Source of the DNA: an uncultured Lachnospiraceae bacterium
Lineage (GTDB): Bacteria; Bacillota; Clostridia; Lachnospirales; Lachnospiraceae
Reading direction: 5' to 3'
Assembly (NCBI GenBank): GCA_945949045.1
Contig: CAMFDG010000014.1
Span: 1-44,956 of the forward strand
Length of the DNA: 44,956 nucleotides
Shown: positions 1 through 44,956 of the stretch, one piece after another
Numbering within the stretch: the stretch's first letter is position 1
Layout of the letters: every line of letters begins with the position of its first letter
Notes under the pieces: generated by a model
Told to the model about the DNA's origin: nothing
Database searches by the model: none
What the model saw: only the letters and a program-made list of their open reading frames with translations
Position numbers and translations under genes: made by a program

Positions 1-1347
1 TTGGATATTTAAGTCTTTAACACCTGTAAATCCATATTTAACGACAACGACATCATCGCCATATGCGGCGATACTTACCATTACATAATTTAATGCAGAA
101 TTATTTGATGTTACCTTAAACACTGCTGTTCCTGCATTTGTTGCCGTGAATGTCTCTGCAACACCTGCCGTTGCTGTAACTGTAGATCCAACTGTTGCTG
201 CTTCTGCCAACACACCTTCACCAGAAGTCAATGTAAATGTTAATACATTAGAAGAAACATCGTCATTCAGTTTCTTCTGATTCTGATCCAAAACATTAAT
301 TACTACAGAGGCCTTGTTGTTTGCTGCATTTGTTTTTGATGCCTTTAATACGCTGCTTGAATCAATTGCTAAAGAACTAGCCTTTGCGGCTGCAGTGACT
401 GTAATTGTGAACACTTGACTTGCATTTGAGGAAGTCACTTTTACCTGTGCAGTTCCTTCGGCAACAGTAGTGATTGCTCCGGTCTTAGCATCAACAACTA
501 ATACGGCAGGATCTAACGACTCATAGGATACGTTTGTTCCATTGGTTGCCACAGACTTTGTGCCATACTGATCAACAATCTGTGCATACAACTTTGCTGT
601 TGTTGCATTCTTTGCAACAGTAGTAGTTACTGTTGTAGGCCAAGTTGTAATTGTTGTATCGCTCACTGTAACACCAAGAATAGATGATGCTGTAGAAGTA
701 GAGCCAGTAACAGTAAATGTTTCAGACTTGATTTCAGCACCAGTTGTTGGATTTACATAGGAAATTGTAACATATGTTAACACACCATTTCCAAGTGTAA
801 TTTTTCCATCAGCAGTAATAGAAACATTTGATGCAAACGTTACTGTTGTTGAATCAGTAATATCCAATCCATTCTCATCATATACAGTGTATTTAATCTT
901 TTCCGCTGAATCAGCTTTAACAACCTGATTTGTAGCTACAATCTTTGCCACAGCACCTTTTACGAAATTGCATTTTGCAGTGAATGATTCATCATTCAAT
1001 ACAGCAGATACAGTATACTCTGTTCCAGATGTAAGCTCGCTATAAAGTTCGATAGTAGCAATGGTCTTTGTCTCATCTAATGTTACCTTCTGGATAGCAA
1101 CCTTAGCGCCATTTGCATCTGTTAAAGTAAAGTTCTCTTTTGTAACATCTGCGATAGGGCTTGCAAACTTAACAGTGAGCTTCTTAGGTGTCTGAGCCTT
1201 AAACTCAGTAATTGCATTCTTAACCGTAACCTTGCAATACAGAGACTTAGAATATCTCTTAGCACCCTTCTTTGTAGACTTAGCGTAAGTTACCTTAACC
1301 GGATATTTGCACTGTGAAATAATTGTAAATGCCGGATTTTTCAAGCA
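1..1347 (-). pseudogene. Ig-like repeat surface protein, 5'-truncated and running off the window
   Basis: The minus strand is open from a TAA at 1348-1350 to the window edge, about 448 codons, with no interruption. The product is rich in Thr, Val, Ala and Ser and contains several Ig-like (Big_2 or invasin-like) beta-sandwich modules, for example around a VDQYG motif and a VDAKTGAITTVAEGTAQVKV stretch. Such modules are typical of secreted or cell-wall-anchored proteins. There is no ATG before very late in the frame, no signal peptide and no ribosome binding site. The only early candidate start is a TTG at 1342-1344 with nothing like a Shine-Dalgarno upstream. The first residues already look like the second half of an Ig-like module (ending YCKVTVKN). 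I infer that the 5' end has been lost, or that this is a silent cassette. Codon use is more AT-rich than in the neighbouring genes. The 3' end lies outside the window. Confidence 0.7.
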
Positions 1348-1436
1348 TTAGAAATCTATTCTATGAATAAGAACGTGATAAAAGCAACATATAATATTCA
1401 GATAAGAGACAAGAAAGTGACAAATAGATCCTATCG

Positions 1437-1720
1437 TGGGCGATGGAAGCATAGTTCTGTTTCTGTCGCCCTTTTTTCTGTGACTTTTCATTTTGCAGTG
1501 GGCGGAGGTCGCTTGGACGAACCTGCGTCGCCCATTTTTTTGAGTAATTATACATTCTTGTGGGCGGAGGAGAAGCAAATCAGCCCGTGAAGCCCAGTTT
1601 TCATATTTTAAACGAGTTTCGGTGGGCGGAGGAGAGAAGATTCAGTCCGTAAGGCCCAATTTGCATATCCCAAACGAATTCCAGTGGGCGGGAGAACTAA
1701 GATCCAGCATCTATCGCCCA
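1437..1720. repeat. Dyad array A1: five TGGGC(G)/(C)GCCCA units, exact 62-bp period
   Basis: Five units begin at 1437, 1499, 1561, 1623 and 1685, exactly 62 bp apart. Each opens with TGGGCG and ends 36 bp later with CGCCCA or GCCCA (the first ends TCGCCC followed by T), giving a dyad with about 24 bases between the arms. A 26-bp AT-rich linker follows; in the first two units it begins with a run of six or seven T. The inner bases are poorly conserved between units, except a GGAGGAGA stretch in units 3 and 4. No open frame explains the pattern. The same 36-bp span occurs in the arrays at 1876, 28432 and 44637. Confidence 0.85.
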
Positions 1721-1875
1721 TTTCATCATCTTGGTATTGAAACCTGGTATTGGAAGGATCAAATCATATTTTCTAGAACTAGGTAAATGCGGTAAAGTGG
1801 AACAGATATATGATCCCCGCGGGATTCGTTATAGCCCGTGAAATGATAATTGTTTTTTAGCATAGATTCTTCTCT

Positions 1876-2104
1876 TGGGCGTATGTGTCAGTTGCGTTTG
1901 CCCCACGCCCATTTTTCAGCATTTTATTACCGAAAAATTGCGTAATTGGGCGTGTAGATAAATAACTCAGTCTGCACGCCCACAGTTTCATTATTTCACG
2001 GGATGCAAACATCAAATTTTTCAGCCACGCCCAAAACATCAAATTTCAGACGAAAAATCGTAGTAAAATGGGCAGTGTGTTTTGGTTTTTCATATATATG
2101 CCCA
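1876..2104. repeat. Dyad array A2: units on a 71-bp spacing
   Basis: Clear dyads are TGGGCGT/ACGCCCA at 1876-1911, TGGGCGTG/CACGCCCA at 1947-1982 (71 bp later) and TGGGCA/TGCCCA at 2069-2104. A degenerate unit spans 1998-2033, where the right arm CACGCCCA is intact but the left arm is only CACGGGAT; it starts 71 bp before the last unit. Every unit spans 36 bp. The stem bases after TGGGC differ from unit to unit but stay complementary. The segment from 1721 to 1875 shows only a possible decayed unit and no gene. Confidence 0.75.
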
Positions 2105-2277
2105 AAGCGTTCAATAATTTTATATAGTGAAAATAAGTAACAGACAAGTAACAACTCCATTTAACCGGTATTTTCCGGCAGAAAAGCACTGTAAAGTGAA
2201 GCTTTTGATGAAGATTTTGATGAAAAGATGGGCATTTTCGATCATATATTGGTAGAAAGAGCTAACAAGGTGGTACT

Positions 2278-2436
2278 ATGGATTCTTGTACCAATTTGTA
2301 TTTCCTCTCGACGATTGCCTGTGGATTGGCAGAATGTCTCTCGGAGAAGGAAGTGGCGGTGCTGGCGGCAAATCTGGTTGTTTTAAGCGATATACTTGCT
2401 AATCTGATCGCAAGGAATGAGAATTGTAAAGAATAG
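2278..2436 (+). CDS. Small DUF6774-like protein (52 aa)
   Basis: This short frame starts at an ATG preceded by AAGGTGG with good spacing and ends in TAG just before a terminator hairpin. The product begins MDSCTNLYFLSTIACGLAEC and continues LSEKEVAVLAANLVVLSDILANLIAR, an amphipathic helical pattern with three cysteines (one more near the C-terminus). From memory it matches the small clostridial family DUF6774, which often has the order cysteine-rich start, LAECL, then a D-L-A-L-A helix; a profile search was not possible. Function is unknown. It converges on the recombinase gene and shares its terminator. Confidence 0.65.
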   Translation: MDSCTNLYFLSTIACGLAECLSEKEVAVLAANLVVLSDILANLIARNENCKE

Positions 2437-2440
2437 GAAA

Positions 2441-2475
2441 GAATGAGCTGAGGGTGACTTCAGCTCATTCTTTTA
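2441..2475 (+). terminator. Intrinsic terminator shared by converging genes
   Basis: The stem AATGAGCTGA (2442-2451) pairs with TCAGCTCATT (2460-2469) around an 8-base loop and is followed by CTTTTATT. It lies 5 bases after the small DUF6774-like gene and directly beside the stop codon of the opposing recombinase, so it may serve both strands, although the T-run is better on the plus strand. Confidence 0.75.
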
Positions 2476-2476
2476 T

Positions 2477-3532
2477 TCAAATCTGGTTGATGGCATCCAC
2501 AAGCTCGTGGATATCCAGATGGGTGTAGACCCGCTCTGTCAGTGACATGGCGCCGGAGTGTCCGACGATTTTCTTGATGGTGGTCTGGTCCACGTGGGCA
2601 TCTGCCAGCATGGAAATGGTGGTATGGCGGCAGCAGTGCGGGGTGCGGTCGATGCCCAGACGGTGCAGCAGTGGTTTAAAGACGTTGACATAGTAGTTGT
2701 GGTAGGTAAAATGTACACTGTCCAGCGTGTGGATGAGGTATTCGCTGTGGGAGCAGTCGTGGTACCAGCCGTCGTAGAAGGGAAGAACCTTGTCTGCGAT
2801 GGGGACCTTGCGGATTCCGTTTTCTGTTTTGCTGTCGATGACATCGAAGTACTGTTGGTCCAGATGGACATTTTCCTTTTTCAGATCCAGCAGCTCAGAT
2901 ACCCGGACACCGTTGTAGAGCAGCATGAGAATGGTCTGATAATAGCGGTCCTCCTGATGCTCCCAGACCAGATCGATCTCCTCCTGAGAAAAACGATCAC
3001 GTTCTGTTTTATTAGGGTTGCGATCCTTATACTTAACAATATTGACAAATTCGGAGTAGTCCTTTACTACAATTTCGTGCTTCATGGCATAATCGTAGAG
3101 CTGGTTGAACAAGACCCGGACCTTTTTCAGTGTCGGATAGTTTTTACCGCAGTGGTCGATTACATTCTGCAGGTCGTCCAGCCTAAGATTGCGAAAAGGG
3201 TTGTCTGCAATATCCTCGCAGACGGCATAGGCGGCGCGGTATCCTTTGATATTGGATTCGGAGGTGGTGGAATATTTTTCCTCGGACCAGCGTTTGTAGA
3301 TATCGGAAAAGGTGAGCTTTAAGGCGGCTCCGTCAATCGGGTATTCGTTGTATCTTGCCAGAATCTGCAGTGCCTCGGCCCGGGTGGGAGCATAGCCCAG
3401 AATCTGATAATGCTGTATGTGTTTTCCGGTATTGTCATCGATGTGCCAGCCGGTGGTAATGCGGGCGGCATAGGGTCTCCTTCGGTTGCCGGAGAGTTTG
3501 ACAACTCCGCCGTATCCATTTGGTAATCTCAT
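2477..3532 (-). CDS. Tyrosine recombinase / phage-type integrase
   Basis: This 351-residue protein has the full tyrosine recombinase plan. An N-terminal arm-binding-like region (about 1-70) is followed by a SAM-like core-binding domain (about 73-165) and a C-terminal catalytic domain (about 180-345). The catalytic residues are all present: R210 in GVRVSELL, K235 in the beta-hairpin, H299 and R302 in PHCCRHT, H325 in VGHSG and the nucleophile Y336 in RVYTHLD. The ATG is preceded by AAAGGATG. Length and order match integrases of clostridial integrative elements. No excisionase or other element genes are nearby and no attachment site was recognised, so the mobile element may be decayed, or the enzyme may act on local repeats. 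The adjacent headless surface gene and dyad arrays make a role in local rearrangement possible but unproven. Confidence 0.9.
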   Translation of the reverse strand: MRLPNGYGGVVKLSGNRRRPYAARITTGWHIDDNTGKHIQHYQILGYAPTRAEALQILARYNEYPIDGAALKLTFSDIYKRWSEEKYSTTSESNIKGYRAAYAVCEDIADNPFRNLRLDDLQNVIDHCGKNYPTLKKVRVLFNQLYDYAMKHEIVVKDYSEFVNIVKYKDRNPNKTERDRFSQEEIDLVWEHQEDRYYQTILMLLYNGVRVSELLDLKKENVHLDQQYFDVIDSKTENGIRKVPIADKVLPFYDGWYHDCSHSEYLIHTLDSVHFTYHNYYVNVFKPLLHRLGIDRTPHCCRHTTISMLADAHVDQTTIKKIVGHSGAMSLTERVYTHLDIHELVDAINQI

Positions 3533-3767
3533 TTTATTTCATCCTTTCTTGTGTATATTGTATGGTAGAGTAGTATGTTTTTATCATACTCGTGTTTGTC
3601 CCGGGATGCAGACATTAAGTTAGTGAGAACGTTCCTATTGCCATGAGCAGAGTCCGTTGTCATGGTTTGTCTTGCGGAGAAAGGTAAAAAGTGACAGACT
3701 TGGAATACAGGCAATTTGACATAATATGTATCAAAAAATTAAAAAAGAAGGCATTGACATTTTACCC

Positions 3768-3796
3768 TTGACATTTGGTTTGTTATGTATTATATT
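3768..3796 (+). promoter_or_regulatory. Sigma-70/A promoter of the PD-(D/E)XK gene
   Basis: TTGACA (3768-3773), a 17-base spacer and TATATT (3791-3796) lie 75 bases upstream of the ATG at 3872. A second TTGACA at 3754 has no matching -10 at proper spacing. The rest of 3533-3767 is the upstream region of the divergent recombinase and shows no further gene. Confidence 0.75.
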
Positions 3797-3871
3797 ATAT
3801 ATACAAACAGATGTTCGAACTATTCTATAGCGCGCAAATTCAATCATACAACAGAATAGAGGGGAAGTACG

Positions 3872-4819
3872 ATGGAGAAAAGGGTACAGTGGCATCCGGG
3901 CTTTTGCGCGGCCATGGAATTGGAACTCTGGGAGAACCATGGAGATTTGGAGTACGAGAGAGAGTATAATCTCAGCAGGAAACCGCTTCAGGCAGATTTA
4001 CTTGTAATTAAAAAGAAGCAGGAAACCACGATAAGCAATGAAATCGGGGCACTGTTTCGAAAGTGGAATATTATGGAGTATAAGTCTCCGGAAGATTCCA
4101 TGAACATTGATGATTTCTATAAGGTAAATGCTTATGCATGTTTGTTTAAGGCACAGGAGAGACAGATAAACAGCTGTCCGGCAGGGAATATAACAATTAC
4201 CATGATCAGACAGTCTTATCCGAAAGGTATGGTTCAGGCACTGGAGGAGGAAGGGTTTTCAATTACTGAGAGAAATAAAGGGATTTATGAGTTGCAGGGA
4301 AACCTTCTGTTTCAGACACAGATCATTGTATGTGACAGATTAGAGCAGACGGATCATGTATGGCTGCGTTCGTTGACGAACCGGATAGAACGGCAGGAGT
4401 TCGATACGCTTGTGGATAACATTATTCGCTTGAGGGAACCATACGAAAAGGAATGTGCGGATGCTGTTCTTGAAGTGGTGACAAATGCGAACTGGACGGA
4501 TATTGAAGAGTGGAAGGAGGATGTGATTATGTGCGAGGCGCTGGCAAGTATTATGGAGCCTGAGATTGAGAAGGAAAAAGAAAAAGCTAAGAAGGCTGGC
4601 TGGGCTGAGGGTCACGAAGAGGGTCGAGCACAGGGTCGGGCAGAGGGCCGGGCAGAGGGCCGGGCAGAAGGCCGGGCAGAAGGCCATGAAGAAGGGTGGA
4701 AAGAGGGCATCGAATTTGCTAAACAGGTCATAAAGCTGGATGCACAGGGGTATGATGCTTCTGAAATCGCTGAAAAAACCGGTATTACAGAACAGCAGAT
4801 TCGTGCAATTTTGGCATGA
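3872..4819 (+). CDS. PD-(D/E)XK nuclease-family (Rpn/transposase-like) protein with AEGR repeat tail
   Basis: The ATG has GAGGGGA upstream. The 315-residue product has an N-terminal region with the spacing of a PD-(D/E)XK core: E-rich helix, QADLLVIKK (first acidic residue), then NIMEYKSPED with the E-x-K pair near residue 69, then a YKVNAYACL helix. This is the pattern of the Rpn/PDDEXK transposase-like family common in Firmicutes, often mis-named in databases. Residues about 232-275 are a charged helical linker rich in EKEKAKKAGWAEGHEEG and AEGR repeats. The C-terminus (about 288-315, YDASEIAEKTGITEQQIRAIL) looks like a small helix-turn-helix motif. Rpn proteins are implicated in DNA cleavage and phage defence; activity of this copy is inferred only. 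It sits just upstream of the Wadjet operon. Confidence 0.7.
   Translation: MEKRVQWHPGFCAAMELELWENHGDLEYEREYNLSRKPLQADLLVIKKKQETTISNEIGALFRKWNIMEYKSPEDSMNIDDFYKVNAYACLFKAQERQINSCPAGNITITMIRQSYPKGMVQALEEEGFSITERNKGIYELQGNLLFQTQIIVCDRLEQTDHVWLRSLTNRIERQEFDTLVDNIIRLREPYEKECADAVLEVVTNANWTDIEEWKEDVIMCEALASIMEPEIEKEKEKAKKAGWAEGHEEGRAQGRAEGRAEGRAEGRAEGHEEGWKEGIEFAKQVIKLDAQGYDASEIAEKTGITEQQIRAILA
4621..4690 (+). repeat. In-frame 12-bp tandem repeat (AEGR coding)
   Basis: A unit close to GGCCGGGCAGAG is repeated about five times, coding for A-E-G-R. The copies are nearly identical, so the length of this stretch is likely to vary by slippage in steps of four residues without breaking the frame. Confidence 0.85.
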
Positions 4820-4839
4820 AGTAAATTTTTGTGAACATG

Positions 4840-4877
4840 AACCGGATAAAATCGGAGCTGGATTTCCGGCTCCGGTT
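4840..4877 (+). terminator. Weak terminator-like hairpin before the Jet promoter
   Basis: AACCGGA (4840-4846) pairs with TCCGGTT (4871-4877), with a nested GGAGC/GCTCC stem inside. It is followed by AAAATG and not by a T-run, so it would be a poor intrinsic terminator. It separates the PD-(D/E)XK gene from the Jet promoter at 4886. Confidence 0.4.
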
Positions 4878-4885
4878 AAAATGCA

Positions 4886-4915
4886 TTGACACAGCAGTTA
4901 CGAAAGCACTATAAT
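4886..4915 (+). promoter_or_regulatory. Promoter of the jetABCD operon
   Basis: TTGACA (4886-4891), an 18-base spacer and TATAAT (4910-4915), a full consensus match. The TTG at 4886 that formally opens the jetA frame is the -35 box itself, so it cannot be the translation start of this transcript. Confidence 0.85.
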
Positions 4916-4948
4916 GATACAGAAGTTGAAAATCAGAAGGAGAAAGCT

Positions 4949-6433
4949 TTGCAGGTAACGGATAAATTAACAAAGGCTCTTACAGAAGCAAAATATCTGA
5001 ATGCGGATAATGTCAGCCGGTATCGCTGCATTATGCGCATTTTTTTTGAAAATTATGAGAAACTGCGATACTGGCTGTATCAGGAGGATGTCTATGAACA
5101 GATGGTGAGGGACCCCTTCTTCGCAGACTATAAGATGGAGCAGTGTCAGCAGGATCTGGCGATGCTGGTGGAGTGGAAGAATCTGAATACGATCCAGGAT
5201 ACCAGAAGGGTTTCTTCCATTGAGGAATTCAAAAACAAGAAATTCCGATATCAGATGTCGGAGTACAGTGTGGAAATTGAGCGTCTGGTGGTCCGTCTGG
5301 AGAACCTGTTTATCGAGGGAGCATCTTTAGAGCCGACACTTTTGGAGCGGATTCGTACGGAAATCGCCCGTTTTCCGCAGATGGCGAAAGAGGATACCAA
5401 CAGGGTTTATACCTGGTGGACAGATTTGAACAATGATTTTGAACGTTTGAATCAGAATTATAAGGATTATATGCGTGATTTAAACAGCGTGAAGGCAGAA
5501 GAAATGATGCACACCAAGCAGTTTCTGGTGTTTAAGGATCGGCTGGTGGAGTACCTGCGCAGCTTTATCAAGGGCCTGCAGCGGAATGTCGGGGTGATTG
5601 AAGAAGATCTAAGAGGGCTGGATCCTCTGGTCAGGCAGCAGGTCTTCGAGAAAATTGTCCAATATGAGCTTTCCATTCCCCGTATGGATGTGGAAATTTC
5701 CCGGGAAAAGCTGGAGGCAAAAGTACAGGGGCGCTTTCGGAGCATCTGTGACTGGTTTGTTCCCACCGGCGGAGAGGAAAATGAAGCGGGGAAGCTTTTT
5801 GATACAACCAACGAGATTATCCGCAGGATTACCAGGTATGCGGCTCAGCTCAGTGAGAGGAATGCCATGGGGGCGAACCGCAGAGAAGAATACCGCAAAG
5901 TGGCGGAGCTGTTCTTAAAATGCAAGGATGTACAGCAGGCACATCGAATGTCAGCCATGGTGTTTGGCCTGGAACGGCCGTATCACCTGAAGGGCGATCT
6001 TGTGCGGGAAACCGACAGTATGAACCAGGGGGTATATGAAGAGCCGCCCTATGCGGTTACCCTGAAGCCCCGTGTGCGGAACTATCGGGAGAAATCCAGA
6101 CGAAGCGCTATTCGGGAATCGGCACAGGAGAAGCAAAGAACCAGGCTTCAGCTGATCGAAGAGCAGAAAAGGGATCAAAAGAAGCTGCGGGAGCTGGAGA
6201 AGGATGGACGGATTGATTTTGCATCCCTTCCGGTGATCGATGCGCATATTCGGGAAATTCTGCTCAAGTGGATTTCGGATGCCATGGAGGATCCTTTAGG
6301 AACCTCTATGACGGAGGATGGACGCCGTTTCCAGCTGGATATGACAAGAAGGAAGGAACGGTGTGTCGTACATTGTGAGGATGGAAATTTTACCATGCCC
6401 AGGTTGGCCCTCGTCTTTCAGGAGGAAGCATAG
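4949..6433 (+). CDS. jetA: Wadjet component JetA (kleisin-like, DUF5716-type)
   Basis: First gene of a four-gene Wadjet operon, 494 residues from a TTG start at 4949. I chose this start because it has AAGGAG seven bases upstream and lies just downstream of the TTGACA/TATAAT promoter at 4886-4915; earlier in-frame codons fall inside the promoter. The protein is mostly helical with conserved-looking aromatic helices (IMRIFFENYEKLRYWLYQEDVYE), a long middle coiled region and a basic stretch (about 375-415) before a small C-terminal domain. In Wadjet systems JetA is the kleisin that bridges the JetC SMC-like heads and binds JetB. From memory the family is DUF5716, found in the variant usually called type III; the subtype is not confirmed. 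jetB starts directly after its stop codon. Confidence 0.8.
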   Translation: MQVTDKLTKALTEAKYLNADNVSRYRCIMRIFFENYEKLRYWLYQEDVYEQMVRDPFFADYKMEQCQQDLAMLVEWKNLNTIQDTRRVSSIEEFKNKKFRYQMSEYSVEIERLVVRLENLFIEGASLEPTLLERIRTEIARFPQMAKEDTNRVYTWWTDLNNDFERLNQNYKDYMRDLNSVKAEEMMHTKQFLVFKDRLVEYLRSFIKGLQRNVGVIEEDLRGLDPLVRQQVFEKIVQYELSIPRMDVEISREKLEAKVQGRFRSICDWFVPTGGEENEAGKLFDTTNEIIRRITRYAAQLSERNAMGANRREEYRKVAELFLKCKDVQQAHRMSAMVFGLERPYHLKGDLVRETDSMNQGVYEEPPYAVTLKPRVRNYREKSRRSAIRESAQEKQRTRLQLIEEQKRDQKKLRELEKDGRIDFASLPVIDAHIREILLKWISDAMEDPLGTSMTEDGRRFQLDMTRRKERCVVHCEDGNFTMPRLALVFQEEA

Positions 6434-7591
6434 ATGAAGGAATTGGAAATTCTGCTGAGCAGACGGTGGGTGCTTAAGGCAGAGGAGAAGGATCTTTATT
6501 ACCGCATCAGGGATGCGATCGGTGAAGTGCGGAAATTCGCGTCGGACAAGCTGGGGTGTCAGGTGACGGAAAATGCTCTTTTGGTGAAGCTGGAAAAAAT
6601 ACCCGTGATTCCGCAGACATTTATGGGAATCCAGCAGTTTTCCTCCCGGGAGGAGTATGCGTTTTTGTGTATTCTTTTGATGTTTCTGGAGGATAAGGTC
6701 CCGGGAGATCAGTTTATTCTGTCACAGCTGACGGAATATATTGCGTCCAATATGCCGGGGGAACCTGTAGACTGGACATCCTACACCTGTAGACGAAGAC
6801 TCATCAGAGTGCTGCGTTTTTGTGTGGAGCAGGGAATCCTGCACATTACGGATGGAAGTGATGACACCTTTATGGAGGATGCACAGGGGGAGGTTTTGTA
6901 TGAAAATACCGGGGTTTCCCGCTATTTCATGCGTAATTTCTCGAAGGATATTATGTCCTATGGCAGTCCGGAGGATTTTCTGGAGAGTGACTGGTTTGCC
7001 ATGGATGAGGACCGCGGAATTGCGAGACGCCACCGGGTATACAAGCGTATGCTGTTTGAACCGGGAATGTACCGGGAGGAAGGCTCGCAGGAGGATTTTG
7101 AGTATTTGAAATACTACGGGAGGCGTCTTGAGGAGGATCTGGAGCAGAATTTTGACTGCCACGTGCATATGCACCGAGGGAGTGCCTATGTGATGCTGGG
7201 AGAGGACTGCCACATGGGAGAGGCTTTTCCGGGAAACAATGTGCTTTCCGATATTATACTGCTGGTTCTGGCGGGAATTAGGCGGCGGGTGGAGCAAAAG
7301 GCATGGAGTCTGCAAAAGGATGAGGTCTGCATTGCAGATGCTGTGGAATTTGAGCAGCTGCTCAGGGAAGTAAAGAAAACCCATGGAGCAGGATTTTCAA
7401 AAAATTACCGGGAAATGTCCGAGGGAGAATTTGTGAATACGGTTATGGATGCCATGGAGCTGTGGAGATTTATCAAGAGAGAGGAAAACGCCCATCAGGT
7501 GGAAATTTATCCGGCAGCAGGCAAGCTAAAGGGGGAGTACCCAAAGGATTTTGAAAGTTCGAATACTGGAGGAGTAGAGGATGAACAGTAG
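6434..7591 (+). CDS. jetB: Wadjet component JetB (KITE-like, DUF6063-type)
   Basis: A 385-residue protein whose ATG follows the jetA TAG with no gap, with AGGAGG upstream inside jetA. Such coupling suggests fixed stoichiometry with JetA. The protein is predicted helical and winged-helix-like, matching the accessory KITE-type subunit that sits on the kleisin in Wadjet and MukBEF-like complexes. I recall the family as DUF6063 but could not check. The N-terminal part (RWVLKAEEKDLYYRIRDAIG) is the best conserved-looking section. Its last 11 bases overlap the start of jetC. Assignment rests mainly on gene order, size and the certain identity of JetC and JetD. Confidence 0.75.
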   Translation: MKELEILLSRRWVLKAEEKDLYYRIRDAIGEVRKFASDKLGCQVTENALLVKLEKIPVIPQTFMGIQQFSSREEYAFLCILLMFLEDKVPGDQFILSQLTEYIASNMPGEPVDWTSYTCRRRLIRVLRFCVEQGILHITDGSDDTFMEDAQGEVLYENTGVSRYFMRNFSKDIMSYGSPEDFLESDWFAMDEDRGIARRHRVYKRMLFEPGMYREEGSQEDFEYLKYYGRRLEEDLEQNFDCHVHMHRGSAYVMLGEDCHMGEAFPGNNVLSDIILLVLAGIRRRVEQKAWSLQKDEVCIADAVEFEQLLREVKKTHGAGFSKNYREMSEGEFVNTVMDAMELWRFIKREENAHQVEIYPAAGKLKGEYPKDFESSNTGGVEDEQ

Positions 7592-10500
7592 ATGGCAGGC
7601 AAGTAAAATCGGGCTGATTAATTTTTGGTATTATGATGAGCAGGAGTTTCCTTTTGTCAAGGGTAGAATGCTCCTTCGTGGTTCCAACGGATCGGGAAAA
7701 TCTGTCACGATGCAGAGCGTGGTTCCTCTGCTTCTGGACGGAAACATGAGTCCGGAGCGATTGGATCCCTTTGGCTCCAGAGACCGGAAGATGAGCAGCT
7801 ATCTGCTGGAGGAGGATGACGAACGGGAGGAGCGGACCGGCTATCTGTACCTGGAGTTCAAGAGGGTGGATTCCGAGAATTATCTGACGATCGGCATGGG
7901 AATCCGTGCCCGCAAGGGCAAGCCGTTGGATAAATGGTATTTTTCCCTGACGGATGGAAGAAGAATCGGCGTAGACTTTTTCCTGTACAAGGAGACGGAT
8001 GAAAAGGTCACGCTGTCCAAGAAGGAATTGGAAAACCGTGTGGCGGCGGGCGGCCGGGTGTTTGACCGCCAGGTCGATTATATGGAATACGTGAACCAGC
8101 AGATTTTCGGATTTGAAACCGTGGATGAATATAAGGAGATGATTGATCTCCTGATTCAGCTTAGAACACCGAAGCTCTCGAAGGATTTCAAGCCGTCGGT
8201 GATCAATGATATCCTGAGAGATTCGCTGCAGCCCCTTTCCGATGAGGATCTGCAGCCCATGTCGGAAGCAATCGAAAACATGGATCAGATGACGATGAAT
8301 CTCGCCAGCCGAAGGGAGGCACTGCAGGCCGCAGAGAAAATTGAACGTGTATACGATCGTTATAACCGTTTGCTTCTGTTTGAAAAGGCCGAAAACTGCA
8401 GGAAGGTGCAAAAGACCCTGGAGGAACTGCAGAAGGAAACCGAAGCCCGCGCCACAGAGCTTTCCGGTAACGACAAGAAGCTTACGGAACTGGGAGAAGA
8501 ACAGGAGCAGCTGGAGGCCAGGCGCGAATCCATGGAACAGGAGCGAGATTCTTTAAACAAAAGTGATGCCCTCAGCTTAAAAGAACGGGAATCCAGGCTG
8601 GCAGAGGAAATGCAAAGCTATCAGGAAACCATGGAAAATAAAGCGAAGGCACTTGCAGCTAAGGAGGAGCATCGTCTGGAGGTCGAAGATAAGCACAGGA
8701 CAGAAGAAGACCGCAGATTTGAAAGGGAACAGGAGATCAGAAATCTGTTTGAGGAGATGACAGGGCAGGCAGAAAGCATGGCTTTTGAGGAGCATGCCTT
8801 TTTCCAAAAGGAATGCGAGGAGCAGCTGGAGGAAGAGATTTCTTTTGCTGCGCTTGAGAAACAGTTTGGGGATACGAAGGAGAAAATCGGACAGGGGTAT
8901 TCTATTCTGCAGGAAACCAATCTGCTGGAGCCCCAGGCGGAGTCACTTTTGCAGCAGAGAGATGCAAAGCGAAGGGAAATGGATGGAATCCAGAAACGGA
9001 TCTCGGAGCGGGAGATGCTGTTTGTGCAGACACAGAGTGACTGGAAGGAGGAGCTGTATCGCTGGAACGGCGGGAATAAGCATCTGGTGATGGATAAAGA
9101 ACAGCTGAAGTTCTGCAGCATGTACGCGGATTCCTTTGGGGAGCAGTCGGACTTTGCCCTTGTGAAGAATCTGGTGTCGGATGTATGGATTACGAACAAA
9201 AATGATCTGCTGGCACAAGTGCATGAGAAGGAACGCCTGCTGGAAGAAAAGGATGAGGAAAAAGGGCGGGTGCTGGAAGAACTTGCGGAGTGGGAAAGCG
9301 CGAAGGATCCGGAGCCGGAGCGTACGGAGTCTGTAAAGAAGAACCGTGCCCGTCTGGATGCTCTGGGCATCCCGTATCAGGAATTTTATAAGGTCATCGA
9401 GTTTTCGGACGCACTGAGTGAGACGGAATGTAATCGTCTGGAGGAGGCCCTGCAGCAGATGGGCATACTGGACGCCCTGGTCATTGAAGAGCAGTACAGG
9501 GAGCAGGCACTGGCATTGACAGAGGGCTGTGAGGACCGTTACCTGTTTGTACAGCCTTCCCACAAGGGAAGAAGCTTATTGGATGTGCTGGAATTAAACG
9601 ATTCGGTCAATGATATCTTTTCCAATCAGCGTCTGACAGGAATTCTGTCGGATATCGCCTACGGGGAGGAGGGCGTCCTCTCGGTATCTCCGGAAGGTGT
9701 GTATCAGATGGGGGTGTTGACGGGAACCATAACGGGCACCCATGTGGCAGGTTTCCTGGGCACCAGGGCACGGGAACGCAACCGGCTGGCACGAATCGAA
9801 GACTGCCGGAGCAGATTAAGGGAGCTGGAGGAAGAAATCAGGCTGCTGGAGGAAGAAAAAGAAGATTTTGGGCAGCAACTCCGGGAATTGGAGGATGAGT
9901 ACAGAGGGCTGCCACAGGATGTTGACCTAAGGACCGCCTGGAACATGCTTACCAAAGAGCAGCGGACATATGAGCAGGCACAGGCAGAGTGTCGGCAGGT
10001 GGAAGCCCGGTGGAAGGCACTTTCCGATGAAATCAGGGAAAAGAAAAAGAAGGCGCTGGAAATTGCCGAGCACCTGTACCTGAATTGTACCTATGCGATT
10101 TTTAAAGAGGCGAATGAAGCGGCTGTGGAGTATGAGAAGAATCTGACGATTTTAAAGTCCTCTCACCAGCTGCTGCTGCAGAGTATCCGGTATTTACGGG
10201 ATTTGGAGGAGAGTCTGGAGCGGATGGATGAAGATATGGATGAAATCCGCTATGATATCACTTCGGCAAAGCGTCAGCTTGGGAAAGCAGCACAGGAGCG
10301 CACCTCCGTTCTGGAGCAGCTGAAGCTGACGGACTACGAGCAGATCAGGGACCGTCTGGATGCCTGTGTTGCATGGCTTCATGAATATCCGGATCGAATA
10401 AAAGCAAATGCGGGGCAGCAGGCCGCTTTACAGGAGCAGCAGAAGATTCTCCGAAACCAGCAGGAAGAGGATGAAAAGAAGCGGATGGTTCTGGAAGAAA

Positions 10501-11690
10501 AGCGGATCTGGCGGAACCGCTGCTATGAGGCGGAACTGGCCCTTGGCTATGTGCAGCTGCCGGAAGAACTGCCCAGGGAGCCGGACAAGGTGTGGCGTTT
10601 TCTGGAGGCGGATACCAGAATGCTGGGAAAGGATGCCGTGATCACAAATCTGAATCAGGTTTATTTTGAAAACCGGGCATTTCTCAGTGAGTATCAGATG
10701 ATGCAGAATGGGATTTTTACGGAGCTGGAAAGTGAGCGGCCGGAGGGAGAGCCGGAGGCCTGTCGGCAGGATTTTACGGTGCGGTATCAGGGGACCAAAA
10801 TTCCTTTCACCAGTCTGCCCGGACATCTTCACGCGGATATTGAGCAGCTGCAGGAATTGATCCGGGACGGGGACAGAGAACTGTTTGAGGATATTCTGGC
10901 CAATACGGTCAGCCGCAAAATCCGGGGAAAGATCAATGCCTCCAATGCCTGGGTGGAAAAGATGAACGCGCTGATGAGCAGTATGAATACCTCCAGCGGT
11001 CTGACCTTAAGCCTTCGCTGGCGAAGCAAGACGGCTGAAACGGAGGACCAGCTGGATACAAAGGAGCTGGTGGAGCTTTTGAAGAAGGACTACCGGCTCA
11101 TGAGCGAGGAAGAGGCAGCGAAGCTTTCCGCACATTTCAGGTCCAAGGTGGAGGAAGCCCGGCGGCAGGCAAGAGACAACGCGGGCATGGTATCCTTCTA
11201 TCAGGTGATGAAGGATACGCTGGATTATCGCAAGTGGTTTGAGTTTCAGCTGTTTTCCCAGAAGAAGGGAGAGAGGGTCAAGGAGTTGACGAACAGTGTA
11301 TTTGGTACCTTCAGTGGCGGGGAAAAAGCAATGTCCATGTATGTGCCGTTGTTTTCTGCCGTGGTGGCCAAGTATCAGGGCGGACGAAAGGATGCGCCGA
11401 GACTGATCTCACTGGATGAGGCCTTTGCCGGTGTCGACAACCGGAATATCCGGGATATGTTCCGTCTCATGACAGAATTTGAGTTTGATTTTATCATCAA
11501 TTCCCAGGTTCTCTGGGGCGATTGTGACACACTGGATGCGTTGGCGATTTATCAGCTGATCCGGCCGGAAAATGCCAAATTTGTGACCGTGATGCCGTAT
11601 CTCTGGAATGGCCATGCGAAGGAATTGCTGGAGGACGAGGAAGCGGTCGAGCAGCGGAGGAGAGAGCTTGAACAGTCAGGAAGAGAATAA
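7581..11690 (+). CDS. jetC: Wadjet component JetC (SMC-like ATPase)
   Basis: A 1369-residue SMC-like ATPase. The Walker A motif GSNGSGKS is at residues 34-41. Long heptad-rich coiled coils run roughly 260-520 and 720-960, around a central hinge-like region (about 570-720). The ABC signature FSGGEKA is near 1244, and Walker B LISLDEAFAGVD near 1275-1286. In Wadjet the JetC dimer is the loop-extruding motor that tests DNA topology and hands small circular DNA to the JetD nuclease. The ATG overlaps the jetB end by 11 bases with GGAGGAG upstream, and the 3' end overlaps jetD. All ATPase motifs are intact, so the copy looks functional. Confidence 0.93.
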   Translation: MNSRWQASKIGLINFWYYDEQEFPFVKGRMLLRGSNGSGKSVTMQSVVPLLLDGNMSPERLDPFGSRDRKMSSYLLEEDDEREERTGYLYLEFKRVDSENYLTIGMGIRARKGKPLDKWYFSLTDGRRIGVDFFLYKETDEKVTLSKKELENRVAAGGRVFDRQVDYMEYVNQQIFGFETVDEYKEMIDLLIQLRTPKLSKDFKPSVINDILRDSLQPLSDEDLQPMSEAIENMDQMTMNLASRREALQAAEKIERVYDRYNRLLLFEKAENCRKVQKTLEELQKETEARATELSGNDKKLTELGEEQEQLEARRESMEQERDSLNKSDALSLKERESRLAEEMQSYQETMENKAKALAAKEEHRLEVEDKHRTEEDRRFEREQEIRNLFEEMTGQAESMAFEEHAFFQKECEEQLEEEISFAALEKQFGDTKEKIGQGYSILQETNLLEPQAESLLQQRDAKRREMDGIQKRISEREMLFVQTQSDWKEELYRWNGGNKHLVMDKEQLKFCSMYADSFGEQSDFALVKNLVSDVWITNKNDLLAQVHEKERLLEEKDEEKGRVLEELAEWESAKDPEPERTESVKKNRARLDALGIPYQEFYKVIEFSDALSETECNRLEEALQQMGILDALVIEEQYREQALALTEGCEDRYLFVQPSHKGRSLLDVLELNDSVNDIFSNQRLTGILSDIAYGEEGVLSVSPEGVYQMGVLTGTITGTHVAGFLGTRARERNRLARIEDCRSRLRELEEEIRLLEEEKEDFGQQLRELEDEYRGLPQDVDLRTAWNMLTKEQRTYEQAQAECRQVEARWKALSDEIREKKKKALEIAEHLYLNCTYAIFKEANEAAVEYEKNLTILKSSHQLLLQSIRYLRDLEESLERMDEDMDEIRYDITSAKRQLGKAAQERTSVLEQLKLTDYEQIRDRLDACVAWLHEYPDRIKANAGQQAALQEQQKILRNQQEEDEKKRMVLEEKRIWRNRCYEAELALGYVQLPEELPREPDKVWRFLEADTRMLGKDAVITNLNQVYFENRAFLSEYQMMQNGIFTELESERPEGEPEACRQDFTVRYQGTKIPFTSLPGHLHADIEQLQELIRDGDRELFEDILANTVSRKIRGKINASNAWVEKMNALMSSMNTSSGLTLSLRWRSKTAETEDQLDTKELVELLKKDYRLMSEEEAAKLSAHFRSKVEEARRQARDNAGMVSFYQVMKDTLDYRKWFEFQLFSQKKGERVKELTNSVFGTFSGGEKAMSMYVPLFSAVVAKYQGGRKDAPRLISLDEAFAGVDNRNIRDMFRLMTEFEFDFIINSQVLWGDCDTLDALAIYQLIRPENAKFVTVMPYLWNGHAKELLEDEEAVEQRRRELEQSGRE

Positions 11691-12954
11691 TTGTATTGCT
11701 TATTTCAAATCGAATCCGGTGTGGGAGCGGCTGCTATACGGGTTCTGGGAGAAATACCGTTCCTACGGGGAGTTCTCCGGGACGGTGGTGCTGCGGGGGC
11801 TGTCCATGGAGGAGATTGAGGGTCTGGAGGGCTTTTTTGCGAAAAGCTATCACGGAAAAAAGAGTGTGTCCATATCGGCAGACCGTTTTTGCAAAGCCCT
11901 GGCGGCAAGCAGGTTTTCTATGGTGACCCCCCGGCGGCTTCTGGAACTGTATTTCCGGAAAAAGCCCACCGGGAAAAAAGAAGAACGCCTTGCTGTGGAG
12001 CAGCAGCAGAAGCAGTTTCTGGTGGATTTTGAAAGGGAGTACGGGGGAACACCGGCTTTCGAGATGTCTTCGAAGCTGGAAGAGGTGGTAAAGGGATGCC
12101 GCACGAAGAATCTGCAGGAATGGCAGGCGCTGCTTAAACTGGGAGCAGAGATCATCAATCAGCTTCCTTACCGGGAGAACAAAGTGATATACCTCGCCGT
12201 ATTTGCCACGCAGCTGACGGGAAATCCCCATGCCTTTGATGTCAAAAGTCCTCAGGGAAATTTCTTTTACCAGCTGGTTCAGGCAGATTTAAGACACCGC
12301 GGCAGGCTGCCGGAGCAGTCGGAAATTTTCCCGGCCTTTTTCCGGCAGAGATGTTTTCTGGAGTCGGGGCTGCTTTTGGATGATGTTTCTAATTATTCGC
12401 TGCTTTCCGGGGTTCGGGCACAGAGGAGGGATGGATCCTTTCATGCCGGAATGGAGGGCTTTTTCCAGGAAGAGGATATGGTGCAGGTGCCTCTTGCAAT
12501 TCTTTCCCAATGGGCTAAAATGAGTTGTGAGAGCGGTGAAATTTATGTGGTGGAGAATCCGTCTGTCTTTGCGGGAATCTGTAAAAGAACGGACAAACGG
12601 GTTTCCTGTATGTGCATGAACGGGCAGCCAAAGCTGGCTGGATTAGTGGCGCTGGATTTGCTTGCAGTCTCCCAAACGGTGGTTTATTATGCGGGAGATC
12701 TGGATCCGGAGGGACTTTTAATTGCCCAGAAAATTGCACAGTATTATAAGGGAGAATTTCATTACTGGCATATGTCGGTGGAGGATTACCGGGAAAGCCT
12801 CTCGAAGGAGGTTCTCTCCGAAAAACGGCTGAAGAGTCTGGATAGGATTACCGATGAACGACTGCTTCCGGTTGTAGAGAGCATGAGACAGGAGAGGACA
12901 GCCGGCTACCAGGAGAAGTTAATTTGCAGCCATTTATTTGAAGGAGTAGAATGA
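11668..12954 (+). CDS. jetD: Wadjet nuclease JetD (Toprim/topoisomerase VI A-like)
   Basis: The effector of the Wadjet system, 428 residues from TTG at 11668. That codon has GGAGG at 11656-11660 with a seven-base spacer, and gives a 23-base overlap with jetC; the longer frame from 11608 would begin deep inside jetC with no binding site. The C-terminal domain carries a Toprim acidic motif YYAGDLDPEGL (about residues 340-350), the metal-binding site used for cleavage of plasmid DNA, as in the DUF2220-type topoisomerase VI A-like family. The N-terminal half (DUF3322-like, about 1-190) is the DNA-binding or bending part. The gene ends one base before tcdA, so tcdA may be co-transcribed. Confidence 0.9.
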   Translation: MNSQEENNCIAYFKSNPVWERLLYGFWEKYRSYGEFSGTVVLRGLSMEEIEGLEGFFAKSYHGKKSVSISADRFCKALAASRFSMVTPRRLLELYFRKKPTGKKEERLAVEQQQKQFLVDFEREYGGTPAFEMSSKLEEVVKGCRTKNLQEWQALLKLGAEIINQLPYRENKVIYLAVFATQLTGNPHAFDVKSPQGNFFYQLVQADLRHRGRLPEQSEIFPAFFRQRCFLESGLLLDDVSNYSLLSGVRAQRRDGSFHAGMEGFFQEEDMVQVPLAILSQWAKMSCESGEIYVVENPSVFAGICKRTDKRVSCMCMNGQPKLAGLVALDLLAVSQTVVYYAGDLDPEGLLIAQKIAQYYKGEFHYWHMSVEDYRESLSKEVLSEKRLKSLDRITDERLLPVVESMRQERTAGYQEKLICSHLFEGVE

Positions 12955-12955
12955 C

Positions 12956-13744
12956 ATGCTGACACAGTTTTCAAGAACGGAGTTACTTTTGGGAAAGGAG
13001 GCCATGGGCCGGCTGGCGGGTGCCCGGGTGGCGGTCTTTGGCATCGGCGGGGTTGGCGGCTATGTGTGCGAGGCACTGGTGCGCAGCGGTGTGGGGGCTT
13101 TTGATCTGATTGATGACGACAAGGTGTGCCTCACGAATCTGAACCGGCAGATCATCGCCACCCGCAGTACCGTTGGCAAATACAAAGTGGATGTGATGAA
13201 GGAGCGTCTGCTGGATATCAATCCCGATGTATCCGTGCGGACACATAAGTGTTTTTTCCTGCCGGAGAATGCGGAGGAATTTCCCTTTCAGGAATACGAT
13301 TATGTGGTGGATGCGGTGGATACCGTGACGGCCAAGATCGCACTGGTCATGAAGGCGCAGGAGAAAAAGGTGCCCATCATCAGCAGTATGGGGGCCGGTA
13401 ATAAATTGGATGCAAGTCAGTTTAAGGTGGCGGATATTTACAAGACGAAGGTGTGTCCGCTGGCCAAAGTTATGCGCCGGGAACTGAAAAAACGCGGGGT
13501 GAAGAAGCTGAAGGTGGTGTATTCGGAAGAACTGCCCGTAAAGCCGGTGGAGGATATGGCTATCCGCTGCAGGAGTAATTGCATCTGTCCGCCGGGGGCC
13601 GAGCATAAGTGCACAGAGAGGAGGGCAATCCCTGGAAGTGTGGCCTTTGTGCCATCGGTGGCGGGGCTGATCCTTGCGGGAGAAGTTGTCAGAGATCTGT
13701 GCAGGGTAGATTCACCTGTGAGGAATGATCAGAAATCTCTATAG
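12956..13744 (+). CDS. tcdA: tRNA threonylcarbamoyladenosine dehydratase (ThiF/E1-like)
   Basis: A 262-residue E1/ThiF-family ATPase. The nucleotide-binding glycine motif GIGGVGG is at 29-35, followed by DLIDDDKVCLTNLNRQ with the conserved R that contacts ATP, and the adenylation-site region DAVDTVTAK. The C-terminal IPGSVAFVPSVAG segment is characteristic of TcdA (CsdL). The enzyme makes the cyclic form of t6A at position 37 of ANN-decoding tRNAs in an ATP-dependent reaction. AAGGAG lies ten bases before the ATG, inside jetD. Presence directly behind a defence operon is probably chance chromosomal context, since the gene is housekeeping. Confidence 0.92.
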   Translation: MLTQFSRTELLLGKEAMGRLAGARVAVFGIGGVGGYVCEALVRSGVGAFDLIDDDKVCLTNLNRQIIATRSTVGKYKVDVMKERLLDINPDVSVRTHKCFFLPENAEEFPFQEYDYVVDAVDTVTAKIALVMKAQEKKVPIISSMGAGNKLDASQFKVADIYKTKVCPLAKVMRRELKKRGVKKLKVVYSEELPVKPVEDMAIRCRSNCICPPGAEHKCTERRAIPGSVAFVPSVAGLILAGEVVRDLCRVDSPVRNDQKSL

Positions 13745-13801
13745 GCCGAAATCGGTGGAAAAGGCAGGATTATTATAGAATTTGAGAAGAAAGGGAACGG
13801 T

Positions 13802-14752
13802 TTGCTGACGATTTACTGTGCGCTTTATCCGGAAGCAAAGGAGATCATTCGGACATTTCAATTGAAAAAGGAGATCACAAGGGCACATTTTCAAGTCTTT
13901 TCGGATGAGAAAAAGACCATCCGCCTTGTACTTACTGGTGTCGGGGCAATTGCTGCGGCAACGGCTGTGGCGGAGCTTTCGGCTCTCTTTCCACCGAAGG
14001 AGACGGATCTGCTCCTCAACTTCGGAACCTGTGGCGCCGAAGCGGACGTTTCGGTGGGAGAAATTTTCTTGTGTAACAAGTTGACGGAGGAGAGCAGCGG
14101 CAGGACCTTTTACCCGGACATGCTTTACCGGCATCCCTTCGGGGAGGCGGAGCTTTATAGCTGTGTAAGTCTGCAGACGAAGGAGCAGCTGGAGCGAAGG
14201 AGCGAAGAGAGGGATAAGCCTGGGGGGAAAGGTTCCTTCTGTATACAGAACCGGCATGTCCGGCTGTATGATCAGGAGGCGGCAGCCGTGTATCAGGCGG
14301 GCAGCTATTTCTATGGACCTCACAGGATGCTGTTTCTGAAGGCGGTGTCGGATCATGGAATCAGGGAAAATGCCGGGCAGCCGGAACAATCCGCCGGCTG
14401 TGGCGTAGAGTTGGAAAAGGAACAGCTGTCGATGGCTCTTAAGGATGCGGCACCAAAGGTGTGTGCCTACCTCTCTTTCCTGCGTGAGTTAGACAACGCC
14501 GGGGTCCGGGAAAATGAAAAGCAGCGGGCATGCAGGCTGCAGGTAAGGCAGGAAGCCAGGCGACTGGGTGAGCAGCTGCACTGCTCCGTGGTGATGCAGA
14601 AGGAACTGGAACAACTCCTGTGGTATTTTCGGCTGGCAGGGGTGGACGATGATACAATGCTTGAGGAACTGCGGGCGAAGGGAAGTATCCCGGCCCGGGA
14701 CAAGAAAGAGGGAAAGAAGATTCTGGATGAACTCAGGGGACTCTTATTTTAA
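13802..14752 (+). CDS. Nucleoside phosphorylase/nucleosidase-fold protein
   Basis: A 316-residue protein, apparently starting at TTG 13802 behind AAGAAAGGGA. Residues 1-200 follow the MTA/SAH nucleosidase and purine phosphorylase fold: a beta strand with YCALYPEA, then LVLTGVGAIAAATAVAEL, then LLLNFGTCGAEADVSVGEIF, and a D-Q-E-A-A-A motif where MTAN-type enzymes have D-M-E-A-A. A VSDHG segment stands where the family has its catalytic S-D. The C-terminal 110 residues are helical and not part of the fold. It overlaps the next gene, an SPL-like radical SAM enzyme, by 26 bases; this pairing seems conserved in Lachnospiraceae from memory, suggesting a joint role that I cannot define. Confidence 0.7.
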   Translation: MLTIYCALYPEAKEIIRTFQLKKEITRAHFQVFSDEKKTIRLVLTGVGAIAAATAVAELSALFPPKETDLLLNFGTCGAEADVSVGEIFLCNKLTEESSGRTFYPDMLYRHPFGEAELYSCVSLQTKEQLERRSEERDKPGGKGSFCIQNRHVRLYDQEAAAVYQAGSYFYGPHRMLFLKAVSDHGIRENAGQPEQSAGCGVELEKEQLSMALKDAAPKVCAYLSFLRELDNAGVRENEKQRACRLQVRQEARRLGEQLHCSVVMQKELEQLLWYFRLAGVDDDTMLEELRAKGSIPARDKKEGKKILDELRGLLF

Positions 14753-15752
14753 TCCGAATTTTACACATATTTACGTGGAGAAGAAGGTGAGCAGCCACTT
14801 TCGGACGAGGGAGATTCTGGCTCGCTTTCCCCGTTCGCAGGTGGTTCTCATTGACCACTATAAGGATGTGTTTAACCGGCGGGGGCAAAATCCCACGGTT
14901 CAGCATCGGTCCCAGTGTCTGATTCTGGCCGCCAAGGAGGGAAATCTGTTTTACGAGGGTGCACCGGTGTGCCAGGATTTTGGAAATGCCAATTTTTACT
15001 ATTGCTCCACCATGATGAACTGTGTGTTTGACTGCAGCTACTGTTATCTGAAGGGCATGTATCCATCCGGGCATCTGGTGGTGTTTGTGAATCTGGAGGA
15101 TTACTTTGAGACACTGGATCGGTTTCTGCGGGAACAATCCATGTATCTGTGTGTTTCCTATGATGCGGACCTGCTGGCTGTGGAGTCCTTCTTTGGCTAT
15201 GGAAAGCTCTGGGCCCGGTACGCTGCAGCCCATGAGAACCTGAAAATTGAAATACGGACGAAAAGCGCGAACCCCGGGATGTGGGAGGAACTCCCGGAAG
15301 CAGCCAACGTGATCTACGCTTTTACGCTGGCTCCCCAGCAGATGATCCGTGTCTGTGAGAGCGGGACGCCCTCTGTGGGCGCGCGTTTGGCCTGTGCCCT
15401 TTCGGGAATCGCCAAGGGCTTCCCGGTCCGCCTGTGCTTTGACCCCATGCTGTATCTGCCCACCTGGCGGGAGGATTACCGGGGGCTTTTGGAGGAACTG
15501 GACCGGGCGTTTTTCAGCTACGGTCTTTCCATGGATGTTCTGACGGATGTCAGTGTGGGTACTTTCCGCATTTCCCGGGAATATATGAAGCAGCTCCGGC
15601 GGGTGCTGCCCGATGCACCTGCGGTACAGTTTCCCTATGTGAACAGCGGGGGTGTGTACCAGTATCCCCAGGCACTTTTGGAGGAGATGGAGCAGTATCT
15701 GGTTTCGGAACTGGAAAAGCGTATGGACAGGGAAAAAATATATCGGGAGTGA
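14727..15752 (+). CDS. SPL-family radical SAM protein (spore photoproduct lyase-like)
   Basis: The start was set at ATG 14727, inside the end of the previous gene, because upstream codons lie far in that gene. The 341-residue product aligns along its length with spore photoproduct lyase. The radical SAM cluster motif C-x3-C-x2-C is at C99, C103 and C106 (CVFDCSYCYLKG), then VNLEDYF, a DADLLAVE segment, a TKSAN segment and a C-terminal LCFDPML..WREDYRGLLEELD region. In B. subtilis SPL the thiyl cysteine (C141) precedes TSDIVGID. Here the aligned position is Y145 and the nearest cysteine is C142, so repair of spore photoproduct is uncertain. The close link to a nucleosidase-fold gene hints at a nucleoside or nucleic-acid substrate. 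Confidence 0.8.
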   Translation: MNSGDSYFNPNFTHIYVEKKVSSHFRTREILARFPRSQVVLIDHYKDVFNRRGQNPTVQHRSQCLILAAKEGNLFYEGAPVCQDFGNANFYYCSTMMNCVFDCSYCYLKGMYPSGHLVVFVNLEDYFETLDRFLREQSMYLCVSYDADLLAVESFFGYGKLWARYAAAHENLKIEIRTKSANPGMWEELPEAANVIYAFTLAPQQMIRVCESGTPSVGARLACALSGIAKGFPVRLCFDPMLYLPTWREDYRGLLEELDRAFFSYGLSMDVLTDVSVGTFRISREYMKQLRRVLPDAPAVQFPYVNSGGVYQYPQALLEEMEQYLVSELEKRMDREKIYRE

Positions 15753-15788
15753 TCCTATCATGCAAAAGGATCAGTGGGAGGAAAAGGC

Positions 15789-16502
15789 GTGATTGAGAAT
15801 GAAAAGAATAAGAGAAAATCGGCGATTGTGACGGGAGCGAGCTCCGGAATCGGCCGGGCCATCAGCCAGATGCTTTGTGAGCAGGACTTTGAAGTGTATG
15901 GCTTCGGGCGAAGCTTTGAGGATACTCCTGCACAGAATCAGTTTCATCCTGTGCAGGGAGATCTTCTGGATACCCGGTGGCTCTGTGACCGGGTAAAAGA
16001 AATTTCACTGGCATCCCGGGTGGAGGTGCTGGTGAATGCTGCCGGCGTTGGGTATTATGGACTTCATGAGGATCTCTCCGTAAAGCAGATCCAGACCCTG
16101 GTGCGCACGAACCTGGAGGTGCCCATGATTCTCACGAACCGGCTTCTTCGGGTGTTGAAGCAGAATCACGGGTACATTATCAACATATCTTCCATCACGG
16201 CGAAACAGAGCAGCCCCCACGGCTGCGCTTACGGAGCAACCAAGGCGGGACTTACCGGCTTTGGAACGAGTCTTTTCGATGAAGCCCGTAAATATGGGGT
16301 GAGGGTGACCACGATTCACCCGGATATGACAGATACAAAGCTGTATCGGGATGCGGATTTTTCCTGCTCACAGGAGGAGGGGAGTTTTCTTTTGGCTTCG
16401 GAGGTGGCGGAGACCGTACGCTATGTTTTGAGCCAGCGAGACGGGGTTGTGGTGCCGGATATTACACTTCGCCCACAGCTGCACCGGATCGCACGGAAGT
16501 GA
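15789..16502 (+). CDS. SDR-family oxidoreductase
   Basis: A classical short-chain dehydrogenase/reductase of 237 residues from GTG 15789, chosen because GGGAGG lies seven bases upstream. It has the NAD(P)-binding TGASSGIG motif near residue 14, NAAG in the middle, the catalytic serine in ISSITAK and the YGATK (Y-x3-K) catalytic pair. The RSFED after the second beta strand could favour NADP(H). The substrate cannot be told. It follows the SPL-like gene by 36 bases and precedes the MGMT-like gene by 13 bases, so these genes may share a transcript. Confidence 0.88.
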   Translation: MIENEKNKRKSAIVTGASSGIGRAISQMLCEQDFEVYGFGRSFEDTPAQNQFHPVQGDLLDTRWLCDRVKEISLASRVEVLVNAAGVGYYGLHEDLSVKQIQTLVRTNLEVPMILTNRLLRVLKQNHGYIINISSITAKQSSPHGCAYGATKAGLTGFGTSLFDEARKYGVRVTTIHPDMTDTKLYRDADFSCSQEEGSFLLASEVAETVRYVLSQRDGVVVPDITLRPQLHRIARK

Positions 16503-16515
16503 GTTTACAAGAGTT

Positions 16516-17007
16516 ATGAATCAAGGGAGGGAGACTTATCCGGCTGTAGTTCCCGGGTATCATCAGAACAAGGAGCACTGGAACACAATTATTATGGATG
16601 GCTCCATCCCGGAGGAAGAGGTGAAGCGCATGATTGCCGAGAGCTATGATCTTGTAACGGACACTCCAACGAAGCGGATCTACGAAGCCGTAAAGAAAAT
16701 TCCCAAAGGCCACGTGGCCACCTATGGGCAGATTGCCGCACTGGCCGGAAACGAGATGATGGCCCAGGCCGTGGGCAATGCACTTCATAAGAACCCGGAT
16801 CCGGACCGGATTCCCTGTTTCCGCGTCGTTAACGCAAAGGGCGAGCTGTCAGGGGCCTTCGCCTTTGGCGGAGCCGAAGCCCAGGAGAAGCTGCTGCGGG
16901 AGGATGGCATAGAGGTCGTGGACGGTAAGGTGGATCTTGCAAAATATGGGGTTGAAATTGCAGATGGTTCCGTTATTCGTTGTTCCGCAGGTTCTTCTGC
17001 GCGGTAG
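16516..17007 (+). CDS. MGMT-like alkyltransferase domain with a remnant MmcQ/YjbR domain
   Basis: From ATG 16516 the 163-residue product begins with about 45 residues typical of the C-terminal end of an MmcQ/YjbR domain ([18 protein letters not shown], then [20 protein letters not shown]). The normal first two thirds of that domain are missing. Residues 52-145 form a methylguanine-DNA methyltransferase DNA-binding domain: [16 protein letters not shown], then PCFRVVN with the acceptor cysteine C101. The usual PCHR is PCFR here, and the arginine finger position in the ARAVGNAL segment is Q, so alkyl transfer may be weak. Its last 35 bases run into the opposing activase gene, giving an odd C-terminal tail. 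Fusion or truncation is inferred from family knowledge. Confidence 0.75.
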
Positions 17008-20000
17008 CCAGCATCAGCTTGATACGATTCAGCTGGTTGACCTCCGAAGCGCCGGGATCATAGTCGATGGCCACAATATTGGCACCCGGGTAGGCACGGC
17101 GGATTTCCTTGATGACACCCTTGCCTACGATGTGGTTCGGCAGGCAGGCAAATGGCTGGGCACAGACAATATTGTTGACGCCTTGGTCGATCAGTTCTAA
17201 CATCTCGCCGGTTAAAAACCAGCCCTCACCGGTCTGATTGCCACAGGAGACGATAGGCTCTGCCTTGGCGGCCAGATCCTGTATGTAAGCGGTAGGCTCG
17301 AAATGTTTACTCTTAGAAAGCTCATCTCTTGCCGCTTTTCTGAGCCACTCGAAGCAGCGGATCAACAGATTGTTGAGGCGGGCGGCTTTTTCGGTTCCGC
17401 CCAGATGTTCCGTCTTAAAATTCTGGTTGTAGCAGCAGTAGAGCAGGAAATCGGTCAGATCCGGTACTACGGCCTCTGCACCTTCCGCCTCCAGAAGATC
17501 CACAATGTGGTTGTTGGCAGCCGGCAGGAACTTGACCAGGATCTCTCCCACGACGCCGACCCGGGGTTTTTTCTCGTCGGTCATTGGCAGATTGTCGAAG
17601 TCGCGGATGATCTGACGGCACATCTTCTTGTATTTCCGGTGTGAAAGAAGCTTCGTAGAGCTTAAGAATTCAATCACACGCTTTTTCCACTTCTCATGCA
17701 GTGCGTTGGCGGAGCCCGGTACCGATTCGTATGGGCGCACGCGGTAGAGGCAGCGCATGAAAATATCACCAAATTCCAGAGCATAGAGACCGTGCTGAAT
17801 CAGGCTCGGGGTAAATTTGAAACCCGGATTCTTTTCCAATCCCACCATGTTGATGGAAATGACCGGTACGTCCGGATAGCCGGCTTTGATCAGGGCACGG
17901 CGGATGAAACCGATGTAGTTGGTGGCACGGCAGCCTCCTCCGGTCTGGGAGATCAGGATGGCGGTCTTGTTCATGTCATAATCCCCGGACATCACGGCAT
18001 CCATAATCTGTCCGATGACAATTAAGGATGGATAGCAGGCATCGTTATTGACATATTTGAGCCCTGTATCTACGCATTCTCTTGCCGGAATCTCCGGAAT
18101 GACCAGATTGTAACCTGCGGCACGGAAGGCCGGTGCAATCAGATCAAAATGGATCGGTGACATCTGTGGACAGATGATGGTATAATTCGTTTTCATTTCT
18201 TCTGTGAAAATCACACGCTCATAATTGGCAGGGTGAAGCGAACGCTTTTCCTGCTTTTTCTCCTTCACGCGGATTGCCGCAAGAAGAGAACGGATCCGGA
18301 TCCGGGCAGCTCCCAGGTTATTGACCTCGTCGATCTTCAGGCAGGTGTAGATCTTGCCGGAGCCTGTCAGAATATCGTTGACGCAGTCCGTGGTGACGGC
18401 ATCAAGTCCGCAGCCGAAGGAATTGAGCTGAATCAAGTCCAGGTCATCCCTGGTCTTCACAAAGTTGGCGGCAGAATAGAGTCTGCTGTGGTACATCCAC
18501 TGGTCCATGACGATCAGCGGACGCTCCAAATTGCCCAGATGGGAAACGGAATCCTCCGTCAGCACGCAGATGCCGTAGGAATTGATGAGCTCCGGAATTC
18601 CGTGGTTGATCTCCGGGTCTACATGGTAAGGACGGCCTGCCAGCACGATGCCGCGGCACTTATTATCCTCCATGTATTTCAGGACCTCCTCGCCCTTGTG
18701 CTGCATTTCCAGACGAGTCATTGCCAGCTCTTTCCAGCCCTCGGATACGGCATCTCTGATCTCAGATTCCGGAATATGGAACTCCTTTGTGAAGCACTCC
18801 ACTAACTGCCTGGAGAGCACCTCCTCATTGGTGAAGGCCATGAATGGATTCAAAAATCGTACATCGCCGTTGGTAATCTCGTCCACATTGTTCTTAATGT
18901 TCTCCGAATAGGAGGTGACGATTGGACAGTTATAATGGTTGTTGGCATCCGGAAATTCGTTTCTCTCATAAGGAATAGCCGGGTAGAAAATAAAGTCCAC
19001 ATTCTGGTGGATCAGCCATGCAATATGTCCGTGGGTAAGCTTGGCCGGGTAGCACTCGGACTCACTTGGAATGGAGTCAATGCCCAGCTCGTAGATTTTC
19101 CTTGTGGACTGGGGAGAGAGCACCACGCGGAAACCGAGCTTTTTAAAGAAGGTGGCCCAGAATGGGTAATTTTCGTACATATTTAAGACCCGCGGAATGC
19201 CTACCGTTCCTCTGGCAGCCTCCTCTGCAGGGAGAGGCTTGTAGTCAAAGAGGCGCTTGTTTTTGTATTCGTAAAGGTTCGGCACGTGGGCTGTGGTTTT
19301 CTCTTTTCCAAGGCCGCGTTCACAACGGTTTCCGGTGATGTAGCGCCGGTTGTCGGAAAACTGGTTGATGGTCAGAAGGCAGTGGTTGGTACAGCCCTGG
19401 CAGCGGGAAAGCTTCGTGGTATAGGTCAGCGCGTTGATCTGCTCGATGGTCAGCATGGTGGTTTGATAACCGGTTTCGTGACGCTCTCTTGCAATCAGCG
19501 CTGCTCCGAAGGCTCCCATGATACCTGCAATATCCGGGCGGGTAGCGTGCACGCCTGCGATTTTCTCAAAGCTTCGAAGGACGGCGTCATTGTAGAAGGT
19601 TCCGCCCTGTACGACGATATTTTCCCCCAGGTCCCCGGCATCTGAGAGCTTGATGACTTTAAAAAGTGCGTTCTTGATGACGGAGTAAGCAAGTCCTGCG
19701 GAAATGTCAGCCACAGATGCGCCCTCCTTCTGGGCCTGCTTGACTTTGGAATTCATGAAAACGGTACAGCGCGTACCCAGGTCAATCGGATGCTTTGCAA
19801 AAAGAGCTTCCTTCGCAAAGTCCTGAACGCTGTAGTTTAAGGATTTGGCAAAGGTCTCGATGAAGGAACCGCAGCCGGAGGAGCAGGCCTCGTTGAGCTG
19901 GACGCTGTCTACCGTCTGATTCTTGATTTTGATACATTTCATATCCTGACCGCCGATGTCAAGGATGCAGTCCACCTTGGGATCGAAAAAGGCGGCAGCA

Positions 20001-21223
20001 TAATAGTGGGCAACGGTTTCTACCTCGCCGTCATCCAGCATCAGCGCGGCTTTTAGGAGCGCTTCGCCGTAGCCGGTGGAGCAGGAGTGGACAATATGAG
20101 CCTTTTCCGGCAGCAGGGAATAGATTTCCTGGATGGATCGGATGGCCGTAGCCAGCGGACTTCCGTTGTTATTGTCATAAAAGGAGTACAGAAGCTTACC
20201 GTCTTCACTGACAAGGGCCACCTTGGTAGTGGTGGAGCCGGCGTCAATGCCAAGGTAGCAGTTCCCCTCATAATCCTTAAGTTCTGCCGTTTCTACGTGG
20301 TTATTGCCGTGGCGTTTCGTAAAGGCAGCGTATTCCTTTTCGTCGGCAAAGAGCGGCTCCAGTCTTGCCACCTCAAATTCCATCTTGATGCCGTTTGACA
20401 GCTGATCGATCATGGTTTTCAGCTCTGTCACGGAATCCTCTTTGTAGTTCAGTGCAGATCCGATGGCTGCAAACAGATGGGAATTCTCCGGTGTGATCGC
20501 GTGCTCACTGTCCAGATTCAGGGTACGGATAAAAGCCGCCTTAAGCTCTGATAAAAAGTGGAGCGGGCCGCCCAAAAAGGCCACGTGTCCCCGGATCGGT
20601 TTGCCGCAGGCGAGACCGCTGATGGTCTGGTTCACTACTGCCTGAAAGATGGAGGCTGCCAGATCCTCGTGGGTTGCGCCCTCGTTGATCAGAGGCTGGA
20701 TGTCAGTCTTTGCAAACACGCCGCAGCGGGCGGCGATTGGATAGATGGCCTTGTAATTTTTCGCGTATTCGTTGAGACCGGAAGCGTCCGTCTGAATGAG
20801 GGATGCCATCTGGTCGATAAAGGAACCGGTACCGCCTGCGCAGATGCCGTTCATACGCTGCTCCACATTGCCGCCTTCAAAGTAGATGATCTTGGCATCC
20901 TCGCCGCCCAGCTCAATGGCCACATCGGTCTGGGGAGCATAGTGCTGCAGTGCTGTGGATACGGAAATAACTTCCTGAACGAAAGGCACGTCCAGGTGCT
21001 TTGCCAGTGTCAGTCCGCCGGAACCGGTAATCATCGGAGCAACGGAAAGATCCCCCAATTTGTCATACGCCTCCTGAAGAAGAGCGGTTAATGTCTCCTG
21101 AATATTGGCATAATGGCGCTCGTAATCGGCAAAAAGAAGCTTGTCATTCTGATCCAGCACCGCGATCTTTACGGTGGTAGAGCCGATATCAATACCGAGT
21201 TTATGTAAGGATTTGTTTTCCAT
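16973..21223 (-). CDS. Giant 2-hydroxyacyl-CoA dehydratase activase (two BadF-type ATPases plus DUF2229)
   Basis: A 1416-residue protein. Two tandem ASKHA ATPase domains are visible: [10 protein letters not shown] at 10-19 and [10 protein letters not shown] at about 325-334. Each has two cysteines that in HgdC-type activators hold a [4Fe-4S] cluster at the dimer interface (C128 and C167; C447/C451 and C486). A further CQGCTNHC cluster near 608-615 and a DUF2229 domain (about 670-900, [19 protein letters not shown]) follow, then a C-terminal part resembling 2-hydroxyacyl-CoA dehydratase subunits. Known activators hydrolyse ATP to push an electron onto the dehydratase; the substrate of this fused form is unknown. 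Its 3' end overlaps the convergent MGMT-like gene. Start ATG with GGAGGTTC upstream. Confidence 0.88.
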
Positions 21224-21289
21224 GAAAAAGAACCTCCGTCTTTCGTCCTATATTATAAATAAGAAAAAACCTAATCGTAAACAACCAAC

Positions 21290-21318
21290 ATTATACGACA
21301 AGAAGAAGCAAAAAACAA
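21290..21318 (-). promoter_or_regulatory. Candidate promoter of the activase gene
   Basis: On the minus strand TTGTTT (21313-21318) and TATAAT (21290-21295) are 17 bases apart, about 70 bases before the activase ATG. The -10 is perfect and the -35 is weak. A second AT-rich -10-like sequence lies nearer the gene. Confidence 0.5.
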
Positions 21319-21370
21319 TGATTGAAAAGATAAATAATTTATTAAATCTCGGAATTAAAGATGCGGTTCG

Positions 21371-21399
21371 TTGACAAGCCGACTTTTAGAAAATATAAT
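21371..21399 (+). promoter_or_regulatory. Consensus promoter of the rhomboid-like gene
   Basis: TTGACA (21371-21376), a 17-base spacer and TATAAT (21394-21399), a perfect match. It overlaps the first codons of the longest open frame, which is why the start was moved to 21449. Confidence 0.88.
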
Positions 21400-21448
21400 G
21401 AGTAAAGATGACTATTCGGAACTGTATAAATCATTTGAGGTGTCAAAT

Positions 21449-22324
21449 ATGAACTGGATGGATAAACTGGAACGAAAATGGGGACGCCATGCGATCCCGA
21501 ACCTGAGCAGATATTTTGTCGTTGCGATCATTGTTGGATTTCTGTTTTCGCTGGCGGCACCGGGGCTGTTGTCCTACTTGAGCTTTTCTGTCAGCGAAAT
21601 TCTTCACGGGCAGATCTGGCGGCTTTTTACCTGGGTGTTTATGCCAAGCACATCTTTAGACATTTTTGGGATATTATTTCTTGTGTGTGTGCTGTCCTGG
21701 GCCAGCTCTTTAGAGTCCTTTCTGGGAACCTTCCGCATGAATGTATTTTTGTTCGGCGGCATGATCTTAAGCGATCTGGCGGGCTTTCTGGTTTACCTTG
21801 TGAGCTTTCTTGTCACGGGAACGGGCATCGATGTATATCTGAGTACCTACTATATTCTCCTGTCCCTTCTTTTAGCACTGGCTATGTGTATGCCGGAGGG
21901 ACAGGTTCTCCTGTTTTTTGTGCTGCCCATCAAGATGAAATGGATGCTGGTAGTCGAGCTGGTTTACATGGGGTATGAGGTTATCAGAATTTTTTCCAAT
22001 GCCATCGGTGCTTACGGCACACAAAACGGCATTCTGCTCGGTCTTATGGCCAGCACCCAGATGATAGTGGCCATTGCCAATATGTTTTTGTTTTTCTGGT
22101 TTGCCAGCATTCATATTACAAGAAAGCACAGGAAACGCCAGAAGGAATTTCAGGCACAGTTTCGCGAGCCGAGGCCGGGCTCCGGCATTTCCAAGCACAA
22201 ATGTGCCATCTGCGGACGGACGGAGATCACGAATCCGGAGCTGACCTTCCGCTACTGCAGCAAATGCAAGGGGAACCTGGAGTATTGTCAGGACCATCTT
22301 TTCACGCACCAGCATGTGCGCTGA
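21449..22324 (+). CDS. Rhomboid-like membrane protein with C-terminal zinc ribbon
   Basis: From ATG 21449 (TTGAGGTG upstream, downstream of the promoter at 21371) the product is 291 residues. It has about six hydrophobic segments between residues 20 and 230, including a rhomboid-like LFTWVFMPS loop and a [25 protein letters not shown] segment. The catalytic GxSG of active rhomboids is absent, so it is probably a non-proteolytic rhomboid relative. The cytosolic C-terminus carries CAIC and YCSKC pairs plus CQDH, a zinc-binding pattern. The role is unknown. It lies divergent from the activase and upstream of glnS, which has its own promoter. Confidence 0.75.
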
Positions 22325-22332
22325 TGTCATTA

Positions 22333-22361
22333 TTGACAAAATTTTGCGGTGTCTTTATAAT
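22333..22361 (+). promoter_or_regulatory. Consensus promoter of glnS
   Basis: TTGACA (22333-22338), a 17-base spacer and TATAAT (22356-22361), starting 8 bases after the previous stop codon. Transcription would begin near 22368, leaving a leader of about 70 bases. Confidence 0.88.
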
Positions 22362-22376
22362 GAAAATATCGTAAGT

Positions 22377-22410
22377 AACGGAGCTTATGCAGCAGCCTGG
22401 GCTCCGTTTT
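22377..22410 (+). promoter_or_regulatory. Terminator-like hairpin in the glnS leader
   Basis: AACGGAGC (22377-22384) pairs perfectly with GCTCCGTT (22401-22408), followed by TTTT with the last pairs overlapping the run. It begins about ten bases after the predicted transcription start and ends about 30 bases before the ATG. It could attenuate glnS or stabilise the 5' end. No T-box features are visible. Confidence 0.6.
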
Positions 22411-22439
22411 CTATAAGCAGAAAGAGGAGAAATAGTGTT

Positions 22440-24122
22440 ATGGAAAATGAAGCAGTTTCCAAGAATTTTATCGAGCAGATCATAGAGAAGGATCTGGCAG
22501 AGGGCAATTGTGAGGCGGTGAAGACCAGATTCCCTCCGGAACCCAACGGATATCTTCATATCGGACATGCCAAGTCCATTCTTTTAAATTCCGGTCTTGC
22601 AAAGAAATATGGCGGGAAATTCAACCTGCGTTTTGACGACACGAATCCCACGAAGGAAAAGGTGGAGTTTGTGGAATCAATCAAGGCGGATGTGCAGTGG
22701 CTGGGAGCTGAGTGGGATGGAATCTATTTTGCCTCCGATTATTTTGACCAGATGTATGAGGCTGCCATCAAGCTGATCAAAAAGGGAAAGGCCTATGTTT
22801 CCGATCTTACCGCCGATGAGATCAGAGAGTACCGGGGAACCTTGACGGAGCCTGGGAAGATGGATCCCTACGCCGGAAGATCGGTGGAGGAGAATCTGGC
22901 ACTGTTTGAGGGAATGAAGAACGGCGAGTGTGAGGATGGAAGCCGTGTGCTTCGTGCCCGTATCGATATGGCATCTTCCAATATCAATATGAGAGATCCG
23001 ATTATCTACAGGGTGGCCCATATGACCCACCACAATACCGGGGACAAGTGGTGCATTTATCCGATGTACGATTTTGCCCATCCGATTGAGGATGCCATCG
23101 AGGGCATCACCCATTCGATCTGTACGCTGGAGTTTGAGGATCATAGACCGCTGTACGACTGGGTAGTGACGGAGCTGGGCTATAAGACAAGCCCGGAGGG
23201 GACGCCAAAGCAGATTGAATTTGCGAAGCTCTACCTGACCAATGTGGTCACCGGAAAGCGATATATCAAGAAGCTTGTAGAGGAGAATATTGTGGACGGC
23301 TGGGATGACCCGCGTCTGGTTTCCATCGCCGCCTTAAGAAGAAGGGGCTACACGCCGGAATCAATCCAGAGATTCGTAGAGCTCTGTGGTGTTTCCAAAG
23401 CCAACAGTTCTGTGGATTACGCGATGTTAGAGTACTGTATCCGTGAGGACCTGAAGATGAAGAGGCCTCGTATGATGGCTGTTTTAGATCCGGTCAAGGT
23501 TGTCATCGATAACTATCCGGAGGGCCAGACTGAGCTGCTTACCGTGGACAATAATCTGGAAAATCCACAGCTGGGTCAAAGAACCGTGCCTTTTACCAGA
23601 GAACTCTATATCGAGAGAGAGGACTTTATGGAGGAGCCGCCGAAGAAGTATTTCCGTATGTTCCCGGGCAATGAGGTGCGTCTTATGAACGCATATTTTG
23701 TAAAATGCGTGGGCTTTGAGAAGGATGAAAAGGGCAGGGTCTCTGTAATTCACTGCACCTATGATCCGGCCTCCAGAGGCGGCAACAGCCCCGATGGACG
23801 TAAGGTGAAGGGGACGATTCACTGGGTTTCTGCAGAGTACGGTGAGAAAGCTTGCGTTCGCCTGTATGAGAATCTGATCAACGAGGAGCTGGGAGTCTAC
23901 AATGAGGATGGAAGCCTCAACCTGAACCCGAATTCGCTCACGGTTCTGAACGATTGTATTGTGGAGCCGGATTTGATGAAGGCGGAGGCTTATGACAGCT
24001 TCCAGTTTGTACGTCAGGGCTTTTTCTGTGCGGATTACAAGGATTCCAAGCCGGGCCAGCCGGTATTTAACCGGATTGTTTCCCTGAAGAGTTCCTTCAA
24101 GCTGCCGGTCAATCCTAGTTAA
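22440..24122 (+). CDS. glnS: Glutaminyl-tRNA synthetase
   Basis: A class I tRNA synthetase of 560 residues, similar in length to the E. coli enzyme. The N-terminus has [18 protein letters not shown], containing the HIGH motif, then [12 protein letters not shown]. The middle carries the GlnRS-specific [26 protein letters not shown], which distinguishes it from most GluRS, and the C-terminal half is the anticodon-binding beta-barrel ([18 protein letters not shown]). It charges tRNA-Gln with glutamine. ATG 22440 was preferred over the upstream extension because AGAGGAG precedes it and the promoter lies inside the extension. Most Firmicutes use the GatCAB route instead, so GlnRS here is consistent with lineages that acquired it. 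Confidence 0.95.
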
Positions 24123-24142
24123 AAAGTTACAAGGGGAGATCT

Positions 24143-25009
24143 ATGGATTTATTTGAGGGGTTAGAAAAATTTGGCCTGAAAAAACTGAATACGAAAAGCA
24201 TTTTCTCCGACGAGGAAAACAACCGAAAGCAGTCGGAGCCGAGTGCTTCCTCCGAGGAGAAAACGGAACATTCAGAGGAAGAATTTCTTTTGGCAAGGAC
24301 CGTCCACTGCCCGGTCTGCGAAAAGACTTTTATGAATCTTAGCGTGAAAAACGGAAGACTTCGGAGAATTGAGTCTGATTTTGATCTTCGCCCGAGGTTT
24401 CAGTATATTGATACGAATAAATATGATGTGACCTCCTGTCCAAAGTGCGGATATACGGCGTTAAACCGGTTTTTTACGCATATCACCACAGGACAGATCC
24501 GCTTGATCAGGGAAGGGGTCTGCGATGGCTTTGTGCCGGAGAAGACGAAAGAGGAGCAGGCGGTGTATTCCTATGAGCAGGCGGTGGAACGCTATAAGCT
24601 GGCACTCTATAATGCGGTGGTCAAAAAGGGAAAGACCAGCGAGAAGGCATATATCTGTCTGAAACTGTCCTGGGTATACCGTGGATGGCTGGAAGGCCTT
24701 GCGGATGAAGGCCTTGGGGATTCGGAGGAGCTTTCCTCCTATCGGAAGGAGGAGCGGCTTTATTACGAGCAGGCCTTTGACGGCTTTATCAAGGCCATAC
24801 AGGCGGAGGTATTTCCGATTTGCGGAATGGACGAGAATACGTTGTATCTTCTTCTGGCGAATATGGCAGTCCGCCTGGAAAAGGTGGATATCGCTTCCAA
24901 GCTGATATCCTATATTCTGGTGTCCCGCACGGCATCCAGTAAGATCAAGGATAAGGCCAGGGATCTGAAGGAAGAGATTATCCAGCGGATTCACAGGCAG
25001 AACGGATGA
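24143..25009 (+). CDS. DUF2225 family protein with two zinc-knuckle pairs
   Basis: A 288-residue protein of the DUF2225 family. After an acidic, low-complexity leader (about 20-50), HCPVCEKTF (C56 and C59) and SCPKCGYTALNRFF (near 97-100) give two CxxC pairs for metal binding. Residues 130-285 are helical and TPR-like (YSYEQAVERYKLAL, AYICLKLSWVYRGW). Function is unknown in the family, which is widespread in Firmicutes. AAGGGGAG precedes the ATG, and it follows glnS by 20 bases with no terminator, suggesting co-transcription. Confidence 0.85.
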   Translation: MDLFEGLEKFGLKKLNTKSIFSDEENNRKQSEPSASSEEKTEHSEEEFLLARTVHCPVCEKTFMNLSVKNGRLRRIESDFDLRPRFQYIDTNKYDVTSCPKCGYTALNRFFTHITTGQIRLIREGVCDGFVPEKTKEEQAVYSYEQAVERYKLALYNAVVKKGKTSEKAYICLKLSWVYRGWLEGLADEGLGDSEELSSYRKEERLYYEQAFDGFIKAIQAEVFPICGMDENTLYLLLANMAVRLEKVDIASKLISYILVSRTASSKIKDKARDLKEEIIQRIHRQNG

Positions 25010-25057
25010 GGGTGAATTTCCTTTGGGCCGATGTTTCAGATAGACGGAGACGCAGCT

Positions 25058-25648
25058 ATGGCAAAAAAATGGTATGCAGTTCGAAAAGGGCAGACAACCG
25101 GGATCTTTGAGAACTGGGAGGATTGCAAAAATGCTGTTTCCGGTTTTCCGGGGGCAGAATATAAGGGATTTCAGACGAGGGAAGAGGCGCTTTTGTTTTT
25201 AGATGACGGTCATTCTCCGGAGAAAGAGTTTCCGGACAACTATGCCTTTGTGGATGGTTCCTTCAACGCAGCCACATCGGTGTATGGGTACGGAGGTTTT
25301 CTGGTGGCCCAGGGCAAATGCTATGAGCTTCAAGGTTCGGGTAATGACCCGCAAATGGCATCCATGCGCAATGTGGCAGGGGAGGTCCTTGGAAGCACGA
25401 AGGCCATGGAACTTGCGGTTTCTCTGGGCCTTTCGGAGCTGACGGTGTATTACGATTATCTTGGAATCGAGATGTGGGCCACGGGAAGATGGAAGCGGAA
25501 CAAAGAGGGAACGATTGCCTACCATGCGTATGTCCAATCCATTAAGGAGCAGATTACGCTTCATTTTGTGAAGGTGAAGGGACATTCCGGAGTGGAGGGC
25601 AACGAGGAAGCAGACCGGCTGGCCAAGCAGGCTGTCGGTATTGAATAG
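25058..25648 (+). CDS. Ribonuclease H with N-terminal viroplasmin-like domain
   Basis: From ATG 25058 (GGAGA upstream) the 196-residue protein has the eukaryotic-type RNase H1 arrangement: a short hybrid-binding (caulimovirus viroplasmin-like) domain KKWYAVRKGQTTGIFENWEDC at 3-45, then the catalytic domain. The active-site residues are D66 (VDGSF), E109 (GEVLG), D133 (YYDYLGIE), H176 (VKGHSG) and D186 (NEEADRLAK). It cleaves the RNA strand of RNA/DNA hybrids. The codon at 25031 gives a 9-residue extension without a good binding site. Its last bases are close to the aroB GTG start. Confidence 0.92.
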   Translation: MAKKWYAVRKGQTTGIFENWEDCKNAVSGFPGAEYKGFQTREEALLFLDDGHSPEKEFPDNYAFVDGSFNAATSVYGYGGFLVAQGKCYELQGSGNDPQMASMRNVAGEVLGSTKAMELAVSLGLSELTVYYDYLGIEMWATGRWKRNKEGTIAYHAYVQSIKEQITLHFVKVKGHSGVEGNEEADRLAKQAVGIE

Positions 25649-25658
25649 AGGTGACAGA

Positions 25659-26771
25659 GTGAGTGTATTTAACGTAGAACTGAAAAGAGTAGTAGATGAC
25701 AGCTATGAGATCGAGATCGGCCATGGGTTGACGGATCAGCTGGTGGAGGATCTGGGCACCGGACTCTTAGGCAAGATCAGAAAGCTTGCAGTCATCACGG
25801 ACAGCAATGTGTGTGATCTGTACGCAAAACCTATTTGTGAGCGTCTTCTGGCGGAGGGCTTTAAGGCAGAGCTTTTTGTATTCCCGGCAGGAGAAAAGAG
25901 CAAGACCAGACAGACCAAAGCCAAAATCGAGGATGCCATGCTGGAGAAGGGATACCGCAGGGATTGCGCAATCATCGCTGTGGGCGGCGGTGTGGTAACG
26001 GACCTGGCAGGATTTGTGGCCGGAACCTTCGGAAGAGGAGTTCCTTTTATCAACTACGCCACCACGCTTCTTGCGGCGGCAGATGCCTCTGTGGGCGGAA
26101 AGACTGCTGTGGATACACCCCTTGCCACGAATCTGATCGGTTTATTTAACCAGCCGAAAAAGGTCTACATCGATATCGATGCCTGGAAGACACTTCCGGT
26201 GCGGCAGATGAGAAGCGGTCTGGCAGAGACCATCAAGCATGCATGCCTTGGCAGTCTTGATATGTTCGAATTTATTGAGGAAAATCTGGAGGACATTCTT
26301 TCCTCCGCGCGTTTTGCCTGCGAATACATAGCGGAAAATAACTGTAAAATCAAATACAATGTGGTTATGAAGGATGAGAGAGAGAGCGGTCTGCGGGAAA
26401 TCCTGAATCTGGGACATACCGTCGGCCGGGCCATCGAGACAGTCAGTGATTATCAGCTTCTTCATGGAGAGGCACTCTCCATCGGCATGGCAGCTCAGGT
26501 TTTGCTGTCGGCAAGACTTGGCTATATGTCCGAGGAGGAGGCACAGCGGGTGACGGCATTGTATGCCCGTGCCGGGCTGCCCACCACGATTCCGGCTTAT
26601 ATTGACAGAGAGGCCCTTGTGAAGAAACTGTATACCGATAAGAAGGTTCGGGACGGGAAACTTCGCTTTGTGCTGCAGAAGGGCATCGGAGATGTGGTTG
26701 AGTTTGCTCCGGGTGTTTTTGCGAAGCCCATCGAGGAGGAACTGGCCAGAGAAATCATCATGGAACTGTGA
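25659..26771 (+). CDS. aroB: 3-dehydroquinate synthase
   Basis: A 370-residue enzyme from GTG 25659, with GAGGTG nine bases upstream. It converts DAHP to 3-dehydroquinate, the second step of the shikimate pathway, using NAD and a divalent metal. NAD-binding GGGVVTDLAGFVAGTFGRGV, the ATTLLAAADASVGGKTAVD loop and the metal ligands in SGLAETIKHA (E), NLGHTVGRA (H) and LLHGEAL (H) are all present. Length is normal for AroB. Overlap-free but only ten bases behind RNase H, so probably the last gene of the glnS transcript. No terminator is visible in the 34 bases before the convergent tmcAL. Confidence 0.95.
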   Translation: MSVFNVELKRVVDDSYEIEIGHGLTDQLVEDLGTGLLGKIRKLAVITDSNVCDLYAKPICERLLAEGFKAELFVFPAGEKSKTRQTKAKIEDAMLEKGYRRDCAIIAVGGGVVTDLAGFVAGTFGRGVPFINYATTLLAAADASVGGKTAVDTPLATNLIGLFNQPKKVYIDIDAWKTLPVRQMRSGLAETIKHACLGSLDMFEFIEENLEDILSSARFACEYIAENNCKIKYNVVMKDERESGLREILNLGHTVGRAIETVSDYQLLHGEALSIGMAAQVLLSARLGYMSEEEAQRVTALYARAGLPTTIPAYIDREALVKKLYTDKKVRDGKLRFVLQKGIGDVVEFAPGVFAKPIEEELAREIIMEL

Positions 26772-26805
26772 CGATAATCCTCCGGCCCGGTAGTGCGGGA
26801 AGCAG

Positions 26806-28332
26806 TTACAGAAGGATCAGTCCCTGGGTGAACTCATTGGAAAGCTGCCTGTGGCATCGGATGGAAGCGATGCCCCGGTATAGATCTGCGCAGTGGATAT
26901 CTTTCCGAAGCATGGCATACGCTTCTTCAGAGAGAATACGGGAAGCATCGGAAACCTTGGTGATCAGGGGGACCGAGGCTTCTTTTTTTATGGCGGAGAG
27001 CAGCCCGGCGGCGCTGTCCCGAAAGCCCAGTACCCGCAGATAACCTGGGGTTAACCATACACGATCCTTTGTGATACCCAGCAGGATATGGGTCAGTGCC
27101 CGGCAGACTCTGGTGTAGGTGATATCACGACTCTTAAGCAGCCCGGCAAACTGTGTGAAGCTTACAAATTCATCCAGCCGGTTTTGAATTTTGTTGGAGA
27201 GATCCCGGCTGCAGTCGGCAAAGGCCTCGTACCCGCTTTCTCTGCAGGCCCAGAGTCTGGTGTAAAGGGCAGCAGAGAAATCATCCTCCCAAAGCAGTGC
27301 CTGATGTTCCCAAGCGTCGCATAGTATGGAAAGGACGGAAGAGGGGACACTTCCGGCTAATTTACTTCTGATGTCTCTTTCGCTCTTGCAGGATTCCAGG
27401 GCTTCCCGGATGGCGGTGGCGGAAGCATATGCAGTGCCGGAATTGCAGTTGTCAGATGCAGAGCCGGCTGCAGGATCGCAGGAGACAGCGGAACTGCCGG
27501 TTGCAGCATCACAGGAGACAGAGGAACTGCCGGCTGCAGGATCACAGGAGACAGCGGAACTGTCGGCTACAGGATCACAGGAGACAGCGGAACTGCCGGT
27601 TGCAGCATCACAGGAGACAGCGAAACTGCCGATTGCAGGAATCAGCTCGCGGCTGTGATAACCGCCGCCAACCCGAAGAATCGGATGGGAGGCCAGCCTG
27701 TGGGGAATGCTGTGTGGCAGTGTGGCTAATGCCTTTTCGTATTCCAGAGCCAGGATATTGTTGGGAGAGGCGAGAAAATCCTCCAGTTCCCTGCCTGGGG
27801 GATAGTTTTCGGAAGAATCTGCAGATTTTCCGCTTGGATCAGAGTAAGCATGATCACAGGAAGACGGGAACCGTTCCGTATATAAAAGCCGAAGGACTCT
27901 GGCTCTGGCTGTGGGAAAGGAATCTCCGGCGGCCAGGCAGCCGCGGAGCTTTTCCTGATATTCCGGTGATTCCTCCGTCAGCAGGGACACAAGACCTTTC
28001 ATCAGGGCCGGCTGGAGGGTTTCACAGCCATAGCAGAGAACATCCACCACGCCGGTGGCCGCCAGCAGATTTACTCCGCCTTTTGCAAAAATCTCCGCGG
28101 AGGCGGTGGCGTAAACGGCCGGAAGCTCCAGCACCAGATCAGCGCCCTCAGATAAGGCCATCCGGGTGCGCCGGTATTTGTCTGTTAGGGCAGGGACACC
28201 CCGCTGCAGAAAGTCGCCACTCATGGCCACGATGATGTAGTCGGCGCCTGTCTCTTCTCTTATTTTATCCAATTGATATTTATGTCCCTTGTGAAAGGGG
28301 TTATATTCTGCTATCACGCCTGCAGTTTTCAT
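26806..28332 (-). CDS. tmcAL: tRNA(Met) cytidine acetate ligase (YlbM), with minisatellite insertion
   Basis: A 508-residue nucleotidyltransferase of the TmcAL/YlbM family. The N-terminus GVIAEYNPFHKGHKYQL carries the H14-x-x-H17 nucleotide motif, followed by MSGDFLQRG and the helix KYRRTRMALSEGADLVLELP. The ASATAIREAL segment and the C-terminal RxLTHILLG region are typical. It activates acetate with ATP to acetylate the wobble cytidine of elongator tRNA-Met. The family is usually near 400 residues; this one is longer because of a Ser/Ala/Cys-rich repeat at about 233-288 just before ASATAIREAL and an extra loop around 145-185. The frame stays intact, so the enzyme may be functional with a long loop. 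Confidence 0.9.
   Translation of the reverse strand: MKTAGVIAEYNPFHKGHKYQLDKIREETGADYIIVAMSGDFLQRGVPALTDKYRRTRMALSEGADLVLELPAVYATASAEIFAKGGVNLLAATGVVDVLCYGCETLQPALMKGLVSLLTEESPEYQEKLRGCLAAGDSFPTARARVLRLLYTERFPSSCDHAYSDPSGKSADSSENYPPGRELEDFLASPNNILALEYEKALATLPHSIPHRLASHPILRVGGGYHSRELIPAIGSFAVSCDAATGSSAVSCDPVADSSAVSCDPAAGSSSVSCDAATGSSAVSCDPAAGSASDNCNSGTAYASATAIREALESCKSERDIRSKLAGSVPSSVLSILCDAWEHQALLWEDDFSAALYTRLWACRESGYEAFADCSRDLSNKIQNRLDEFVSFTQFAGLLKSRDITYTRVCRALTHILLGITKDRVWLTPGYLRVLGFRDSAAGLLSAIKKEASVPLITKVSDASRILSEEAYAMLRKDIHCADLYRGIASIRCHRQLSNEFTQGLILL
27470..27634 (-). repeat. 33-bp in-frame minisatellite inside tmcAL (five copies)
   Basis: Five tandem 33-bp copies, each differing by one to four bases, encode an 11-residue unit close to S-C-D-P-A-A-G-S-S-A-V. 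A degenerate partial copy continues on the low-coordinate side. Because the period is a multiple of three, gain or loss of copies keeps the frame. Confidence 0.93.
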
Positions 28333-28431
28333 TGCATCATGTCCTCCATGTCTTGTCCAGAGTTTCAGTAATCGAAAGAGTCATTGCCGGATTGGGCATT
28401 TTCCACCTCAATAGAGGTTTGCTCCTGAAAA

Positions 28432-28608
28432 TGGGCGCTTTGTAAATGTTTTTTCCTATGCGCCCAAGATTTCAAAGTTTCAGGACTGTGACGGAAGAAA
28501 TATGGGCTAATAGAGAAAAAGTATAAGCCAGCGCCCAAAAAACAATGCGCTCTCGGTTATGACCGGAAAATTGTGGGCGCATGGAAAAAATGTTCACTGA
28601 AGCGCCCA
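28432..28608. repeat. Dyad array B: three 35-bp dyads on a 71-bp period
   Basis: Units are TGGGCGC/GCGCCCA at 28432-28466, TGGGC.../GCGCCCA at 28503-28537 and TGGGCGC/GCGCCCA at 28574-28608, exactly 71 bp apart. They share the TGGGC...GCCCA ends and the 35-36-bp span with the arrays near 1437, 1876 and 44637. The array lies between tmcAL and the ackA promoter. The rest of 28333-28717 holds no recognisable gene. Confidence 0.8.
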
Positions 28609-28717
28609 AAAGAAATTCCTGGCTTGTTGAATCATTCATGTGTAAGCACATACGTCATATCATTCGATCATGTTTTCTGTATTTTCAAGATTACCATAGA
28701 TTTGGAAAGATTTCTAC

Positions 28718-28746
28718 TTGTATGCAGGCGAAAGAGTGTTTATAAT
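28718..28746 (+). promoter_or_regulatory. Candidate promoter of ackA
   Basis: TTGTAT (28718-28723), 17 bases, TATAAT (28741-28746), about 100 bases before the ackA ATG. The -10 is perfect; the -35 is four of six. Confidence 0.6.
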
Positions 28747-28847
28747 AAAAAAAGATATTGTGCAGTTGTGTACGATTTCATACATGAGCGGATGCTCAAA
28801 AAAGCGTATGATGACTGTAAATAAGAAAACAAAAAGGGAGATTTGAA

Positions 28848-30038
28848 ATGAACGTATTAGTAATTAACTGCGGAAGCTCTTCCCTTAAGTACCAGCTGAT
28901 CAATTCTGACTCAGAAGAGGTGCTTGCCAAGGGCTTATGTGAGAGAATCGGAATCGACGGAAGACTGGTATACCAGAAGGAGGGGCTGGATAAGGAAATT
29001 ACGGAGGCCCCGATGCCGACCCACAAGGAGGCTATCCAGATGGTTCTTGATGCACTGCATAATCCGAAGACCGGTGCAGTGGCAGACTTAAGTGAAATCG
29101 ATGCAGTGGGACACCGCGTCGTGCACGGCGGTGAGAAATTCTCTGCATCTGTTGTATTAGATGAGGAAGTCCTTGCAAAGGTAGAGGAGTGCAATGATCT
29201 GGCTCCCCTTCATAACCCGGCAAACCTGATCGGTATCCGCGCCTGCCAGGAGTTGATGCCGAATGTGCCGATGGTGGGGGTTTTTGATACCGCCTTCCAT
29301 CAGACCATGCCGCGTAAGGCATATTTATATGGCCTTCCTTATGAATATTACGAGAAATATAAGGTGAGAAGATACGGATTCCATGGAACCAGCCACAGCT
29401 TTGTATCCAAGGAATGTGCAAAGTTCCTTGGAATGGATCTGAAGAATTCTAAAATTATCGTGGCGCATCTGGGAAATGGTGCATCCATCAGTGCTGTGCA
29501 AAACGGTGAGTGCGTGGATACCTCCATGGGACTGACGCCGCTTGAGGGTCTGGTGATGGGAACCCGTTCCGGAGATATCGATCCGGCCATCATGGAGTAC
29601 ATTGCAAAGAAGGAGAATCTTGACATCGATGGCGTGATGAATGTCTTAAATAAGAAGTCCGGTGTTGAGGGACTTTCCGGAGTGTCCAGCGATTTCCGTG
29701 ATCTTGAGGCAGCATATAACGAAGGCAATCCGAGGGCCATTGATGCCTGCGAGGTATTTGCTTACCGCGTTGCAAAATATATCGGATCCTACGTGGCAGC
29801 CATGAATGGTGTGGACGCCATCGCATTTACCGCCGGAATCGGAGAGAACACCTCCTTTATCCGCGAGAAGATCCTGGCTTATCTGGGATATCTGGGAATC
29901 ACAATGGATGCAGAGGCCAATAAGGTCCGTGGCGAGGAGAAGATCATCTCGACACCGGATTCCAGGGTAAAGGTATGCGTCATTCCGACCAATGAGGAGC
30001 TGGCAATCTGCCGGGAGACCGTGGCACTTGTGGGATAA
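28848..30038 (+). CDS. ackA: Acetate kinase
   Basis: A 396-residue enzyme of normal length that interconverts acetyl phosphate plus ADP and acetate plus ATP, the energy-yielding last step of acetate fermentation. The N-terminal [40 protein letters not shown] and GTRSGDIDP motifs, and the [13 protein letters not shown] helix, are all present. AAAAGGGAG precedes the ATG. A phosphotransacetylase gene (pta) commonly stands directly upstream of ackA in this family of organisms; here that position is filled by a dyad array, so pta must be elsewhere if present. Confidence 0.97.
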
Positions 30039-30074
30039 CAGATGATTACGATTCAGCTTTTTTGAAATATTTTG

Positions 30075-30103
30075 TTGACAAACCAGAATGTCGTATGTAT
30101 AAT
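30075..30103 (+). promoter_or_regulatory. Promoter of the DUF177-rpmF pair
   Basis: TTGACA (30075-30080), 17 bases, TATAAT (30098-30103), 26 bases before the GTG start of the DUF177 gene, so the 5' leader is very short. Confidence 0.85.
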
Positions 30104-30129
30104 TGATAAAGTGTGGTTAGGAGAATGCT

Positions 30130-30654
30130 GTGAATATTGATATTTCAATGATTGCAAAGTCCATAAACCGGGAGTTGACGGAAGAGGCAGAGATTTCCCT
30201 TACCTCCTTTCAGTCCCGACTGGGTGAATTCCCAATCACAAAGAAAGCACCGGTGACGCTTCATATTCGTAATGAGGAGAATGCAGCGGTACTGATTACA
30301 GGCACGGTGGATCTTGAGGTGCTGATTCCGTGCGGCAGGTGTCTGGAGGATGTTCCGACACCAATCCATTTTGACATTGACAAGAAGCTTCGCATTGAAG
30401 AGGAGCAGCTTGTGGATGAAGACATGGAAGAAGTGGATTACCTGATTGGATTTGAACTGGATGTAGACAAGCTTGTCTACGCCGAGATTTTGGTGAACTG
30501 GCCAATGAGAGTTCTGTGCAGGGAGGATTGCAAGGGAATTTGTAAAGTCTGCGGGATGAACTTGAATAAGGGAGCCTGCAGTTGCCAGAAAACAGAACTT
30601 GATCCAAGAATGGCCGCTATCCAGGATATATTTAACAAGTTTAAGGAGGTGTAA
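30130..30654 (+). CDS. DUF177 (YceD-like) protein
   Basis: A 174-residue protein starting at GTG 30130 behind TTAGGAG. It shows the DUF177 pattern: an N-terminal beta-rich part, a cysteine pair motif IPCGRCLEDV, an acidic stretch, then LCREDCKGICKVCGMNLNKGACSC with several cysteines near the C-terminus. The family is almost always encoded directly before rpmF (L32), as here, and the bacterial homologue is linked to large-subunit rRNA accumulation. The GTG is close to the predicted transcription start. Confidence 0.92.
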   Translation: MNIDISMIAKSINRELTEEAEISLTSFQSRLGEFPITKKAPVTLHIRNEENAAVLITGTVDLEVLIPCGRCLEDVPTPIHFDIDKKLRIEEEQLVDEDMEEVDYLIGFELDVDKLVYAEILVNWPMRVLCREDCKGICKVCGMNLNKGACSCQKTELDPRMAAIQDIFNKFKEV

Positions 30655-30658
30655 ACAA

Positions 30659-30838
30659 ATGTCAATTTGTCCAAAGAATAAATCTTCTAAGGGTAGAAGA
30701 GATAAGAGAAGAGCAAACTGGAAGATGTCTGCTCCGACTTTGGTTAAGTGCAGCAAGTGTGGTGCATTAATGATGCCTCACAGAGTATGCAAGAACTGCG
30801 GATCTTACAATAAGAAAGAGATCATTCCGCAGGACTAA
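30659..30838 (+). CDS. rpmF: 50S ribosomal protein L32
   Basis: A 59-residue protein beginning MSICPKNKSSKGRRDKRRAN, the signature N-terminus of L32, with a zinc ribbon formed by KCSKCG and CKNCGSY. Having all four cysteines it is the zinc-binding form. AAGGAGG lies eight bases before the ATG, right at the end of the DUF177 gene. A strong terminator follows. Confidence 0.97.
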   Translation: MSICPKNKSSKGRRDKRRANWKMSAPTLVKCSKCGALMMPHRVCKNCGSYNKKEIIPQD

Positions 30839-30850
30839 TTCCAGAATTAA

Positions 30851-30880
30851 GGCTTTCCGAACAGGAAAGCCTTTTTTTTT
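30851..30880 (+). terminator. Strong intrinsic terminator after rpmF
   Basis: GGCTTTCC (30851-30858) pairs with GGAAAGCC (30864-30871) around a 5-base loop, followed by nine T. Confidence 0.95.
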
Positions 30881-30892
30881 CGAAATTTCACA

Positions 30893-30921
30893 TTGATTTA
30901 TAGAAAGAGATATAGTATATT
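30893..30921 (+). promoter_or_regulatory. Candidate promoter of plsX
   Basis: TTGATT (30893-30898), 17 bases, TATATT (30916-30921), immediately after the rpmF terminator. It would give a leader of roughly 110 bases containing two hairpins. Confidence 0.65.
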
Positions 30922-30940
30922 CTCTAATAGATGCAAAATG

Positions 30941-31013
30941 TATCAAGTTTTTCATGGAAAAACTTGATATGCAGCGTCGGTTCATTTGCCGTAGGCAAAT
31001 TCTGCATGAACCG
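30941..31013 (+). promoter_or_regulatory. Two stable hairpins in the plsX leader
   Basis: The first has a 13-bp perfect stem, 30941-30953 with 30957-30969, and a 3-base loop. The second pairs CGGTTCAT (from 30977) with ATGAACCG (to 31013), with an inner TTTGCC/GGCAAA stem. Neither has a T-run, so they are not intrinsic terminators. The second ends about 9 bases before the AAGGAGG of plsX. No FapR-type operator was recognised. Confidence 0.6.
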
Positions 31014-31036
31014 ATGTTCAAGGAGGACTTTCAAAT

Positions 31037-32056
31037 ATGCAGACAGTGACGAGAGTAGCAGTGGACGCCATGGGTGGTGACAATGCACCGGCCGAGGTCG
31101 TAAAGGGCGCCGTAGATGCTGTATCTTCCCGTGCGGATATCAAGGTATTCCTGGTAGGCCAGGAGGAGGCCGTACAGGAGGAACTTAAGAAATATCAGTA
31201 TCCGGCAGGATTGATTGAAGTGGTAGATGCCCCTGAGGTAATCGAGATGGCAGAGCCACCGGTACAGGCGATCCGATCCAAAAAGAAATCATCGATCGTG
31301 GTAGGCATGAATATGGTAAAGCAGAAGGAGGCTGACGCTTTTGTCTCTGCGGGAAGCTCTGGAGCAGTTCTTGTGGGCGGACAGACCATTGTGGGAAGGA
31401 TCCGCGGAATCAAGAGACCGCCGCTGGCACCAATCATCCCGACGGAGTCTGGCAGATCGCTTCTGATCGACTGCGGAGCCAATGTGGATGCAAGACCGGA
31501 GCATCTTCTTCAGTTCGCAAAGATGGGGTCCATTTATATGGAAAATGTCATCGGCGTGAAAAATCCCCGGGTGGCCATTGTCAATATCGGCGCAGAGGAG
31601 GAGAAGGGCAATGCCCTGGTAAAGGAGACATTTCCACTGCTTCGGGAATGCAAAGATATCAATTTTGTGGGAAGCATCGAGGCAAGAGAGATTCCTCACG
31701 GCGGAGCAGACGTAATCGTATGCGAGGCCTTTGTGGGAAACGTCATCTTAAAGCTGTATGAGGGCTTAAGCTCCACACTGATCAGCGTGATCAAGGGAGG
31801 GCTGATGAGCACGGTGAAGAGCAAGATCGGTGCAGCACTTGCACTGCCGGCTTTGAAGAAGACTTTAAAGACCTTTGCCGCCGACGAGTATGGCGGAGCA
31901 CCACTTCTGGGACTGAACGGGCTTGTGGTCAAGACCCATGGCAGTTCTAAGGCAAGGGAGATCACCAATTCCATTTATCAGTGTGTGACCTTCCGGGAAC
32001 AGAAGATTAATGAAATCATTAAGGAAAAGATTAAAGACTCTGAGGAAAATGATTAA
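31037..32056 (+). CDS. plsX: Phosphate acyltransferase PlsX
   Basis: A 339-residue enzyme that transfers acyl groups from acyl-ACP to phosphate, giving acyl phosphate for phospholipid synthesis. Family features are [18 protein letters not shown] at the N-terminus, [41 protein letters not shown] and the [16 protein letters not shown] stretch. AAGGAGG precedes the ATG by about nine bases. acpP follows by 20 bases, the usual clostridial order. Confidence 0.97.
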
Positions 32057-32076
32057 AGAGTAGAGAGGAGCAGAAA

Positions 32077-32310
32077 ATGGAATTTAAAAAGTTAAAAAAG
32101 ATTATTGTGGAGGTTCTCAACGTAGACGAGAGCGAGATTACCATGGAAACCACCTTTATCGATGATCTGGGAGCGGATTCATTGGACATATTCCAGATTA
32201 TCATGGGGCTTGAGGAGGAATTTGATATCGAGATTCCAAATGAGCAGGCTGAGAAAATTGTTACGGTGGCAGATGCAGTAGAGCAGATCAAGAGTGCACT
32301 GAACAACTAA
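32077..32310 (+). CDS. acpP: Acyl carrier protein
   Basis: A 77-residue acidic protein with the phosphopantetheine attachment serine in [18 protein letters not shown] (DSL motif, about residue 36). It carries growing fatty-acyl chains and supplies acyl-ACP to PlsX, encoded just upstream. AGAGAGGAG lies before the ATG. A hairpin follows the stop codon. Confidence 0.96.
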
Positions 32311-32322
32311 TAATTGCCTTTC

Positions 32323-32347
32323 AAGGAGTCCGGAAAACGGACTCCTT
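32323..32347 (+). terminator. Hairpin between acpP and rnc
   Basis: AAGGAGTCCG (32323-32332) pairs perfectly with CGGACTCCTT (32338-32347) around GAAAA. The following ATTCGTTT is a weak T-rich tail, so it is likely a partial terminator, letting some transcription reach rnc. Confidence 0.7.
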
Positions 32348-32392
32348 ATTCGTTTAAAAAATTGTGTCAGGATTTCGCAGAAAGGAAGGAAT

Positions 32393-33079
32393 ATGATTAA
32401 GAAGTTTCAGAAGGTGATAGGTTATCATTTTGAAAATGAGAAGCTGCTGATGCAGGCGCTGACCCACAGTTCTTACGCCAACGAGCAGCATATGAAAAAA
32501 CTGTCCGACAATGAGAGACTGGAATTCTTAGGGGACGCAGTGCTTGAAATTATCTCCAGCGATTTTCTGTACCGGGAGCATGAGGATCTTCCGGAAGGAG
32601 AACTGACCAAGCTGCGGGCCAGCATTGTCTGCGAGCCGACACTGGCGCTTTGTGCCAGGGAAATCTCTCTGGGAGATTATCTGCTTCTGGGCAAGGGCGA
32701 GGATATGACCGGTGGACGGGAGCGCAAATCGATTCTCTCAGATGCGCTGGAGGCAGTGATCGGGGCAATTTATTTGGATGGTGGTTTTACTAACGCAAAA
32801 GAGTTCATACTGAAATTTATCCTTAAGGACATTGAACACAAGAAACTCTTTTATGATAGTAAGACTATCCTGCAGGAGGTTGTGCAGGGGGAGCATGAGA
32901 ATCTTACCTACGTTCTGACAAACGAGTCGGGACCGGATCATAATAAGAGCTTTACCGTGGAGGTGCGTGTGGAGCAGCAGGTACTGGGATGCGGCACCGG
33001 GCACACCAAGAAGGCGGCAGAGCAGGAGGCGGCCTATAACGCGCTGCTGAAAATCAATGCAGGAAAAGGGAGCAGGTAA
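32393..33079 (+). CDS. rnc: Ribonuclease III
   Basis: A 228-residue double-stranded RNA endonuclease. The RNase III signature NERLEFLGDAVLEI is at about 42-55, with the second metal-binding acidic set in SDALEAVIGAIYLDGG (about 115-130). A C-terminal double-stranded RNA-binding domain (about 158-225) ends TKKAAEQEAAYNALLKI. It processes rRNA precursors and regulatory RNAs. GAAAGGAAG precedes the ATG. The TAA shares a base with the smc ATG, so the two are translationally coupled. Confidence 0.96.
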   Translation: MIKKFQKVIGYHFENEKLLMQALTHSSYANEQHMKKLSDNERLEFLGDAVLEIISSDFLYREHEDLPEGELTKLRASIVCEPTLALCAREISLGDYLLLGKGEDMTGGRERKSILSDALEAVIGAIYLDGGFTNAKEFILKFILKDIEHKKLFYDSKTILQEVVQGEHENLTYVLTNESGPDHNKSFTVEVRVEQQVLGCGTGHTKKAAEQEAAYNALLKINAGKGSR

Positions 33080-36000
33080 TGTATTTAAAAAGTATTGAGG
33101 TACAGGGCTTCAAGTCTTTTGCAAATAAGATCGTTTTTGAATTCCACCAGGGAATTACCGGCATTGTGGGTCCCAACGGAAGTGGTAAAAGCAACGTAGC
33201 GGATGCCGTGCGCTGGGTACTTGGAGAGCAGTCTGTTAAGCAGCTTCGCGGCTCCTCCATGCAGGACGTGATTTTTGCGGGAACCGAGAACCGCAAGCCC
33301 TTGAGCTATGCCTATGTGGCCATTACATTAGACAATTCGGACCACAAGCTGGCAATTGAATATGAGGAAGTGACAGTGGCAAGGCGGCTTTACCGATCCG
33401 GGGAGAGCGAGTATCTGATCAACGGAGCGCCCTGCCGCCTGAAGGAGGTTTCGGAGCTTTTTTACGATACAGGAATCGGCAAGGAGGGGTACTCCATCAT
33501 CGGGCAGGGCCAGATCGACCGGATTCTAAGTGGCAAGCCGGAGGAACGCAGAGAGCTCTTCGACGAGGCTGCGGGCATTGTGAAATTCAAGAAGCGCAAG
33601 ATCTCAGCTCAGAAAAAGCTGGATAACGAGAGAGACAATCTGGTTCGTGTCAATGATATTTTAGCGGAGCTGGAGCGTCAGGTGGGGCCGCTGGAGCAAC
33701 AGTCACAAAAGGCAAGGACCTATCTGAAGAAGAAAGAGGAACTGAAGGACTATGATGTCAACATGTTTCTTCTGGAATCGGAGCGGATCGAGGCTCAGCA
33801 GAAGGAAGTCAAGGCAAAGTTTGACATAGCCGATGCCCAGTTAAAGGAAAGTACAGCGGAACAGGAAAATATCCGCACAGAGTACGAGAAGCTGGAGCAG
33901 GAAATGTCGGATATGGACGAGCAGATCAATTCTATCCGGGAAAATATCAGTAACGCCTCTGTGATGAAGGGAAAGCTGGAGAGCCAGATCCAGATTCTGA
34001 CGGAACAGATCCGGGCGGCGGAGATGACGGATGAGCATCTTGGCAGTCGTTTGGAGGCCATCGAGAAGGAAAAGGAGGAGCGCCTGAAAGAAAAGGCGTC
34101 CTATGAGGAAGAGAAGGCCGGACTGGACGCAAAGCTCACGGAGGTGCTTGCCCGGCAGAAGGAGGCGCAGGAAGAGCTGGATGCGGTGCAGGCGAAGCTT
34201 TCCGATTTCAATAAGCAGATTGAGGAGGGCCAGAAGGAGCTCTTTGAACTTTTGAACAATAAGGCTGGTATCCAGTCCCGAAAGCAGCGCTGCGAGACTA
34301 TGCTGGAGCAGACCAATATCCGTAAGGCGGAGCTGACCAAACGCCTTTTAGACCGGAAAACCAAGGAGGCCGATCTGGAGGCACATCTTAAGGAGGACGA
34401 GAAGGCCTATCAGGAAGTTTGCCAGAAAATCGAGGATCTGAAGACGAAGCAGAAGAGTCTGGAGGACAAGGCAAAGGAGTGGCGTTTTAAGGCGAAGGAG
34501 AATGGCCGCCTCCGGGAGGAAAAGCAGACCCTTTTCCACAAGCAGCAGTCCAGACTGGAATCGCTGCGGGGCATTGCCGAGCGCTACGATGGCTATGGCA
34601 ACAGCATCCGTAAAGTGATGGAGCAGAAAAAAGATAATCCAGGGCTTCTTGGCGTTGTGTCGGATCTGATTCAGGTGGAGCGCAAATATGAGACCGCCAT
34701 CGAGACGGCTTTGGGCGGTAATATTCAGAATATCGTGACGGAGGATGAGGCTACCGCGAAAAAGATGATCGGCTTTTTAAAGCAGAATCGTCTTGGCCGT
34801 GCAACCTTTCTGCCCCTGACCAGTGTGAGTGCCAAGAGCAATCCGAAGAACGAAGCTGCTCTTTCGGAACCGGGAGTGATCGGTATCGCGAACCGGCTGG
34901 TGAAATGTGATCCGAAGTATGATGAGGTGGCAGCATATCTCCTGGGCCGTGTGCTGGTGGTGGATGACATTGATCACGCCATTGCCCTGGCAAAGAAAAA
35001 TCATTACAGCTTACATATTGTTACCTTAGAGGGGGAGTATTTAAGTCCGGGAGGATCCATGACCGGTGGTGCCTTTAAGAATTCCTCCAATCTTCTGGCA
35101 CGAAAGCGGGAGATTGAAGAACTGGAGAAAAAGATCCATGATCTTCAAAGGGAGCTGGAGGAATTAAAGGATCGCAGGGAGGACATCGCAACGGCGACGG
35201 AGCTCAATGCGGATGAGTTGGAGGAGGTATCAGAGGAACTGCAGAAGCAGTATCTGATCCAGAATACCGCTAAGCTCAATGTAGACCGGGCAAGACAACA
35301 GAGAAATGAGAGTGAGGCTGCCTATTCCGGTCTGATTTCTGAGAAAAATAAGATGGAGCAGCAAATCGCGGAGATTCGCAGTGAGCAGCAGGCTATTGCT
35401 GATGAAATTGAAAGCTCCGGCAGGAGGGAGGAGGAACTCAAGGAAGCAGCAGATTCTTTCCAGGAGCTGTTGAAGGAGCAGGAAAAGGCAGAGGCTTTTG
35501 CCAACGAGAAGCTCTCTGCGGCTGCATTAGAGCAGTCGAATATCCGACAGAGCGAGGAATTTAATGAGACGAATCTTTCCCGTGTCAATGGGGAAATTGA
35601 AAAGCTGAGCGAGGAGCGGAACGGACTTCTGGAAAATGCAAAGAGTTCCAAGGAGGACGCTGAGAAAAAGAGGCGGGATATTGAGGAAATTAAGAAGACG
35701 ATTGCCGCTTCTGAGGGCTCCGGAGATGAGATGGAGAAGAAGCTGAAGGAGTGTCTGGCTGCCAGGGAGGAAATGACGGCGGGCTACAAGGGCTTTTTCC
35801 AGAAACAGGAGGAGGTCAGCAAGCGCTGCAGCGAGCTGGACAAGGAAATTTTCCGTCTGAACAGCCAGCTGGAGAAACTGAAGGAGGCAGGCGAATATCA
35901 GACGAATTATCTCTGGGAGGAGTATGAGCTGACGCCTCACGCTGCCCTGGAGCTGCAAAAGGAAGAGTATACCGACTTAAATGAGTTGAAAAAGCTTGTC

Positions 36001-36639
36001 ATGGCAGTGAAGGATGAAATCCGCAAGCTTGGGAGCGTCAACGTCAATGCGATTGAGGAGTACAAGGAGGTTTCCCAGAGATACGAATTCCTGAAAGGAC
36101 AGCATGATGATCTGATCGAGGCGGAAAAGACGCTGGTGGGCATCATCGAGGATCTGGACAACGGAATGCGTAAGCAGTTTACCGAAAAATTTGCATTGAT
36201 CCAGAAGGAATTTGATGCTTCCTTCAGACATCTGTTCGGTGGCGGCCACGGCTCCCTGGAGCTGGTGGAGGACGAGGATATTTTGGAATGCGGCATACGC
36301 ATTATCGCCCAGCCGCCGGGAAAGAAGCTTCAAAATATGATGCAGATGTCCGGTGGAGAGAAGGCGCTTACCGCCATTGCGCTTCTCTTTGCCATTCAGG
36401 CTCTTAAGCCGTCACCTTTTTGTCTGCTGGATGAGATTGAGGCAGCATTGGATGATTCCAATGTCACCCGTTTTGCAAGTTATCTGAACAAGCTGACGAA
36501 AAATACGCAGTTTATCGTGATCACCCACAGGCGTGGAACCATGGCGGCGGCAGACCGGCTGTACGGTATTACCATGCAGGAGAAGGGTGTGTCCACGCTG
36601 GTTTCCGTCAATCTGATTGAGAACGACCTGACGGAGTGA
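33079..36639 (+). CDS. smc: Chromosome segregation protein SMC
   Basis: A 1186-residue condensin ATPase. Walker A GPNGSGKSN is at about 32-40 and the Q-loop region follows. Coiled coils run about 165-500 and 670-1020, with the hinge in between (about 515-640, GVVSDLIQVERKYETAIETALGG to GEYLSPGGSMTGGAF). The signature MSGGEKALTAIALLFAI is near 1093 and Walker B CLLDEIEAALD near 1115. It organises and segregates the chromosome with ScpA and ScpB. Its start overlaps the rnc stop codon by one base. Length is normal. Confidence 0.97.
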   Translation: MYLKSIEVQGFKSFANKIVFEFHQGITGIVGPNGSGKSNVADAVRWVLGEQSVKQLRGSSMQDVIFAGTENRKPLSYAYVAITLDNSDHKLAIEYEEVTVARRLYRSGESEYLINGAPCRLKEVSELFYDTGIGKEGYSIIGQGQIDRILSGKPEERRELFDEAAGIVKFKKRKISAQKKLDNERDNLVRVNDILAELERQVGPLEQQSQKARTYLKKKEELKDYDVNMFLLESERIEAQQKEVKAKFDIADAQLKESTAEQENIRTEYEKLEQEMSDMDEQINSIRENISNASVMKGKLESQIQILTEQIRAAEMTDEHLGSRLEAIEKEKEERLKEKASYEEEKAGLDAKLTEVLARQKEAQEELDAVQAKLSDFNKQIEEGQKELFELLNNKAGIQSRKQRCETMLEQTNIRKAELTKRLLDRKTKEADLEAHLKEDEKAYQEVCQKIEDLKTKQKSLEDKAKEWRFKAKENGRLREEKQTLFHKQQSRLESLRGIAERYDGYGNSIRKVMEQKKDNPGLLGVVSDLIQVERKYETAIETALGGNIQNIVTEDEATAKKMIGFLKQNRLGRATFLPLTSVSAKSNPKNEAALSEPGVIGIANRLVKCDPKYDEVAAYLLGRVLVVDDIDHAIALAKKNHYSLHIVTLEGEYLSPGGSMTGGAFKNSSNLLARKREIEELEKKIHDLQRELEELKDRREDIATATELNADELEEVSEELQKQYLIQNTAKLNVDRARQQRNESEAAYSGLISEKNKMEQQIAEIRSEQQAIADEIESSGRREEELKEAADSFQELLKEQEKAEAFANEKLSAAALEQSNIRQSEEFNETNLSRVNGEIEKLSEERNGLLENAKSSKEDAEKKRRDIEEIKKTIAASEGSGDEMEKKLKECLAAREEMTAGYKGFFQKQEEVSKRCSELDKEIFRLNSQLEKLKEAGEYQTNYLWEEYELTPHAALELQKEEYTDLNELKKLVMAVKDEIRKLGSVNVNAIEEYKEVSQRYEFLKGQHDDLIEAEKTLVGIIEDLDNGMRKQFTEKFALIQKEFDASFRHLFGGGHGSLELVEDEDILECGIRIIAQPPGKKLQNMMQMSGGEKALTAIALLFAIQALKPSPFCLLDEIEAALDDSNVTRFASYLNKLTKNTQFIVITHRRGTMAAADRLYGITMQEKGVSTLVSVNLIENDLTE

Positions 36640-36658
36640 TCACGTTTGTAAAGTAATT

Positions 36659-36679
36659 CATCGGGAAAAATTCCTGATG
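36659..36679 (+). other. Small hairpin between smc and ftsY
   Basis: CATCGGGAA (36659-36667) pairs with TTCCTGATG (36671-36679) with one G-U pair and a 3-base loop. No T-run follows, so it is an RNA-structure candidate rather than a terminator. Confidence 0.35.
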
Positions 36680-36703
36680 TGTTTCGTATAGAAAGGAAAA
36701 AAT

Positions 36704-37660
36704 ATGGCAGAAAAGAAGGGGTTTTTCAGCCGGCTGGTAGCGGGCTTGAAGAAGACAAGAGACAATATTGTATCCGGGATGGATTCCATTTTTCACGGGT
36801 TCTCCAAAATTGACGACGAGTTCTATGAGGAACTGGAAGAAATCCTCATTATGGGAGATCTTGGCGTGCGGGCTACGGAGGAGATCCTGGACAATCTGAA
36901 GGAGAAAGTAAAGGAAAACCATGTGAAGGAGCCCATCGCCTGCAAGCAGCTATTGATCGACAGCATCAAGGAGCAGATGCAGGTGGGCGAGACCGCCTAC
37001 CGTTTTGAGGAGGAGAAATCCGTGGTGCTGGTGATCGGTGTCAACGGTGTTGGCAAGACCACCACCGTGGGCAAGCTGGCAGGAAAACTGAAAGACCAGG
37101 GCAAACGGGTCATCATTGCCGGGGCGGATACTTTCCGGGCAGCGGCAGGAGACCAGCTAAAGGAATGGGCCAACCGTTCCGGCGTGGAGATGATCGGCGG
37201 AACCGAGGGAGCGGACCCGGGCTCTGTGGTATTTGATGCCACCGCTGCAGCCAAGGCCAGAAATGCCGATGTGCTTTTGGTTGACACGGCAGGACGGCTC
37301 CACAACAAGAAGAATCTGATGAATGAGCTGGGCAAGATCAACCGGATCCTGGAAAAAGAATATCCGGATGCCTACCGGGAGACTCTGGTGGTGCTGGATG
37401 CAACAACCGGACAAAATGCTCTTGTCCAGGCAAAGGAATTTTCCGAAGTGGCAAAAATCTCCGGTATTGTTCTGACGAAGATGGATGGAACCGCCAAGGG
37501 TGGAATTGCCGTGGCAATCCAGTCGGAGCTTGGGGTTCCGGTTAAATATATCGGTGTGGGTGAGACCATTGACGATCTACAGAAGTTTGACGCAGATGAG
37601 TTTGTAAATGCATTATTTGACGTAAAACAGGAGGAGGTATCAGATGCTGACATTGGATAA
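36704..37660 (+). CDS. ftsY: Signal recognition particle receptor FtsY
   Basis: A 318-residue SRP-family GTPase. The N domain is helical (about 1-95); the G domain has G1 GVNGVGKTTT near 112-121, DTAGRLHNK (G3) and TKMDGTAKGG (G4). The long acidic A domain of E. coli FtsY is missing, as usual in Firmicutes. It docks ribosome-SRP complexes at the membrane, pairing with Ffh encoded at 42507. AGAAAGG precedes the ATG. Confidence 0.97.
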   Translation: MAEKKGFFSRLVAGLKKTRDNIVSGMDSIFHGFSKIDDEFYEELEEILIMGDLGVRATEEILDNLKEKVKENHVKEPIACKQLLIDSIKEQMQVGETAYRFEEEKSVVLVIGVNGVGKTTTVGKLAGKLKDQGKRVIIAGADTFRAAAGDQLKEWANRSGVEMIGGTEGADPGSVVFDATAAAKARNADVLLVDTAGRLHNKKNLMNELGKINRILEKEYPDAYRETLVVLDATTGQNALVQAKEFSEVAKISGIVLTKMDGTAKGGIAVAIQSELGVPVKYIGVGETIDDLQKFDADEFVNALFDVKQEEVSDADIG

Positions 37661-38855
37661 ATTTGAGGAAGCAAGCGAGAAGGTAAAAGAGGTTACTCTG
37701 GAGACCAAGCTTGTATACAGTGATTATTTGAGTGAACAGACAGGAAACAAGGTGTATTTGAAGCCGGAGAATATGCAGTTTACCGGTGCCTACAAGGTCA
37801 GGGGCGCTTACTACAAGATCAGCACCCTGACGGAGGAGGAAAGAGAGCGGGGACTCATTACCGCCTCTGCCGGAAACCATGCCCAGGGCGTGGCATATGC
37901 GGCAAAATGCTACGGCTGCAAGGCCGTGATCGTGATGCCCACCACCACACCTCTCATCAAGGTGAACCGCACTAAGAACTATGGCGCAGAGGTGGTATTG
38001 TACGGAGATGTTTACGATGAGGCCTGTGCCCATGCGCTTGAGCTGGCAGAAAAGTACGGTTATACATTTATTCATCCCTTCGATGATCTGGCGGTTGCAA
38101 CGGGACAGGGAACCATCGCTATGGAGATCTTTAAGGAGCTGCCTCTGGTGGAATATATTCTCGTGCCCATCGGAGGAGGTGGTCTTGCTACCGGCGTGTC
38201 CACTCTTGCCAAGCTGTTAAATCCCAAGATCAAAGTCATCGGCGTGGAGCCGGAGGGAGCCGCCTGTATGCAGGCATCCTTTGCGGCAGGCAAAGTGACA
38301 ACACTTCCCAACGTCAGCACCATTGCCGATGGTACCGCAGTGAAGACGCCGGGCAGCAATATTTTTCCCTATATCCAGAAAAATCTGGACGATATCATTA
38401 CCGTGTCCGATGACGAACTGATCGTCAGCTTCCTGGATATGGTAGAAAACCACAAGATGATCGTGGAGAATTCAGGTCTTCTTACCGTTGCGGCATTAAA
38501 GCATCTGGATGTGAAAGATAAGCGTGTGGTATCCATCTTAAGCGGTGGCAACATGGATGTGATTACCATGTCTTCTGTTGTGCAGCAGGGACTCATTTTC
38601 CGCGACCGTATTTTTACTGTATCCGTACTGCTTCCGGATAAGCCGGGCGAGCTGGCTAAAGTATCCGAAACCCTTGCGAAGGAGCAGGGCAATGTCATCA
38701 AGCTGGAGCACAACCAGTTTGTATCAACAAACCGCAATGCGGCGGTAGAACTTCGTATTACGCTTGAGTGCTTCGGAACCGATCACAAGAAGAAGATTAT
38801 CAAAGCACTGGAGAAGTCGGGTTACAAGCCGAAGATCGTGCGTACGGTAATCTGA
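37644..38855 (+). CDS. ilvA: Threonine ammonia-lyase with C-terminal ACT domain
   Basis: A 403-residue PLP enzyme. The cofactor lysine lies in FTGAYKVRGAYYK (about residue 51), with the SAGNHAQGVA and phosphate-binding GGGGLATG loops of fold type II. Residues about 325-400 form an ACT-like regulatory domain (FTVSVLLPDKPGELAKVSETLA). It deaminates threonine to 2-oxobutanoate, feeding isoleucine synthesis or fermentation. Domain size matches the shorter TdcB/IlvA-ACT form. Its ATG is 17 bases inside the end of ftsY with GGAGGT upstream, so it is coupled to ftsY. A palindromic element begins about ten bases after its stop codon. Confidence 0.93.
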   Translation: MLTLDKFEEASEKVKEVTLETKLVYSDYLSEQTGNKVYLKPENMQFTGAYKVRGAYYKISTLTEEERERGLITASAGNHAQGVAYAAKCYGCKAVIVMPTTTPLIKVNRTKNYGAEVVLYGDVYDEACAHALELAEKYGYTFIHPFDDLAVATGQGTIAMEIFKELPLVEYILVPIGGGGLATGVSTLAKLLNPKIKVIGVEPEGAACMQASFAAGKVTTLPNVSTIADGTAVKTPGSNIFPYIQKNLDDIITVSDDELIVSFLDMVENHKMIVENSGLLTVAALKHLDVKDKRVVSILSGGNMDVITMSSVVQQGLIFRDRIFTVSVLLPDKPGELAKVSETLAKEQGNVIKLEHNQFVSTNRNAAVELRITLECFGTDHKKKIIKALEKSGYKPKIVRTVI

Positions 38856-38864
38856 TAAGTGATA

Positions 38865-39254
38865 AAAACTTCCCACACTGATTTTCGTGCGACTCTGCCT
38901 GCTGCCGGGATTCTCCGGGGATGGATAGCGGAACACGCATCAAATTGCTGATTTGTCTGGTATCGGATTTCGGCTCCTTTGATTATTTATGTTCATTCGA
39001 CAGCCGGACACTTCCGCAGCGGCGCCCGTCTATGACAGACACTCGATTTACTCGCACTAGGTGAAGGAATCATGAGAGTGTCTGTCATAGCCGGGCACCG
39101 CTGCGGAAGTGTTCGTCTGGCGAATGTACACAAACTTGGAGCCGAAATTCGATACCTGACAAATCTACGCAATTTGCGCGAACTGTTCCGCTATCCATCC
39201 CCGGAGAATCCCGGCAGCAGGCAGAGTCGCACGAAAATCAGTGTGGGAAGTTTT
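38865..39254. mobile_element. MITE-like palindromic element 1 (390 bp, 71-bp perfect terminal inverted repeats)
   Basis: The outer 71 bases at each end are perfect inverted copies, opening AAAACTTCCCACACTGATTT. Beyond them the arms stay homologous with mismatches to about 185 bases from each end, so almost the whole element folds on itself. It begins ten bases after the ilvA stop codon. A spurious frame on its plus strand ends KISVGSF and recurs in element 2. There is no transposase. A target duplication is not clear; both elements end with TTTTAGTAA outside the right end. Confidence 0.88.
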
Positions 39255-39271
39255 AGTAAGTGAGATGAAAG

Positions 39272-39327
39272 AACAGGGTATTATGCAGTTTGTCGGAAGA
39301 AAAGTGCATCTTACCCTGTTTTTTTTG
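39272..39327 (+). terminator. Intrinsic terminator downstream of element 1
   Basis: AACAGGGTA (39272-39280) pairs with TACCCTGTT (39312-39320), followed by a T-run to 39326. It probably was the ilvA terminator before the element inserted between them. Confidence 0.8.
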
Positions 39328-39383
39328 AAAAAACCTGTTGGCCTGTTATAGTAAATGTAAATAAAAATGGAAAGGGGAATGGG

Positions 39384-40256
39384 ATGGAAACAGTAATTCA
39401 GACAGAACATTTGACGAAGAATTACGGGAAAGCAAGGGGAATTACGGACGTAAGTCTTCGCGTGAATGCAGGAGAAATTTACGGATTTATGGGACCAAAC
39501 GGAGCGGGCAAAAGCACAACCATCCGTAGTCTGCTGGGACTGATAAAGCCCACCGGAGGGACGGCAGCCATTTTGGGACGGGACTGCGTGAAGGACAAAA
39601 AGGATGTTTTAAGCAGAATCGGTTACATGCCATCGGAGACGGTCTTTTACAAAGGGATGAAAGTAAAAGATGTGATTGCCCTGTCGGCGAAATTAAGGGG
39701 GAAGGACTGCCGGAAGCAGGCGGATATGCTCTGTGAACGTCTGCGGCTGGATGTAGACAAAAAGGTGGAGCAGTTGTCCCTGGGCAACCGGAAAAAGGTG
39801 GGAATTGTCTGTGCCATGCAGCATAAGCCGGAACTTTCCATCTTTGATGAACCCACCAGTGGACTGGATCCGCTGATCCAGAAGGAGTTTTTTGACCTGA
39901 TTCTGGAGCGGAATAAAGAGGGTGCGACCTTTTTTTTATCCTCCCATGTGCTGTCAGAGGTGAAAAAATACTGCACGCGGGCGGCCATTATCCGGGAGGG
40001 AAAAGTGATTGCAGAAGACAGTGTGGAGCATCTGATCTCGGGTAATGCGAGAAAGGTGACTGTAAACGGTCTTACCCGTCTTCCGGAAGCACTGGAAAAG
40101 TGTGCAAAAAAGGTGACAAAGGATGGAGACCAGATTCATTTTCTATATCAGGGAGACCCGAAGCAGCTGCTTTCTGTTTTGCACACGCAGCCCCTTACCG
40201 ACCTTCTGATCGAGGAGCCGGATATGGAGGAAATCTTTCTGCACTACTATCAATAA
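39384..40256 (+). CDS. ABC transporter ATP-binding protein
   Basis: A 290-residue ATPase of the ABC-2/CcmA-like type: Walker A GPNGAGKST at 37-45, signature LSLGNRKKVG near 135, Walker B LSIFDEPTSGLD and a switch histidine in SSHVLSE. A C-terminal domain (about 215-290) follows, as in exporters of the drug, lantibiotic or Na+ type. AAAGGGG precedes the ATG. Its partner permease at 40554 is separated by palindromic element 2, which starts six to eight bases after its stop codon. The substrate is unknown. Confidence 0.93.
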   Translation: METVIQTEHLTKNYGKARGITDVSLRVNAGEIYGFMGPNGAGKSTTIRSLLGLIKPTGGTAAILGRDCVKDKKDVLSRIGYMPSETVFYKGMKVKDVIALSAKLRGKDCRKQADMLCERLRLDVDKKVEQLSLGNRKKVGIVCAMQHKPELSIFDEPTSGLDPLIQKEFFDLILERNKEGATFFLSSHVLSEVKKYCTRAAIIREGKVIAEDSVEHLISGNARKVTVNGLTRLPEALEKCAKKVTKDGDQIHFLYQGDPKQLLSVLHTQPLTDLLIEEPDMEEIFLHYYQ

Positions 40257-40263
40257 AATAGAA

Positions 40264-40527
40264 AAAACTTCCCACACTGATTTTCACGCGGTTCCGCCTG
40301 CCGCCTGGGTTCTCAGAAGATGGATAGCGGAACGATTCGCGCAAATTGCGTAGATTTGTCAGGTATCGGATTCCGGCTCTAAGTTTGTGTACATTCGCCA
40401 GACGAACACTTCCGCAGTGGAGACCGCCTACGGCAGACACTCAATTTTTTCCGAACCGTTCCGCTATTCATCTGCTGAGAACCCCGGCGGCAGGCGGGAC
40501 CGCGTGAAAATCAGTGTGGGAAGTTTT
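40264..40527. mobile_element. MITE-like palindromic element 2 (264 bp), opposite orientation to element 1
   Basis: Terminal arms of about 76 bases, with about five mismatches, open with the same AAAACTTCCCACACTGATTT as element 1. One arm continues for another 100 bases and matches the right arm of element 1 in reverse orientation; the matching part of the other arm is missing, so this is a deletion derivative. It sits in the ATPase-permease gap, between the stop codon at 40254-40256 and the AAGGAG of the permease gene. Confidence 0.87.
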
Positions 40528-40553
40528 AGTAAATTACTTTAAGGAGAGTAAAA

Positions 40554-41339
40554 ATGACAATATATATACACGAGTGGAAACAGAATCAGAAAAGTTTATG
40601 GATATGGACCCTTTCCGTAGCGGTAATGAACATCGTCTGCATGATGCTGTACCCGCAGATGCGTAAGCAGGCAGATTCGGTCAGTGAAATGTTTTCGCAG
40701 ATGGGGGGATTTTCCAGTGCATTTGGGATGGATCAGGTGAATTTTGGGGATGCATTGGGATTTTTTGCCATTGAGTGCGGAAATATACTGGCTCTTGGAG
40801 GAGTGATGTTTGCAGCGCTTCTGGGAATCGGGATGCTGGCAAAGGAGGAAAATCTGCATACGGCAGAATTCCTGCTGACGCATCCTGTCAGCAGAAACAG
40901 AGTGCTGGTGGAGAAGCTGGCAGCTATGTATACACTGCTGGTGGTATTTTACCTGGTGAATTTTGCGGGAACAGTGATTTCCTTTCCCTGTGTGGGAGAA
41001 GAAATTGAATGGAAGGAGCTTTCCATGGTTTTTGCTGCAAATTTGTTTCTTGCACTGGAAGTGTCTTCGGTCTGCTTTGCGCTGTCAGCGTTTTTAAAAG
41101 GCTCATCCGCAGGGTTTGGTATTGGAATCGGGATGCTTTTCTATTTTCTGAATCTATTCGGGAATATCTCGGATCAGGCAGAATGGGTAAAGTATGTTAC
41201 ACCCTTTGCTTACGCGGATGCCTCCACGATTATTGCGGAAAATGCGCTGGATACAAAGCTTCTCTGCATCGGTGCGGGATATCTTGCAGTGGGAGTGGTG
41301 ATTGCTTTTTGGCACTATAGCAGGAAAGATATTGCGTAA
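40554..41339 (+). CDS. ABC-2 type transporter permease
   Basis: A 261-residue membrane protein with about six hydrophobic segments (near 17-35, 80-100, 125-145, 160-185, 190-210 and 230-250). Features are typical of ABC-2 permeases: an N-terminal cytosolic helix followed by a first segment with PQMRKQADS in the outer loop and an EENLHTAEFLLTHPVSR coupling-helix segment. It pairs with the ATPase at 39384. AAGGAGAG precedes the ATG. A clear terminator follows. Confidence 0.88.
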   Translation: MTIYIHEWKQNQKSLWIWTLSVAVMNIVCMMLYPQMRKQADSVSEMFSQMGGFSSAFGMDQVNFGDALGFFAIECGNILALGGVMFAALLGIGMLAKEENLHTAEFLLTHPVSRNRVLVEKLAAMYTLLVVFYLVNFAGTVISFPCVGEEIEWKELSMVFAANLFLALEVSSVCFALSAFLKGSSAGFGIGIGMLFYFLNLFGNISDQAEWVKYVTPFAYADASTIIAENALDTKLLCIGAGYLAVGVVIAFWHYSRKDIA

Positions 41340-41363
41340 TGATATAGACAGCAGACAGGCAGG

Positions 41364-41408
41364 AAAGCCATGCCATAACACAAAAGCGTGTTGCTGCATG
41401 GCTTTTTA
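41364..41408 (+). terminator. Intrinsic terminator after the permease gene
   Basis: AAAGCCATGC (41364-41373) pairs with GCATGGCTTT (41396-41405) with a loop that itself has an inner stem, followed by T-rich sequence. Confidence 0.88.
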
Positions 41409-41426
41409 TTTGTTTTGGTGCAAAGA

Positions 41427-42002
41427 TTAAATATCCAATATATCTGCGATTTCAGAAAAGTTGATCAGCAGGTCTTCATAGATATTGACCTTGATAATGG
41501 AGTCAAAAGGATACTGAACGCTTACAATATCATTCTCAAAGTAATTTACGGTAATAGTTTTTTTTCTCGGATCTACAATCCAGTATTTACGTACTCCATA
41601 ATTCTTGTAGTAGTAGAGTTTGCGGATATAATCGTCTGACGGATTACCAGGGGAAACAATTTCAATGATGAAATCAGGAGCACCATTGCATCGCTTTCCA
41701 TCGAGTTTATCTTTGTCACAGATAACCATAATGTCAGGCTGAACGATTGTCAGAGGCTTATCAGACAGCTTAACATCGAACGGAGCGCTGAATAATTGGC
41801 ATGAGCCTTTTTTACGTTTCATGTAATTGTAAATGATGTTTGACAGTTCCATGGAGATTGCCTGGTGTTCCTGTGACGGATTGGCCATATCATAGACGAC
41901 ACCTTCGAAGATTTCGACTCTTTTATCTTCCGGAAGAGCTTCGTATTGTTCAAGAGTGATGATTTCCTGCTTGGCCTGTAATGCTGGAGGCATAACATAC
42001 AC
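41427..42002 (-). CDS. Uma2 family (DUF820) PD-(D/E)XK protein
   Basis: A 191-residue protein of the Uma2/DUF820 group. Nuclease-core features are an N-terminal RVEIFEGVVYDM, then VQPDIMVICDKDKL and APDFIIEIVSPGN, followed by the helix KLYYYKNYGVRKYWIVDP that typifies the family. The family is expanded in cyanobacteria and present in Firmicutes; its biological role is poorly known. Two ATGs three codons apart (42000-42002 and 41991-41993 region) share the GGAAGTGT binding site; the inner one has the better spacing. It stands alone between two transcription units. Confidence 0.88.
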   Translation of the reverse strand: MYVMPPALQAKQEIITLEQYEALPEDKRVEIFEGVVYDMANPSQEHQAISMELSNIIYNYMKRKKGSCQLFSAPFDVKLSDKPLTIVQPDIMVICDKDKLDGKRCNGAPDFIIEIVSPGNPSDDYIRKLYYYKNYGVRKYWIVDPRKKTITVNYFENDIVSVQYPFDSIIKVNIYEDLLINFSEIADILDI

Positions 42003-42115
42003 TTCCTTTCCGTGTGCTTATCTATATTTTTCTGTAATAAGTATATACGAAAAAAAACTTATGCAACTCAAAGGCAGAATGCGAATCGTAACGAAAAACT
42101 GTCAAGAAAAAATAC

Positions 42116-42144
42116 TTGACACCCATGGCATGATATGATAAAGT
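42116..42144 (+). promoter_or_regulatory. Candidate promoter of ylxM-ffh
   Basis: TTGACA (42116-42121) with TAAAGT (42139-42144) 17 bases on. The -35 is perfect and the -10 is four of six; TATGAT nearer by has the wrong spacing. Confidence 0.5.
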
Positions 42145-42160
42145 ATCCAAGGTGATTGAT

Positions 42161-42505
42161 GTGGAAGAGAAGCTGAAACAGGCATATTTATATGATTTTT
42201 ATGGCGAACTGCTGAATGAGCATCAGCGCCGGATCTATGAGGATTTTGTCTTCAATGACCTTTCTCTCGGGGAAATCGCGGGGGAAGAGAAAATCACGAG
42301 ACAGGGCGTGGCGGATATGATTAAGCGCTGCGAACATAAGCTTGCATCTTATGAGACAAAGCTTCATCTTGTAGAGAAATTTCTTTCCGTGAAGAAGGAT
42401 GTGGAAGAGATTCACAAGCTTTCCGAGCGGTTGAAAAAAACCAATGACAGCCAGATTGTAGAACAGATTGAGTCGATTTCAAACCGGATTTTAGAGGAAC
42501 TGTAG
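42161..42505 (+). CDS. ylxM: YlxM, SRP-associated HTH protein (UPF0122)
   Basis: A 114-residue helix-turn-helix protein of the YlxM/p13 family ([39 protein letters not shown], then [17 protein letters not shown]). It nearly always precedes ffh, as here by one base, and is thought to act in the SRP pathway. The start was set at GTG 42161 because AAGGTGA lies just upstream; a GTG at 42152 gives three more residues but no binding site. Confidence 0.93.
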
Positions 42506-42506
42506 G

Positions 42507-43859
42507 ATGGCATTTGACAGTCTTTCCCAAAAATTACAGAATGTATTCAAGAATCTCCGCAGCAAGGGCCGGCTCACGGAAGAGGATGTGAAGACCGCTC
42601 TTAAGGAAGTCAAGATGGCGCTCTTAGAGGCAGATGTCAATTTCCGTGTGGTAAAGCAGTTTGTGAAGGATGTGCAGGAGCGGGCTATCGGTCAGGACGT
42701 GATGAACGGACTGAATCCGGGACAGATGGTGATTAAGATCGTCAACGAAGAGATGATCCGCCTGATGGGCTCTGAGACTACCGAGATTGCCTTTCGTCCG
42801 GGTAAGGAGCTGACGGTCATCATGATGGTGGGCCTTCAGGGAGCCGGTAAGACGACTACGACGGCCAAGATTGCCGGAAAGCTTAAGACCAAGGGCAAGA
42901 AGACCTTGCTGGCGGCCTGCGATGTGTACCGTCCGGCAGCCATCGAGCAGCTGCAGATCAACGGTGAGAAGCAAGGTGTTCCGGTATTCTCCATGGGAGA
43001 TAAGAACAGGCCTGCAGACATTGCAAAGGCAGCTGTGGAGCATGCGAAGAAGAATGAGTGTAATGTGCTGATCATCGATACGGCGGGCCGTCTCCATGTA
43101 GATGAGGAGATGATGGCGGAGCTTGTGGAGATCAAGCAGGCAGTGGATGTATTTCAGACGATCCTTGTGGTGGACGCCATGACCGGTCAGGATGCGGTCA
43201 ATGTGGCAACCACTTTCAATGATAAAATCGGTATCGACGGCGTGGTGCTTACCAAGCTGGATGGCGATACCAGAGGTGGTGCGGCCCTTTCTATCCGGGC
43301 TGTGACCGGAAAGCCGATTCTCTATGCAGGAATGGGCGAGAAACTGTCGGATCTGGAGCAGTTTTATCCGGATCGTATGGCCTCCCGGATCCTTGGTATG
43401 GGCGATGTGCTTACCATGATCGAGAAGGCGCAGGAGAGCATGGATGAGGAGAAAGCCAAAGAACTTGAGCAGAAAATGCGAAAGAACGAGTTCGACTTCG
43501 AGATGTACTTAGAGTCCATGAGCCAGATGAAAAAGATGGGCGGTCTGTCCAGCCTGATGGGCATGATGCCCGGGCTTGGCGGCGGCAAGATGCCTGAGAT
43601 CGATACGGACGAAGCGGAGAAGAACTTGAAGCGGGTGGAGGCAATTATTTATTCCATGACGCCTCAGGAACGCAAGAATCCGAACCTGATGAATCCCAGC
43701 CGGAAGAACCGTATTGCAAAGGGTGCCGGTGTGGAGGTTGCTGAAGTCAATCGTCTGATGAAGCAGTTTGAGCAGACGAAGAAGATGATGAAGCAGATGC
43801 CCGGAATGATGGGCGGTAAACGTGGTAAAAGAGGAATGTTCAAAGGACTTCCCTTTTAA
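42507..43859 (+). CDS. ffh: Signal recognition particle protein Ffh (SRP54)
   Basis: A 450-residue SRP GTPase. The N domain (about 1-85) is followed by the G domain with G1 GLQGAGKTTT near 108, IDTAGRLHVD and TKLDGDTRGG. The C-terminal M domain is methionine-rich (MSQMKKMGGLSSLMGMMPGL and MMKQMPGMMGGKRGKRGMF) and binds SRP RNA and signal sequences. Its ATG is one base after the ylxM stop, with AGAGGAAC upstream. The partner receptor FtsY is encoded at 36704. Confidence 0.97.
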   Translation: MAFDSLSQKLQNVFKNLRSKGRLTEEDVKTALKEVKMALLEADVNFRVVKQFVKDVQERAIGQDVMNGLNPGQMVIKIVNEEMIRLMGSETTEIAFRPGKELTVIMMVGLQGAGKTTTTAKIAGKLKTKGKKTLLAACDVYRPAAIEQLQINGEKQGVPVFSMGDKNRPADIAKAAVEHAKKNECNVLIIDTAGRLHVDEEMMAELVEIKQAVDVFQTILVVDAMTGQDAVNVATTFNDKIGIDGVVLTKLDGDTRGGAALSIRAVTGKPILYAGMGEKLSDLEQFYPDRMASRILGMGDVLTMIEKAQESMDEEKAKELEQKMRKNEFDFEMYLESMSQMKKMGGLSSLMGMMPGLGGGKMPEIDTDEAEKNLKRVEAIIYSMTPQERKNPNLMNPSRKNRIAKGAGVEVAEVNRLMKQFEQTKKMMKQMPGMMGGKRGKRGMFKGLPF

Positions 43860-43896
43860 TAAATTTTAACATATAACCTATGAGGAGGTGAAAGTA

Positions 43897-44142
43897 ATGG
43901 CAGTAAAGATCAGACTTAGAAGAATGGGACAGAAGAAGGCTCCTTTCTATAGAATCGTTGTTGCAGATTCCCGCTCTCCGAGAGACGGAAGATGCATCGA
44001 GGAGATCGGAACTTATGATCCGACAAAGGACCCGAGCGAGTATCATGTTGATGCTGAGTTAGCAAAGAAGTGGTTAGCTAACGGTGCACAGCCGACAGAG
44101 ACCGTAAACAGAATCTTCAAGGCAGCCGGTATTGAGAAATAA
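43897..44142 (+). CDS. rpsP: 30S ribosomal protein S16
   Basis: An 81-residue protein beginning [20 protein letters not shown] with the S16 core [25 protein letters not shown] is seven bases before the ATG. Part of the ffh-rpsP-khpA(-rimM-trmD-rplS) block; the last three would lie beyond the window. Confidence 0.97.
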
Positions 44143-44157
44143 TACTGTCTGGCTATA

Positions 44158-44182
44158 TCCCGCCAGCTGTTGGCAGGCGGGA
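44158..44182 (+). other. Hairpin between rpsP and khpA
   Basis: TCCCGCC (44158-44164) pairs with GGCGGGA (44176-44182) around an 11-base loop. No T-run follows. It could tune the relative expression of S16 and KhpA or be a processing site. Confidence 0.5.
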
Positions 44183-44202
44183 GGTAACGTTGGAGGTGTG
44201 TC

Positions 44203-44433
44203 ATGAAAGAGTTAGTGGAAGTAATTGCAAAGGCACTCGTTGATTCGCCGGAGGAAGTCGTTGTGACAGAGACCGAGAGCGAAAAGGGTACCATTCTGGA
44301 GCTGCGCGTTGCCCAGTCCGATATGGGCAAGGTCATCGGAAAGCAGGGGCGTATCGCCAAGGCAATCCGTTCCGTCGTTAAGGCAGCGGCCTCCAAGGAA
44401 GACAAAAAAGTAATCGTCGAGATTATGCAATAG
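44203..44433 (+). CDS. khpA: KH-domain RNA-binding protein KhpA (YlqC)
   Basis: A 76-residue single KH-domain protein with the GKVIGKQGRIAKAIR loop (G-x-x-G type) near 45-60. It forms the KhpA-KhpB RNA-binding pair in Firmicutes and is usually encoded between rpsP and rimM. TTGGAGGTGTG precedes the ATG. The TAG overlaps the start of nested palindromic repeats. Confidence 0.95.
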   Translation: MKELVEVIAKALVDSPEEVVVTETESEKGTILELRVAQSDMGKVIGKQGRIAKAIRSVVKAAASKEDKKVIVEIMQ

Positions 44434-44555
44434 CTGCGGTAAGGAGGGGCCCGCTTGCGGGAGGATTCCTTATCGCTAAAGCTGCGGTAAGGAGGGACCC
44501 GCTTGCGGGAGGATTCCTTATCGCTAAGACTGCGGTAAGGAGGATTCCTTATCGC
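44433..44555. repeat. Nested palindromic tandem repeat after khpA
   Basis: Two 48-bp copies (44433-44480 and 44481-44528) and a third shortened to 27 bp (44529-44555). Each unit folds: GCGGTAAGGA pairs with TCCTTATCGC (one mismatch or G-U) and the inner CCCGC/GCGGG forms the tip; the third lacks the inner part. No gene is present. Confidence 0.88.
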
Positions 44556-44561
44556 AACACG

Positions 44562-44606
44562 CACCGCACAGAAATCGGCTTATGCCGGGTGCGGTGTTTC
44601 TTTTTA
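44562..44606 (+). terminator. Intrinsic terminator after khpA
   Basis: CACCGCA (44562-44568) pairs with TGCGGTG (44590-44596), with an inner CGGC/GCCG stem, followed by TTTCTTTTTAT. Confidence 0.82.
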
Positions 44607-44636
44607 TATAATTATTCAGAACCCCTCCATGTATAA

Positions 44637-44956
44637 TGGGCGACAGAGCCGGAATCCCGTGTGAATCGCCCCCGGTAAGCCAAAGAAATGCCGGAAAATG
44701 GGCGCTAGAGCCGGAACCCCGTGTGTATCACCCCCGGTAAGCCGAAGAAACGCCGGAAAATGGGCGCTAGAGCGAAATCCCGTGTGAATCGCCCAAGATA
44801 AGCCGAAGAAGAGCCGGAAAATGGGCGCCAGTGCGAAATCCCGTGTGAATCGCCCCCGGTAAGCCAAAGAAATGCCGGAAAATGGGCGCTAGAGCCGGAA
44901 CCCCGTGTGAATCGCCCAAGATAAGCCGAAGAAGCGCCGAAAAATGGGCGCTAGAG
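44637..44956. repeat. Dyad array C: five full and one partial unit, 61-62-bp period, running off the window
   Basis: Units begin at 44637, 44699, 44761, 44822, 44883 and 44945. Each has TGGGCG near the start and (T)CGCCC about 30 bases later, ending a 35-36-bp core, then a 26-bp linker with AAGCC(A/G)AAGAA and (G)CCGGAAAA. Here the linkers are conserved too, so this copy is a younger tandem expansion than array A1. A minus-strand frame through it is only a repeat artefact. Confidence 0.9.

Follow-up and report, generated by a model that had tools for sequence, protein, structure and literature searches.

The TGGGC arrays of an uncultured Lachnospiraceae bacterium, including the array A1 in the 44,956-nucleotide stretch of DNA analyzed here (the window), are probably cis-acting binding-site arrays for a member of a family of nuclease-type proteins of about 260 amino acids. 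About half of the examined members of this family adjoin a detectable array, each with its own box of 5 to 7 bp. Genes and arrays are partners whose specificities match, and the helical geometry is rigid. Binding of the protein to its array would be the simplest account of these observations.

The window carries the following features of this type:

1437..1720, no strand assigned: array A1, five 36-bp dyads (TGGGCG...GCCCA) starting at 1437, 1499, 1561, 1623 and 1685, with 26-bp linkers and a period of exactly 62 bp.
1876..1982, no strand assigned: two more 36-bp dyads (1876-1911 and 1947-1982) separated by a linker of 35 bp.
1903..2114, minus strand: a copy of the dispersed element R1, containing the dyad 2069-2104.
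28432..28608, no strand assigned: the middle array, three 35-bp dyads starting at 28432, 28503 and 28574 (linkers 36, period 71), with a HIGH nucleotidyltransferase gene on one side and acetate kinase on the other.
44637..44956, no strand assigned: array A2, with units at 44637, 44699, 44761, 44822 and 44883, a cut one at 44945, and a period of 61-62 bp.

An earlier, sequence-only reading had described A1 as five units placed exactly 62 bp apart, and both the positions and the spacing are confirmed. The TGGGC...GCCCA ends given there are exact (TGGGC(N26)GCCCA) in units 2-5, whereas unit 1 ends in GCCCT, a single mismatch. Its view that interiors and linkers have diverged while box and phase were kept also agrees with the data, as the ungapped pairwise identity of the 62-bp units is 27-34/62, except for units 3 and 4 (46/62), and the units are without any indel. 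Within the window, 11 places match TGGGC(N26)GCCCA with at most one mismatch, compared with a mean of 1.67 and a maximum of 5 in 100 dinucleotide shuffles. The picture of one five-unit array was nevertheless incomplete, given the dyads at 1876, 1947 and 2069, two further arrays in the window, and linkers of 16 and 36 bp.

Several other elements lie near these arrays. A phage-integrase-family gene (PF00589; 2477-3532) adjoins A1, and no sign of its action on the array was seen. Tandem repeats are present at 4602-4695 (12 bp, within the open reading frame 3872-4819), at 27463-27640 (33 bp, 5.4 copies, within the HIGH nucleotidyltransferase gene 26806-28332, where they form a repeated peptide insert), and at 44432-44543 (48 bp, immediately after khpA and ahead of A2). 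Positions 30939-31021 hold a different dispersed repeat, of the AGCGTCGGTCCAT...ATGGACCGATGTTC type, that is common to loci L018, L023 and L150; a similar tandem repeat occurs at L055, in another Lachnospiraceae genome. A2 itself sits downstream of ffh, rpsP and khpA. Downstream of khpA at 27 loci of relatives, no TGGGC dyad was found within 1.2 kb (or to the end of the locus). RimM is recognizable at 12 of these 27 loci, where the khpA-rimM gap measures 63-210 bp in 11 cases and 979 bp in one; in the window genome the gap is at least 523 bp, array included.

The whole-genome pattern search proposed in the sequence-only reading returned 81 exact TGGGC(N26)GCCCA places in the 2.16-Mb draft genome and none for the reversed pattern. 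Distances between half-sites were tabulated over 165 kb of sampled stretches of this genome, which were selected by the TGGGC pattern itself. In this sample, TGGGC is followed by GCCCA at 30 bp (56 cases) or 31 bp (54), and GCCCA by TGGGC at 21 (11), 31 (30), 40 (11), 41 (28) or 42 bp (4), with all remaining distances below 60 bp occurring at most three times each. The spacing test gave a similarly quantized rather than random outcome for the 94 linkers of 34 clusters, which measure 16 bp (12 linkers), 25-26 bp (36) or 35-37 bp (42), with four others (12, 18, 31 and 41 bp). Because 90 of the 94 fall at 16, 25-26 or 35-37 bp, the linker classes put the half-sites on one helical face. Of the 110 sampled dyads, 109 are intergenic, although a simple gene caller labels 71% of the sequence as coding. 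The clusters lie between tandem (18), convergent (9) or divergent (3) genes or at an edge (7).

Some arrays resemble recent tandem copies. In L019, L027 and L032 the linkers are symmetric (26-36-26), as if one unit consisted of four dyads, and the periods of G021 (81-52-81), L070 (82-52-81) and L241 (51-82-51) have a similar symmetry. The element R1 is about 231 bp long and carries four dyads with linkers of 35-16-35, some of them degenerate. Its copies were aligned from ten places of the genome, some of them partial, and are about 70-91% alike at different sites. The R1 ends resemble one another in inverse orientation, and no target-site duplication was noticed in the alignment by eye. At L149 and L153, where contigs C7 and C17 end, arrays with a period of 51 bp (35-bp dyads, 16-bp linkers) extend almost to the contig ends, and a further gene copy may reside in the gap. 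Among the 35-bp dyads of the genome, the match between left and right arms at positions 8 and 12 is poorer than for shuffled arms. The inner motif seems to be offset by one base between the arms, and the two half-sites may be nonequivalent.

The A-tracts of the linkers hold a helical phase to the dyads. The best period is 10.0 bp for 104 TGGGC dyads of the window genome and 10.25 bp for 221 dyads at 31 loci with other boxes, values that none of 2000 shuffles reached in either sample; 132 random positions show nothing, with 835 of 2000 shuffles reaching their value. AAA/TTT peaks are found at 0, about 20, 30 and 40 bp from the center of the TGGGC dyads, with none at 10, and at 0, 10, 20-21 and 30-31 bp in the other-box set. 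The boxes are centered about 15.5 bp from the dyad center, which is half a turn off. Phased A-tracts make curved DNA, and from this established behavior we infer that the array DNA is intrinsically curved. The earlier suggestion of phased sites for a cooperative DNA-binding protein is supported at the level of the DNA by half-site distances, A-tract phase and an adjoining protein family, which imply binding that may be cooperative.

This protein family emerged from genes adjoining array loci of different genomes. A pattern scan of 84,980 species genomes gave at least 106 loci, of which 80 were used for linker analysis and 34, from Lachnospiraceae, for comparison of neighboring genes. Among the matches listed, one family was common to 6 of the 34 loci, and its gene was later counted at 8 of the 106 listed. 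The proteins are about 260 amino acids long and carry a C-terminal PD-(D/E)XK-type domain. Sequence searches against Pfam, NCBIfam, PHROGs and PDB found no credible family or relative. The C-terminal part resembles the PD-(D/E)XK end of PDC-S68 (E values of 4e-26 to 1e-31; the best model in 7 of 7 members), and this resemblance is confined to the nuclease part. In 20 members, the SK.E, YE, PDF and WEH.G motifs are invariant and a lysine lies 17 residues after that E in at least 90%. Conserved acidic residues and an E-x-K-type motif are thus present, with a residue other than lysine at the third E-x-K position.

A protein search of 60 relatives found matches in 20 genomes. No member was found in the window, but four matches exist in its genome:

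Contig C33: a member with a TGGGC array alongside (linkers 35-26-36-26-26-36).
Contig C3: a member flanked on either side by GGGACA arrays; C7, C29 and C69 carry additional GGGAC arrays.
Contig C5: a member with a GTAATC box and a period of 73 bp.
Contig C54: a fragment at the contig edge, with a TGGGCG box and a period of 71 bp.

Judging by dyad length and linkers, A1 would correspond to the C33 array and the middle array to the C54 array. Arrays beside other members keep this geometry but have different boxes (GGGACA, GGGGTA, GTTGAC and so on).

The association of gene and array was assessed by a scan that selects the best box per locus and counts linked dyads of 6-mers, tolerating one mismatch and any of 18 linker lengths. 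Individual loci with few links are therefore weak, and the controls were scanned in the same way. This statistic replaced a less specific one based on exact 5-mers, by which three was reached at 21 of 55 gene loci and also at 2 of 20 controls, and was then applied to new loci. Among 45 loci obtained by protein search (excluding eight chosen for their arrays and two second fragments, with five genes not fetched), 21 have at least three linked dyads and 24 fall below. A class-wide search, with matches in 36 of 293 genomes, supplied a hold-out set of 29 loci. Fourteen of these loci reach three linked dyads and 15 do not, with a split between those scoring above 170 bits (13/19) and weaker ones (1/10). 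In a second set, 10 of 20 loci reach three, including five of nine in genomes that were not picked for arrays. None of 47 controls (20 arbitrary stretches and the 27 khpA loci) does so, these being drawn from the genus of the window, whereas other genera and families contributed many of the hold-out loci. Fisher tests against the controls give p values of 1e-8 (45 loci), 1e-7 (hold-out) and 7e-7 (second set).

The spacing series recurs in gene loci where the box was picked without using the period. Same-strand distances are 50-55, 62-66, 70-73 and 81-86 bp in 14 loci. In a separate tabulation of 10 loci they are 52-54, 61-63, 73, 78 (once) and 82-84 bp, with 43 of the 128 distances coming from the single locus L297. 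This locus, in G239, has the longest array seen, in which 28 ACGGAC dyads surround one gene at a spacing of about 53 bp.

The only control with two links, L233 of genome G034, carries the box of the family gene of that same genome. The gene-side box, CGGGT, matches ten places of the single 3.6-Mb contig of G034 (10 in forward and 8 in reverse orientation; control 0), of which one lies beside the gene, one had already been seen as L233, and eight are new. All of these arrays have 36-bp dyads and 15-bp linkers, although linkers of 13-43 bp were allowed. Genome G076 (L337) matched the reversed control pattern at 17 forward and 17 reverse places, which fits a CGGGTA array there; a family member, its reading frame broken by one stop, was then found beside this array, whose period is 61 bp.

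The more alike two proteins are, the more alike their boxes tend to be (Mantel r=0.42, p=0.0002, n=37 loci, four of them chosen for their arrays). The two nearest protein pairs, L295/L298 and L207/L211, share the same box within each pair, and among 31 protein pairs at 45-60% identity only 13% have a similar box. Paralogs differ in box within G000 (TGGGCG, GGGACA and GTAATC), G012, G013, G017 and G026. The gene is present in 7 of 7 genomes chosen for arrays versus 6 of 19 without TGGGC arrays (p=0.0026). Within the genus it is present in 4 of 4 genomes with TGGGC arrays versus 14 of 31 without (p=0.058), which weighs against the preferred reading.

A three-box pattern matches 14 of 60 relatives, and beyond one or two stray matches these amount to four genomes of the same genus (G010, G011, G012 and G021), with 3-25 matches compared to 248 in the window genome; the control gives 0 or 1 match per genome. 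Of 299 genomes sampled from the bacterial family, 35 match, mostly singly, and six others were judged by eye to hold real arrays. In the scan of 84,980 genomes, among the matches listed, Lachnospiraceae linkers are mostly 35-37 and 15-20 bp, whereas in other phyla linker lengths are spread out. The 48 listed loci from outside Lachnospiraceae include four linkers at 37 bp and four at 18 bp with a 35-bp first dyad, and the three such loci that were read (L036, L050 and L108) look like low-complexity or coding repeats. Weak or partial relatives of the protein occur in seven plasmid records, most of them annotated as AAA ATPases, and in two phage records. On viral contigs no relative was confirmed; an unverified contig of 4.2 kb labeled "Bacteriophage sp." matches over 89% of the query and has no array under the scan. 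A two-unit pattern matches nine viral contigs, presumably by chance.

At 11 loci compared, the gene-flanking arrays are direct repeats in eight cases and inverted in one, with no match in two. The direct repeats span about 100-350 bp and are up to 92-93% alike. Of the 278-bp repeat that flanks the C3 gene, 233 bp can be aligned with the GGGAC array on C29. At an orthologous site in two species of one genus, upstream of a gene that we take to be rimP, the sequences differ in length by 202 bp, made up of 43 bp outside the array and 159 bp (3 × 53 bp) inside. Identity at this site is 96% over the right flank versus 85% over the stretch with the gene.

A different explanation, which we regard as unlikely, is that a host nucleoid or regulatory protein with a preference for curved DNA uses the arrays as its sites, with the nuclease-type gene a passenger inserting alongside. 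Phased A-tracts and 10-bp quantization would suit any follower of curved DNA, and the clusters sit in ordinary intergenic gaps, where the orientations of the genes do not clearly depart from the background. However, a single common factor fails to explain boxes that differ among the G000 paralogs and follow protein similarity. Rather less likely is neutral debris, in which old tandem duplications and dispersed MITE-like elements have merely inherited their phase. The divergence among R1 copies and the arrays that look recently duplicated are compatible with such an origin, but A1 units with as few as 27-34 of 62 identical positions have kept their length, the difference between the two species equals three whole periods, and independent box families have a common geometry and A-tract phase. 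A defense or restriction-like module, whose array would be a decoy or self-mark for the nuclease, is improbable: although the C-terminal domain is like the end of the large candidate defense proteins PDC-S68, the likeness stops at the nuclease part, and many solo chromosomal arrays would be unexpected for such a system.

We consider a role as RNA hairpins or bidirectional transcription terminators marginally less probable than a defense function. The sequence-only reading had left room for an RNA role on the basis of T-runs, which are real after A1 units 1 and 2 and accompany GC-rich inverted ends; in addition, 9 of the 30 clusters having both neighbors lie in convergent gaps, versus 11 of 65 background gaps. 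These T-runs begin about 17-18 bp from the dyad center, where the phased A/T tracts peak, and thus need not be terminators. The spacing of hairpins should not follow helical-turn steps, and the clusters also occupy tandem and divergent gaps. An Rfam search of the window gave no match, and compensatory pairing past the box is absent in 35-bp dyads (n=31 distinct), where inner bases pair no better than with shuffled partners. There is little in 36-bp dyads (n=31), where position 7 alone pairs above shuffled (p=0.015; positions 6 and 8, p=0.09 and 0.05). The RNA role is weakened accordingly. Least probable of all, and by our estimate very improbable, is a genuine REP/BIME family with a RAYT (HUH) transposase as its enzyme. 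Intergenic clusters of palindromes, a flanked gene and co-variation do correspond to the RAYT organization as described in PMC2817692. In contrast, PF01797 (Y1_Tnp), which matches in 5 of 14 control genomes, has 0 matches in the window genome (80% complete), the array-adjacent family lacks a Pfam Y1 domain, and the flanking arrays are mostly direct rather than inverted.

Binding-site arrays for the nuclease-type protein remain the reading that we prefer, and several known systems provide points of comparison. In REP/RAYT systems, according to PMC2817692 and PMC8266576, intergenic palindrome clusters occur genome-wide and a nuclease-type gene is flanked by cognate, co-evolving repeats. The arrays described here are likewise dispersed over the genome and regularly spaced, with a box that co-varies with the protein. 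The differences are substantial. The enzyme is of the PD-(D/E)XK rather than the HUH type, stem covariation past the box is slight, sites are quantized at about 10 bp on A-tract DNA, and flanking arrays are mostly direct whereas a REPtron gene is flanked by inverted cognate repeats. Furthermore, no common GTAG/CGTC foot is apparent by eye in 37 arm consensus sequences; L209 contains CGTC, and L213 has GTAG at a more internal position.

Two PADLOC candidate defense proteins, PDC-S68 and HEAT_CxxC_PDDEXK, have a similar C-terminal PD-(D/E)XK-type domain, but the PDC-S68 models span about 1200 positions, whereas the present family has about 260 amino acids, another N-terminal part, and arrays alongside. 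The 36-bp palindrome-edged repeats, 26-36 bp apart, recall CRISPR arrays. Unlike those, the repeats differ from each other, have a few set linker lengths and are dispersed over the genome; no Cas models are among the PADLOC matches of the array-adjacent family. Phased A-tract DNA in general shares the A/T tracts at a period of about 10 bp, with boxes half a turn away, but here the tracts go with dyads whose box is member-specific and with an adjoining gene family. A literature search, covering subscription journals and preprints only slightly, recognized no matching system.

We propose that the protein would bind the boxes, probably through its N-terminal part, which we would guess from the sequence pattern to be the DNA-reading region. 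Dimers on each dyad would then all face the same side of the intrinsically curved DNA. With less confidence, and by analogy with RAYT/REP, we suggest that the nuclease domain makes cuts in or close to the array, and that these cuts cause the array to expand and spread. Solo arrays would be nonautonomous copies, or leftovers of recombination between flanking direct arrays. In its working, such a system would be REP/RAYT-like but built on an unrelated enzyme. We liken it to a REPtron without classing it as one, since both the RAYT enzyme and the tag were tested for and not found.

It is about an even chance that these components define a new class of element in Clostridia. Such an element would comprise a small PD-(D/E)XK-type protein and a private box of 5 to 7 bp in helically phased, curved palindrome arrays. 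Direct array copies would surround the gene in LTR-like fashion, the box would diversify among paralogs, and tens of solo arrays would serve as binding platforms across the chromosome. The arrays may also account for breaks in assemblies, as the window contig ends within A2. For the study of protein alignment on curved DNA, they offer a natural series of about 2, 3, 4 or 5 helical turns between sites. The pairing gives an uncharacterized protein family a function that can be tested and a specificity code that can be read, represented by 37 box-protein pairs. A partnership of protein and repeat of this kind appears to be new among bacteria and, if the reading is true, it would constitute a second, independent route, beside RAYT/REP, by which a bacterial nuclease can own and spread extragenic palindromes.
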